Below, one piece after another: positions 1 to 49,947 of a stretch of DNA of 49,947 bases (position 1 is the stretch's first letter; the number at the start of each line of letters is the position of its first letter). The stretch comes from Chitinophagales bacterium (GTDB lineage: Bacteria; Bacteroidota; Bacteroidia; Chitinophagales; Chitinophagaceae). Location of the stretch: NCBI GenBank assembly GCA_020059395.1, contig JAGVCC010000351.1, forward strand, positions 1 through 49,947, given 5' to 3'. Made by a program: the position numbers and the translations under genes. The notes under the pieces were generated by a model. The model was not told the DNA's origin. It searched no databases and saw only the letters and a list, made by a program, of their open reading frames with translations.

Positions 1-99
1 CGTCCAGACGTAACCCGTACCGCCGAACCGACAGCCAGAGCCCGGCTTGTAGTCTGTAAAATATGGGTACCATTTCCGCTGGTCGCTGTCCTCCCAATC
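1..99. repeat. 99-bp exact terminal overlap (copy 1; copy 2 at 49849..49947)
   Basis: cgtccagacgtaacccg...gtcctcccaatc is identical at both ends; consistent with a circular assembly overlap. Confidence 0.95.
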
Positions 100-366
100 A
101 AGCTCAGCACCATCAAGCAATGCTTGGTTAATAATATCAAGCATGTACATTGCGTTTACAGCTCGTTGCCTTGAATTAGTTGGCAAAGTGTAAGGAAGGT
201 CTGTTGGTAAATTCAACTCCTTACAAGCATCCTCATAGGACTTTACTCTTTCAAAAATTGATTGTTTAAAAAAAGAGGCTCCAAATTTTTGTATCAGCTC
301 TGCCCGGTCATTTTCTGAGGCTGATTTGTAAAGGCTTTTCAAGCCATCGGTAATTGATTGTTCCAT
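1..366 (-). CDS. DGR target protein 2, 5' part (continues across the contig junction to 49735)
   Basis: ATG at 366 (MEQSITDGLKSLYKSASENDRAELIQKFGASFFKQ...) stays in frame to base 1 and continues from 49848 to a TAA at 49735, about 159 aa in total; ends in a VR-bearing region. Confidence 0.88.
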   Translation of the reverse strand, partial: MEQSITDGLKSLYKSASENDRAELIQKFGASFFKQSIFERVKSYEDACKELNLPTDLPYTLPTNSRQRAVNAMYMLDIINQALLDGAELDWEDSDQRKWYPYFTDYKPGSGCRFGGTGYVWT

Positions 367-387
367 TTTTGTTTTTTTGGTTAATGG

Positions 388-1134
388 TTAAAACAGAAGT
401 ATCTGTCCTTTTTCGGTTGTTTGCAGTTTATCATGTTGGGGAGGATTATTTTCGGAAGAATTAAAGCTTTCTTTTAGCTTCTTGACAAAATGAGTTTCTC
501 CAGCACCTGTAATTGTTAGAAATGGCAGCCAGTGGGTTCCTATTAACTGCAGCTTTACATGATAGCTTTTATAATGCTCCATGCTTAGTGTATTCATCCA
601 AGCCGCCTCGCCTTTCATACAATTGATAAGCATATTCAGCACACACATTTTTATACAGGTAAGGTCATTGTCAGCTCCAAAAAAAGTTAATCGACGTTCT
701 TTTTTCGCCATGGCCAATAACATGCGGCCACTGCCACAAGCGCAGTCTGCAACAGTTTTTTCGGGTTCAAGTTTGTTGCCATGTGTTAATTCGGCCATCA
801 TATCACAAATTGGTTGCGGGGTAAAAAACTGGCCATTACGCCCATGGCTTACACAATCCATAAAAAGATCGCCCAGTGCATCATAAAACCCCTCTCCGTC
901 ATCATCACATGCATAGGACCATGCATCGAACATTTCACAAATCACAGGTGCAAGCTTTTCAGGAAACATTTTATTAAGCCTGTTTAATTCATCCTTCATT
1001 TGTTCTGCACAGTAAGGAGCCAACCGCCATAATGCAAAATCCAAAAAAGCATTAAAGGTGCTGTTGTAATCCTGTGCATAACTAAGTTGTTCAAAGAGCT
1101 TTCTAAATTTTGCGAGTGCTTCAGTTTTTAGCAT
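388..1134 (-). CDS. N-6 DNA methylase-like (HsdM-type SAM-binding) protein, catalytic motif not evident
   Basis: GRNGQFFTPQPICDMMAEL and motif I ADCACGSGRMLLAMAK; no NPP(Y/F) motif IV seen. Confidence 0.75.
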   Translation of the reverse strand: MLKTEALAKFRKLFEQLSYAQDYNSTFNAFLDFALWRLAPYCAEQMKDELNRLNKMFPEKLAPVICEMFDAWSYACDDDGEGFYDALGDLFMDCVSHGRNGQFFTPQPICDMMAELTHGNKLEPEKTVADCACGSGRMLLAMAKKERRLTFFGADNDLTCIKMCVLNMLINCMKGEAAWMNTLSMEHYKSYHVKLQLIGTHWLPFLTITGAGETHFVKKLKESFNSSENNPPQHDKLQTTEKGQILLF

Positions 1135-1217
1135 CGTTTTTTTTAGTGAAAGAAAAATTAAGTGCCACGCAGAAACAGATATTGTTCAAGTAATTTTTTA
1201 ATCGGCCGGCATTATTT

Positions 1218-1829
1218 TTATAAATTAGTTTCAGGATTAATTACTGGTAAATCAATAACAATAATCCCCTTAGCCTTCAATTCAAAAAAGCAATTTTTAC
1301 AAGCCGCCACATCATCCATGGCATCGTGGGCTCCTTCAAAGTCTTTTCCAAAAACACAGTTGTGCAGTTCCATAAGTGTTGGCCATTTTAAACCACGCTT
1401 GCCTGGCAGCTGGCAATACTTGGTTGTTTTCATCATGGTGCAAAACTTTATCATCCCTCGGCGGGGCTCAATACCGGCACGAATAAATTCAGCCCACAAA
1501 ACCCGGTGATCAAAATTTAGATTATGAGCTACCAATACATCAGCTTTCATTTTTGCTGACATAAATGCGTTGAGTTCAGTATCAATAGGGAAGCCTTCGT
1601 TAATACACCTCTGTGTGCTCATGTTGTTATCAGTAAAAAATGGTTCATTTGGTATTTCCCAACCATCGGGAAAAATCAGGTTTTGCCATTGTTCAAGCAC
1701 AGAGCCGTCTTCATCGCAAAGCATCCATGCTAATTGTGTTACCCGTGGCCAGTTGTCAATATCTTCATAACTGGCACTGTAGTCTTTTGGCTTACCGGTT
1801 GTTTCGGTGTCAAAAAATAAATACTTCAT
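1218..1829 (-). CDS. DEDDh 3'-5' exonuclease (DnaQ-like)
   Basis: N-terminal YLFFDTETTG; VAHNLNFDHRVL; GAHDAMDDVAAC. Confidence 0.9.
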   Translation of the reverse strand: MKYLFFDTETTGKPKDYSASYEDIDNWPRVTQLAWMLCDEDGSVLEQWQNLIFPDGWEIPNEPFFTDNNMSTQRCINEGFPIDTELNAFMSAKMKADVLVAHNLNFDHRVLWAEFIRAGIEPRRGMIKFCTMMKTTKYCQLPGKRGLKWPTLMELHNCVFGKDFEGAHDAMDDVAACKNCFFELKAKGIIVIDLPVINPETNL

Positions 1830-1840
1830 GATTGATTTTT

Positions 1841-2113
1841 TTATGGTAAAGTTTTAATGCGTTGAAAAATTGTTTGCAGTATGTAGCCTACATTAGCTTG
1901 TCCTGCTTCCAGTGTGCTCCATTCCTGCGCAGCATCCATAATTTTTAGTTCATTATTTTGTGTAAGCACACAGCCATAGCAGCGAAACAGTTCATTATGT
2001 GGTGTACTTTTTACAATGATGGGTTGCGGAAAATATATTGGTTGGTCAGGATGCTCAATAAGCATTTTAATATCACTCAATAGTTTCGAGTTGTAACTTT
2101 CGCTGTAATGCAT
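1841..2113 (-). CDS. hypothetical protein
   Basis: intact ORF in a minus-strand operon. Confidence 0.6.
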   Translation of the reverse strand: MHYSESYNSKLLSDIKMLIEHPDQPIYFPQPIIVKSTPHNELFRCYGCVLTQNNELKIMDAAQEWSTLEAGQANVGYILQTIFQRIKTLP

Positions 2114-2117
2114 TTGG

Positions 2118-3347
2118 TTAGTTTTGAATTATTTGGTACTCAATTTCCCCGCCTTCAAAATCGGGTCTTTCAATAAGCAACTGCAGGTCATTTTCATTGG
2201 CCCATTTTTCTATATCTGCAAGGGAATTTTTATCGAGATAAGAGGCGTCAAAGTGCAGCGTTTTTACTTCGCCAAGGCCTAATGCAGCAAGCTTTAAAGC
2301 CGCTATGTAAATGCCGCTGGATGAAAGCTGCTCTTTATTAAATGCAAAGCCATTGTAAGTAATTCCTTCATCGCTAAAACCAAAGCCATCAGGCATGGAT
2401 GCGTTTTTAATTACATCCAGTTTTTCTGCTTCAATACTTTTAACTGCTGCATCAGCAGCTTCTGCATCAGTTACGGCTTTATTGTATACGGCCTGCTGTG
2501 CAACTGCTTTGTTATTTTCTTCAATCAGAGCATTACTTTCTTTAATGGTATTAAGTTGTTGTTGTATAGCTGCCACATCGGTTTCGCTCTTAGGCTTATT
2601 AGCGGCTTCATCAAGCCAGGCTTCTAATTCAAACAGCTCACCATTAATAATGGCATTCTTTTGCTGGAGTGCTGTAATCTTTGCTTTCAGCTCTTCAATT
2701 TCAATTTCATTATCTGTAACAGCCTGCTGCTTTTGTGCCAATAAATCTGCCTTGCCTTTGTATATACTATTGTGGGCATCAATTCCGGCCAGCTCTTTTT
2801 CCAAATCTGCAGTGGGCAAAATCTCCTTTGAAAGTTTAGGATCTACAAAACCAAGTTTTGCTTTTTCTTCTACCACTTTTTTATTAGCCCAGGTTCTGTT
2901 TTCGTAAGCCTCTTTATACAGCTTATCTATTTCTGTAAAATCAATTCCTGTTAGTTTTTGCAATGCAGCTTTTTGTTTAGCTGGAGTGCTGTTTAAAAAA
3001 TCATCCACATCAAATACAGCAGGAAAATAATAGGTAGATAAATCCTTTGTGATAGCAGATTTAATATTACGTTCGCTTATAAATGTCAGCTTCTCTTTTT
3101 TGCCATCAAACTGCCAAACAAAACGTTCGCCGGTTGTTAACTCTAATTCTGAAAAGCCTTCCTTTTCTCCTTTCTTTAAAACCAGTTCTGGTTTATTACC
3201 TCTCAGCCTTTCTGGCAATGATTTTAAGAAAGAAGATTTGCCTTTGTTGTTACCACCGGTAATGATGGCCGTGCAGCCGTTAAAGTCTGCAGTAAGAGCT
3301 GCAACGGCTTTTAAATTTGAAACTGTTATTGATTTTATTTTTGCCAT
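2118..3347 (-). CDS. RecF/SMC-like ATP-binding protein
   Basis: Walker A GGNNKGKSSFLKSL followed by a coiled-coil-rich region. Confidence 0.8.
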   Translation of the reverse strand: MAKIKSITVSNLKAVAALTADFNGCTAIITGGNNKGKSSFLKSLPERLRGNKPELVLKKGEKEGFSELELTTGERFVWQFDGKKEKLTFISERNIKSAITKDLSTYYFPAVFDVDDFLNSTPAKQKAALQKLTGIDFTEIDKLYKEAYENRTWANKKVVEEKAKLGFVDPKLSKEILPTADLEKELAGIDAHNSIYKGKADLLAQKQQAVTDNEIEIEELKAKITALQQKNAIINGELFELEAWLDEAANKPKSETDVAAIQQQLNTIKESNALIEENNKAVAQQAVYNKAVTDAEAADAAVKSIEAEKLDVIKNASMPDGFGFSDEGITYNGFAFNKEQLSSSGIYIAALKLAALGLGEVKTLHFDASYLDKNSLADIEKWANENDLQLLIERPDFEGGEIEYQIIQN

Positions 3348-3356
3348 GATATATTA

Positions 3357-4310
3357 TTAAGCGTTAGATAATTTGGTTTGGGTTTCTTTTAAAAGCTTTT
3401 GCAGTTCGGGGTGAGCATCAACCGTTTCTTTATACTGCTTGTACACATCCAGCACATCAGATTTGGTTTTACATTTATCCATTCTTGCATACCAAAGGCC
3501 AGGTATTTCAATGGGTTTATCATCATGGCTGGAAATTGGCACAGCTGTCTGATGTGCAGGTTCAACTTTTATTTTCTCCAACTCCTCTGCAACTGCCTTA
3601 CTTATTTTATACTGCTGCCGCAATTGTGGAAGAGTTGTTATACCAAGGGCAATCTCATTGGTAATAAGAATACCCTGCGGAGTTTGTTCACCATCTTTTG
3701 TTCTGATATTTAACCAAGGGAGATCTGCTGCAGGAGGTTGTGTTTGTTGTGCAGCTGGTGCTGTACCATCACCATCATTATCTTCGCTTGCAGTGGTAAG
3801 GCCTAATGCACCAATTAATGTGTAGCGCTGTAAATAAGAAATGGCACTGGCTCTTGATTGTATTTCGTTTTTATTGCCGCTGCTGTCTTTTAAAGAAGAC
3901 ATGGTGGTGCGTTCTGTGTGGCCGTTGATATGGCTGATTATGCATGTGCATATCAGGCGTTCTCCATCTTCTGTAATTTCCCATCTTTTGCTAAGACCAT
4001 TATCGGCCATTGGTGTTTTAATAGCTTCATCAATTTCACCAAGCTCTGCATATTTATAACCAACAGTGCCACCCGATTTTGAAGTATAACCTACTTGCTT
4101 TTTTTTCTGAATAGCTGGCACATCTTTTTGAAAATTGCTCATTGCAGATAAGAAGGCTTTGTTAGATTGAGCAGCATCATAACGTTCTTTAAGGGCCAAA
4201 AGCTTTTCGATGTAATCAATATTAGCACCGGCCTGAATAGCAATTTGAATTAACCCTTGCGGACTATCGTCCGTTGTTTGTAAATCTTTTTGTTCTACAT
4301 TTGTATTCAT
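3357..4310 (-). CDS. erf: ERF-family single-strand annealing protein
   Basis: FQKDVPAIQKKKQVGYTSKSGGTVGYKYAELGEIDEAIKTPMADNGLSKRW. Confidence 0.85.
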   Translation of the reverse strand: MNTNVEQKDLQTTDDSPQGLIQIAIQAGANIDYIEKLLALKERYDAAQSNKAFLSAMSNFQKDVPAIQKKKQVGYTSKSGGTVGYKYAELGEIDEAIKTPMADNGLSKRWEITEDGERLICTCIISHINGHTERTTMSSLKDSSGNKNEIQSRASAISYLQRYTLIGALGLTTASEDNDGDGTAPAAQQTQPPAADLPWLNIRTKDGEQTPQGILITNEIALGITTLPQLRQQYKISKAVAEELEKIKVEPAHQTAVPISSHDDKPIEIPGLWYARMDKCKTKSDVLDVYKQYKETVDAHPELQKLLKETQTKLSNA

Positions 4311-4340
4311 CTTATTACTGTTTTACTTTTTTTAATTAAA

Positions 4341-4363
4341 CAGCCCGGCGCCACACCGGGCTG
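4341..4363. terminator. strong GC hairpin (cagcccgg/ccgggctg)
   Basis: 8-bp perfect stem; T-rich on the plus-strand side, weaker tail on the minus strand. Confidence 0.5.
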
Positions 4364-4782
4364 TTGCTTTTTTGGCTTTTCACCTTGTGGTTACTTCAGC
4401 TCATCAGGGGTGTCCTTTCTCATGCTTGACTTTTTTTTAGTGGTTAAATAATGTGAAGGATGTCCGCAGTTTATCCAAGAAGTTTGCCCTGGCGAATGCA
4501 AAACCCTCTCCCTTATTTCCGGCTGCGTTACCGTTAGCCGCATCCTTTACAAATAATTTATAGTCTTTCAGCGTTTTTTAATTCATTTAAAGTGCCGGTT
4601 TAGGTCCGGCAACCGGTTTGTATTTACTTGCATTTATCTGGGAGCTTTCCTCACCCTCAAATCAAGGCTGCAAGCCGCCCGCCGGTTGTTATTTACGCTT
4701 CCTTCCGGACACCTTTCCCGATTACAGACTTGCAGGCTTACCATGCTGTAACCTCTTTGCGTAGTCGGTAATCTCTTAAGCC

Positions 4783-5091
4783 TTACTCACCTGGCACATC
4801 CGGCACAATATCATCTGTGCCCTGTACCGATGTTTTCAGGCTTGCCAATGCTTCTTCCATTGCAGGTGTAACATTGCCTGCTGCAATAATGGCTTCTTCT
4901 AATGAAGCAAGCTTTGCAACAATCTCAGCTTTCGCTTTTTCGTTCTGTTCTTTTACGGCTGCTAATTCAGCCGCAAATTGTTCCTGGGTCATGTGTATTT
5001 GTTTTAATTGTGAAGAAACTTTTTTTAATACCTCCAGCACTTCAGTATTATTTGAAGTATGGTGGTGAGTGTGGTAATATTTATCAAACAT
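4783..5091 (-). CDS. small coiled-coil hypothetical protein with His-rich N-terminus
   Basis: MFDKYYHTHHHTSNNTEVLEVLKKVSSQLKQIHMTQEQFAAEL. Confidence 0.6.
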   Translation of the reverse strand: MFDKYYHTHHHTSNNTEVLEVLKKVSSQLKQIHMTQEQFAAELAAVKEQNEKAKAEIVAKLASLEEAIIAAGNVTPAMEEALASLKTSVQGTDDIVPDVPGE

Positions 5092-5120
5092 GATTATAAT
5101 TTTAAGCGATGAATAAATTT

Positions 5121-5154
5121 TAAAAAGTGCCCCCCTTTAGATAAAGGGCGGCAC
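5121..5154 (-). terminator. rho-independent terminator
   Basis: gtgccgccctttatctaaaggggggcac followed by TTTTT on the minus strand. Confidence 0.75.
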
Positions 5155-5197
5155 ACCCTAATAAAACCCTAAACCAGCAAAATTTTTATAAAGGCCC

Positions 5198-5503
5198 TCA
5201 TGTGGAAACATCAGGCCGGTTAACGATTGCTTGTGTGTGAAAAAATTCTTTCTTTAAAAAAACCAACACCTCTTTCATAAAAAAAAGTGTGTACATGCCT
5301 GCAACTATCCAGCTTGTAAGCAAAACCGCACATAAAAAAATGTAGGTTAATTCAAATGCGGCACGTAGTACAAATATTGTTGCACTGCATATTGCTGCTC
5401 CTTTACTGTTACAAATCTTAACCCCCGAGCCAGCGCCCATTCTTTTGCCCGGCGGTAAACCGGCAGTGCTTTTAATTGTGTTTTTATTATTAACATAACT
5501 CAT
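5198..5503 (-). CDS. membrane protein, hypothetical
   Basis: hydrophobic segment ELTYIFLCAVLLTSWIVAGMYTLFF. Confidence 0.55.
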   Translation of the reverse strand: MSYVNNKNTIKSTAGLPPGKRMGAGSGVKICNSKGAAICSATIFVLRAAFELTYIFLCAVLLTSWIVAGMYTLFFMKEVLVFLKKEFFHTQAIVNRPDVST

Positions 5504-5904
5504 TAGCTTACTTTTTGTAATTGTTGTTTGTGAAGGCTGTTTATAATAAAGGAGGCTTCTGTTTCAAGCTGGCGCCCACCCATTTTAGCGTTATGCAAAA
5601 AGTCACCAACCATTACTATTTTCATCAGGTCCATAAGCATAATCCAGTTATGTATATTGAAGTGGCTGATGCCAGTATGGCTTTGCTCAAAAACCCACTT
5701 TTCATTTTCCTGTCCTGGTTCTTCCGGATGGTACCCGTAACAGAACACACTATCGTTAGCTACGATTACTTTTATTTTTTCATTATAAAAACAAATTTGT
5801 CCTTTTCGTTCGCTTACAAAAAACCCATTGGATATTAAGTACTCTGCAAAAGCAGGAGCAAAAAATGGGTTGGCATAATAAACACCGTTGCTAAGAGTTG
5901 GCAT
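5503..5904 (-). CDS. hypothetical protein
   Basis: ORF; stop/start overlap with the neighbouring gene. Confidence 0.6.
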   Translation of the reverse strand: MPTLSNGVYYANPFFAPAFAEYLISNGFFVSERKGQICFYNEKIKVIVANDSVFCYGYHPEEPGQENEKWVFEQSHTGISHFNIHNWIMLMDLMKIVMVGDFLHNAKMGGRQLETEASFIINSLHKQQLQKVS

Positions 5905-6097
5905 TGTTTAACTTTTTACTGTGTATAAAAATGTTTCTTTGTTGCACAATAATGCTGTTGTTCTTTTTGAGATTTTTGGGAGGAGTAGAAACCCCTCCCG
6001 TAATCTTTTCAATCAGCATTGTAGCTTTTTGCAAGCCTGCTTCATGTAATGCTTTCAGGCTTAAAACTTCTTGTAATATTTCTTTATTAGTTGCCAC
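5891..6097 (-). CDS. hypothetical small protein
   Basis: ORF in operon. Confidence 0.45.
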   Translation of the reverse strand: MATNKEILQEVLSLKALHEAGLQKATMLIEKITGGVSTPPKNLKKNNSIIVQQRNIFIHSKKLNNANS

Positions 6098-6306
6098 TAT
6101 TTAATGGGCTTTATATTTATAATGCACGTATCGGAACTACTGCGGATATAGATATGCTTCTTTGTGCCCTGTGGTACCGAGTAACCAAGGCGCTGCAATT
6201 TTTTTACACTATACCAGCCAGCACGTAATTTTTTGGGCGGCGCAAAGCTGCAAAGCAGTGCTACGCAGGTTGCAGCTAAAAGCAGATGGAATAATTTCTT
6301 ATACAT
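6097..6306 (-). CDS. small secreted or membrane-anchored protein
   Basis: signal-like MYKKLFHLLLAATCVALLCSFAPPKK. Confidence 0.5.
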   Translation of the reverse strand: MYKKLFHLLLAATCVALLCSFAPPKKLRAGWYSVKKLQRLGYSVPQGTKKHIYIRSSSDTCIINIKPIK

Positions 6307-6324
6307 GTTGATGTGTTTATGGTT

Positions 6325-6540
6325 TTAAGCAGCCGTGTTTTCAAGGCTAAATAATTCAGCATCTGCTGTAATTCCGGTAATTGATTTTATAACCTCTACC
6401 GCTGCATATTTTGTTAGTACATCGCTATTTCTCTTAATAGCTTTTTTTACTGCAGCCTCCCCAACACCGAGTGCCGACGCTATGGCTATGCGAGCCTGTA
6501 CGTTGTCAATTTTTGGTAATACTTCAACTCTTAGTTTCAT
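6325..6540 (-). CDS. small DNA-binding (Cro-like?) protein, first gene leftward of the divergent switch
   Basis: MKLRVEVLPKIDNVQARIAIASALGVGEAAVKKAIKRNSDVLTKYAAVEVIKSI; internal ATG preferred over the upstream ORF start. Confidence 0.55.
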   Translation of the reverse strand: MKLRVEVLPKIDNVQARIAIASALGVGEAAVKKAIKRNSDVLTKYAAVEVIKSITGITADAELFSLENTAA

Positions 6541-6592
6541 CTTCTTTGATTTGCGGTTGTAACTTTTTTTACTACCTTTATGAAGACAAAAC

Positions 6593-6630
6593 AATGAAAC
6601 ATTTGTTTCATTTCAAAATTTTTTTGAAAC
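6593..6630. promoter_or_regulatory. operator region of the lysogeny switch
   Basis: perfect inverted repeat aatgaaac-attt-gtttcatt (6593-6612) and overlapping tttcaaaa-ttt-ttttgaaa between divergent regulator genes. Confidence 0.65.
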
Positions 6631-6656
6631 ATTTTTATCAAAAGTTATTAACATCT

Positions 6657-6938
6657 GTGGATAGCGAAGTAAAAGAGAGAAGGCTGAAGGCTGGTTTAAC
6701 ACAGCAAGAACTGTCTGAAAAGACGGGAATACCACGTGGTAGAATTAATGCTTGGGAACAGAGAGGCACTGTTCCAAGGGCTGATGACTATGCGCTCTTA
6801 ATGAAAGTATTTAAGGAAACAAAAGTTTCAAAAAAAGATAAAATCCTAAACCTGATTTTAGAAGAACCAGAGGCTGATTACAGTATTTTAATAAAAGTAA
6901 AATCAACTTATGTACAAAGATTTACCAGCTTACATTAA
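6657..6938 (+). CDS. XRE-family HTH regulator (cI-like), start uncertain (GTG 6657 or ATG 6594)
   Basis: VKERRLKAGLTQQELSEKTGIPRGRINAWEQRGTVPRADDYALLMKVF. Confidence 0.8.
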   Translation: MDSEVKERRLKAGLTQQELSEKTGIPRGRINAWEQRGTVPRADDYALLMKVFKETKVSKKDKILNLILEEPEADYSILIKVKSTYVQRFTSLH

Positions 6939-7146
6939 GGTTAACAGCAAAAAGGCGCAGGAATACCGCACCGAAATATTATTTGCTAACTGGGTAAACA
7001 ACCAGGTTATTTTAAACCGTTTGGCGAGACTGGAGGCTTCTTTAACAAAGGCTCCTTTGGAGAAGGTAAAACAAGAAATAGACCAAGAAGCCGAGCGTAT
7101 AGCGGCGGCTGGGTTGCAGGAACTTGAGGCTTTTTACGGGGAGTAG
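6910..7146 (+). CDS. hypothetical protein
   Basis: plus-strand ORF in the lysogeny block. Confidence 0.55.
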   Translation: MYKDLPAYIKVNSKKAQEYRTEILFANWVNNQVILNRLARLEASLTKAPLEKVKQEIDQEAERIAAAGLQELEAFYGE

Positions 7147-7226
7147 TTTTTTGTTGCTTAGTTTTGGGCATGGTAAAATTTATTAGGACGGTAAACCTAA
7201 TATATAAAAATTAAAGTAATTGTTAA

Positions 7227-7742
7227 ATGAAGCTTATTTTATTTTTCTTTTTAATGCTGCCATTAGCAGGCAATTCGCAAAACAATTGTGAGCATACTTT
7301 TATAGACAGCTCAGCCCTTAATAAAGCTGATATTTATAAACATGTAAGATTATGGGTATCAAAAATTTTCATTGATTCGAAAGACGCTATTGAACTGGAT
7401 GATAAAGAACTGGGCTCAATACTATGCAAAGGAAGGTTAGCTGTACCAGGAGCAAAAAATTTTATCGGAACAGCTGTTGGTAATGATTATATTTCTTTCA
7501 CACTAACCGTGGATATCAAAGATTTCAAGTACAGAATTGTTTTTAATGAATTAGTTCATAAAGCCGGCAATTACGATGGCGGTCGTTCAGGTGGTAGTTT
7601 ATGTAATGAAAAGCCTGCACATGGAGGCAGTATTGAATTTTCAAAAAAAAGGTGGCAAAAAGTTAAAGAGCAGTCTTCAGAAAAAATTGCAGAATTAATG
7701 CAGCAGCTTCAATCTTCCCTTAAAAACAAAGATAATTTCTAA
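7227..7742 (+). CDS. predicted secreted protein in the lysogeny block
   Basis: signal-like N-terminus MKLILFFFLMLPLAGNSQNNC. Confidence 0.65.
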   Translation: MKLILFFFLMLPLAGNSQNNCEHTFIDSSALNKADIYKHVRLWVSKIFIDSKDAIELDDKELGSILCKGRLAVPGAKNFIGTAVGNDYISFTLTVDIKDFKYRIVFNELVHKAGNYDGGRSGGSLCNEKPAHGGSIEFSKKRWQKVKEQSSEKIAELMQQLQSSLKNKDNF

Positions 7743-7997
7743 ATGCCAGAAGAACCAGTAAGTATAACAGAACTACAGGGTGCTAAAGCCATATTATACA
7801 TGATGTTTGCAATTGAAGCAAGATTGCAAGCTCAAACTGAATTGTTGATAGAAATGGCCGAAATTATCACTCAAAAAGATGCTGGAGTAATTACAAAAGA
7901 ATATGCCCAGAAAACTTTGGTGGAGCTAAAGAATATAAAAAACCGGTTTGTTGAAGACGACGATATATTAGCTTTTATAAACAACCTTAAAGCGTAA
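7743..7997 (+). CDS. hypothetical protein
   Basis: ORF directly following the secreted-protein gene. Confidence 0.55.
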   Translation: MPEEPVSITELQGAKAILYMMFAIEARLQAQTELLIEMAEIITQKDAGVITKEYAQKTLVELKNIKNRFVEDDDILAFINNLKA

Positions 7998-7998
7998 C

Positions 7999-8316
7999 AT
8001 GCAATTTATTGGGCAAAATGTAAAGTGGTACCGGGAGCACAAAAGGTTAACACAGCAGGAAGTAGCAGACACATTGAATACAACATTAGGTAGGGTTAAA
8101 ACATACGAGTCAGGCGCTGCAATACCACCAGTTGAAATACTTATCAATATTGCAACGTGGATTGATGTAAGCATAGATGCACTTATAAAAGTGAAACTTT
8201 CAGAAAAAAACTACCTGAAACTTAAGAAAGAAACAGAAAAAGAAAATTCTTTATTCAGTAAGTTAAAAGCTTTAGAACAAAGGGTTTGTGATTTAGAAAT
8301 GAAAATAAAAAAGTAA
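7999..8316 (+). CDS. XRE-family HTH regulator
   Basis: IGQNVKWYREHKRLTQQEVADTLNTTLGRVKTYESGAAIPPVEILINIATWIDVSIDALI. Confidence 0.8.
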   Translation: MQFIGQNVKWYREHKRLTQQEVADTLNTTLGRVKTYESGAAIPPVEILINIATWIDVSIDALIKVKLSEKNYLKLKKETEKENSLFSKLKALEQRVCDLEMKIKK

Positions 8317-8323
8317 CCCATTG

Positions 8324-8348
8324 CGTTCACATAAACGTTCACATAAAC
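8324..8348. repeat. tandem arm-type repeats of attP (related third copy at 8562..8580)
   Basis: cgttcacataaa repeated at 8324 and 8336; cgttcacacaa at 8562 on the other side of the attP core. Confidence 0.6.
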
Positions 8349-8436
8349 TAAAAAGATACACAACTTTTTGTAACACGAGCAAAATGAAATGCACTACTGG
8401 CGCAGGTTTCAACTTTCAAAAATCATCTCCTTCGTT

Positions 8437-8478
8437 CTACGGATCAGAAGGTTTTAGGTTTGAATCCTAACGCGGTCA
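8437..8478 (+). other. attP core resembling the 3' half of tRNA-Arg(ACG)
   Basis: ctacgga loop (anticodon ACG), tcaga, ttagg-tttgaat-cctaa T-arm, cgcggtc acceptor strand; no matching 5' half; adjacent to integrase. Confidence 0.75.
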
Positions 8479-8484
8479 CAAAAC

Positions 8485-8530
8485 AAAAATCACCAACTAC
8501 ATTGATTACAAATGTCTTTGGTGATTTTTT
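8485..8530. terminator. hairpin following attP
   Basis: aaaaatcaccaa ... ttggtgattttt inverted repeat with A/T tracts on both sides. Confidence 0.6.
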
Positions 8531-8591
8531 AACCAATCAGTCAAAGTAGCATTTTATTTAACGTTCACACAACCGTTAACAAAAGCTACTT

Positions 8592-9839
8592 ATGATTAAA
8601 AAACTGAAAAGGTCAAAAGAAAAAATTTTTCTCCCCCATGGCTGCTGGTGCAGTAGGCCAAATGTTTCTCCCCAAAATTGGAACGACAAAAAAGACAAAA
8701 CTGTTACCACTGAAAAAGACTGGAGTGTACAGTATCGCTTTTATGATCCTGGTATTTTAGGGCCTGATGGCAAGCCTAGGCCACACCATGAAGTTTTTAA
8801 AAAAATAAATCATGTAAAAAACATAGCCGACCGGCGGGCCTTGTGCCAAGATTTAATAGACAATGAAATTGAAAACCTGCGTCGTGGATATAACCCGGCC
8901 AGGCAAGCATTTACTCCGTTGCCTTCTAACAATATTTCTGATATTGAGCCTTCCACAGTTTTCATTACAGCTTGTGAATTAGCCAGGCTAAAACTAAAAT
9001 GCTCAGAAACTACAAAGAGTGATATTAAAAGCGCTTTAAAATATATTGGTAAGTCAGCATTAAATTTAAGCTACCACCATTTACCTGTGGGTGAAATTAA
9101 ACGAAAGCACATAAGCTTGATTTTGAATAATTGTGTAAACATTAAGCCATACTGGAGCCCGCATTTATTTAACCACTACCGGGCTTATTTACGAATGATA
9201 TTTAACAAGCTGGAAGAACTGGAAGCAATTGAACACAACCCGGTTGATGACAAACTGCCGAAAGAAATTGCAGAAAAAAAACTAAAAAAATTACCCACTG
9301 ATAATGAGGTGGCCACAATACTGCAGCATTTTGAAAGTGATAAATATTTCCTGCAGTTCATTCATATTTTTTTTCACTCTGGCTCAAGAGAAGTGGAGCT
9401 GTTGCGTTTAAAAACAACGGATGTTGACTTAGAAAAGCAAATATTCAGGGTAACAGTAAAAAAGGGTAATAAGATAAGGCAAGATGAAAGGCCAATAAAG
9501 AAAGTAGCGCTGCAGTACTGGCAGCAGGTAATAAATGAAGCCGCACTAGGGCAGTTTTTATTTGGCAGAAAAACTATGGCACCAGCTACAGTACCAGCCA
9601 CCCGTGATTATGTAACAAAGAAATGGCAGCGGGAAGTTAAAATAGCGTTGAATATAAATGTAGACCTGTACAGCCTTAAGCACAAAAACCTTGATGAAAT
9701 TGCAGCTTACCTTTCTATACAGGAAGCGCAAAAAATGGCTGGCCATGGAAGTAAGATTATTACTATGCGGTATGCCATAAATGAAAAACAAAGAGAGAAT
9801 GACAGGCTAAGAGAGGTGCCTAATGTGTTAGGTGGATAA
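8592..9839 (+). CDS. int: tyrosine recombinase / phage integrase
   Basis: SAM-like N-terminal domain; catalytic-region motifs HSGSREVELLRLKTTDVDL, SLKHKNLDEIAAYLSIQEAQKMAGHGSKIITMRYA. Confidence 0.88.
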   Translation: MIKKLKRSKEKIFLPHGCWCSRPNVSPQNWNDKKDKTVTTEKDWSVQYRFYDPGILGPDGKPRPHHEVFKKINHVKNIADRRALCQDLIDNEIENLRRGYNPARQAFTPLPSNNISDIEPSTVFITACELARLKLKCSETTKSDIKSALKYIGKSALNLSYHHLPVGEIKRKHISLILNNCVNIKPYWSPHLFNHYRAYLRMIFNKLEELEAIEHNPVDDKLPKEIAEKKLKKLPTDNEVATILQHFESDKYFLQFIHIFFHSGSREVELLRLKTTDVDLEKQIFRVTVKKGNKIRQDERPIKKVALQYWQQVINEAALGQFLFGRKTMAPATVPATRDYVTKKWQREVKIALNINVDLYSLKHKNLDEIAAYLSIQEAQKMAGHGSKIITMRYAINEKQRENDRLREVPNVLGG

Positions 9840-10061
9840 TTTGCAAAATACCGAAAAAGTATTCCCAGAAATTGTAAAAAAATATTCCTGTCACAAAAAA
9901 AATGTAAAGATACAGTTGATTTTTACTCAGCTTTTCATTGATAATCAATAGCTGTAAACATTTTTAATGTAAGGATACACTACCATTTATCAAATGGCAA
10001 TCACATAAAAAAGCCATAGTGTAAACCACGGCCGTTAACGATTGATTGCTATATGAAAATT

Positions 10062-10529
10062 TTAAATTTTTGCCAGTTGAAAGTGCATTCCATCTTTCCG
10101 TTTAAATAAGCCTCCCCAATCAAACTCGGCATCTGTAAAACATTTTACAAATTCAGCAGATAGATTAGGCACCATGCCCAGCTGGTTTTCCTCCAGATTA
10201 ACATCGAATGCCACAGCCCAGGAATGAAGACTCATTTTAGTTGCAGAGCCTCTTTGATTACGGATGATAAAACAACCATCCCATGTTTTCATCTCCTTAC
10301 TATGGCCTCTTACAATTAAATTGTTCAACCCTTTTTCTAAAGCCGCTTTCAGGTCCTTATTTAAAAATATTTTTTTAGGAAAGCCAACTGTGCCAGCTGC
10401 TGAAAATCTAACGTGTGCAAAGGCTTTCTGTATATTTTCAGGTACCATCCATAATTCAAAGTGCTTGCTTTGCGTTGAAAGTAAAACAGGGTTGCCGTAT
10501 TTTTTCAGGCAGTCTGCAGGAGTTATCAT
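10062..10529 (-). CDS. M15-family peptidase endolysin
   Basis: SLHSWAVAFDVN ... DWGGLFKRKDGMHFQL zinc-peptidase pattern. Confidence 0.8.
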   Translation of the reverse strand: MITPADCLKKYGNPVLLSTQSKHFELWMVPENIQKAFAHVRFSAAGTVGFPKKIFLNKDLKAALEKGLNNLIVRGHSKEMKTWDGCFIIRNQRGSATKMSLHSWAVAFDVNLEENQLGMVPNLSAEFVKCFTDAEFDWGGLFKRKDGMHFQLAKI

Positions 10530-10532
10530 TAG

Positions 10533-11123
10533 TTATTTTTTTATCAGTAATACAAATGCGGCCACGGTTGCCGCTTTCCATACAAAATTTCCAGCCCGGC
10601 GCTTACGAATATCTTTCTTGAGATTTTTATTATAATCAAGCAGTAGCTGGCTTTGGTTTAAACTAAACTGAAACGAATTATTCAGCTTACTGTAAAGGCT
10701 GTCTTTAGCCGTTACAATACTATCCTTAATAATCAGTTGCCTGTCTTTAATTGCCGCCAATGCAGTACACAGGCTATCTGCTGCATTGCTATGTTCAATG
10801 TAATCTGCTATATATTGCACTACCGGTTCAGGCTCAGTGCTTATTACTTCATTAAGCGCATGTTCGGCCATTTTACGGCTACTCTTTTCTTTTTGTAATT
10901 GTTGTGCAACCGTAACAGACTTTTCTTTTAGCTGGTTGTTTGTGTTAACCAGGCTGTCAATCTTTTTTTGCAGCGGCTTTGTTTCCTTTTGCAAATCAGC
11001 TACTATTTTTTTAACCAGAACAATTTCCGGTGCAACAGGCGTGCTGCCGCATTTACTAAAGAGTAAAGCACCGATAATAATACCGATGCCTACCCAAATT
11101 AATGTTTTCACGACCTTATTCAT
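10533..11123 (-). CDS. membrane-anchored coiled-coil protein (spanin/Rz-like?)
   Basis: N-terminal TM segment plus coiled coil, next to the endolysin. Confidence 0.5.
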   Translation of the reverse strand: MNKVVKTLIWVGIGIIIGALLFSKCGSTPVAPEIVLVKKIVADLQKETKPLQKKIDSLVNTNNQLKEKSVTVAQQLQKEKSSRKMAEHALNEVISTEPEPVVQYIADYIEHSNAADSLCTALAAIKDRQLIIKDSIVTAKDSLYSKLNNSFQFSLNQSQLLLDYNKNLKKDIRKRRAGNFVWKAATVAAFVLLIKK

Positions 11124-11379
11124 GGTCCTTACCTTTGGTGGACCTGTCTGGCACTAAAAATTTAAAAATTCGTATCGCCAGAGTAACAATTGAATAACTG
11201 CTTACAGTTGGGAAATAACGAATTACCAGCTCATAAGCTGACAATAGAATTGTAATCCAAAAAGTGATTTTTGATGGCAACGAAAAACTGCCGCCACCTG
11301 TAGTCGTGCTGTCTGTTTGTGCAAAACAAAAAGCTGCTGTTAAAACAAGCAGCGTTGTTAAAATTGATTTTACTTTCAT
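11116..11379 (-). CDS. small membrane protein of the lysis region
   Basis: signal/TM segments, lysis cluster. Confidence 0.5.
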   Translation of the reverse strand: MKVKSILTTLLVLTAAFCFAQTDSTTTGGGSFSLPSKITFWITILLSAYELVIRYFPTVSSYSIVTLAIRIFKFLVPDRSTKGKDHE

Positions 11380-11404
11380 GATTGTATTATTGGTTTAAAA
11401 AAAA

Positions 11405-11656
11405 TTATTCCTTTTCAAGCAATAACTCGAATTTTTCAAATGCCTTGGTATTATTTGCAATAACATTCAGCATCTCTTTTCTGTCTTCTTTCAAATACTG
11501 TGTTTGGCTTTCCTCCAGCTTGTTTACACGCTTCCAAAGCACATAGATTACGAATATCATTATGATTGCGAATAGGCCTAAAATGCCATACTGAAAAAGC
11601 GTATCGGTACCTTTTTGAATAGTAGTTTGTGCCTGTAAAAAAATAATGCCTTTCAT
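11405..11656 (-). CDS. holin-like small membrane protein
   Basis: single TM (YGILGLFAIIMIFVIYVLW) with a charged C-terminus. Confidence 0.55.
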   Translation of the reverse strand: MKGIIFLQAQTTIQKGTDTLFQYGILGLFAIIMIFVIYVLWKRVNKLEESQTQYLKEDRKEMLNVIANNTKAFEKFELLLEKE

Positions 11657-11670
11657 TTTTATTGCTTTTT

Positions 11671-13560
11671 TTAATTACCAATCTTGAACCTTCTTTTCCT
11701 TAGTTTTAAACCTGTGCTTAGATTCGCCTGTACTGTTACGGTTAAATCAGCATAACCGGTTGCGTTGTTGTTATCAGTAACCGTAAACCTAAACAAATAC
11801 ACGCCTGCTGTAAGGCCGGTAATATTTGTTGTGTTAGCTGCAGGGCTAACAATGATACATGGTGCGCCGCTTATCTGCTGCCATAGATAACCGCTAATTG
11901 TACCATCTGTATCTGTACCGGCGCCTGTTAGTGTTGTAGTTGTAGTACCGGCGCTTAATGCCTGGTTACTTCCTGGGTTTGCAGTCGGTGGCAAATTACC
12001 AGAGCCTTCACCCCCGGTATGCCCAATATTTGTTCCATCCAAAGCACCGTTTAGCGCTTGGCTTCCGGCTTGTGGTACAAACAAACTGTTTAAAAGTGGG
12101 TCAACGTTTATTATATTGCCAGATGTCGTAAGCCCAACAATAGGAACTTGAGTAACAAAGTCATCAGGTATAATTTGTTCAAGTAATTTGTTACTTTGGA
12201 ATGTCATGTTGTTTCGGGCCCAGACATTGGTAACCCTGCTAGATGGCATACCAACAATAGCCCCTTGCTCATCACCAATTAAAATATTGTCATCAATATA
12301 AAATCTTTGACAAAGGTTACCCACATACACGGGCAGCCTGAATACATGAGCCATATTTGCACCAGCTGCTTTTGTTACTGTGTTATGTCTAAAATAAATG
12401 TCAGTAACATCAGCATTTTCTGCATCTGGGGTTCCAATGTTATTAAAGTCAATAACTGCACGGGCATCTCCAGTAGTACCACAATTTGACATCAAATTTC
12501 TGTCAATGTAAATTCTTTTAATAGTGATGCCTCTTGGGTTATTGTTTCTTGGAGAAAATACTACAGGGGTAGTTAGTTTGTCAAATACATTCGCAAATAC
12601 ATACACGTCTTCCTCACCTTGCTCCAGTTCTATTCCATAGCTTATAAAAGGAGATGGTGTAATTAAAGGTTGCGTAATAGTGTTGCCGTAAAATAACCAG
12701 CTGTAAAATTCTGTTGTAGTGTTGTGGTTCCTAACTATATCGACAGCGCCTTGGCAAGTGTTATTATAGAATTGGTTACCGCCCAGAGTGTTCCACATCT
12801 CGAAGCAGAAATTCCAGTTTTCTGAATCTCCATGATATGCAAGCATTCTGTAACGTACTAGTCTGTTATTGTAGATACGGCAATTTTTAATCCAACCTTC
12901 GTTAGCCATTTTAATCGGCCATCCAATATCATAGTTGGTTGCGCTGATTCTTTGAGGCTGCTCTAAATCATTTCCGTAACCTTCAAAACCATCTTGGCCG
13001 CCAAACTGCATTATTCCTCTTCCATACAAAAATCCATCAACATTATAAAGACCTGCTGAATCGTAACCAACATTGTTGTAAAATTTATTACCAGTAGCGT
13101 AGACAGTTGGTTCACCTGCACCAAGATGATAAGTAATAGCGCTAAAATTGCAACCAAACAAACGGAAGTTTGTAAACCTGCAATCGTAAACTTCTACATT
13201 ACTTCTTGCAGCTATAGATACGCCAAAATGTGTAGTATGAGGAGCTGTTGTAAAATGAATACCACGAATATGCTGATTGCCGTTAGTGCCTTCAGCACCT
13301 GAAAACAACTCTAATAATCCATTGTTTAAAGTGTTTACAGTACAAGTTATAGTAGTAACATTCCTACCATCTCCTTCTAAAGTAACACCTATTGCTAAAG
13401 AACTTGTTTGGCTTTCAGAGTAATTACCAGCATTAACGTGAATAATATCACCCGGCGTATTTACCTGAGATGTAGCATGATACAAAGTTCTCCAAGGATT
13501 TATTGAAGAACCTGTACCAGTAGTGTCATTACCTGTTAAGGATATATAGTATGTTGCCAT
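11671..13560 (-). CDS. tail spike: right-handed beta-helix with C-terminal PKD/REJ-like domain
   Basis: MATYYISLTGNDTTGTGSSINPWRTLYHA...; PPTANPGSNQALSAGTTTTTLTGAGTDTDGTISGYLWQQISG. Confidence 0.75.
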   Translation of the reverse strand: MATYYISLTGNDTTGTGSSINPWRTLYHATSQVNTPGDIIHVNAGNYSESQTSSLAIGVTLEGDGRNVTTITCTVNTLNNGLLELFSGAEGTNGNQHIRGIHFTTAPHTTHFGVSIAARSNVEVYDCRFTNFRLFGCNFSAITYHLGAGEPTVYATGNKFYNNVGYDSAGLYNVDGFLYGRGIMQFGGQDGFEGYGNDLEQPQRISATNYDIGWPIKMANEGWIKNCRIYNNRLVRYRMLAYHGDSENWNFCFEMWNTLGGNQFYNNTCQGAVDIVRNHNTTTEFYSWLFYGNTITQPLITPSPFISYGIELEQGEEDVYVFANVFDKLTTPVVFSPRNNNPRGITIKRIYIDRNLMSNCGTTGDARAVIDFNNIGTPDAENADVTDIYFRHNTVTKAAGANMAHVFRLPVYVGNLCQRFYIDDNILIGDEQGAIVGMPSSRVTNVWARNNMTFQSNKLLEQIIPDDFVTQVPIVGLTTSGNIINVDPLLNSLFVPQAGSQALNGALDGTNIGHTGGEGSGNLPPTANPGSNQALSAGTTTTTLTGAGTDTDGTISGYLWQQISGAPCIIVSPAANTTNITGLTAGVYLFRFTVTDNNNATGYADLTVTVQANLSTGLKLRKRRFKIGN

Positions 13561-13564
13561 TAAA

Positions 13565-14920
13565 TTATACTTTATTGATGATATACCATTCTCCAGTAAC
13601 TGCTTGTAAAGTACAAGATTGCCATTGAGTAGTTAACGGGTATGTTGTTGCGCCATCAATAGTTTCTACACCATTCGCTTTGACTGTTATAGGATGAATC
13701 CCAACATTTTTTAGAGTAAAAATTTTACCTACAACAGTGCTTGCAGCAGGTAAATTCAAGTCAAAAGCCCCGCCACCACTTGAAAGAAATATTTTTGATG
13801 GGCTATTGGCAGGTAAATTATAACTTGAACCAGAAACACTTGTACTTGCATAATCAGCAAATTCAACCAATGAAACTCTTTTCCAATAATTAATTCCAAC
13901 ACACACATACATGTAATTGTCATCCCAATGTATTTTTCCAATATCGTTAGATGTAGCCTGCTCATTTTGTGCCGGTACTGTAACCAATAAAGTTTTAAAA
14001 TGTCCTCCAGTTAATCTTAGTAAGCCGTTTATTTCAGTAAGTCCCGCAACATAAAGTTTTGTCCCCATTATAGGATTCGTCCCTATAGCTATATTGCCAT
14101 TAGAATCTGTAAGAATTACTGGCGTAACACTGTTAGCAATAATAACGGGGGTTGAAGTTGTAACAGCATATTCCGCATTCTCTACACTTGTTAATTGAAT
14201 GTCGGCTAAATACAGATTTCCAGTAAGGTTTCTAACTGGAAATATTCTAACACTTGTACAGCCTGCAGGTGCAGTAAAAGAAAACATTAATCTGATTACT
14301 GTGCCACCCGTAGAAGAAAAAATATCAGTCGGCGCAATGATATCGACAAAATTTATTAAGTCTCTTACACTGAACGTATGAGCTGTATTAGTGCCACGTC
14401 TTACATCCATGTATAAAAAATATTCAGTTCCTGGCACAACAGTTACTGTTTGATGGAAAAAGTTGTCGCCAGCGTTGCTACCAGTCATTAGGTATAATGT
14501 GTCAGTTCCTAAAGTTCCGTCTTCTGTTGTAGCAACAGCAGCAATATTGCTTGCTACTTCCCAATAAGTACCATTCGATAAATCTCTTGAACTCAAAACT
14601 AAATTTTGAGTAGCTGGAGTTACTTTTTGCACTTGCAGGGATGATAAATTACTAATGCCAAATTGAGCACCATCAACATTTTGCAAAAGTGGTGTTTGGC
14701 TTTGGCCGGCGCTTGGGTTCTTTAATCTGAATTTATCAAGCGCTGTGCCGGCGCCTTCAAAATCATTCGGATCAAATTCAAATTCCGGCACTATTTCTTC
14801 TGCGTCAATTAATTTCGTTGAAACCGCCGGTAATGCAGTAAGGTCATGCACCATAAGTTTTTTTCCAGTTAAATCATAATTAACTGGTACTGCTGGTACT
14901 TCGAAAATATTTTTTGCCAT
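13565..14920 (-). CDS. tail fibre-like protein
   Basis: Thr/Ser/Asn-rich; IAIGTNPIMGTKLYVAGLTEINGLLRL; next to the spike gene. Confidence 0.55.
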   Translation of the reverse strand: MAKNIFEVPAVPVNYDLTGKKLMVHDLTALPAVSTKLIDAEEIVPEFEFDPNDFEGAGTALDKFRLKNPSAGQSQTPLLQNVDGAQFGISNLSSLQVQKVTPATQNLVLSSRDLSNGTYWEVASNIAAVATTEDGTLGTDTLYLMTGSNAGDNFFHQTVTVVPGTEYFLYMDVRRGTNTAHTFSVRDLINFVDIIAPTDIFSSTGGTVIRLMFSFTAPAGCTSVRIFPVRNLTGNLYLADIQLTSVENAEYAVTTSTPVIIANSVTPVILTDSNGNIAIGTNPIMGTKLYVAGLTEINGLLRLTGGHFKTLLVTVPAQNEQATSNDIGKIHWDDNYMYVCVGINYWKRVSLVEFADYASTSVSGSSYNLPANSPSKIFLSSGGGAFDLNLPAASTVVGKIFTLKNVGIHPITVKANGVETIDGATTYPLTTQWQSCTLQAVTGEWYIINKV

Positions 14921-14933
14921 TGTTTAAGTTTTA

Positions 14934-15287
14934 CTAATTAATAGTGATTAAGTAGCTATTTATAATAAAGAGCTCCGCATTAATTTCAAAGCCATCTGCT
15001 TCAATTGCTAACACATTTGAAGGTGGCAGCAAGCTTGTTGTTTTTAAATAAAAACAAAAGGCACCTGGGCCCACATACAGCTGCCCAAATGCCTGATTAT
15101 CTAAATCGCTGTTCCAGAGGGCAGCGTATTCGTCCGGCGTGTCTGCATTACCCAGATCAACTTCGTTTACATTTAATACTGTTACAGGAAAATCTGTGAT
15201 ATCAACATTATCCACCGTTTGCAACGGCAGGTTGTACCCGATAATACAACCACAAGAGTTTTGAATAATTGAGAAAACACAGGCCAT
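14934..15287 (-). CDS. hypothetical protein (start revised to the internal ATG)
   Basis: upstream start at 15314 lies inside a terminator hairpin; MACVFSIIQNSCG start at 15287 preferred. Confidence 0.55.
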   Translation of the reverse strand: MACVFSIIQNSCGCIIGYNLPLQTVDNVDITDFPVTVLNVNEVDLGNADTPDEYAALWNSDLDNQAFGQLYVGPGAFCFYLKTTSLLPPSNVLAIEADGFEINAELFIINSYLITIN

Positions 15288-15300
15288 AAAAAAAAATTTA

Positions 15301-15328
15301 AGCTGCAGGTGCAACAGTACCTGCAGCT
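15301..15328 (-). terminator. rho-independent terminator
   Basis: agctgcaggt-8 nt-acctgcagct perfect stem followed by a T-run on the minus strand. Confidence 0.8.
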
Positions 15329-15335
15329 AATGTTA

Positions 15336-15722
15336 TTATAGGTGTAGTGCCCAAATTTTGTAATTGGCAACTTGATTGCCCGTTGTGGTTATTGTCACCT
15401 TATAACGTGTGTATCCATTGTAGTCATAAGAAATGGCTGTGCTGGCGGTAGCATCGGTTAATGTGTAGCTATTTAACGTAACGTAATTAACACCATCTAT
15501 TGTGCCAGATAGTACAATAGTACCGGCTACCGTGCCAGATGTTTTTGTAATTACATACTGAAAAGTAACATTAGTTTTTGCGCCAACAACCTGCAGGTTG
15601 TATGATGGTGAGGCAGCATTAGTAATTGTAGTGTCACCAATCTTTCCATTATAAGATTGTGCGCTTACTGATGCAAAAAGCACACAGCTTGCTATCAGCA
15701 TAAGAAAAAGTATTTTTTTCAT
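15336..15722 (-). CDS. secreted or structural hypothetical protein
   Basis: MKKILFLMLIASCVLFASVSAQSYN signal-like start at 15722. Confidence 0.6.
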   Translation of the reverse strand: MKKILFLMLIASCVLFASVSAQSYNGKIGDTTITNAASPSYNLQVVGAKTNVTFQYVITKTSGTVAGTIVLSGTIDGVNYVTLNSYTLTDATASTAISYDYNGYTRYKVTITTTGNQVANYKIWALHL

Positions 15723-15749
15723 AATTTTTTTTTGAAGATTAAAAAAGAA

Positions 15750-15775
15750 ATACACTGCAGTTTACTGCAGTGTAT
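15750..15775 (-). terminator. rho-independent terminator downstream of the capsid candidate
   Basis: atacactgcag-ttta-ctgcagtgtat perfect 11-bp stem with a T-rich minus-strand tail. Confidence 0.8.
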
Positions 15776-15789
15776 AAAACCAATTAATA

Positions 15790-16881
15790 TTAAACAGGGC
15801 AAACAGGCATTGCAATTGAATTACTGCAATCATGGTACCTGATGATGCCATTAGTAGTGGCAAGAGCACCACAACCACCAGCTTTGTTAACTGCAAGCTC
15901 TAAATGCAGATAAGCTTCAAATGTCCAGGCCTTACATTCGTAGTCATACCTCCAATCCCAATCTACAGTTAAGCCGGTGGTTGGTAAAACCACACTGCCA
16001 TTACTGTACAGGTCTGTTACTTCAGTTTTGTAAGGTCCTGCATTTTCATTGTAGCTTACCAGTTGCACAGCGCCTGGGCTTAACTGCAGAAAATCAGACA
16101 AGCCAATAGAGGCATCCATATTTCTGTTGTAGTAAGCGTAAGGAGTTGAATCATCAACTTTGGTAAGGTCTATACCGGCACTGTTTAAGCCGCTCCATTT
16201 TAAGAATGAAGAAATCTTGTTCAAAATTTTACCGCCAACTAAAGCATATTGGCCTTCACCCATAATATCAGCATAATTCTGATCCATCCACCACAATGCG
16301 TCAGGGTTTAAAACAGAGCTGTTGGTGATGGTATTTTGGTTAAAGAAAGGCAGGTTTGTTAAAGCCTCGCCGGATGCATTGGTACCAACAAAAGTTAACA
16401 ACAATTCACCAAGCTTCTTATCAAGCGCCTCTTCAAAACGCATCAAATACCTGATGATATGGCGCTGAATATAACTTTGGTCTGTTTCTGTGCAATACTT
16501 TGACATGTCTGCACGGGTAAATTGCAGCTTAAGTGGATTGCCGACACCATCGCAATGGCGGAAGGCATTTCCTGTTAAATCAAAAACAAGCTCTTTAGAT
16601 GGGTTGCTGAAAACTTGTTTAACAGTAGTGCAATCCACTGCTGGGCTGCATACATCAAAACAGTAAGGCTCATCAACTAAAAAAGCAACCGGCCTTTTTT
16701 TACCAGGCACAGAGGTTAAATCTATCTGTTTAAATCCACGGGTATTTTGCGGGCTCAGCAAATATTTAATTAAGGCAGTTGAACCGCCTGTTTTAAACTG
16801 AGCCGCATTCATTTTGTAAAAATCAACATAATTGGCCTGTAAGGCCCTGCAGGCGTATGTGCCTATATTGCTAAATGGCAT
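15790..16881 (-). CDS. major capsid protein (candidate)
   Basis: 363 aa, own leader and own terminator, downstream of a scaffold-like gene. Confidence 0.6.
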   Translation of the reverse strand: MPFSNIGTYACRALQANYVDFYKMNAAQFKTGGSTALIKYLLSPQNTRGFKQIDLTSVPGKKRPVAFLVDEPYCFDVCSPAVDCTTVKQVFSNPSKELVFDLTGNAFRHCDGVGNPLKLQFTRADMSKYCTETDQSYIQRHIIRYLMRFEEALDKKLGELLLTFVGTNASGEALTNLPFFNQNTITNSSVLNPDALWWMDQNYADIMGEGQYALVGGKILNKISSFLKWSGLNSAGIDLTKVDDSTPYAYYNRNMDASIGLSDFLQLSPGAVQLVSYNENAGPYKTEVTDLYSNGSVVLPTTGLTVDWDWRYDYECKAWTFEAYLHLELAVNKAGGCGALATTNGIIRYHDCSNSIAMPVCPV

Positions 16882-17004
16882 AATAAATCATTTTTAAATG
16901 TTAGAAAATCACCTTTAAAGCCAGTGTGGGCTGAGTGGTTTTCGCATTTAAGCCATGCGGTAGCGATTGTATTATACCTTTGAGGCGGGCAGCCAATTCT
17001 AAAA

Positions 17005-17880
17005 CTAAGCTTTAGGTGCGTTAGCGTTAATTTTGTCCATAATGTGGCTGCTAATACCTAAGCCGCCTTTTTCATCAGGATGAACATCAACCGTAACTTT
17101 ACCACCTGTTTTGCCGGGTGCTGCAGGCGCAGCAATTAAACCATCGGCTGTTAGTTTTTTTACCATCAGCTCTTTAAGCGTTACCGCTTTAGAACCATCA
17201 AGTACATCAAGATTAGGATTAGCCTTTTGCTTTGGCAATGCGGATAAACCGTTCACAACAAAAGCATATTCATCTTTCAACTCCGCAGCTAATTTTGCCA
17301 CCAAGTATTGCGCCGGTGCTTTTAAATTTTCTACTGTGGCCAGTTCGGCAAGTATGATAAAATCTAACTTTTCGCTGTTAAACTTTGTTTCATAATCCTG
17401 TTTAATCTTGCCTTCCCTGGTGGGTATATCTAATTCTAAATCTTCCAGTTTTTTACGTGTTTCAACTAACTGCTGCTGCAGTTGTTTATCACTCGATTTT
17501 GTGGCCGCAAATTTTTCTGCAGCTTTTGTAACAAACACTTCCAGTTTGTTTTTATCTTCCTCTGGCAAGTCAGTAATATCAGCTTCTGTAAGGCCAAGGC
17601 CTTTTAAAACTTTTTGCCTGGTAATATTGGCAGCACGGCCATATTGCTCACTTTCCAGTTTCTTCTTAAAATCCGCATGCACATTTTCTGTACTCAGGCT
17701 TTCCCAAAATTTTGGATCATTCTTTACCTGCGTTTCAATATTGGTTTTTATTTTACCAACGTAATCATCCACTTTAAAATCTTCGGGCTTGGCATCAGCG
17801 GGCAGTGCTAAAATTGCTTCAATGTCTGCGGCTTCAATACCAGCAGATGTAATCAAGGTGTTTAGATGTTCTTGTGCCAT
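17005..17880 (-). CDS. scaffold-like coiled-coil protein
   Basis: charged helical 291-aa protein directly upstream of the capsid candidate. Confidence 0.55.
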   Translation of the reverse strand: MAQEHLNTLITSAGIEAADIEAILALPADAKPEDFKVDDYVGKIKTNIETQVKNDPKFWESLSTENVHADFKKKLESEQYGRAANITRQKVLKGLGLTEADITDLPEEDKNKLEVFVTKAAEKFAATKSSDKQLQQQLVETRKKLEDLELDIPTREGKIKQDYETKFNSEKLDFIILAELATVENLKAPAQYLVAKLAAELKDEYAFVVNGLSALPKQKANPNLDVLDGSKAVTLKELMVKKLTADGLIAAPAAPGKTGGKVTVDVHPDEKGGLGISSHIMDKINANAPKA

Positions 17881-17885
17881 CGAAT

Positions 17886-18104
17886 TTATTTAATTTGTGA
17901 CTTTAAGTACTCAATTTTATCTTTCAGCATGTTAATGGTTGCTGATTGTGCCAACCATTTTTGCTTATACCAATTTGCAGCTTCGGTATCATTTTCAAAA
18001 TCTATTATTACAACTTTTCCGTCTTTATCAACAAGTTCAAACTTGTTATTCCTTATCCCCTTTGTAAGTTCATCTCCATTTTTATCATAAATACCTAAAC
18101 CCAT
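17886..18104 (-). CDS. hypothetical protein
   Basis: ORF in operon. Confidence 0.5.
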   Translation of the reverse strand: MGLGIYDKNGDELTKGIRNNKFELVDKDGKVVIIDFENDTEAANWYKQKWLAQSATINMLKDKIEYLKSQIK

Positions 18105-18117
18105 ATTAAATTTTTAG

Positions 18118-18189
18118 TTGCACTGGCAGGAATCGAACCTGCGGCCTTGAGATTATGAGACTCACGAGCTACCGCTGCTCTACAGTGCG
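18118..18189 (-). tRNA. tRNA-Met(CAT), initiator-like
   Basis: cloverleaf CGCACTG-TA-GAGC-AGCGGTA-GCTC-G-TGAGT-CTCATAA-TCTCA-AGGCC-GCAGG-TTCGATT-CCTGC-CAGTGCA-A; C1xA72 mismatch and A11:T24. Confidence 0.9.
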
Positions 18190-18197
18190 ATGTAATT

Positions 18198-18788
18198 TTA
18201 AGCTTTTGGTAGTTTTAATTTTAAAGCTTCAATATCTTTTTCAAGCTTTTTAATTTTTTGCGGATGCTCCTTTTTTTCAACCGCTTGCTTTAACTCACCT
18301 TCAAGAGAGGTTATTTCTTTTTTTAAAGAAATCACCTCTTCGCTCTCACCTTCTGCAATGGCAGCTTCGGCGGCAACTGCACCAGTTAAAGTTTCAGCAG
18401 CAGATGCTGCAGTGGCAACTTTTACACCTTCTGCAATGGCAGCTTCGGCGGCTGATAGATCAACCGTTCTTTCTGCTGAAGTTTTTGCAACAGGTGTCAC
18501 CAATTTTAAATTGGTGGCTAATTTTTTATTAAATGCAAAAGGCAGCACATCATTGCGGCCAAGTTTACGAAGCTCATGTAAATTTTTCCATGTACCCAAA
18601 GGGAAACGTTGCGCTTTCGCATCTTCGCTGGTAATGTAATATTTTAAATAAGCATTACCGCTGGGCTGGTTGGGGAAGTTTTCGGCCAGTTGTGCTATTT
18701 GCTCATTACTTAAGTCTTTCATGGCAGCTTCTTGTTCAGCAGTTAACTTGTCAGCATTTGCGGGGTTATATACTTCTAAAATATTCAT
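18198..18788 (-). CDS. hypothetical virion-region protein with internal duplication
   Basis: AAEAAIAEG repeated; 28-bp direct repeats at 18347 and 18425. Confidence 0.55.
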   Translation of the reverse strand: MNILEVYNPANADKLTAEQEAAMKDLSNEQIAQLAENFPNQPSGNAYLKYYITSEDAKAQRFPLGTWKNLHELRKLGRNDVLPFAFNKKLATNLKLVTPVAKTSAERTVDLSAAEAAIAEGVKVATAASAAETLTGAVAAEAAIAEGESEEVISLKKEITSLEGELKQAVEKKEHPQKIKKLEKDIEALKLKLPKA

Positions 18789-18789
18789 T

Positions 18790-19236
18790 TTAAAACTTTT
18801 TAATTATTCGTAAAACCAGATGGCTTAACAGCAAGTGAAAACCAAAGGTAATAATATTTACTTTAAAGCAAAAAATATTTACCGTGCCTAAAAATATAAG
18901 GCTCACCCAAAAGTGTGTACAAATTGGACACATGCCCAAAATCATTTCGTAAGTAAAAAAAGGGCGTGCTGTTATAAAAACAATCTCTTTAAACGAATTA
19001 ATGACTGTTGCTTTTTGCATGGGTGTGCTGGCCATACTCAATTGCTCATCTAACTGCTGCTTTAAATTTGGCCACCCTTCCATTTTTATAAGCCTTCGTT
19101 TGGCTAAAAAAAAGGACCAAAAAAACAGCAAACTTTTATAGTTTGGTTTTTCATCTCCCGGTTTGCCTAGGCCATAATCTAAAACATAAATTAACATTGC
19201 TGAGATAGTAGAGAGTAAAAAAAATTGATTGAGCAT
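18790..19236 (-). CDS. membrane protein, hypothetical
   Basis: several hydrophobic segments. Confidence 0.5.
   Translation of the reverse strand: MLNQFFLLSTISAMLIYVLDYGLGKPGDEKPNYKSLLFFWSFFLAKRRLIKMEGWPNLKQQLDEQLSMASTPMQKATVINSFKEIVFITARPFFTYEMILGMCPICTHFWVSLIFLGTVNIFCFKVNIITFGFHLLLSHLVLRIIKKF
18843..18883 (-). promoter_or_regulatory. Bacteroidetes-type -7 box (TACCTTTG) plus dyad copy
   Basis: minus-strand TACCTTTG at 18843-18850, adjoining ggtaataatatttac...aaaaaatatttacc; upstream of the 18788 gene. Confidence 0.5.
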
Positions 19237-19246
19237 TTTTTAAAAT

Positions 19247-20281
19247 TTAGTAATCAGTTTCAATGTAGTCACTCATAATATCTAAACCGCAAGCTGCCGC
19301 AGTAGTATTATTAAACCTCCAAATTTGTGAATAAGTTAACAGTGTAGTATTTGCAGGCAGGGCTGTACCCGGATTACCCGATAGTGTTCCAATTGCAACA
19401 TGGCCGGTGTTCAATCTAGTTACTTCATAATATACAGTACCATCTACAGATGGCGGAGAAAACAATGCCAATTCGTACGCATCAGTATTTGTTGTGTTGG
19501 CAGGAAAATTTGCACCTAAATCAATAGGTGGTTGAGCAACTGAACCTCCATAAAATATTTTCATAGTTGTATCAGCGGCACCATGGCCCATGCCAATAAT
19601 ATTTGTAAGCGTTGACGGCTCAACATTTGTTGGTGCTGTGGTGGCAGCTGATATTCCATTAAAAGTTCTTGCATTAGAAACTAAAGCGGCATCGCTTATC
19701 CCCCAACGGATAATTTTATGAAATCCTCCTAGTCCGCTACCATTGCCTACTGTTATTTGTGCAACTGCAACTCTTGCAGCAGCGGCACTTCCTGCAGTTG
19801 CAGCACCAACAAAACCAAGCCTCCTCATTCTTGTAAATAAATTTGTAGCTGCAACGTTTCTTAACGTTGCAGTTCCTACTGCCGTAAAAGCCGAAAATCC
19901 AAGTACACCGGGAACTGTTGTGGCATTACCTGGTGGCAACCAAATCCCTACTTTATTCCTTGCGATAAATGGCTGTAAGGCTGAGTCTAATCCGCTAGGG
20001 CCCACAAACTTTGGCATCATTCGGCCAGAGATTGTTTTTGCATAAAGCCGCATCTTTCCAGTTGGTGCAGCCCCAGGTTCAGCAATAGCATTCATTAAAG
20101 AACTTTCAAAAATACCGTTGCTTCCCGTTGCATATTGTAAGGTGTTATAAGCAGCAGCACCATTACCAATTTTATAAAGGCCTGTATTGCTTTCAAAACC
20201 TAATTCGCCATCTGCTAATATTGGATTAACCGATGCCCAGTTTGCTGCGGTATCTCTTCTAAATTGTATTGTTTGTGCCAT
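19247..20281 (-). CDS. tail fibre/receptor-binding-like protein, Mtd-N-like start
   Basis: MAQTIQFRRDTAANWASVNPILADGELGFESNTGLYKIGNG. Confidence 0.65.
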   Translation of the reverse strand: MAQTIQFRRDTAANWASVNPILADGELGFESNTGLYKIGNGAAAYNTLQYATGSNGIFESSLMNAIAEPGAAPTGKMRLYAKTISGRMMPKFVGPSGLDSALQPFIARNKVGIWLPPGNATTVPGVLGFSAFTAVGTATLRNVAATNLFTRMRRLGFVGAATAGSAAAARVAVAQITVGNGSGLGGFHKIIRWGISDAALVSNARTFNGISAATTAPTNVEPSTLTNIIGMGHGAADTTMKIFYGGSVAQPPIDLGANFPANTTNTDAYELALFSPPSVDGTVYYEVTRLNTGHVAIGTLSGNPGTALPANTTLLTYSQIWRFNNTTAAACGLDIMSDYIETDY

Positions 20282-20508
20282 TATGCATTACCTCCGTCTA
20301 TGTTTAATAATGAATTTGAATTTGCATTACCTCCGTCGATATTGCTACTTGCTACTCCGTTTGAACTGGCTGGATAAGCAACAATAGTTCCGCTGTCATT
20401 GGTTACATAAACATCTACACTGCTGCCTGATTTTACATAATAAACAGTATTAGCCACCAGCGTAACGGGTAGATTATTTACATACTTTTCGCTTCTTAAC
20501 TCAGCCAT
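20281..20508 (-). CDS. small fibre-associated protein
   Basis: N-terminus resembles the 20512..21066 product; NIDGGNA repeated. Confidence 0.5.
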   Translation of the reverse strand: MAELRSEKYVNNLPVTLVANTVYYVKSGSSVDVYVTNDSGTIVAYPASSNGVASSNIDGGNANSNSLLNIDGGNA

Positions 20509-20511
20509 TTA

Positions 20512-21066
20512 TTACCAGTTTACAGTATTCCAGTTTTTAATTTGGTCACCATTGTACGTAGCAGCTCCATTACCATCAACATTAATTAAATCAAGCTGTG
20601 CTTTATTTGTATGAGTGTGCGAATTGGTTACAGCGGCATCAATTGCACCGGGTGTGCTTGTTGGCTTTCCGCTGACATTACTCCAGCTTACTGCCGCATC
20701 TAAACTTTCAAATTCTGAAATCTTAATCCAAGTATCATTTGAATTATTAAACAGGTATGAAGCAGCACCACTGATTACCGTGCCATCACCAGTTGCATCA
20801 ATAACATATACCAACGTATTTCTGTTTAAACCAGCACCTAATGCATCCCTTGCGGCTATATTCGCCACAATTTCGGTACTGTTTAAACCAGAAAGCTGCG
20901 TTGATATTAATGCGTTTATCATGGTAGTATTACCCACCATTTTAGCAACACCAGCACTGTTAGTTACATAGTGCTCAGCATAACTACCGTTTTCTATAAA
21001 GTAAACTGCATTTGCTTCCAACGTTCCTGGAAGTACTCCCAGTTTATAAAATTTTACCTCTGCCAT
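20512..21066 (-). CDS. tail fibre-associated protein
   Basis: MAEVKFYKLGVLPGTLEANAVYFIENGSYAEHYVTN; collagen-free fibre-like composition. Confidence 0.5.
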   Translation of the reverse strand: MAEVKFYKLGVLPGTLEANAVYFIENGSYAEHYVTNSAGVAKMVGNTTMINALISTQLSGLNSTEIVANIAARDALGAGLNRNTLVYVIDATGDGTVISGAASYLFNNSNDTWIKISEFESLDAAVSWSNVSGKPTSTPGAIDAAVTNSHTHTNKAQLDLINVDGNGAATYNGDQIKNWNTVNW

Positions 21067-21089
21067 TTTGTTTTATTTTAAAGTGTAAA

Positions 21090-21479
21090 TTACCATTCGA
21101 TTAAATCCCAGTTGTCTTCAATAATAATTACATCAGGGCTTATACTGCTGCCGTCTGTTTCGCCGTCCACACCTGCAATTATCACTGTATCAAACTGAAA
21201 GCAATCGTACTGCACCGTTTCAACAACAAATGGCACCAATTGCCCTAGGTTGTTAAATACTCTGCCTGTGTATGTATGCTTTTCATTAAGAGTAGGGCCA
21301 GTAATTGTAAAAACTGTACCGGCTACCACCATTTGTATTTTAATTATTGAGCCTAAAAAATTAAGCTCTATAATGTAGGTACCATCTGGCATATTCTTAA
21401 AAAGCGCCTTCAGATTTTGTAAACTACAGGCACTAATTTTTTTGCAAAATTTATATGTTCTGTTACAACAGCAGCTCAT
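21090..21479 (-). CDS. hypothetical virion-region protein
   Basis: ORF in structural operon. Confidence 0.5.
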   Translation of the reverse strand: MSCCCNRTYKFCKKISACSLQNLKALFKNMPDGTYIIELNFLGSIIKIQMVVAGTVFTITGPTLNEKHTYTGRVFNNLGQLVPFVVETVQYDCFQFDTVIIAGVDGETDGSSISPDVIIIEDNWDLIEW

Positions 21480-22012
21480 TAGTTACAAATGGGATTTGAG
21501 TGAATAATACAGCTATCTTCTTTACACTGCCTTTCAGTTAGCCAAACTGAAATCTTAACATCAATTGCCAAATAAAAAGTAGTGGCATCAAAAGCAAAAT
21601 CACCCATTGGGCTCTCTTGTTGTGCCAGCTTAAAGGCATCGTTTGTAAATGAAACTAACACTACATCTTTTACGAATACACAAAACAATAACTGCTGCAC
21701 TAAAGCATCAAAATTGCCAGCTTCTTTATCTTTAAAAACAACAACCCGGTGCGGTGCTGAAACCTTGTATATTTTACTGCAGCCGCTTTCCATCTTTTGA
21801 TCTACAACCTGCACGGTACCATTTTGACGAATATACCCATACATTAATTTACTATCATCAGGGCCAATATAAAACTGCTCAGCGCCCTGTTTATAAGCAG
21901 GGTACTTTTCTTCTTTTTCATCCCTTACAATTTCAACAGAGTGATAAACATTATTTACCAAACCTGTCGCAATTAGCTTGCGGGCAATTTCTATTTGTTT
22001 TTCAACTATCAT
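21479..22012 (-). CDS. hypothetical virion-region protein
   Basis: ORF in structural operon. Confidence 0.5.
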   Translation of the reverse strand: MIVEKQIEIARKLIATGLVNNVYHSVEIVRDEKEEKYPAYKQGAEQFYIGPDDSKLMYGYIRQNGTVQVVDQKMESGCSKIYKVSAPHRVVVFKDKEAGNFDALVQQLLFCVFVKDVVLVSFTNDAFKLAQQESPMGDFAFDATTFYLAIDVKISVWLTERQCKEDSCIIHSNPICN

Positions 22013-22656
22013 AAAACAGCTATTCGCTTTATTACATCAGTAACCAATCTGTTGCCTTGCACTTTCACTTGTTCAAATTCTTCTTCGCTCAACTGAAATA
22101 TTTTTGCCGGTTCAGCGCCTCCGGTATTGGCATTTAGGCCAGCCCTTATATTACCAATTTGCTTTTCGTTATTCCTGGCCTTCTCTAAATCTTCCGCATT
22201 GGTAATTGCAATTACAACTTTAGCACCATCTTTCTTTACCGTTTCAATACTTCGTCTTAAAGAGCCCTCAAGTTCCAAATCCTTTTTTTCAATTTGCCGT
22301 CCACGGCCAATCCTGAATTTTTCATATTCAGTGTACAATTCGTCAGGGTTTGCTTTTACCGCTTTATTAAATAGCCGCTTTTGTTTTTTTCTTTCTTTTT
22401 CAACAGCAGCATCTAAAGGGTCATCTGCATTTATTGAAAACTTCTTTTTGGTAAGTCTTGTTTTTTTACCATGATACTTTCCAAGTGGCTTACCTTCCGC
22501 ATCTTCCGATTTGTTAAAAACCCTTCTTTTCATCAGCCCCATGCCGGTATTTAAAGCAGCAAAAACAGCGTCACTAAAATCAGGAGATGCGGTAACATCT
22601 GCTTTTAATTTTTCCAGCTTCTTTATAAAATCCGGTATGTTGCTCTTTATTTCCAT
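22009..22656 (-). CDS. phage virion morphogenesis / tail completion-like protein
   Basis: basic helical protein MKRRVFNKSEDAEGKPLGKYHGKKTRLTKKKF in connector position. Confidence 0.45.
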   Translation of the reverse strand: MEIKSNIPDFIKKLEKLKADVTASPDFSDAVFAALNTGMGLMKRRVFNKSEDAEGKPLGKYHGKKTRLTKKKFSINADDPLDAAVEKERKKQKRLFNKAVKANPDELYTEYEKFRIGRGRQIEKKDLELEGSLRRSIETVKKDGAKVVIAITNAEDLEKARNNEKQIGNIRAGLNANTGGAEPAKIFQLSEEEFEQVKVQGNRLVTDVIKRIAVL

Positions 22657-22662
22657 TAGCCA

Positions 22663-23667
22663 TTAGCCAGTAGCCCACGCAATCCCAACGGGGTTGTTGC
22701 ATGTAACGCATTTATCTTTTATGTTTTTTAAATTTTGATTAACCGCCTGCGAAATACCCAATATGCTTTTTTTAGAATTGCCCATTAATCGCTCCCGATA
22801 TAAAGCATAATACCTTTCGCTTTCACTTAACTTTTCTTCCTGATCAAAGCTGGCTGTTCTGTTTACCCTTTGGCTGCTGGCGCTTTCATCAAATATTTTA
22901 CTTGCCACCAAATACAAAAGGGATAAGCCAAACAAACGTGGGGATGATGAAACCAAATCGCATATAATATCATCGTAGCTGCATTTTAATTTAATGCAAG
23001 GAAGTATGCCGCTTTGCACAGCAGTTTCAATTCCGTTGGCATAACCGGCAATAATTATATCGGTTGGTATAACTGTTGCAGCGCCACCACAGCCGCAACC
23101 AGTGCCTGCAGTGCATGACACCGTAAACAGCTCTACAGTTGTATTAGTAAAAAATACAGATACCTGTTTAGCTTTGGTTTCAAAGTTTATACCTGTAATG
23201 TTAAGCGTTTCACCAGCTATAAAATCTTGTTCAATATCCTTTACAAGCCCGTTAGTATCTGCAATGCGAAGTGTAAAAGTTCCAGTTGTGTTAACTTTTA
23301 TTTTTAGTGAATCAATAATTAAAGAACTAAACCGGCTGTTGCTGGTATTTTTTACGGTTATTCCAGTACCGGCAGTAGTGGCATTGCTGTAAAATCCAGT
23401 AAACGTACAGCTGCTGCACACTGAGGTTATTTCATTATTTATACGATAATTGGCTGGTATTATACTGTCAATATCTGCCAGCATCAACCTTACGCTGCTT
23501 TCAATTAAAAAATCGGCAAGGGCTTTACCGCTACCATCTCTCTCTGTAGCCAATTGTGCTAGCTTTGCCTGTGTTACGCCTTCAATATCATCCAGATAAA
23601 ACAAAGGCGCTGTGCCAGCTGTGCAAAGGCTTTTTAAAGCAAGTAAATTATTTAAACAGTTATTCAT
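22663..23667 (-). CDS. hypothetical head/connector-region protein
   Basis: ORF downstream of the MuF-like gene. Confidence 0.45.
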   Translation of the reverse strand: MNNCLNNLLALKSLCTAGTAPLFYLDDIEGVTQAKLAQLATERDGSGKALADFLIESSVRLMLADIDSIIPANYRINNEITSVCSSCTFTGFYSNATTAGTGITVKNTSNSRFSSLIIDSLKIKVNTTGTFTLRIADTNGLVKDIEQDFIAGETLNITGINFETKAKQVSVFFTNTTVELFTVSCTAGTGCGCGGAATVIPTDIIIAGYANGIETAVQSGILPCIKLKCSYDDIICDLVSSSPRLFGLSLLYLVASKIFDESASSQRVNRTASFDQEEKLSESERYYALYRERLMGNSKKSILGISQAVNQNLKNIKDKCVTCNNPVGIAWATG

Positions 23668-23755
23668 TTTTTTGTTAATTTTGCATTGTTAGCAATAACG
23701 GCTACCTTTTGGGCCACAACAACTGGACGGGTGGAGCGACAAGTGCCACCCAATT

Positions 23756-25282
23756 TTATTTTACTAAGTTTATAAATGCTTTTTCATTAAATAGTATATC
23801 CTTACTTATACTCCTAAACTGCCCACGGTAATAAACCAAAATCTTTCTTATTTCATCATTCCATCCGGCTCTCAAGTTCAGCATCAGCGTCCTTATAGAT
23901 AAATTTGGCAAAACATCAACAACTACCACATTTGCTTGTTGGCCTGCTTTTCCCATTTGAGTAATAAATGTTTTTGCAGAACCACCAGTTATTCTTTTTA
24001 ATTCAATAGCTTCCGAATAAAAGGTTTTACTATCAATAATAAATGCATCATTGTTTTTTGATTCTCTTCTTTTTTCAAAAGCCGAAATGTTTGGTATTAT
24101 AACATGCTTGCCTGCGTTTGCCAACTTTATAAAACTCTGCAATTCATCATCAGAATATTTTGAACCTTCAACAGCAAAAACTTTTGCATTAATTTTTTTA
24201 TTTTCAAAAAGCACACCATGCTTATTTTTTCGCAAAAAATTATTCATTGCATTCTTTCTCACAATTGGCGCCACCTTCGCCTTCATAGTATCATACATAT
24301 TTTTCATTGGGCCAATCAATAATGGGTCTGCTGTAAGGATTAATGGCTTGCTCACAGCTTCTTTTTCTATTTTAGAGGTATCCCCTTTTTTTACTGCTGT
24401 TGGCTTACCATTTATTATATCTTCGTTCACCCCTATTTGGTCACCTTCTTTCAGCATAGCCGGCGTAAACTCATGCCTGCATCCCCAATGCAGTTTATTA
24501 AATGGCAAATTATTAAACGTGGTGCCTTTTACCAATCCATTCTTTTCTGCAATCTCTTTTAGTGCTGGCCAGTCTTCCAACTTTATAATACCATCCAGGT
24601 TATTAATACCGTAACGGCACTGGGCACTGCTGGTTGCAATTAAACTGCCGCTCATAATTAAGTGGCTGTAATCAAAAGTATCCATCAACTTTTTATTAAT
24701 GGCGCCAGTATAACTATCTACTGCCTGTTGACTTGTTTGTGTTAAGTAGTTTTTCAGCTTGCCGCTTTTATCACCCGGACCAAGTATGTAATCGTTAAGC
24801 TGTTTTTTTGCATCTGTCATGTTAGTGCCGGCTGCAATATTTTGATACAATTGGTCCCGGAGTGGCTGCACAAATTCAGCATTCAATCCATTTTCTGTGT
24901 AAGCATTTATTATTTCTCCCACCACAAGCTTTTGGGCTGGGCCAATATCTGCCTTACTCCAATCAATACCATTTGTTCCCTCTTGGTATTGCTGCATTAC
25001 GGTTCCAATTTTTGGCAGTTCTTTTACGAAAGATGTTACAGCTCCTTTGTAAGATTGAAGCTGCGTTAACACTTTCATAAAACCTTCATCAAACTGGTTT
25101 AAAATCTGCAATGTGTCTTCAGTTGCTGTCAAAGAGCCTGCCTTAACATCAAGGCTATTATCCATCCATTCAATTAAAGCATCGTAAGCAAAATTTTCAA
25201 TTTCAGGTATTACCGTTATAATCCTGTTTTCGTTAGCCAGCTTCAACGCTTCCAGTGCCTTTATATATTCCGCATAACTCAT
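23756..25282 (-). CDS. MuF/SPP1 gp7-like minor head protein with C-terminal nuclease-like extension
   Basis: LHWGCRHEFTPAML region; position right after portal; C-terminus NDAFIIDSKTFYSEAIELKRITGGSAKTFITQMGKAGQQANVVVVDV. Confidence 0.7.
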   Translation of the reverse strand: MSYAEYIKALEALKLANENRIITVIPEIENFAYDALIEWMDNSLDVKAGSLTATEDTLQILNQFDEGFMKVLTQLQSYKGAVTSFVKELPKIGTVMQQYQEGTNGIDWSKADIGPAQKLVVGEIINAYTENGLNAEFVQPLRDQLYQNIAAGTNMTDAKKQLNDYILGPGDKSGKLKNYLTQTSQQAVDSYTGAINKKLMDTFDYSHLIMSGSLIATSSAQCRYGINNLDGIIKLEDWPALKEIAEKNGLVKGTTFNNLPFNKLHWGCRHEFTPAMLKEGDQIGVNEDIINGKPTAVKKGDTSKIEKEAVSKPLILTADPLLIGPMKNMYDTMKAKVAPIVRKNAMNNFLRKNKHGVLFENKKINAKVFAVEGSKYSDDELQSFIKLANAGKHVIIPNISAFEKRRESKNNDAFIIDSKTFYSEAIELKRITGGSAKTFITQMGKAGQQANVVVVDVLPNLSIRTLMLNLRAGWNDEIRKILVYYRGQFRSISKDILFNEKAFINLVK

Positions 25283-27066
25283 GCCGTTGCAGCTTTAACA
25301 GCTTCTTTTAATGGCGCTGCTGCAGGCTGCAACTTTTCAATAGCTGCTGTGATTAGCGCAACAATCACATCATCTGTTTTTTCAAACAATAACTTATCCT
25401 GTTCATATAGCTGCATTAAAATCGAATAGGCATAAATATGAGTAGTCCACGCACTCACAGTTACAGCATTATTACTTTTAAATGTTTGCACATCTTTGTT
25501 GCTGTAAAACAATAAAGGATCTACAAGCTTTAATATTTTCAATGCTTTTACAACTGGCGAAGATTTTGATACAAACTTGTGTACAAAGTTTTCCACTTGC
25601 TGTGCCTTAACAAATATGGGAGCTTCACTGCTGATTATTGTATCTAATGCATCAAAAGCTTCTGTTTCTGTTACCAACGCAAAAGAAATCGGCTGCTCCA
25701 AACTCACCTCTGCCGGGGTGCCATTTTCGTATGCCTCAATTATTTGAATTACCTGTTTTAAATCGGTATTCAAGGCCTTACTTATATTTTGTATCCAAGA
25801 GTACTCCCCTTCCTTGTCTAACTGTTTTGCCTTGGCGCTTTCAGTGTTACCCGTAAGTTGTTTTTGCTGAATAAAAACGGACTCTTCGGCCATGGATAAA
25901 TAAGTTTTCCAGCTATCCTTTGAATAGTTAAGAATTGAAGCATCCGGAGTATGAAAGCTAACAGGGTCAGCAGCTAAAAGATTTTTTACAATCTCTGGAT
26001 CAGTTAAGCCAGTATCAATCTTTTTTTGATATACTTTATAGGGACTTTGCACCGTCATATAACCAGAACCTTTACAGCGGGAGCATGTTGTTTGTTTGCC
26101 TTCCGCATCTGTTATATGTCCATCAGTACATGTAAGGTTATCACATGGTGTTTGAATTTCACTCATGCGTGGATAGCTATACATTAAATCAACTGCACGG
26201 TGGTTCCGGTGCTGCAACAATGCAAGGTTGCCGAACGGGATAAAGGAATTAACAAAACTTTCATTAATATCAAGCTGCAGGTTTAGTGCAGAAACTTTAA
26301 AGGCTGGTATAGCGTCTAGAGGCGCATCGAAAAAATACACATCATACTCATACTCCTTGCTATCTTTAATTTTAGCAAAGCGTAAAATATACTCCTTGGT
26401 GAAAACATGATAAACCGCGTTTGTAATACTGCAAATTACCTGCTGGTTATATGTTCGCTCAACCAAAGTTTTTGCATTTACATTCTTTATTTTCTCATCA
26501 TAAAAAACCTCACGTTTAACTACACTATCAGTAACCCTGTATTCTTTTTCGCTTTCGCTTTCGCTCACAAATACAACCATATCCTGGCCAATTTCCTTTA
26601 TATTCTTGTGGCTTAAAAAACGCACCATTTCGCCACCATGGATTTCTGTATATCTTTTAGGATATACGGCACACAAGCTGTTCGGGTCGGTAGCTATCGC
26701 TGCATCAATCCACTGTTGCAGAAAAAAGGAAAAAAGATTTTGATTGCAAAAATTGCTGCTGTTTATAAAAGCAATAGTGCCATCGCTGGCACTTACTGAA
26801 AAACTGCTGTTTGAAAAGATTCGGGTAATGTTATTGATGGCCTTCCAGATACTGGCTTTAGTAATTGGCTCGTATGTGTTAACACAATGATTTTTACTTT
26901 CCGGGTGTTCGTTCGGAAAAAGCGTATCTACTTTAGTAAACAGCAGGCCCTTAGAATGTACCTGCAGGTTATTGCAGATACGGCTCATATAGTCTTTCTT
27001 CCATTGCGGCATATCAAATTGTACAGCTTTTTTTATAAGCTGTACAATTTCAATTTCTGTAGGCAT
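25279..27066 (-). CDS. portal protein with Cys4 insertion
   Basis: 595 aa preceding MuF; CDNLTCTDGHITDAEGKQTTCSRCKGSGYM. Confidence 0.65.
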   Translation of the reverse strand: MPTEIEIVQLIKKAVQFDMPQWKKDYMSRICNNLQVHSKGLLFTKVDTLFPNEHPESKNHCVNTYEPITKASIWKAINNITRIFSNSSFSVSASDGTIAFINSSNFCNQNLFSFFLQQWIDAAIATDPNSLCAVYPKRYTEIHGGEMVRFLSHKNIKEIGQDMVVFVSESESEKEYRVTDSVVKREVFYDEKIKNVNAKTLVERTYNQQVICSITNAVYHVFTKEYILRFAKIKDSKEYEYDVYFFDAPLDAIPAFKVSALNLQLDINESFVNSFIPFGNLALLQHRNHRAVDLMYSYPRMSEIQTPCDNLTCTDGHITDAEGKQTTCSRCKGSGYMTVQSPYKVYQKKIDTGLTDPEIVKNLLAADPVSFHTPDASILNYSKDSWKTYLSMAEESVFIQQKQLTGNTESAKAKQLDKEGEYSWIQNISKALNTDLKQVIQIIEAYENGTPAEVSLEQPISFALVTETEAFDALDTIISSEAPIFVKAQQVENFVHKFVSKSSPVVKALKILKLVDPLLFYSNKDVQTFKSNNAVTVSAWTTHIYAYSILMQLYEQDKLLFEKTDDVIVALITAAIEKLQPAAAPLKEAVKAATA

Positions 27067-27072
27067 CGGTAA

Positions 27073-27666
27073 TTACGCTTTAGGTACTATTGCAGATAAT
27101 CCGGTAACGGTATACAATTTGGGTTTTTTAAATTCCACCCAGCTAATCTCAAATGTTACAGACTGCAGGTCTTCAGAGCTTTCGGGAACTATCCAGTCGA
27201 AATCACTTACGCTGAATGTGCCAATTGGCAATACAACATCTGCGCCATCGCACATGCGTGCAATAATTTGAAAATTATTATACCTTGTTAACAATGCGTT
27301 TACCTGCTCAGTGGTAACATCAGCACTTGTTTTGTCAAAACTTTTTATGGTATACTTCAGTGCCCAGGTAGTGCTAATAATTTGTTCGCCCCGGCAACTG
27401 CCAACCTTTTCTTTTTTATCAGATTTTTTTGCAATGGAACCAAGGCCTATACCTAAGTTTCCTAATTTTCCTGCGCCAACAAGCGTGGTCCACCATGCGG
27501 TGTTCAATATGTTTACCTGACTTAAAGTTTCAGTACATGGCACAACATAAATGTCGTTAACACCGCCGTATAAAAACTCAAGAATACAGGATGCGTCCCT
27601 TGTAGGCATCGGTACTACCGGGCAGGCTACGCTTACTAAACAAGCAGGCCCTGTTGATACTGGCAT
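27073..27666 (-). CDS. major tail tube protein (candidate)
   Basis: 197-aa structural-size ORF with its own leader. Confidence 0.4.
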   Translation of the reverse strand: MPVSTGPACLVSVACPVVPMPTRDASCILEFLYGGVNDIYVVPCTETLSQVNILNTAWWTTLVGAGKLGNLGIGLGSIAKKSDKKEKVGSCRGEQIISTTWALKYTIKSFDKTSADVTTEQVNALLTRYNNFQIIARMCDGADVVLPIGTFSVSDFDWIVPESSEDLQSVTFEISWVEFKKPKLYTVTGLSAIVPKA

Positions 27667-27815
27667 AATTTTATTTTTTTGTGTGAGAAGAAATTGTTGT
27701 TCTTAGCACAGTTAGCCAGTGCAGGCGATGGAGTTTTGCCGATTTAAGCCATCGGCGAAGCGAAACAGGATGGATGCAAGGTAAATAATAATTATTTTAA
27801 AGTAAAAAATATTTA

Positions 27816-28100
27816 CTAAACAGCAACGCCTGAAATATTGATGGTTATTTTAGATCCGGTTGTATTACCATCTGCTGTTAAGTATGTATGCAATACGTAT
27901 ATGCCATCAGGCATTGCCGCAGCATCAAAAAAAGGATAGGTAACCCCCATTTTTGTTTGAGTGGTGGTAACAACAGTGTAAGAGCCGGAAACATCGGGGT
28001 CGCTGGCCAGCCGGTAGCGCATGGTAAATTCAGCGGTAATGTCATCACCTGTCTCCCTGTCAATATTTGTTATTTGAAATTCCATATTAACAATTTCCAA
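27816..28100 (-). CDS. small tail-region protein
   Basis: ORF overlapping the end of the upstream gene. Confidence 0.45.
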   Translation of the reverse strand: MEIVNMEFQITNIDRETGDDITAEFTMRYRLASDPDVSGSYTVVTTTQTKMGVTYPFFDAAAMPDGIYVLHTYLTADGNTTGSKITINISGVAV

Positions 28101-29628
28101 TGTTTATTAAGAACCCAGAACCTGGGCCTGATAAAGTACCCGGCCTTACACAAGCTGATTGGCCAGGGGTTAAAGCATAATCAAAAAACACACTGCCGTT
28201 ACAAGAAGTAAAGCTGATAACTTGAGTAACACCAGAATTATTATACCAATCTTCGCATACATACTGTGCAATCTCAGCATTTGCGTTTACAGTAGCAGTG
28301 CCACATTGATTGGATACTTGAAATTCAATACTAAAAATTCCTTCAACTGAAGGCGTGCCAGTTATTTGAACATTAATTCCAGATATTATAATATTCATCC
28401 ACGACGGCTTATTGACTACATTAAGAGAGAATGAAGGAGTGCCTGAAATTCCAATGCTGTAAGAATATGCTTGTCCAACAGCGCCTGTAGGCAAATCATA
28501 ATTGTTAAAGCCAACAGATATACATAAATCCTCTGTAATATTAACAGATCCATCAAAGCTATCTGTACCGCATGTGTTTGCAATATCAAATGTCACAGCA
28601 CTTGCCGCTACAGCATTTGGAGTTCCGGAAAGAGTGATTGTATTCCCCGATAACACTACCGTCATCCATGTAGGTTTAACAATATTTGAAATAGAGAAAG
28701 GGCCACTACCAGAGATTGTAATAACTTTATTGTATGGCATTGCAATAGTGGCATTGCCCAAAGCTGTATCTGATATTATCGGAGGGTAACACACACACAA
28801 ATCTTCACAAATAATGGGCGCACAACCAAAAGAGCCTTTCGTTTCCTTCTCAATTCTTACCCATGGTTTCCATAAATCTGCGTCTTCCAAAACATTTTCA
28901 AAACTCAAATCAACAGCTTTTGCAGCTGTATCATTTATAAAAAAGTTTCCCCTAAAATAGACTGCAGCAATATAATCTTTGTACCAGCCCGGCACCAGCT
29001 CTGTTCTAAATTCCCAAATGCGGCTAAGCTTTGTTGCAAAATTTTTCCTGCTGTTAGCAGTGTAGGTAATTTTATTCTGAACCTCAATAATCTCAGTATC
29101 CCTGATCCAATATTGATGCTGATAAAATATATCAGGATTGCCGAATATTGTTAATGAAGATAATGGCTCACCTACGTAAATACCATTTAAATCTTCATCC
29201 ATGTAGTTGTCCGGATAACATACATGTAGCTTTGTTAGCCGGTCACATTCTATTGCATTGGCATACTCTTCAGAAAAGAATGTAGCTTGAGAGGTGTTAG
29301 CGTAAACAACTTCCAGCGCAATTACATAAGATTGAAAAACAGCTGCAGCTTCAAAATTTCTGAATACTCCATACCAATAACTGCCATTATTCGCTACTAT
29401 AAAACAATCAGAGGTTAATTCAACTGAAACAGGCTCGCCACTGCATAAATCAATTATTGTAAATGTAAAAGTTTGGGGTTCATTAATGCCAAAATTCACA
29501 AATAGTTGCACATTATTTAATGCTGGCACTGGAACCATATAGGGCCGCTTACATTGGCCAACGTTACAGTTTTTGCTGTACTGAGGATAGTCGGTTATAT
29601 CAGCCGTACCGGCATAATTCATTTTCAT
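28087..29628 (-). CDS. tail protein with tandem Ig-like (He_PIG/BACON-like) domains
   Basis: two repeats FSISNIVKPTWMTVVLSGNTITLSGTP and FSLNVVNKPSWMNIIISGINVQITGTP. Confidence 0.6.
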   Translation of the reverse strand: MKMNYAGTADITDYPQYSKNCNVGQCKRPYMVPVPALNNVQLFVNFGINEPQTFTFTIIDLCSGEPVSVELTSDCFIVANNGSYWYGVFRNFEAAAVFQSYVIALEVVYANTSQATFFSEEYANAIECDRLTKLHVCYPDNYMDEDLNGIYVGEPLSSLTIFGNPDIFYQHQYWIRDTEIIEVQNKITYTANSRKNFATKLSRIWEFRTELVPGWYKDYIAAVYFRGNFFINDTAAKAVDLSFENVLEDADLWKPWVRIEKETKGSFGCAPIICEDLCVCYPPIISDTALGNATIAMPYNKVITISGSGPFSISNIVKPTWMTVVLSGNTITLSGTPNAVAASAVTFDIANTCGTDSFDGSVNITEDLCISVGFNNYDLPTGAVGQAYSYSIGISGTPSFSLNVVNKPSWMNIIISGINVQITGTPSVEGIFSIEFQVSNQCGTATVNANAEIAQYVCEDWYNNSGVTQVISFTSCNGSVFFDYALTPGQSACVRPGTLSGPGSGFLINIGNC

Positions 29629-29665
29629 TTTCTGTCAATTTTTGCAAATGAAAAAAGTTTCATTT

Positions 29666-31654
29666 TCATTTTTTAATCACCTTACCTTTTACTTTAATAG
29701 TGTAGTCTTTATAACTCAGCTCTAAGTGTTCTATGCGGCCATACACATTATATCCCGGCCGAACTTCCAGCTTTAGTAAATAGCCAATCTTAACAAAATC
29801 GTTTTCCCATAAACCAAAAAGGTCAATAGCATCGCAGCACAAATCTGTAAAAAACTCAAAGCTCTGGTTTGTCTCCAGGCTTTTTAATGGGTTGTCAATT
29901 GCATCATGAAAACGGCCAAACATATTGCCATTGTATTTGCTGTCAAAATACAATTGATAATTAAATATATTCAAGGCCGGATTGTTATTGCCGATATTGT
30001 TATTGTCGCCATAAGCAACACCTGCAGCATTGTAATAAGTATTGGGTACGGGGTTATTTGTTTTAGTAACCTTTGCTCTGTTAGCCTGAGCGCCATCCCA
30101 AATTAAAACCCGAGGCGTCATTGTTTGATTACCACTTACCAGCCTTACTGCACCTGTGTACGTGCCATTTGGGTCTGTAAAGTGGTCCCTCATATTATCA
30201 GCTTTACCAGAAATTGCAATAGCCCAGGCAGCAACAGCTGCTATTAGCAAAATGGCTGATGCCGTTGTGAAAACACCGGGCAGAAGCACAGTTATTATGA
30301 TTGCTAATACAGCAAGTAAAATGTAGGCACCGGTTTCACCATCATTAATTAACACCCTTATATAATCAGCGGTGCGGCCGTCTCTTACAAAAGCGGTTGG
30401 CGCAAATTCGAACGATTTATTTTTTTCTCCTTCCAGCATGGGGTTATTGCTCGGCCCGTCATAGTCAGTAATGTCATTATACAAATTACTTATCTCTTGG
30501 CTGCCTAAGTCGCTTCCGTCCTGCTGATACTGGTACCTGCCGTATGCAGCTTTTTTATCACCGCTAAAAGTATATTTCAACCCTTCCATACTTAGGGTGC
30601 CGGTTGTAAAATCATAAATTGGTGCAAGGTTTATTAATTCAGCAATCGGCTTAAATACAATAGTATTATTTGGCGTAACGTACCATTCTGCACAATACAG
30701 CAGTTTTAATTTATCCAGCATTTCAGCCAGCGTAACGCTCCACCTGTTTTCAAAAATAAAAGCTGTTGAAGGGCTGGTTTCGTCATCTTCATCGTTTTCA
30801 TACTTATCGCCGCTCTCACTGTGAAATATACAGGCATTGTATTCAGGTGTGCCCACCCGGTGAAATATAGTATCAGTCAGCAATCCGCATTTTGCGGCCA
30901 CATTATCAATGTAATCTCTAATGAGTGGCGCCGGAGTAAAATTGTTGAGCTCCAGTATTCGCCTGATGTCATCTTTAATATTACCATTGGTAATAAAATC
31001 AATTAAAGCAATAGCAGGGTTTGAGTGAATAAAAAAAACAAGGGCCACCCTCACACTATTTAACAGGCGGGGCCGTGGCTCAATGCAAGTGATAAATGTA
31101 GGATGTTGCTTCGTGCTGGTACCCGTTTGGTTAAACCAGTTTTGATGATTATCCCAAATCATTGTTTTGTGAACGCAGTGCCATACTAAATCCTGCTCCC
31201 GTAGTTTGCATTCAATACGGCAACTGTCATCGTATGGCTGATAAGAAAGGTTATCGCATTTAATTTCAAACAGGCGGTAATTTTTTTTACAGATAACATC
31301 GTAAATCCTTACATCAATAGCGTTAAGTATTTGGCATTTATTTGTAAGCAGCCAGTCCCATATATATTTAAATGCCGCATCGGTAAAAAATAAATCAAGG
31401 CTTATGCCTTTATCATAATTACTGCCACCGGCATTAGTACTGGTAGTGGTAGATGATTGGTTTACGCTGTCCCAGCTCAATTGCAAATTATCAAGCCCCT
31501 CAGTATGTTCAGTCATATCCACCCAATTATGATTAGGCACATTGCCGGGTATGTATGCCGCCACCGGTCCAGTGCAATCCACCACTACATTAGTGCTGCC
31601 GGTTTCTGTATCAACTAACTGATGCTGCCTGAAATATATTCGTAATCCTTCCAT
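29666..31654 (-). CDS. tail/baseplate protein
   Basis: 662 aa directly downstream of the tape measure gene. Confidence 0.5.
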   Translation of the reverse strand: MEGLRIYFRQHQLVDTETGSTNVVVDCTGPVAAYIPGNVPNHNWVDMTEHTEGLDNLQLSWDSVNQSSTTTSTNAGGSNYDKGISLDLFFTDAAFKYIWDWLLTNKCQILNAIDVRIYDVICKKNYRLFEIKCDNLSYQPYDDSCRIECKLREQDLVWHCVHKTMIWDNHQNWFNQTGTSTKQHPTFITCIEPRPRLLNSVRVALVFFIHSNPAIALIDFITNGNIKDDIRRILELNNFTPAPLIRDYIDNVAAKCGLLTDTIFHRVGTPEYNACIFHSESGDKYENDEDDETSPSTAFIFENRWSVTLAEMLDKLKLLYCAEWYVTPNNTIVFKPIAELINLAPIYDFTTGTLSMEGLKYTFSGDKKAAYGRYQYQQDGSDLGSQEISNLYNDITDYDGPSNNPMLEGEKNKSFEFAPTAFVRDGRTADYIRVLINDGETGAYILLAVLAIIITVLLPGVFTTASAILLIAAVAAWAIAISGKADNMRDHFTDPNGTYTGAVRLVSGNQTMTPRVLIWDGAQANRAKVTKTNNPVPNTYYNAAGVAYGDNNNIGNNNPALNIFNYQLYFDSKYNGNMFGRFHDAIDNPLKSLETNQSFEFFTDLCCDAIDLFGLWENDFVKIGYLLKLEVRPGYNVYGRIEHLELSYKDYTIKVKGKVIKK

Positions 31655-34600
31655 TAAGATTTTTTTGCTTTAGCTATTTCTTGGGTTGCCTCTAAAACAG
31701 AAACGGCAATGCCATTTTTATCCATACTTACATTAATACCCATACTGCTAAGCAGCCGGTGTGTCTTTCTTTGCAACTGGTTATTTTCCTCCAGCTTATT
31801 GTTCTGCTCTTCCAGCAATGCAGCCATCCTTACGTTTTGTGTAGCAGTTACATTATTGGCCATATCCATGGCAGCTAAATTTAAACCTGGTATAGATGAT
31901 TTGGTTTGATGCATTAACCGGCTGGCAGTAACTGTGTTAACAAGCTGTTCGTTCGTTAAGCCCTTTAATTTTTTATTCTGCTCTTTTGTAAGTACCCTTT
32001 CGTGTGGGTGAAGTATGGCATGAAAACCACCTTTGCCATCCGCTTTGCCGCCGGTGCCAGTATCTTCAGTACCTACAAAAAAAGATGGCTGCTGTGGCTT
32101 CAAACTTTGTACGAGTGCATAACCTGCAGCAATGGCACCAAGTACAGCAGTAAGTGCAATGATGCCACCTATTGGGCCACCTGTTTCAATACCCTTTGCA
32201 ATACCTGTAACTACAGCAGTGATTGCCTGGCTTGCCTGCAATGCTGCATTAATTGCAAGGGTGCGGCGGGCCGCATTTTCTTGCTTTAATTGTAAAGCCT
32301 GCAGCCGCTCTTCTTCTAAACGCAAATATTCTGCATTACCTCTTTCTGCAACACGGCGGGCAGCATCCACCCTTCTGTTTTGCAAACCGATGGAACGCTC
32401 CAGTGCCCTTTGTTCTGCATCGTTGGCTTTTTGCCAAAAAGAAACAACAGTTTCAACAAGTCCGCTTAAAGCTTGTGTGTATTTTACAAGCCGCTGCAAA
32501 CCTTCGTTTTTACCGTCGCTATTATTTGAAGTGGATGCAATTACATCTCCTTTCTCCGCATCAATCAGTTGTTTACGCAGTCGGGCAATTTCATCCTGCA
32601 GTTGTTTAATTTGCTTATCGGTAAGCTGCTTATCGGTAAGTAACTTTTGCTCCCGAATACGAATTTCTGCTTCCAGAAATAGCTTCTCAATTAAAAAACG
32701 TTCATGTGCTTCAAACTTCGCAATCTTGCTCAGTTCTTTTTGATACTCCTGGTAACTTATTTTACCTGCAGTAAATAAAGCAGCCTGTTCTTTTATGTTA
32801 ATTAACGAACCCTGAGAAATACCAAGGTTTCCAGCATCCAGCAAACGTTTGGCGTCCTCACTTAATTTTTCAAACGTGTCAAACGAAAGCTTTTGCAGCT
32901 TTTGGTTTTTCAACACCTCCAAATCATCCAGCAGCTGTCCATACGTATTTGTAATTGCATCTACCTGTACCTTAACCTCTGCATCCGTAACACCATTTTT
33001 TGCCGCATCTTTTTTTATGTCGGCTATCAGCTTTTCCCTTTTGCGTTTAATGGCCGCAGCGGTTTTATCTGCTTCCGCTTCTATCAGTTGCCGCTCCCTT
33101 TCGTAATCATTTTGCAGGCCGGCAATTCTTTTCAGGCTTTCATCATATTGCACAGCTTCCAGCTCATCAGCAATTTTTTGCAGGTAGGCTTTGCGCTGTT
33201 CGCCAAAATCTTTAAGCTGTTTATTGAGCGTTAGTGTTTGCAGATTGGATAAATTATCCTTTAATGAAGATAGTTGAGCACTTGACAGCTGTCCTTTTTT
33301 AAATGCTTTATCAAAAGCTAATTCACGTTTTTTAAAATCTTCCTCTACAGCCTTGGTAATAGTGGCTTCGTCCGTAAACCCTTTTTCATCCAGTTTTGCA
33401 ATATCTGCTTTTAGTTTTTGGAGTTCCTGCTCGTAAATGTTTTCTATTACTTTAGCTTTTGCGGTAAGTCGCTTTTTGCTGTTTTCCGCTTCATCCTTTT
33501 CGGTTTTAGTATCACCGAAAAAATTAAGTCCATTGTCTTTTGCAAACTTTGCAGCATCTTTTTGAAATTGTTCAAATGAGCCAAATAGGCTTTTACTCCT
33601 GTCTTGTGCTTTTTTCTCAGCTTCTTTAGCATTAGCATCTATTGCTTGGTCAACCACCTGTGCCTGTTTAAGCACCAGGTCAGGGTCATAAGCAGCGGTA
33701 GGGGAGAATTGCTTTATTTTTTCAAAAAATGTTAACCCCTCTCGATAGGCTTTAATCTGATCAAATACCCCGAAATTATCCTGCGCATCTAATTGAGCCG
33801 TGGAAGCCTTTTCCGCTTCTTTTACTGCAGCATTATAAGCACCTTGTGCTTTAGCTTTCAAAAACATCAATTGTATAAAGGCCGGGCCTTTAGCAATTAA
33901 CTGAGCTTCTGCTTCTTCAAGGCTGTTAACTAAACCAGTAGTTTTTCCAATGGTTTCGTTATATTCTTTTAAAACTTTGTCTTTATCAAGAAACCCTTCT
34001 TTAGCAAGCTGAATTTCGGTTGCCATTTTATTAACCTGCAACCCGGCATCGGCAAAAACTTTATTGGCTTCATTCTGAGATTCCAATAATATGCGCTGTG
34101 TAATTTCGGCTTCGGTAGAAGCGGTAACCCATTCGTATAATTTCTTTATTATGAAACCAAGCGCAGCTCCTGCCGCAATACCTAATGGCCCAAAGGATCC
34201 AGCAAGCCCTTGTACAGAGCCGGTAACATTATCAACCAAACTTGAGCCATTACCAAGGTTATCAACTATAGCACTCCCCGCCTCCTTAACCTTATCTTTA
34301 ATATTACCAATCTGCTGTGTGATAGCACCGCTGTTAATTGCTGGGGCAATAGGCTTTCCCGCTGCAGCTTCTAGTTTCTTTACAGATTCTACTGCAGCAT
34401 CATACCCCTTTTGCATTTTGCCCATTTGTTCGGCAACCTTTGCATAATCCTGCTGCTGTTTTTGTAGCTGAGTAGAAAGTTTTGTATTGTAATCTCCCAG
34501 TGCTTTTAGCCGGCTTTCAAGCTGTTTGTTTTTGGAATAATAATCTGAGTTTGTTTTGTCCAGTTTGGCAATTTCTGCAGTAAGCTTTTTAATGCCTTCG

Positions 34601-34755
34601 CTATTATCTTTCAGCGTTTCGGTAGTAACATTTAGGTCGTTATTCAGCTCCTTTTCCTTCTGCTGCATTTTACCCAACGCTGCCACCATTTCATCAATAC
34701 CCTTTTTAAATTCGGTACTGTCAAAATCACCGGTAAATAAAATATCGTCTGGCAT
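31654..34755 (-). CDS. tape measure protein
   Basis: 1033 aa, long coiled coils plus hydrophobic segments, downstream of frameshifted chaperones. Confidence 0.85.
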   Translation of the reverse strand: MPDDILFTGDFDSTEFKKGIDEMVAALGKMQQKEKELNNDLNVTTETLKDNSEGIKKLTAEIAKLDKTNSDYYSKNKQLESRLKALGDYNTKLSTQLQKQQQDYAKVAEQMGKMQKGYDAAVESVKKLEAAAGKPIAPAINSGAITQQIGNIKDKVKEAGSAIVDNLGNGSSLVDNVTGSVQGLAGSFGPLGIAAGAALGFIIKKLYEWVTASTEAEITQRILLESQNEANKVFADAGLQVNKMATEIQLAKEGFLDKDKVLKEYNETIGKTTGLVNSLEEAEAQLIAKGPAFIQLMFLKAKAQGAYNAAVKEAEKASTAQLDAQDNFGVFDQIKAYREGLTFFEKIKQFSPTAAYDPDLVLKQAQVVDQAIDANAKEAEKKAQDRSKSLFGSFEQFQKDAAKFAKDNGLNFFGDTKTEKDEAENSKKRLTAKAKVIENIYEQELQKLKADIAKLDEKGFTDEATITKAVEEDFKKRELAFDKAFKKGQLSSAQLSSLKDNLSNLQTLTLNKQLKDFGEQRKAYLQKIADELEAVQYDESLKRIAGLQNDYERERQLIEAEADKTAAAIKRKREKLIADIKKDAAKNGVTDAEVKVQVDAITNTYGQLLDDLEVLKNQKLQKLSFDTFEKLSEDAKRLLDAGNLGISQGSLINIKEQAALFTAGKISYQEYQKELSKIAKFEAHERFLIEKLFLEAEIRIREQKLLTDKQLTDKQIKQLQDEIARLRKQLIDAEKGDVIASTSNNSDGKNEGLQRLVKYTQALSGLVETVVSFWQKANDAEQRALERSIGLQNRRVDAARRVAERGNAEYLRLEEERLQALQLKQENAARRTLAINAALQASQAITAVVTGIAKGIETGGPIGGIIALTAVLGAIAAGYALVQSLKPQQPSFFVGTEDTGTGGKADGKGGFHAILHPHERVLTKEQNKKLKGLTNEQLVNTVTASRLMHQTKSSIPGLNLAAMDMANNVTATQNVRMAALLEEQNNKLEENNQLQRKTHRLLSSMGINVSMDKNGIAVSVLEATQEIAKAKKS

Positions 34756-34788
34756 AGTAAATATTATTACCGTAAAAGTAAATAATAT

Positions 34789-35124
34789 TTATCTCTTGCT
34801 TTTTAGTTTTTCAAGCTCCTCGTTTTTTTGCTTGCACTCCATTAAGAAAAGGCTCATCTCCTGGTAAAATTCGCCAATGGTGTAAGTAAGCAGGCGGTCC
34901 CTGTCTGCCAGCTGGCCGTTAGCCATGGCACGAATGAATAATTGCTGTTTGGTATCGGCATTAACATTTCGGGATAGCTGGCTGTAAGCTCCCGGCTTAG
35001 CGCCATTTATTTTTGCAGTGTCGAAGCAATTTGAGTAATACTGCTGTAGTGTTTCGTAAAGTCGTTCATTCCATCGGTCAGCCAGTTCAAAAAAAAAGCC
35101 TGCAAATCTGGCTGCAGCGCCCAA
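34789..35124 (-). CDS. tail assembly chaperone, -1 frame extension (T part of G-T)
   Basis: overlaps the end of 35007..35549 in the -1 frame through a T9 slippery tract. Confidence 0.75.
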   Translation of the reverse strand: MGAAARFAGFFFELADRWNERLYETLQQYYSNCFDTAKINGAKPGAYSQLSRNVNADTKQQLFIRAMANGQLADRDRLLTYTIGEFYQEMSLFLMECKQKNEELEKLKSKR

Positions 35125-35549
35125 AGGTTCATTTTCTCTATAGCATCAGTAAATGAAAATGTATCCACCCTTTCAGTATCAGCAAGTATATACACGGCAC
35201 ACAGGCTGAGGCTTTGCTTAACCGGATCAGCTGTTTCATTAACAACAGCCTCCAGCTGCAGTAACTCACTATATGCCTTTTCGTACTTTTCAGCATCATT
35301 ACCTTTTAACACAGCCTTGGTTTTATTTATAAAAACTGCAAGGTCTTCTTTTGTTAAGCCTACCCCATACAGCTGTGTTACCTTCTCCCCCGCTTTTTTA
35401 CGAATAAAAGGAATTTGCAGCAGGTCATCAAAAGCCCACCACTTAGCGCCATCTTCCCCGTTATGTAACAAATGAGTGCCTATTTCTGTGCCGGTAATGG
35501 TGCTGCGGTAGGTTCTTTTTTCTGCTGTTTCTGTTTCAAGTTTATACAT
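35007..35549 (-). CDS. tail assembly chaperone (G)
   Basis: 180 aa upstream of the tape measure gene. Confidence 0.65.
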   Translation of the reverse strand: MYKLETETAEKRTYRSTITGTEIGTHLLHNGEDGAKWWAFDDLLQIPFIRKKAGEKVTQLYGVGLTKEDLAVFINKTKAVLKGNDAEKYEKAYSELLQLEAVVNETADPVKQSLSLCAVYILADTERVDTFSFTDAIEKMNLWALQPDLQAFFLNWLTDGMNDFTKHYSSITQIASTLQK

Positions 35550-35643
35550 CCTGCATAATTTAAAATGGTGAAGATTATTATAATAATAACAGCCGGGTAA
35601 AGGACCGGCTTAATTCGGTTATTCCAAAAATTGCTTTCGTAAC

Positions 35644-35892
35644 TCATTCAAATGGATTTTCTGTAAATAAAGATACGGGCGGCATTCCGGTACCACAGAT
35701 TGAAAGGTAAATACCTTGGCCATTATTTATAGCGTCAATATCCTCTTTGCTGGGTTGCCATTTAGAAATTATTACCGGGTTACCGTCGGAGTCATTCCCT
35801 TTAAATACAGGTAGATCACCACAGGCCTCATCTTCCCATCCTTTAGGTTTAGTGAACACGATATTGGCTGCGTCAAAGTTAGTTGGGAGCAT
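35644..35892 (-). CDS. hypothetical protein
   Basis: ORF between TerL and tail chaperones. Confidence 0.5.
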   Translation of the reverse strand: MLPTNFDAANIVFTKPKGWEDEACGDLPVFKGNDSDGNPVIISKWQPSKEDIDAINNGQGIYLSICGTGMPPVSLFTENPFE

Positions 35893-35894
35893 GT

Positions 35895-37214
35895 TTAAAT
35901 TTTTTTTAAAAATGATTGATGAAATTGCCAGTTGTAATATCTCCAGCAGTCTAATAAGTGAGTTTTATGAGCATCCTTCTTTTTGTCAATTTCCCCATTA
36001 TCGTCAATAGTAACACTGCGTATGTCATTAATCAAATGATTGCAGGTGCTATTAATTAAATAAGCCGGATGCTTTGCTAACAAACTATTGCAAAGTACAC
36101 GGGTATTTGCAATTGAAGGATTTGCGCCCGGTAGCTTAAACTGATTATCCTTTACCTTGAATTTTTGCTTTATAAAGTGGTAATAATTCTTATTGCCTTT
36201 GGTAATAGCTGTCCTGTTCCTTCCGCTGGCATCACCGGTAATAAGCCAGAATGCGCCATTGTAATCATTTATTATTCTATCGCACAATTCAAATATATCG
36301 CTATTCATTAAACGGTATTCCTGTATAATGCTCACCCAGCTAAGGTCTTTGGCGTGCTGGTTAATAAGGCAGGTAATTGGCTCCACATTAAAGTCAAATG
36401 AAGGTATAAGCGGCAGTGATGAATCAGCAAAAAGCCCGTCAGTGATATGACTGTAACCCGGATTCTTATTTACATAATTTTTCTCCCTTAACGAATAAAT
36501 AAAAGTATTGCCGGCCTGCTCAAACTCCCAACTTCCTTCAATTAAATTACGGTAACTGGCTTCATCCATGTTATCCCAGGCAGCCCATTGGTCATCGGTA
36601 ACATATTTGTTGTCTGATGTAAGGGCCTGAATATAATAAAAAGGGGAGTTCAGTTTTCCATCAACCCACTTATCATAAATGGCCGATTTTACCCACTTGT
36701 TAGTGGGGTTGAATGAAGAAAAAATAAATGCCGGTGGCATTTTTTCAACATACCAGCTTCCACCCCTTTCAATAGCCCTCTTCCATAAATTTTCAGAAAG
36801 CTCCTCAATTTGCTCCAAAAAAAAACCGTTGGTTTCCAATCCTAAAAAGTCATTTAGTTCGGGGTCGCTGTTTAAACTTTCCGGCTTAAAATAAACCTTT
36901 GAGTTTGTGGGTAAGTAAGTAACATGATAGTTTCCTGCTGATCGGGTCCACTTCCACCGCCTGTCTTCGCCAATTATCTTTTCAAACGAAGGAATAGTTG
37001 TTGCCAGCAGTACCGTCATATCTTTTCGTATTACATGCCATTTGCTTTTTGGGAACATAGCACATAGCATTTTTAAAATAACAATAATACCAAACGTTTT
37101 GCCTCCCCTTATAGCACCGCCGTAAAAAAAATAACGAAGCTCATTTTTTTTAAGAATGGCTTCCAAAACTTTATTAAAAAGTTCCGATTGTTTTAACGAA
37201 AGTTCTATCTCCAT
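35895..37214 (-). CDS. terL: terminase large subunit
   Basis: Walker A GGAIRGGKTFG; FSSFNPTNKWV; nuclease-region ITGDASGRNRTA. Confidence 0.85.
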   Translation of the reverse strand: MEIELSLKQSELFNKVLEAILKKNELRYFFYGGAIRGGKTFGIIVILKMLCAMFPKSKWHVIRKDMTVLLATTIPSFEKIIGEDRRWKWTRSAGNYHVTYLPTNSKVYFKPESLNSDPELNDFLGLETNGFFLEQIEELSENLWKRAIERGGSWYVEKMPPAFIFSSFNPTNKWVKSAIYDKWVDGKLNSPFYYIQALTSDNKYVTDDQWAAWDNMDEASYRNLIEGSWEFEQAGNTFIYSLREKNYVNKNPGYSHITDGLFADSSLPLIPSFDFNVEPITCLINQHAKDLSWVSIIQEYRLMNSDIFELCDRIINDYNGAFWLITGDASGRNRTAITKGNKNYYHFIKQKFKVKDNQFKLPGANPSIANTRVLCNSLLAKHPAYLINSTCNHLINDIRSVTIDDNGEIDKKKDAHKTHLLDCWRYYNWQFHQSFLKKI

Positions 37215-37663
37215 TAAATTGTTACCACAGTTCCATCTGCTGTTTTTATGATCGTTTGGGTTAATTTTTCGCCATCGGTAGTAATGTCAATTTTGTTAAT
37301 CAAAACACCATCCATTTTAGCCATTGAGTCGAGCACCCCATTTATTACTCTCACACCTGCAGCAGTTTTCTTTTCTGCCGGGTCCATGCTTCTAATCAGC
37401 CTCTGCTTCCTTGCAATGTAGTAAGCTGTTTTGCGCTTTAAACTTAATTCGTTTTTTTCCTCTAAAAAAGCATTGGCAACATACAGGTATCTTTCAGCAG
37501 TCCTTATGCACACGTTGTATTTTTGGGCAAGTGCCTTTTTCGCTTCACTGGGGTGCAAGTCTGCCATCAAAAGTTCATGAGCATAGGCTATGCGGTCACT
37601 TAATGCCTTTTTTGTTGCCCTTTGCAGCTCCTGTTTTGCCAGCTGTTTCTGTTGTTGATTCAT
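37214..37663 (-). CDS. terS: terminase small subunit
   Basis: HTH LSDRIAYAHELLMADLHPSEAKKALAQKYNVCIRTAERYL directly upstream of terL. Confidence 0.7.
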   Translation of the reverse strand: MNQQQKQLAKQELQRATKKALSDRIAYAHELLMADLHPSEAKKALAQKYNVCIRTAERYLYVANAFLEEKNELSLKRKTAYYIARKQRLIRSMDPAEKKTAAGVRVINGVLDSMAKMDGVLINKIDITTDGEKLTQTIIKTADGTVVTI

Positions 37664-37895
37664 TTGCTGGAAATAATCTTTTAATAGAAGATATATGCCT
37701 TGTCATTTCGTAAATCCTGTCCTTTAGCTTTATAGCTTCAATTTCCCTGATGCGTAAAATTTCAGTAGGTAAAGATGTTGGCAACAAGCCGTCCGTTTCA
37801 TATTTTTTTAACTCGTCGCTGCTTATCTGCAACTGCTCAGTTAAGTAATCAATCACAGAATCTTTTACCATAAGGATAGTTATTTTGTTATTCAT
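37596..37895 (-). CDS. hypothetical protein
   Basis: ORF overlapping the start of terS. Confidence 0.45.
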   Translation of the reverse strand: MNNKITILMVKDSVIDYLTEQLQISSDELKKYETDGLLPTSLPTEILRIREIEAIKLKDRIYEMTRHISSIKRLFPANESTTETAGKTGAAKGNKKGIK

Positions 37896-37927
37896 ATTTC
37901 CGGTATTTTATCCGAAAATAATAAAAG

Positions 37928-38000
37928 AGCGGCAAGGTGGAATCGAACCCCATCTCCCAGCTGGATGGCCGGGCACTATAACCAGTTAAGCTATTGCCGC
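37928..38000 (-). tRNA. tRNA-like gene, Gly-like (TCC in loop), aberrant anticodon loop
   Basis: perfect GCGGCAA/TTGCCGC acceptor, T73, CCCGG/CTGGG stem enclosing 8 nt CCATCCAG, TTCGATT T-loop, mismatched D and T stems. Confidence 0.6.
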
Positions 38001-38606
38001 AGGTATGGCCTTTGGGTATGGCTTATGCAGGCTTTTGCATAAGGGCACCATACTTTTATCAGCCGGAAAAATGTATTTGAATTTATCAGTGCCTTTTATC
38101 TCAATGCAATCACTAACCTTTGGGCACCGCTTAGTATTATTATCCTTAAACCCACTATTACTAACGTTTCTGTTGTGATACTTACGCCCGGTTCTTTTAT
38201 GTATATAACTAGGGGTATCACCCTTTGAAACACCTGTATAATACCAGTTTGTTGCCTGGTATATGGTACCAATATGTTTCTGGCCGGTATCTGCAAAGCT
38301 GATGATTAGCTTTACCAATGGGTTTAATTTTTTAACAAGATTTAAGGAAATGGAAATGGCTTTACTGGTACTCTCCTGCTTACCATTCAATGCCACACGT
38401 ACCAGCTCTATCACCTGCCCCTGCATTAATTTGTAAGGCATGGCTATTTTATTACTGGCTCCTTTACTGTACAAAATTACCCCACACCATTCACCAGTAC
38501 TATTAAAAACAGAAAAGCTACAGCCAAACGGCGGCATTGTTTTACTGTAGTGAAAATTCATTACAGCGTACTTAGTGGCTTTGTATGTGGCAATTTCAAG
38601 TTTCAT
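37986..38606 (-). CDS. mom: Mom-family DNA modification protein
   Basis: HYSKTMP ... GVILYSKGASNKIAMPYKLMQGQVIELVRVALN ... LIISFADTGQKHIGTIYQATNWYYTG. Confidence 0.75.
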   Translation of the reverse strand: MKLEIATYKATKYAVMNFHYSKTMPPFGCSFSVFNSTGEWCGVILYSKGASNKIAMPYKLMQGQVIELVRVALNGKQESTSKAISISLNLVKKLNPLVKLIISFADTGQKHIGTIYQATNWYYTGVSKGDTPSYIHKRTGRKYHNRNVSNSGFKDNNTKRCPKVSDCIEIKGTDKFKYIFPADKSMVPLCKSLHKPYPKAIPAAIA

Positions 38607-39247
38607 AATTCACCGCCGCCAACAGAGTAAAATGCTTCCGGGCAATACTCCTGCAGTAGGGCTTTAATTTTTGGCTCAGCCGTTTCGTATTCAGCTTTTG
38701 TTTTAAAAGTAATCTTCATAGTTAGCGGATTATGCTTTGCCAATCCAATCAGCTCAGTTTCCGGCACCGGCGGTAAAAACCAATCCTGCATTTGGTCCAG
38801 TTCAAGATTAGGCAAGTCAACCCTTTCTTTAATATCCTCAAAGTCCAAGCCGTACATTGTAGCAAAGTCAAAAAAGCCCTGCTGGCTAATTTTTGCATAA
38901 GCAGATGAATACTGCAGCACTAGTTCCGCAGCTTCCTTTTTATCCCTGCAGTTAATAAATATGGCGGGTAATTCATCGGGAACCGTTACGCCTTCATAAA
39001 TCAATTCCTTTAATATCAATATCCTGTGGCGGCCATCTAAACAATAGATTACAGCTTCGTTTGGATTTTGCCACACATAAAAAGGCTGTGTAAACTGATT
39101 TTTAACAACGCTATTCTTTAAATGAGACTTGGCTTCATCAGTCCAATATTTAAAATCATCCTGCTGTATAAACTGTAATTCCTGCCAGTTTATACTATCC
39201 ATCTTTAAAACATTGGATTTCAGTATTTTGATTTTTTCAATTGCCAT
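38603..39247 (-). CDS. ParB-fold protein (start revised to ATG 39247)
   Basis: VIYCLDGRHRILILKELI; overlaps the mom start codon; -7 box at 39269-39276 lies upstream of this start. Confidence 0.75.
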   Translation of the reverse strand: MAIEKIKILKSNVLKMDSINWQELQFIQQDDFKYWTDEAKSHLKNSVVKNQFTQPFYVWQNPNEAVIYCLDGRHRILILKELIYEGVTVPDELPAIFINCRDKKEAAELVLQYSSAYAKISQQGFFDFATMYGLDFEDIKERVDLPNLELDQMQDWFLPPVPETELIGLAKHNPLTMKITFKTKAEYETAEPKIKALLQEYCPEAFYSVGGGEL

Positions 39248-39268
39248 TAGCTCCGACATTAATTGACA

Positions 39269-39313
39269 CAAATGTAGGTAAATATAATTAACCTAATAAG
39301 CAATTATATTTAC
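39269..39313 (-). promoter_or_regulatory. Bacteroidetes-type -7 box plus 36-bp dyad
   Basis: TACATTTG (TAnnTTTG) on the minus strand; perfect inverted repeat gtaaatataatt-12-aattatatttac. Confidence 0.55.
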
Positions 39314-39348
39314 TATGCCTGCTAACACTAAATGTAAGTACTTTTAGC

Positions 39349-39621
39349 ATGATGCCGGTAAAATCATTTATTATTTCATTTCGTAAACTGTACGACTCAA
39401 AGCAATATCATGCCAATGTGGAAGTGGTGGCAGAAACAAAGCATGTGTACCGCATTAAAGTAACGGCAGGAACAAAAGAGCTGCTGCTTGTAAAGTATAA
39501 GTTTAGAAAGCAAAATGCCTGGAAGGTTATTAATACAAATTTTCAAATGCTTGATACGGGAAAAGTAAACACACAGCTAATGAGCGATATTATTGAAGCT
39601 GTAAATGAAGGGTTAAAATAA
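39349..39621 (+). CDS. hypothetical protein (lone plus-strand gene)
   Basis: ORF starting from a divergent intergenic region. Confidence 0.5.
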   Translation: MMPVKSFIISFRKLYDSKQYHANVEVVAETKHVYRIKVTAGTKELLLVKYKFRKQNAWKVINTNFQMLDTGKVNTQLMSDIIEAVNEGLK

Positions 39622-39678
39622 TTTACGTTTACAGCAACTAATTTGCACGAAAGCGAAATTGATTTACATTAAGTGCAA

Positions 39679-39882
39679 TTATTTTTCTTGGAATATAGCC
39701 CAGCCATCCCCCCACTCCTCTGTATTTCTATCACTCCAAAATACAAATGGCAAAAACTCATAACCATTTTCAAAAACGTAGCATCCATCTTTACCTTTAG
39801 TTATATATTCTTCATCTGTAAAAAATCGGTGACTTACTTTCTCTCCAGCTTCAATAGCTTCAACAGCTTCTTGCTTTGTCAT
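39679..39882 (-). CDS. hypothetical small protein
   Basis: MTKQEAVEAIEAGEKVSHRFFTDEEYITK. Confidence 0.6.
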   Translation of the reverse strand: MTKQEAVEAIEAGEKVSHRFFTDEEYITKGKDGCYVFENGYEFLPFVFWSDRNTEEWGDGWAIFQEK

Positions 39883-41294
39883 ATTTTTAATATTGATTGA
39901 GTTGATAATTCCACAGCCCTTTGCAAGCTTTCATCCACCGGGTGGCCATCAATTACTATAGCAGTAACTGCAGCACGGGTTAAAGCGGTGTACATACTTT
40001 GCGATTTTGATTTATTGCTCGTCATGGTAACACTCATAATATCCCGTTCATCCACCACCACAGTATTGTAAGTAGAACCCTGAGATTTATGAGAAGTAAT
40101 AGCATAAGCATATTCAACCGGCGCAAATCTTCTCTTAAGTCCCCAGGCTTTTGAAAGTGCTTCTTTCCTTTCATCAGTGCCAGGCCTGAATTTTTTAGCA
40201 TATTCAAAGCGCTTGCTAACATCTGCTGCATGCCGTTTAATTTCTGTATTATCCAGCACTTCTATAAAAACCGGTTTTGCTTCATAAATAAATTCCAGCA
40301 CCCACACTTTATAATCATCTGTTTTTTGAGCTACACCGGTAACCTGTATTTCAAAACTGTTGGAAATTGGTTCGTCGATATCATTCAGCTGGTGGTTATC
40401 CTGAAACATCAGCAGCTCACCTGTCAGGTATTCAGCTTTTACATCAGTGCCAAAAACATAATCCCTCACCAGGTTATTAATTTTTTTACGGGTATCGTTA
40501 CGGTAAGTAACAGTTTTAATCACATTCATGTCTTTATGCTCCACAGCATGTTTATACAGCGGCAATACTGTTTCAATCACATCGTAAATATTATCAGCAA
40601 AAACCAGTGCACCCTTATCATTTACAATATTTTTCCTGCTCTCCGGCGGTACCGGGTTCAACCGTGGAAATTGCATACGGGAATTATCGCCAAAATAATC
40701 AGCAAATGGAAGTATAGGGTTTTCTTCACCCTGTCTTATCCTTTCTGTAAGCACAACATAATTGGGGCCAAAAAAAACAGGCGACGGCCTGTCAATAAAC
40801 TTACTGCCGGCTTCCCGTATAGGTGGCAGCTGCCTTATATCACCAAGGTATATCACTTTTGCTTTTTTGCGCTTCTCCTTCATAATCAGGTCATGCGACT
40901 CTTCATTTATCATACTACCTTCATCAACAATTATAATAGTTGCTTTTTTTATAGGTGGATCAAAATGGTTGGCGCCATCCAGTGTAAAGGCGCCGGTCTC
41001 CTGGTCCATATTCATACCTAAAGCACCTGCCACAGATTTTGATACAATGGCTTTTTGTCCAAAAGCTTTTACCAGCTTTTCAGATATAACCAGCTTCGCC
41101 TTGTGACTTAAAGCACACACCAGTATATTTTTCTTTTCAATAAAAGGTTCAAGTATAGCCTGTGCAATGGTTGTTTTACCGGTACCAGCTTTACCGCCAA
41201 TAATAAGCCATTCGTCCGGGCTGCCTTTTTCTATAAACTCAATGCCCTTTTTTATTCCCTGTTCCTGCTCAGGGTTACGTGCTTGTACTTTCAT
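39879..41294 (-). CDS. Dda/RecD-like SF1 helicase
   Basis: IIGGKAGTGKTTIAQAIL; VDEGSMI; LGDIRQLPPI; AYAITSHKSQGSTY. Confidence 0.88.
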   Translation of the reverse strand: MKVQARNPEQEQGIKKGIEFIEKGSPDEWLIIGGKAGTGKTTIAQAILEPFIEKKNILVCALSHKAKLVISEKLVKAFGQKAIVSKSVAGALGMNMDQETGAFTLDGANHFDPPIKKATIIIVDEGSMINEESHDLIMKEKRKKAKVIYLGDIRQLPPIREAGSKFIDRPSPVFFGPNYVVLTERIRQGEENPILPFADYFGDNSRMQFPRLNPVPPESRKNIVNDKGALVFADNIYDVIETVLPLYKHAVEHKDMNVIKTVTYRNDTRKKINNLVRDYVFGTDVKAEYLTGELLMFQDNHQLNDIDEPISNSFEIQVTGVAQKTDDYKVWVLEFIYEAKPVFIEVLDNTEIKRHAADVSKRFEYAKKFRPGTDERKEALSKAWGLKRRFAPVEYAYAITSHKSQGSTYNTVVVDERDIMSVTMTSNKSKSQSMYTALTRAAVTAIVIDGHPVDESLQRAVELSTQSILKI

Positions 41295-41296
41295 AT

Positions 41297-41752
41297 TTAT
41301 TGTTTCGCTGGCCCAAGTAATGCTTTAAAACCGCCTTCTTTTAAACTGTTATAAAATGTTTTTTCTGTAGCCGGGTTGTAAGCATAAGGTAGAAAAACTT
41401 CCAGCGCATCGGCCTGCTCCAGCATAATCATACTCATTTGTATCTCCACCCAATCACTAATAATCTTCCACGCAGTGCGTTCAGCCTGCTCCCTTGTTTT
41501 CTGCTTACTGTCAGGCCGTGGCCGCTTTATTTCCTTCCAAAGCACATTAAAGCAGGGTTCAATTTTAGCAGGAAGTTGAAAAAACAGCGGTTGGCCCTGC
41601 ACCATCATGCGAAAAGTAATAGCCTTACAAATACCATCTTCGTATTTTTTACTAATATCGGTGGCGCCACTTTTTACCAGGCATTGTTCAATTCTACCCA
41701 TACTGGTTACTGCAGGTACGGTACTGGTGTAGTTTTTTAAATTAATATCCAT
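41297..41752 (-). CDS. hypothetical protein (start revised to MDINLKNY)
   Basis: ORF; annotated upstream start overlaps the neighbouring gene. Confidence 0.5.
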   Translation of the reverse strand: MDINLKNYTSTVPAVTSMGRIEQCLVKSGATDISKKYEDGICKAITFRMMVQGQPLFFQLPAKIEPCFNVLWKEIKRPRPDSKQKTREQAERTAWKIISDWVEIQMSMIMLEQADALEVFLPYAYNPATEKTFYNSLKEGGFKALLGPAKQ

Positions 41753-41954
41753 ATTTATTTGGTGATTTAAGTTTGATTTTATTACAGCCCCTATCAGTAT
41801 GCAATTTTGCAAAACCGTCTAAAATTTTAGTTAGCTGCACCATAGATAATGGTGAAGCTACCACAGTGGTTTCACCACAACACCAGCACACTGTACCTAT
41901 TTTATCAATTGGTAAATCCTGCATCATATACTGGTTAGTTATTTTTTTTGCCAT
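41742..41954 (-). CDS. small Cys-containing hypothetical protein
   Basis: IGTVCWCCGETTVVASPLS. Confidence 0.5.
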   Translation of the reverse strand: MAKKITNQYMMQDLPIDKIGTVCWCCGETTVVASPLSMVQLTKILDGFAKLHTDRGCNKIKLKSPNKYGY

Positions 41955-41959
41955 AGTTT

Positions 41960-42271
41960 TTAAATTGGATCAATTGCTAATTCTATGCATATATCATAAA
42001 ACGCCTCACTATCGGCAGCCATTATTTGTTCCGGCGTTATTTCCCCAAGTTTCCAGCAAGGAGCCAATAGGTGATATCTGTAGTAATCATTAATCAGTTT
42101 AACATCAGGATCATTATCTCCTAAATCACAATCACAGATATCTAAAAAAATTTCCTGAATAGTTCTGCCATCTACCGTAACCTTATCAGCAGGTACAGGA
42201 TAACCACCCGGGTAAAATTGTTGGCCAAACATCGTTGGCATTGTTTCAATAATCATTGTATTTCCTCCCAT
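41960..42271 (-). CDS. hypothetical protein
   Basis: ORF in operon. Confidence 0.5.
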   Translation of the reverse strand: MGGNTMIIETMPTMFGQQFYPGGYPVPADKVTVDGRTIQEIFLDICDCDLGDNDPDVKLINDYYRYHLLAPCWKLGEITPEQIMAADSEAFYDICIELAIDPI

Positions 42272-43149
42272 ATTTTATTTATGCCACAAGTATTCATGGC
42301 GGTTAAAAATTCATAATACACATGGCGCCGCACCATATCCAACAGCGGCCGGTAATCTTCTTTATTAACCAGTAGATCGTACACCTGTTTAAAACTTATA
42401 AACTTTACATTACTTAAATCTGCAGTAGCAGGCAGCATAGTTTTATTAAGGTTGCGCTGCAGTATCATTTTCATGTAATACAGCCATACTTTTTTAACCG
42501 GGTACCGGTATTTAATAAACCGGCGCAGCGCTATATATTTTCTGGCATCCCAATACACCATGGGAGCAGGTATATCTTTAAAACAATTATTATACTCAAT
42601 CTGTACCAGCTCCCGGTAATAATCCCAGTCAACAGGCGGTAACCGCCCCACTACCTTAGGTAAAGCTTTCTCTATAATGTGGCCATAATTTTCCCGTATA
42701 TACACTTTATACTTCAGGTAGGCACGAAGCACATCACCCAAAAATTCAGCGTTCAATTCCTTGTTATAATGCCGGTACTGTTCATCATACTTACCCTGCA
42801 TATTCAGGTAAAAAGCCTTTACTATCTCATCTTTAGTAAGCATACTAAAGCCGCTCCATAAAAATATCTTTACCATCTGTATCTGCGCCTGCAACTCATT
42901 ACCCGTAAGCATCAATGCACCGGTAACCAGTTTAATTTCCGTCATAATATCCACCACAGCATTGTGCAGCTCATCCTCATTCAATAATTTCAGGGCTCTC
43001 CCATTCATGCTGGCTGCTATCACCATCAGCTCTGCCGGGCTCAGCTGCTGCAGTACTTCGTTTGAGGCTTTGTAAATCGCTGATTGTGCCTCCGGTTTTT
43101 TTACCAAATCCATTTTGCTTAATGCTACCGCCATCGGTTTGGGTTCCAT
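42253..43149 (-). CDS. hypothetical replication-region protein (start uncertain)
   Basis: ORF; internal MEPKPMAVALSK start reduces the overlap with the upstream gene. Confidence 0.5.
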   Translation of the reverse strand: MEPKPMAVALSKMDLVKKPEAQSAIYKASNEVLQQLSPAELMVIAASMNGRALKLLNEDELHNAVVDIMTEIKLVTGALMLTGNELQAQIQMVKIFLWSGFSMLTKDEIVKAFYLNMQGKYDEQYRHYNKELNAEFLGDVLRAYLKYKVYIRENYGHIIEKALPKVVGRLPPVDWDYYRELVQIEYNNCFKDIPAPMVYWDARKYIALRRFIKYRYPVKKVWLYYMKMILQRNLNKTMLPATADLSNVKFISFKQVYDLLVNKEDYRPLLDMVRRHVYYEFLTAMNTCGINKIWEEIQ

Positions 43150-43801
43150 TTTTAATAGGTTTTTCTTTGTTGTAATTGGGCATCCAGAATAAAAAGTGTT
43201 TTCTAGCTTGTGCAAAGTCGCCGTAATTAGATCCGTTGTTTTGTATCATCCACTGCTCCACCCCATCCCTGAATTTTTCCGGCGGATGAAATTTTTGTGC
43301 CCAGTTCAATTTCAGGCCAGCATCCTGGGAAAACAATTCCTGTAAGTAGTTAAAATTTTTTACTTCTTTATTTACAAAAACAAAAAGCTCTTTCTCTGTA
43401 CTCTGTTTATGTATAAAGTCGGAAGTAAAGTCAGAAGTAAAGTCGGAAGTAAAATTTTTTAACTTCTCATCTTTATGTAGTAAAATTTTTTTACTACTTA
43501 CAACATCAATAATTCTGTAACTGATGTTACTATCCCCCTTTCCTTTGCTGAAAAATTCAATTAGGCCAGACTGTTTTAAAATATTACGCTGATTAATCAG
43601 TGTTGGTTTACTTATGCCTAATTGTGCCATAATTAAATTATTCTGGTGGCGGAATATGTTAAGCCGGCCCGAAGCATTCCAAACTTTTACAAGGTAAAAG
43701 TAAAGGCCCATGCTTGCAGTAAGGCTTCGCTTATCCATATTATCTCTAACCGTCCAATACTGGTTAAAGGCATCAATTAGTGTAAATGTATTAATCAGCA
43801 T
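42977..43801 (-). CDS. winged-helix replication initiation-like protein
   Basis: N-terminal wHTH-like YFYLVKVWNASGRLNIFRHQNNLIMAQLGISKPTLINQRNILKQSGLIEFFSKGKG. Confidence 0.6.
   Translation of the reverse strand: MLINTFTLIDAFNQYWTVRDNMDKRSLTASMGLYFYLVKVWNASGRLNIFRHQNNLIMAQLGISKPTLINQRNILKQSGLIEFFSKGKGDSNISYRIIDVVSSKKILLHKDEKLKNFTSDFTSDFTSDFIHKQSTEKELFVFVNKEVKNFNYLQELFSQDAGLKLNWAQKFHPPEKFRDGVEQWMIQNNGSNYGDFAQARKHFLFWMPNYNKEKPIKNGTQTDGGSIKQNGFGKKTGGTISDLQSLKRSTAAAEPGRADGDSSQHEWESPEIIE
43415..43450. repeat. three 12-bp tandem repeats inside the replication gene (iteron-like)
   Basis: aaagtcggaagt / aaagtcagaagt / aaagtcggaagt, flanked by AT-rich DNA. Confidence 0.75.
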
Positions 43802-43803
43802 AA

Positions 43804-44145
43804 TTAAAATAATCCAGTCTGTTTAGGTTTTTCCTGTTTAAATCTTTCAATACTATAGCCGCCCTGGCTGCATAAGTACATTATCTTTTTATCCATCGCA
43901 GTCTCTAGGTCTTTGCAAAGTTTCAGTTTGTCTTTATGGCCACCCCAGTAAAGGCGCTGCTGTTGTCTCAGCTCATCCACTTTAAACATCAGCCGCTCCA
44001 ACTGGTGCTTATGCTGTGCACCTGTATCGCTTTGTTCTTTAATAATGGTGAGTATGTGGCTATAAAACTCCTTTTCTTCATAGGTTTCATCATGCAAAAA
44101 ATCAATGGCTTTTTTTACCTCAGCCAGTATTTCTAATTCATTCAT
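43804..44145 (-). CDS. hypothetical protein
   Basis: ORF in early operon. Confidence 0.5.
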   Translation of the reverse strand: MNELEILAEVKKAIDFLHDETYEEKEFYSHILTIIKEQSDTGAQHKHQLERLMFKVDELRQQQRLYWGGHKDKLKLCKDLETAMDKKIMYLCSQGGYSIERFKQEKPKQTGLF

Positions 44146-44384
44146 GCGTCTTCATTTAATAGTGAAGTAAAATTCATTTTACTCTGCCTTATAATAAACA
44201 CCTTACCACGCCTGCCGTACTGGCTGTAAAAACTATTTATTAAAAAACACAGCTCCTCCTCTTTTTTGCTCACCCTGTTTACCACCACACTATTTACTTC
44301 AAGCTCTACAGTTACATTGTCTACCATTTCACCGGCTGGGCACTGTTTCTTTTTTAAAAGCAGTTTAGATTGCAGCCACTCCAT
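44142..44384 (-). CDS. hypothetical protein
   Basis: ORF, overlapping stop/start. Confidence 0.45.
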   Translation of the reverse strand: MEWLQSKLLLKKKQCPAGEMVDNVTVELEVNSVVVNRVSKKEEELCFLINSFYSQYGRRGKVFIIRQSKMNFTSLLNEDA

Positions 44385-44899
44385 TAGTCTTTATTTAAAA
44401 CCTTACTGTAGTTTTTAAAAAATCTGGCCTTTACAGCTTCAACGTTTTCACCCGGCTTTGCGTAAATAATTGTTTTATTATTTATGCGTATAGATGTCAT
44501 CTGTGCGTAATCCACCTTATTATTTTTAAACTTTTTCTCCCTGTTTAAATTACCGGTACGCTGCTGGCGCCATTCATTTTCTACATTACCCCGTTTCTTT
44601 TTTTCATCAAGTATTTTTTTACGCAATTCTTCTTGCCGGCGTAACTCTTTCTTAGGCACCCTTATTTTTTTAGGTGGCTTTATTTTTGCCGGCCGTGCTG
44701 CTATGCGTTCTGCAGTTAACTGCTGCTTACTTTTTACGGAGGGCTGCAGCCTGTTTATCTCCGCTTCTACTGCCGCCGCCGGACAGTCTAATAATGCGGC
44801 AATTTGTTTGGCTGTTTTACTTATGTAGCTGTTCTGTATAATACCCAATTCGTCCGGGCTAAATTCATGTAGCATGGTAATAGTTTTAATAAATGGCAA
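44384..44899 (-). CDS. basic HTH-like hypothetical protein
   Basis: FSPDELGIIQNSYISKTAKQIAALLDCPAAAVEAEI. Confidence 0.5.
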   Translation of the reverse strand: MPFIKTITMLHEFSPDELGIIQNSYISKTAKQIAALLDCPAAAVEAEINRLQPSVKSKQQLTAERIAARPAKIKPPKKIRVPKKELRRQEELRKKILDEKKKRGNVENEWRQQRTGNLNREKKFKNNKVDYAQMTSIRINNKTIIYAKPGENVEAVKARFFKNYSKVLNKD

Positions 44900-45647
44900 C
44901 CCTTATTTTCTTTCCAATGTTTACAATTCCCTCCAGTTGTGTCAGGTGATCCTTCCAATGTGCTTTATCCTGGTAACTTTCTTTATGCTTCTCAAAAGCA
45001 GCTACTATTTCATCAAAGGGGTATTTATCAGCCTGTAGCAGCCTTACAATAGCAAATACAAAAACACGGCTGCGCCAATTGGTGAAAGCGCTAAACCTTT
45101 TAACTTTTTCTGCAAGCTCCCTAGCTTCTTTCGGTGTTTTTACTTCAAAGGCGCCATTTTGAAAATCGCTTTGTAAATGCCTGCTGCCGCCGGTTGCATT
45201 TCCGCTGGTACCGTTACTCAGCATGTTAAGGCACACACCCACGCTAAAGCCATATTCATCTATATAATTTTTAAGCGTGATATAATTTTGATTTTTAGCC
45301 TGAACATAGCAGTTAATATAATTTCCGTTGGACCACTTTTCAGTATTGCTGTTAATTTTTGCAATCTCCACCATCGTTTTGTTTTCATGTACCAAAATGT
45401 AATACACGGGCCGCTTCAATTTTTTACTTATAAAAAAGCGATGCTGCCCATCCAGTATCAGCATTTTATTATCTTCTACCTTTACCTGTATGGGGTAATA
45501 CTGCAGCACATCGTTGCCGCCTTCAATCTCTTTAATTATATTTTTTATTTTGTTCTCATTCAGCGGCCTGTTGCCGGCAATGAAGGAAAAGTTTTTGTAA
45601 TTGTCGCTTTGAAAAACAGCAACAGTAGATGTTAAGTGTAAGAGCAT
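44886..45647 (-). CDS. ParB-fold / DGQHR-type protein
   Basis: NKMLILDGQHRFFISKKLKRPVYYILV. Confidence 0.65.
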   Translation of the reverse strand: MLLHLTSTVAVFQSDNYKNFSFIAGNRPLNENKIKNIIKEIEGGNDVLQYYPIQVKVEDNKMLILDGQHRFFISKKLKRPVYYILVHENKTMVEIAKINSNTEKWSNGNYINCYVQAKNQNYITLKNYIDEYGFSVGVCLNMLSNGTSGNATGGSRHLQSDFQNGAFEVKTPKEARELAEKVKRFSAFTNWRSRVFVFAIVRLLQADKYPFDEIVAAFEKHKESYQDKAHWKDHLTQLEGIVNIGKKIRVAIY

Positions 45648-45678
45648 GTTGTTTTGTTTGTGAGTTAGTTAATTGTGT

Positions 45679-46050
45679 TTAAAAAAGGTACAGCGCTGCA
45701 TCATTATTAACTGCAGCAGCTTTTTTGCCGGCCCTTTGTTTTTTATTATTGGTTTCATCCTTAAGCCCCTGCCTGTTTTTATAAAGCTGCTTAATAGTAC
45801 AGCGGCCATGCAGCTGCCGCACCGTAGTAAGGTTAAGTGTAAGCCTGCCAATGCTGTCTTTTTTAAACAGTTTCTTTTTGTACCCTCCATACCTTTTTAA
45901 TTTATCTACTGTGCGGCATTGCACATATTCAGTAGTGGTACCCTTTGTATCAATAAGGCGGTAACACCACTTGCGGTTAAATGTGTAATGCTTAACCAGG
46001 CTGTAGCCAATAAGCAGCTTTTTTATTACAGATTTTTGTGCAGGTGTCAT
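45679..46050 (-). CDS. basic hypothetical protein
   Basis: ORF overlapping the end of the ParB-like gene. Confidence 0.45.
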   Translation of the reverse strand: MTPAQKSVIKKLLIGYSLVKHYTFNRKWCYRLIDTKGTTTEYVQCRTVDKLKRYGGYKKKLFKKDSIGRLTLNLTTVRQLHGRCTIKQLYKNRQGLKDETNNKKQRAGKKAAAVNNDAALYLF

Positions 46051-47819
46051 TTCTTTTTAGCAGGCTTTTTGGTGGAAGTGGCGGCTTTCTCTTTAACTGC
46101 AGGTTTTTTATTCAGGTTGTTTTTTATCACCCGTAAATCAGCAATGCGTTTAAACACCCGTTCCTTTCTCTTAGCCGAAATTTCTGTTTGCGCTTTAATA
46201 ATATCTTCCTGTACAGATGGAAAATATTCTTTACCAAGTTTTAAGCAAAGCTTACTATCGCAGGTGTGGCCATTATAAATAACAACCGGCGGCAATTCTG
46301 CCAGTATAAAAAAGCGAATAAACTGATTAAGCTGTGCAGCAGTAAATGTGGAAAAATCTATTTCAGCATCTATTTTGCTTTTTTTAATATTGAAAAAGCT
46401 GCGAAAATCATCTTTGTTTTTGTAATCCAGTTTATTAAAAAGTACCGCAGCAGCAGCTTCTATTTCCACAGGTTTTAATTCAGCGCCAGTTATTAAAGGA
46501 GCATTAGGGTTTGGCCTAAAGTGTGTTCTCAACTGCTCCCAAATTTTATTATCATCAAGCTGGCTTTTACGGGCCTCCATTTCTTCAAGCCGTTTAATTT
46601 CAGCCTGAATTTCATCAGCAGTGGCCACATTGCTTTCTCCTTCAATTTTTTTACCTGCAGCAGCTTTGCCTTTTTGGGTATTGGTAATGGAAACATACAG
46701 GTATTTACCAACATCATTGCCGGTTAGCATAAAAGCCTTTTTGTATTTGCCCGATGCTAATTTGCTTTCATAAGCAGCAAGCTGTTTTTTATAATTCTCC
46801 TGTTCTTCTGCATAAGCATTACGGGCTTCCTCCTCTGTATATTCATCATCGTTATAGCTAAACCATTCTTCAAAACTTTCAGCCTCCGGAGCTTCCAGTG
46901 GGGTATAGTTATACCCGTTATAAACAACAGCGCCTGCTTTTATGGCTTTCTTTACCCAATTGTTATTATTATCATCTGCGTAGCTTTCCTGCACCAGTAC
47001 CACCTCCGGGTCTTCAATAGCAATATTAAATGCAAGGTTTAAATGCAGGTCGCATTTGTTTTTAAAGCAGCTCACATTAGTACACCTGGCATCCAGTGCT
47101 GCATCTTTAAATAAAACAGCAGTGGCACTGTTAAACTTACAACCGTTGCATGCTCCAGCTTTTTTATCAAGCCCTGCATCATTCAAATCAAAAGGAGCTT
47201 TTTTTAAATTACCCTGATACTTTCTAAAATCATAGTCGCCTAATTCAATAGGGCCTTTTTCACCTGCATTTTCTTCAAACAGTTCTGTTTGTATCTCATC
47301 AGTAAACAACGCAATTTTTAAAGCAAGTGTATTGGTAATTTTGCTGTGAAAAAAAGCTTCCTGCCATTCCTTTGTAAGGCTGCAAAGCTTAATGCGCTGC
47401 CTTGCATAAAAATCACTCTTGCCAACCTTTGCTGCAATTTCAGCCACATCTTTTCCAGCATCCAGCAGGCTTTTAAAAGCCACAGCTTCTTCCATTGGGT
47501 GTACATCCTTACGCTGCAGGTTTTCCACTATCTGTGCCTCCAATGCTTCATTATCATTCAGCTTTCGGATTATTGCAGGAATGGTGTTGCGGTCCTTAAT
47601 TGCAGTGTTTACAGCAAGTGAAGCCTTGTACCTTCTTTCACCACACACTATCATGTATGTTTTTCCGGTTGGCCTTACAAGTATTGGCTGTATTACTCCC
47701 TTTTCTTTAATAGATGAAGTGAGATCATCCATACCCTCTTTATCAAAAAAAGTACGTGGCTGATTAGGATCGGGTTTAATGTCCTTCAGCAAAATGTTTT
47801 TAAACTCTGTTTGTTCCAT
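46047..47819 (-). CDS. large ParB-family protein with Cys cluster
   Basis: LLKDIKPDPNQPRTFFDKEGMDDLTSSIKEKGVIQPILVRPTGKTYMIVCGERRYKAS; CNGCKFNS...CTNVSCFKNKC. Confidence 0.85.
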   Translation of the reverse strand: MEQTEFKNILLKDIKPDPNQPRTFFDKEGMDDLTSSIKEKGVIQPILVRPTGKTYMIVCGERRYKASLAVNTAIKDRNTIPAIIRKLNDNEALEAQIVENLQRKDVHPMEEAVAFKSLLDAGKDVAEIAAKVGKSDFYARQRIKLCSLTKEWQEAFFHSKITNTLALKIALFTDEIQTELFEENAGEKGPIELGDYDFRKYQGNLKKAPFDLNDAGLDKKAGACNGCKFNSATAVLFKDAALDARCTNVSCFKNKCDLHLNLAFNIAIEDPEVVLVQESYADDNNNNWVKKAIKAGAVVYNGYNYTPLEAPEAESFEEWFSYNDDEYTEEEARNAYAEEQENYKKQLAAYESKLASGKYKKAFMLTGNDVGKYLYVSITNTQKGKAAAGKKIEGESNVATADEIQAEIKRLEEMEARKSQLDDNKIWEQLRTHFRPNPNAPLITGAELKPVEIEAAAAVLFNKLDYKNKDDFRSFFNIKKSKIDAEIDFSTFTAAQLNQFIRFFILAELPPVVIYNGHTCDSKLCLKLGKEYFPSVQEDIIKAQTEISAKRKERVFKRIADLRVIKNNLNKKPAVKEKAATSTKKPAKKK

Positions 47820-47842
47820 TTTAAAATTTTATAAGTGATTAA

Positions 47843-48145
47843 TTATGTAAACTCAAACCGCCTGTTAATTTTCTGTATCGTTGTAAAAAAAGGCATTTCA
47901 TGTTCGGGCACCTGCTTTATTGTTTCCATCAGTACACCAGAGCCGGTAAACAGTACACGCATTTCATTATTCACTTCTATTTGCAGGTGCAGGCACATGC
48001 CATTTCCCTTCTCTTTGTACTTTGATGTTTCTATTTTGTATGCCAGTACTTTTATCTGTTTGCCTATCACCGATTCCGGAGAAATTTTGTCTCCCGTAAA
48101 ACTTTTTGAGGGTACTGTTATTCCCAGTTGACTGAACTGTTTCAT
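47843..48145 (-). CDS. DGR-linked small protein (possible accessory, function unknown)
   Basis: MKQFSQLGITVPSKSFTGDKISPESVIGKQIKVLAYKIETSKYKEKGNGMCLHLQIEVNNEMRVLFTGSGVLMETI; overlaps the RT 3' end. Confidence 0.65.
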   Translation of the reverse strand: MKQFSQLGITVPSKSFTGDKISPESVIGKQIKVLAYKIETSKYKEKGNGMCLHLQIEVNNEMRVLFTGSGVLMETIKQVPEHEMPFFTTIQKINRRFEFT

Positions 48146-49091
48146 TAATTAGTTTTTTGATAAGGTTTTTACTATTACAATGTTTTGCCCATCCCCAATA
48201 AGCAGCAATCGTTTCAGGTGCAGCATTGCGGCTCACCTTACGGGCAAAATTTTGTTTGATGGATTTACGCAACCTGATGTGTGTATGATAAAACACATAG
48301 CCCACGAAATCAATACCACGGCTGGCCACCGGAAACACCTGGTAGTTATCTTTCAGCTGCAGTCTTAAGTTATCCTGCAAATAATTGGAAATATCAATTC
48401 GGAGCTGGTGCAGCAATTTTTTATCCGGCCCAAGTATCACAAGGTCATCGCAGTAACGGAAGTAATATTTTACACCCTTCACTTCTTTTAACCAATGATC
48501 AAAGTAGCAGAGATAAAAATTTGCAAAATACTGGCTCATAAGATTACCAATCGGCAGGCCATCAGCAGAGTCAATAATTTCATCCAACAGCTGCAGCAGC
48601 TTTTCATCTTTAAACTTTTTTCGCAGCAGTTGTTTTAAAACAACATGGTTAACGCTTGGGTAAAATTTTCTAATGTCCAGCTTTAAGCAGTACCGGGTAC
48701 AGGTTTCATCTGTTAATGCCTTTTTTACATTATTAGCAGCAGCATGTATGCCACGGCCCTTAATGCAACTGTAAGTATCTGCAGTAAAGCAAGCCGTAAA
48801 CACAGGCTCCAGTACATTCATTATTGCATGGTGTGTAATCCTGTCCGGGTAATAAGGCAAAGCATATACAAGCCGTTCCTTTGGCTCATACACTGTAAAT
48901 GTGGAGTAATTTGATGTAGTGTAAGTTTGGCTGCTTAGGCTGTTGTGCAGCGCTTCAATATTGGCATCCCTGTTTTTGTCATGAATGATAACACCTGTTT
49001 GTTTAGATTTTCCCCTGCGTGCAATGGCATCTGCGGCCTGCAGGTTTTGTAAATCTGCTATTTGATTATATGTGTTGTTTATCCTTTTCAA
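47967..49091 (-). CDS. DGR reverse transcriptase
   Basis: RITHHAIMNVLEPVF; YCLKLDIRKFYPSVNH; GLPIGNLMSQYFANFYL; KYYFRYCDDLVIL. Confidence 0.93.
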   Translation of the reverse strand: MKRINNTYNQIADLQNLQAADAIARRGKSKQTGVIIHDKNRDANIEALHNSLSSQTYTTSNYSTFTVYEPKERLVYALPYYPDRITHHAIMNVLEPVFTACFTADTYSCIKGRGIHAAANNVKKALTDETCTRYCLKLDIRKFYPSVNHVVLKQLLRKKFKDEKLLQLLDEIIDSADGLPIGNLMSQYFANFYLCYFDHWLKEVKGVKYYFRYCDDLVILGPDKKLLHQLRIDISNYLQDNLRLQLKDNYQVFPVASRGIDFVGYVFYHTHIRLRKSIKQNFARKVSRNAAPETIAAYWGWAKHCNSKNLIKKLINETVQSTGNNSTLKKFYGRQNFSGIGDRQTDKSTGIQNRNIKVQREGKWHVPAPANRSE

Positions 49092-49209
49092 TTTGGGGGA
49101 GCCTTTGCTTTTACAGGTCTTCTTCGCACATATAGCGCTACCAAAGCCCTTTCAAAAAATTTATTTTTTGCCAAGAGGCAGGGTTTGTGATGCGTAAAAA
49201 CTTTAGCCT

Positions 49210-49279
49210 GGTGAGCCCTGCCGTTCGTATTCGTATTCGTCCAGTCGTAATTCGTATCGTTGAACTGAAAGCCAGAGCC
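49210..49279 (-). repeat. DGR template repeat (TR)
   Basis: 70 nt GGCTCTGGCTTTCAGTTCAACGATACGAATTACGACTGGACGAATACGAATACGAACGGCAGGGCTCACC, 20 A, located between target 1 and RT. Confidence 0.93.
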
Positions 49280-49323
49280 TGAATGCGAAAGAACCACAGA
49301 ACAGCATCACACAACCTTTTCAG

Positions 49324-49731
49324 TTAATCCAACATCAGGTACAATTCCTTATACCAGTCGCTGAAAAATTCATTCATGTGTTCGGCTCGTTCTTCGTCTT
49401 TCAAAGCAAGGCGAGCCCCGCCGCTCGTAGCCGTACCCGCCCAGCCGCAATCCGCACCGCTGAACCGAAAGCCAGAGCCCGTTGAGTCTCCGCCACGGTA
49501 CCAAGGAAACCACTTTTCCTGATCTTTATTATTATAATCAGGTTTCCACTCTGCTTCTTTTGGGTTATCATTATTAACCACAAAGCAGGCGGCTTGTAAT
49601 ACCATCAATGCCAGCATCCCACTGCTTATTTTTTCCGGCAGGTAAGCCAATAGATCCTTTGCTTTTTGCAGATTTAATTTGTCAGGATGCGCTGCAAATA
49701 CCGCATCTACTGTTTTGATGTCTTTGTACAT
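49324..49731 (-). CDS. DGR target protein 1
   Basis: C-terminus WFPWYRGGDSTGSGFRFSGADCGWAGTATSGGARLALKDEERAEHM carries VR1. Confidence 0.9.
   Translation of the reverse strand: MYKDIKTVDAVFAAHPDKLNLQKAKDLLAYLPEKISSGMLALMVLQAACFVVNNDNPKEAEWKPDYNNKDQEKWFPWYRGGDSTGSGFRFSGADCGWAGTATSGGARLALKDEERAEHMNEFFSDWYKELYLMLD
49410..49479 (-). repeat. DGR variable repeat 1 (VR1)
   Basis: 70-nt gapless alignment to TR; 15 differences, all at TR adenines. Confidence 0.93.
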
Positions 49732-49734
49732 TTT

Positions 49735-49947
49735 TTATTTTTTTGGGTTATTGAAATCGTTCCAAATAGCAAGGAACTGAGTGCCGAAATATTTTGCCTT
49801 CTCCTGCGTATCAAGGCAAAGGCGAGCCCCGCCGCACGTATTCGCATACGTCCAGACGTAACCCGTACCGCCGAACCGACAGCCAGAGCCCGGCTTGTAG
49901 TCTGTAAAATATGGGTACCATTTCCGCTGGTCGCTGTCCTCCCAATC
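49735..49947 (-). CDS. DGR target protein 2, 3' part (continues from 1..366; last 99 nt duplicate 1..99)
   Basis: KWYPYFTDYKPGSGCRFGGTGYVWTYANTCGGARLCLDTQEKAKYFGTQFLAIWNDFNNPKK*. Confidence 0.9.
   Translation of the reverse strand, partial: DWEDSDQRKWYPYFTDYKPGSGCRFGGTGYVWTYANTCGGARLCLDTQEKAKYFGTQFLAIWNDFNNPKK
49821..49890 (-). repeat. DGR variable repeat 2 (VR2); part duplicated at 1..42
   Basis: 70-nt gapless alignment to TR; 13 differences at adenines plus one T to G. Confidence 0.93.

Follow-up and report, generated by a model that had tools for sequence, protein, structure and literature searches.

Organization of the DGR cassette

The window, that is, the whole stretch of DNA analysed here with its length of 49,947 bp, is contig 141 in a draft genome of 498 contigs. 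It harbors a diversity-generating retroelement (DGR) cassette that runs across the contig ends. On the minus strand, the cassette consists of the VR2 gene (159 aa), the VR1 gene (135 aa), the template repeat (TR), the reverse transcriptase (RT) gene, and an ORF of 100 aa, in this order. The RT (47967-49091, minus strand; 374 aa, TTG start) matches RVT_1 (E = 6e-14) and phrog_1423 (E = 2e-123). Its translation carries the motifs LPIGNLMSQ and YCDD and shares 58-67% identity with RTs from DGRs of Bacteroidota. TR is intergenic (49208-49281, minus strand). VR1 (49408-49481, minus strand) lies in the first target gene (49324-49731, minus strand), which matches phrog_11581 (E = 2e-9) and starts 4 bp past the stop codon of the VR2 gene. 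VR2, in register with TR, occupies 49819-49892 on the minus strand and is made up of positions 49819-49848 and 1-44.

The differences between TR and the two VRs are those of a DGR. In VR1, 17 of the 22 TR adenines are changed, with a single mismatch at a non-A position; VR2 shows 15 of 22 changed adenines and two non-A mismatches. Mismatches are thus concentrated at TR adenines in both repeats (Fisher test of A versus non-A positions, P = 2e-11 for VR1 and 1e-8 for VR2). Each target has 17 mutable codons, and a stop codon cannot be reached from any of them. At the 3' end, TR reads CAG...CACC, while both VRs read CGG...CGCC, that is, G replaces A at two places. The first of these differences is found in every printed TR/VR pair of the relatives described below, the second in nearly all. 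Judged by position and conservation, such fixed differences would agree with IMH/IMH*, a pair whose divergence determines in BPP-1 which way sequence is transferred (PMC3240598 on the role of IMH). According to established DGR biology, the RT would misincorporate at adenines while copying the TR RNA, and the mutated cDNA would then replace the VR of either target gene. We found no third VR on either strand of the circle described below, and a pattern search allowing up to three mismatches revealed no further VR elsewhere in the assembly.

No Avd-type match was obtained among the proteins of the cassette. The 100-aa ORF (47843-48145, minus strand) overlaps the 3' end of the RT gene and is conserved directly after the RT in the relatives. 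It matches no Pfam or NCBIfam family above its cut-off and could possibly represent an undescribed DGR accessory protein. A homologue of this ORF is also located beside the RT of the archaeal virus vir525.

The second target gene is split over the contig ends

An earlier note on this DNA had claimed that a second DGR target gene starts with the ATG at position 366, reaches base 1 in phase and, resuming at 49848, ends with a TAA at 49735, giving about 159 aa. This is exactly what we found. The 5' part (1-366, minus strand) provides 122 whole codons, and the 3' part (49735-49848, minus strand) contributes codons 123-159 and the TAA (49735-49737), so that codon 122 is the last before the join and codon 123 the first after it. 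Read over the circle, the joined gene (366 to 1, then 49848 to 49735, minus strand) comprises 480 nt and encodes exactly 159 aa; the frame passes through the junction without a shift or an internal stop. The joined protein matches phrog_11581 with E = 1e-21 and can be aligned to a relative over 144 aa across the join (42% identity, E = 1e-28). Eleven TR-adenine sites flank the join on each side, and their codon phase equals that in VR1. The joined gene is therefore intact, and the changed TR adenines in VR2, the stop-proof codons, and the fixed 3' marks bear out the claim that it is the second DGR target.

Other details of that note needed adjustment. The contig is indeed cut inside VR2, with the limits of the repeat (given as 49821-49890 and 1-42) off by a trivial two bases. 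The statement that the gene is missing from the ORF track did not hold where open ends are allowed, since a fragment of 122 aa is then listed at 1-366. What a linear annotation loses are the last 37 codons and the status as a DGR target: the gene is truncated rather than absent.

The terminal repeat is an assembler k-mer

The first and last 99 bases of the contig are identical (1-99, duplicated at 49849-49947; an unstranded feature). This repeat is exact and maximal, and no longer overlap was found. A genuine terminal redundancy of a linear phage genome was considered, as direct terminal repeats do occur in some phages. We compared 100 other contigs of the same assembly: four contig pairs share ends, and each of these overlaps is again exactly 99 bp long. 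Hence, the terminal repeat corresponds to the assembler k-mer, and the two ends are neighbours in the assembly graph. Moreover, the repeat sits within a coding gene without any gene boundary, and joining the ends restores a conserved protein of 159 aa. Taken together, these observations make terminal redundancy extremely improbable. The contig break is an assembly artefact, and the gene across the ends is real. Removal of one copy of the overlap results in a circle of 49,848 bp. An integrase encoded at 8592-9839 suggests that this circle is a temperate phage.

The position of the cut points to VR2 variants in the sampled population

That VRs can break contig assemblies has already been stated (PMC8008677), and the earlier note had suggested that population-level diversity of VR2 caused the cut. 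The base directly 3' of the overlap k-mer, position 49848 (minus strand), is a mutable TR-adenine site, with A in TR and T in VR2 on the gene strand. By chance, a TR-adenine site would lie next to the k-mer with a probability of about 0.09% on that side and 0.18% on either of the two sides; these values apply to one event, which was picked because it looked odd. Most likely, the sampled phages carried VR2 copies that were alike in their 5' half and differed from base 49848 onward, so that the k = 99 graph branched at this base and the contig was closed at that node.

Repeats do break assembly graphs, and the mutual similarity of TR, VR1, and VR2 might in principle have caused the cut without any variants in the population. 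But TR shares at most about a dozen consecutive identical bases with either VR, far below k = 99. For this reason, the TR/VR repeats cannot branch a k = 99 graph, and an origin of the cut in these repeats is very improbable. A search of the whole assembly also revealed no other copy of the VR2 region with identity over 99 bp.

Assemblers also open isolated cycles at arbitrary places, in which case the position within VR2 would be a coincidence. Besides the adjacency of the TR-adenine site, a comparison with 11 circular crAss-like genomes with related RTs bears on this possibility. Two independent records among them, cr115_1 and cr50_1, have a 55-bp overlap, are cut inside a VR, and show a changed TR-adenine right after the overlap k-mer, compared to about 0.01 such genomes expected. 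A rough uniform model, in which every genome is given two VRs of 30 adenines each, yields P ~8e-5 for two or more such cuts among 11 genomes. In the other nine genomes, the end overlap measures 49-55 bp (eight genomes) or 141 bp (one genome). Their ends lie more than 2 kb upstream of the RT and thus away from the RT-proximal VR region, as judged by RT position, which is what arbitrary opening would produce. Overall, we regard an arbitrary cut of our contig as unlikely.

Instead, the position of the cut, as read from the assembled sequence, points to VR2 sequence variants in the sampled population. The k-mer length, the TR-adenine at 49848, and the two crAss-like cases support the explanation of the earlier note, in which the causal step from diversity to graph branch is one that we infer. 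In all three cuts (our contig, cr115_1, and cr50_1), the shared k-mer is on the 5' side. Such an arrangement agrees with retrohoming, in which the 3' end is constant and exchange at the 5' end relies on homology (PMC3240598), although three cases prove nothing.

Tandem targets are the rule in related cassettes

We searched bacterial genomes with the RT and obtained 26 loci, all from Bacteroidota wherever the host is named. In 21 of them, TR and RT are preceded by short targets of the same family (about 122-169 aa), arranged in tandem as pairs or triplets. In two further loci, the contig ends before the targets are reached, and the remaining three have a single, different target. The 100-aa ORF directly follows the RT in 22 of the 23 tandem-type loci, and the phrog_11581 match, which covers the N-terminal region of the targets, is found in 28 of 31 relatives. 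Because 21 of the 26 loci carry tandem short targets, the two-target layout is standard in this lineage, and the VR2 gene, split here, is the upstream, longer target of its tandem pair. More generally, several VRs per DGR are known from 28.6% of the non-redundant DGRs (PMC6642488).

Among these relatives, an isolate contig of Flavobacterium psychroterrae (L031:1-40) starts within VR1. The contig of locus L016 starts about 40 bp before TR, but L014 and other loci have their contig ends elsewhere. For the bacterial relatives as a whole, an excess of contig ends in VR or TR was not established.

Genomic neighbourhood and possible role of the targets

The cassette is flanked by ParB-like genes on one side and by genes for an N6 methylase, an exonuclease, and an Erf-type annealing protein on the other, while tail-type genes are found at about 11-20 kb. 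A Mom-like DNA modification protein is encoded at 37986-38606 (minus strand; phrog_1384, E = 2e-41). The tail region also encodes a protein with an Mtd_N domain (19247-20281, minus strand; PF18454, E = 1.5e-12), which is not a target of the phage's TR. In the relatives, the neighbours are often primase, DnaB, MuB-like, and replication initiation genes. Such an early-region placement is not universal: head or terminase genes are located near the cassette in three relatives (L006, L010, and L015).

For the VR, a C-type lectin fold as in C-type lectin DGR targets did not emerge from structure prediction. AlphaFold models of relatives and of the VR1 protein had a confidence below 50 over most of the VR. 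Fold searches with the predicted structures yielded no significant match, and searches of solved structures with both family profiles returned nothing credible.

The targets are encoded in the half of the genome devoted to replication and recombination, apart from the tail genes. Hence, their most likely role is that of non-virion recognition proteins produced within the infected or lysogenic cell, a view that we hold with moderate confidence. Alternatively, both could belong to the virion as tail or receptor-binding proteins, which is the situation in most DGRs of phages. Tail proteins account for many phage DGR targets (PMC8144416), and a homologue in Bacteroides phage Versailles is labelled 'tail protein', a label based on PHROGS/HHpred. 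On the other hand, our targets are about 10 kb or more away from recognised tail genes, amid replication and recombination genes, and early genes are the neighbours in several relatives. In addition, the proteins of the tail region, including the Mtd_N protein, are not targets of the TR. We therefore consider a virion role less probable, but still a serious alternative.

Our main reading, with a probability of roughly 0.85, is that the contig is a complete circular genome of a temperate phage that was opened in VR2 at a variant branch, and that its DGR targets are most likely non-virion recognition proteins. More tentatively, and with the odds somewhat against it, Bacteroidota prophages could share a DGR cassette that diversifies tandem, short, early-encoded proteins for intracellular hypervariable recognition, with the 100-aa ORF as a possible accessory. 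Such recognition, if true, could face host defences or competing phages, for example.

Comparison with known DGRs

The kind of DGR described here is already known; less usual is the tandem and probably non-structural target pair. BPP-1 of Bordetella has one tail target (mtd) with its VR at the C-terminus, and avd is present. Our cassette resembles it in having an RT, a TR, A-specific changes in the VRs, and 3' marks, but has two targets, in which about 27 residues follow the VR, and no recognised avd. The Quimbyvirus DGR (PMC8008677) likewise belongs to a temperate Bacteroidota phage and has two VRs, and one of its targets is located away from structural genes, adjoining defence and nucleic-acid genes. 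Its other target, however, is near the tail genes, whereas here both are adjacent, short, and outside the tail module. Moreover, the Quimbyvirus RT is encoded in overlapping frames, in contrast to the single ORF of our RT. The DGRs of nd4 and nd12 with their tentaclins (PMC10743442) also have two target genes on one phage DGR. There, one target is large (569-579 aa) and combines an N-terminal VR domain with Ig domains, while both of ours are short.

In the isolated Bacteroides phage Versailles (ON453897), an early-region homologue of our targets is matched by the phage's own TR. Versailles differs in that its second VR belongs to a tail protein encoded beside the RT; on the record, the early target and TR are separated by more than 40 kb. 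This single TR matches both the VR in the tail gene and the VR in the early gene (L045:3977-4558, L046:2181-3542), and hence a VR cassette can serve a tail protein as well as the short target family. The label 'tail protein' of the early gene is probably wrong.

Implications for surveys and annotation

A DGR target can go unnoticed at the ends of a complete circular phage contig, and surveys in which genes close to contig edges are discarded may miss precisely the most variable ones. In one such survey, targets within 50 bp of a contig edge were excluded from first-round clustering (PMC8144416). Conversely, the position of a cut relative to the TR adenines can serve as a read-free hint of DGR activity in the sampled population. 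With targets that are in tandem and probably not part of the tail, the cassette suggests that phages employ DGRs for more than receptor switching.

The crAss-like reference records NC_055898.1 and NC_055868.1 (ends L150-L153) are opened inside a VR and have retained a 55-bp assembler overlap. In both records, DGR target genes appear to be split over the ends, where no gene is annotated.
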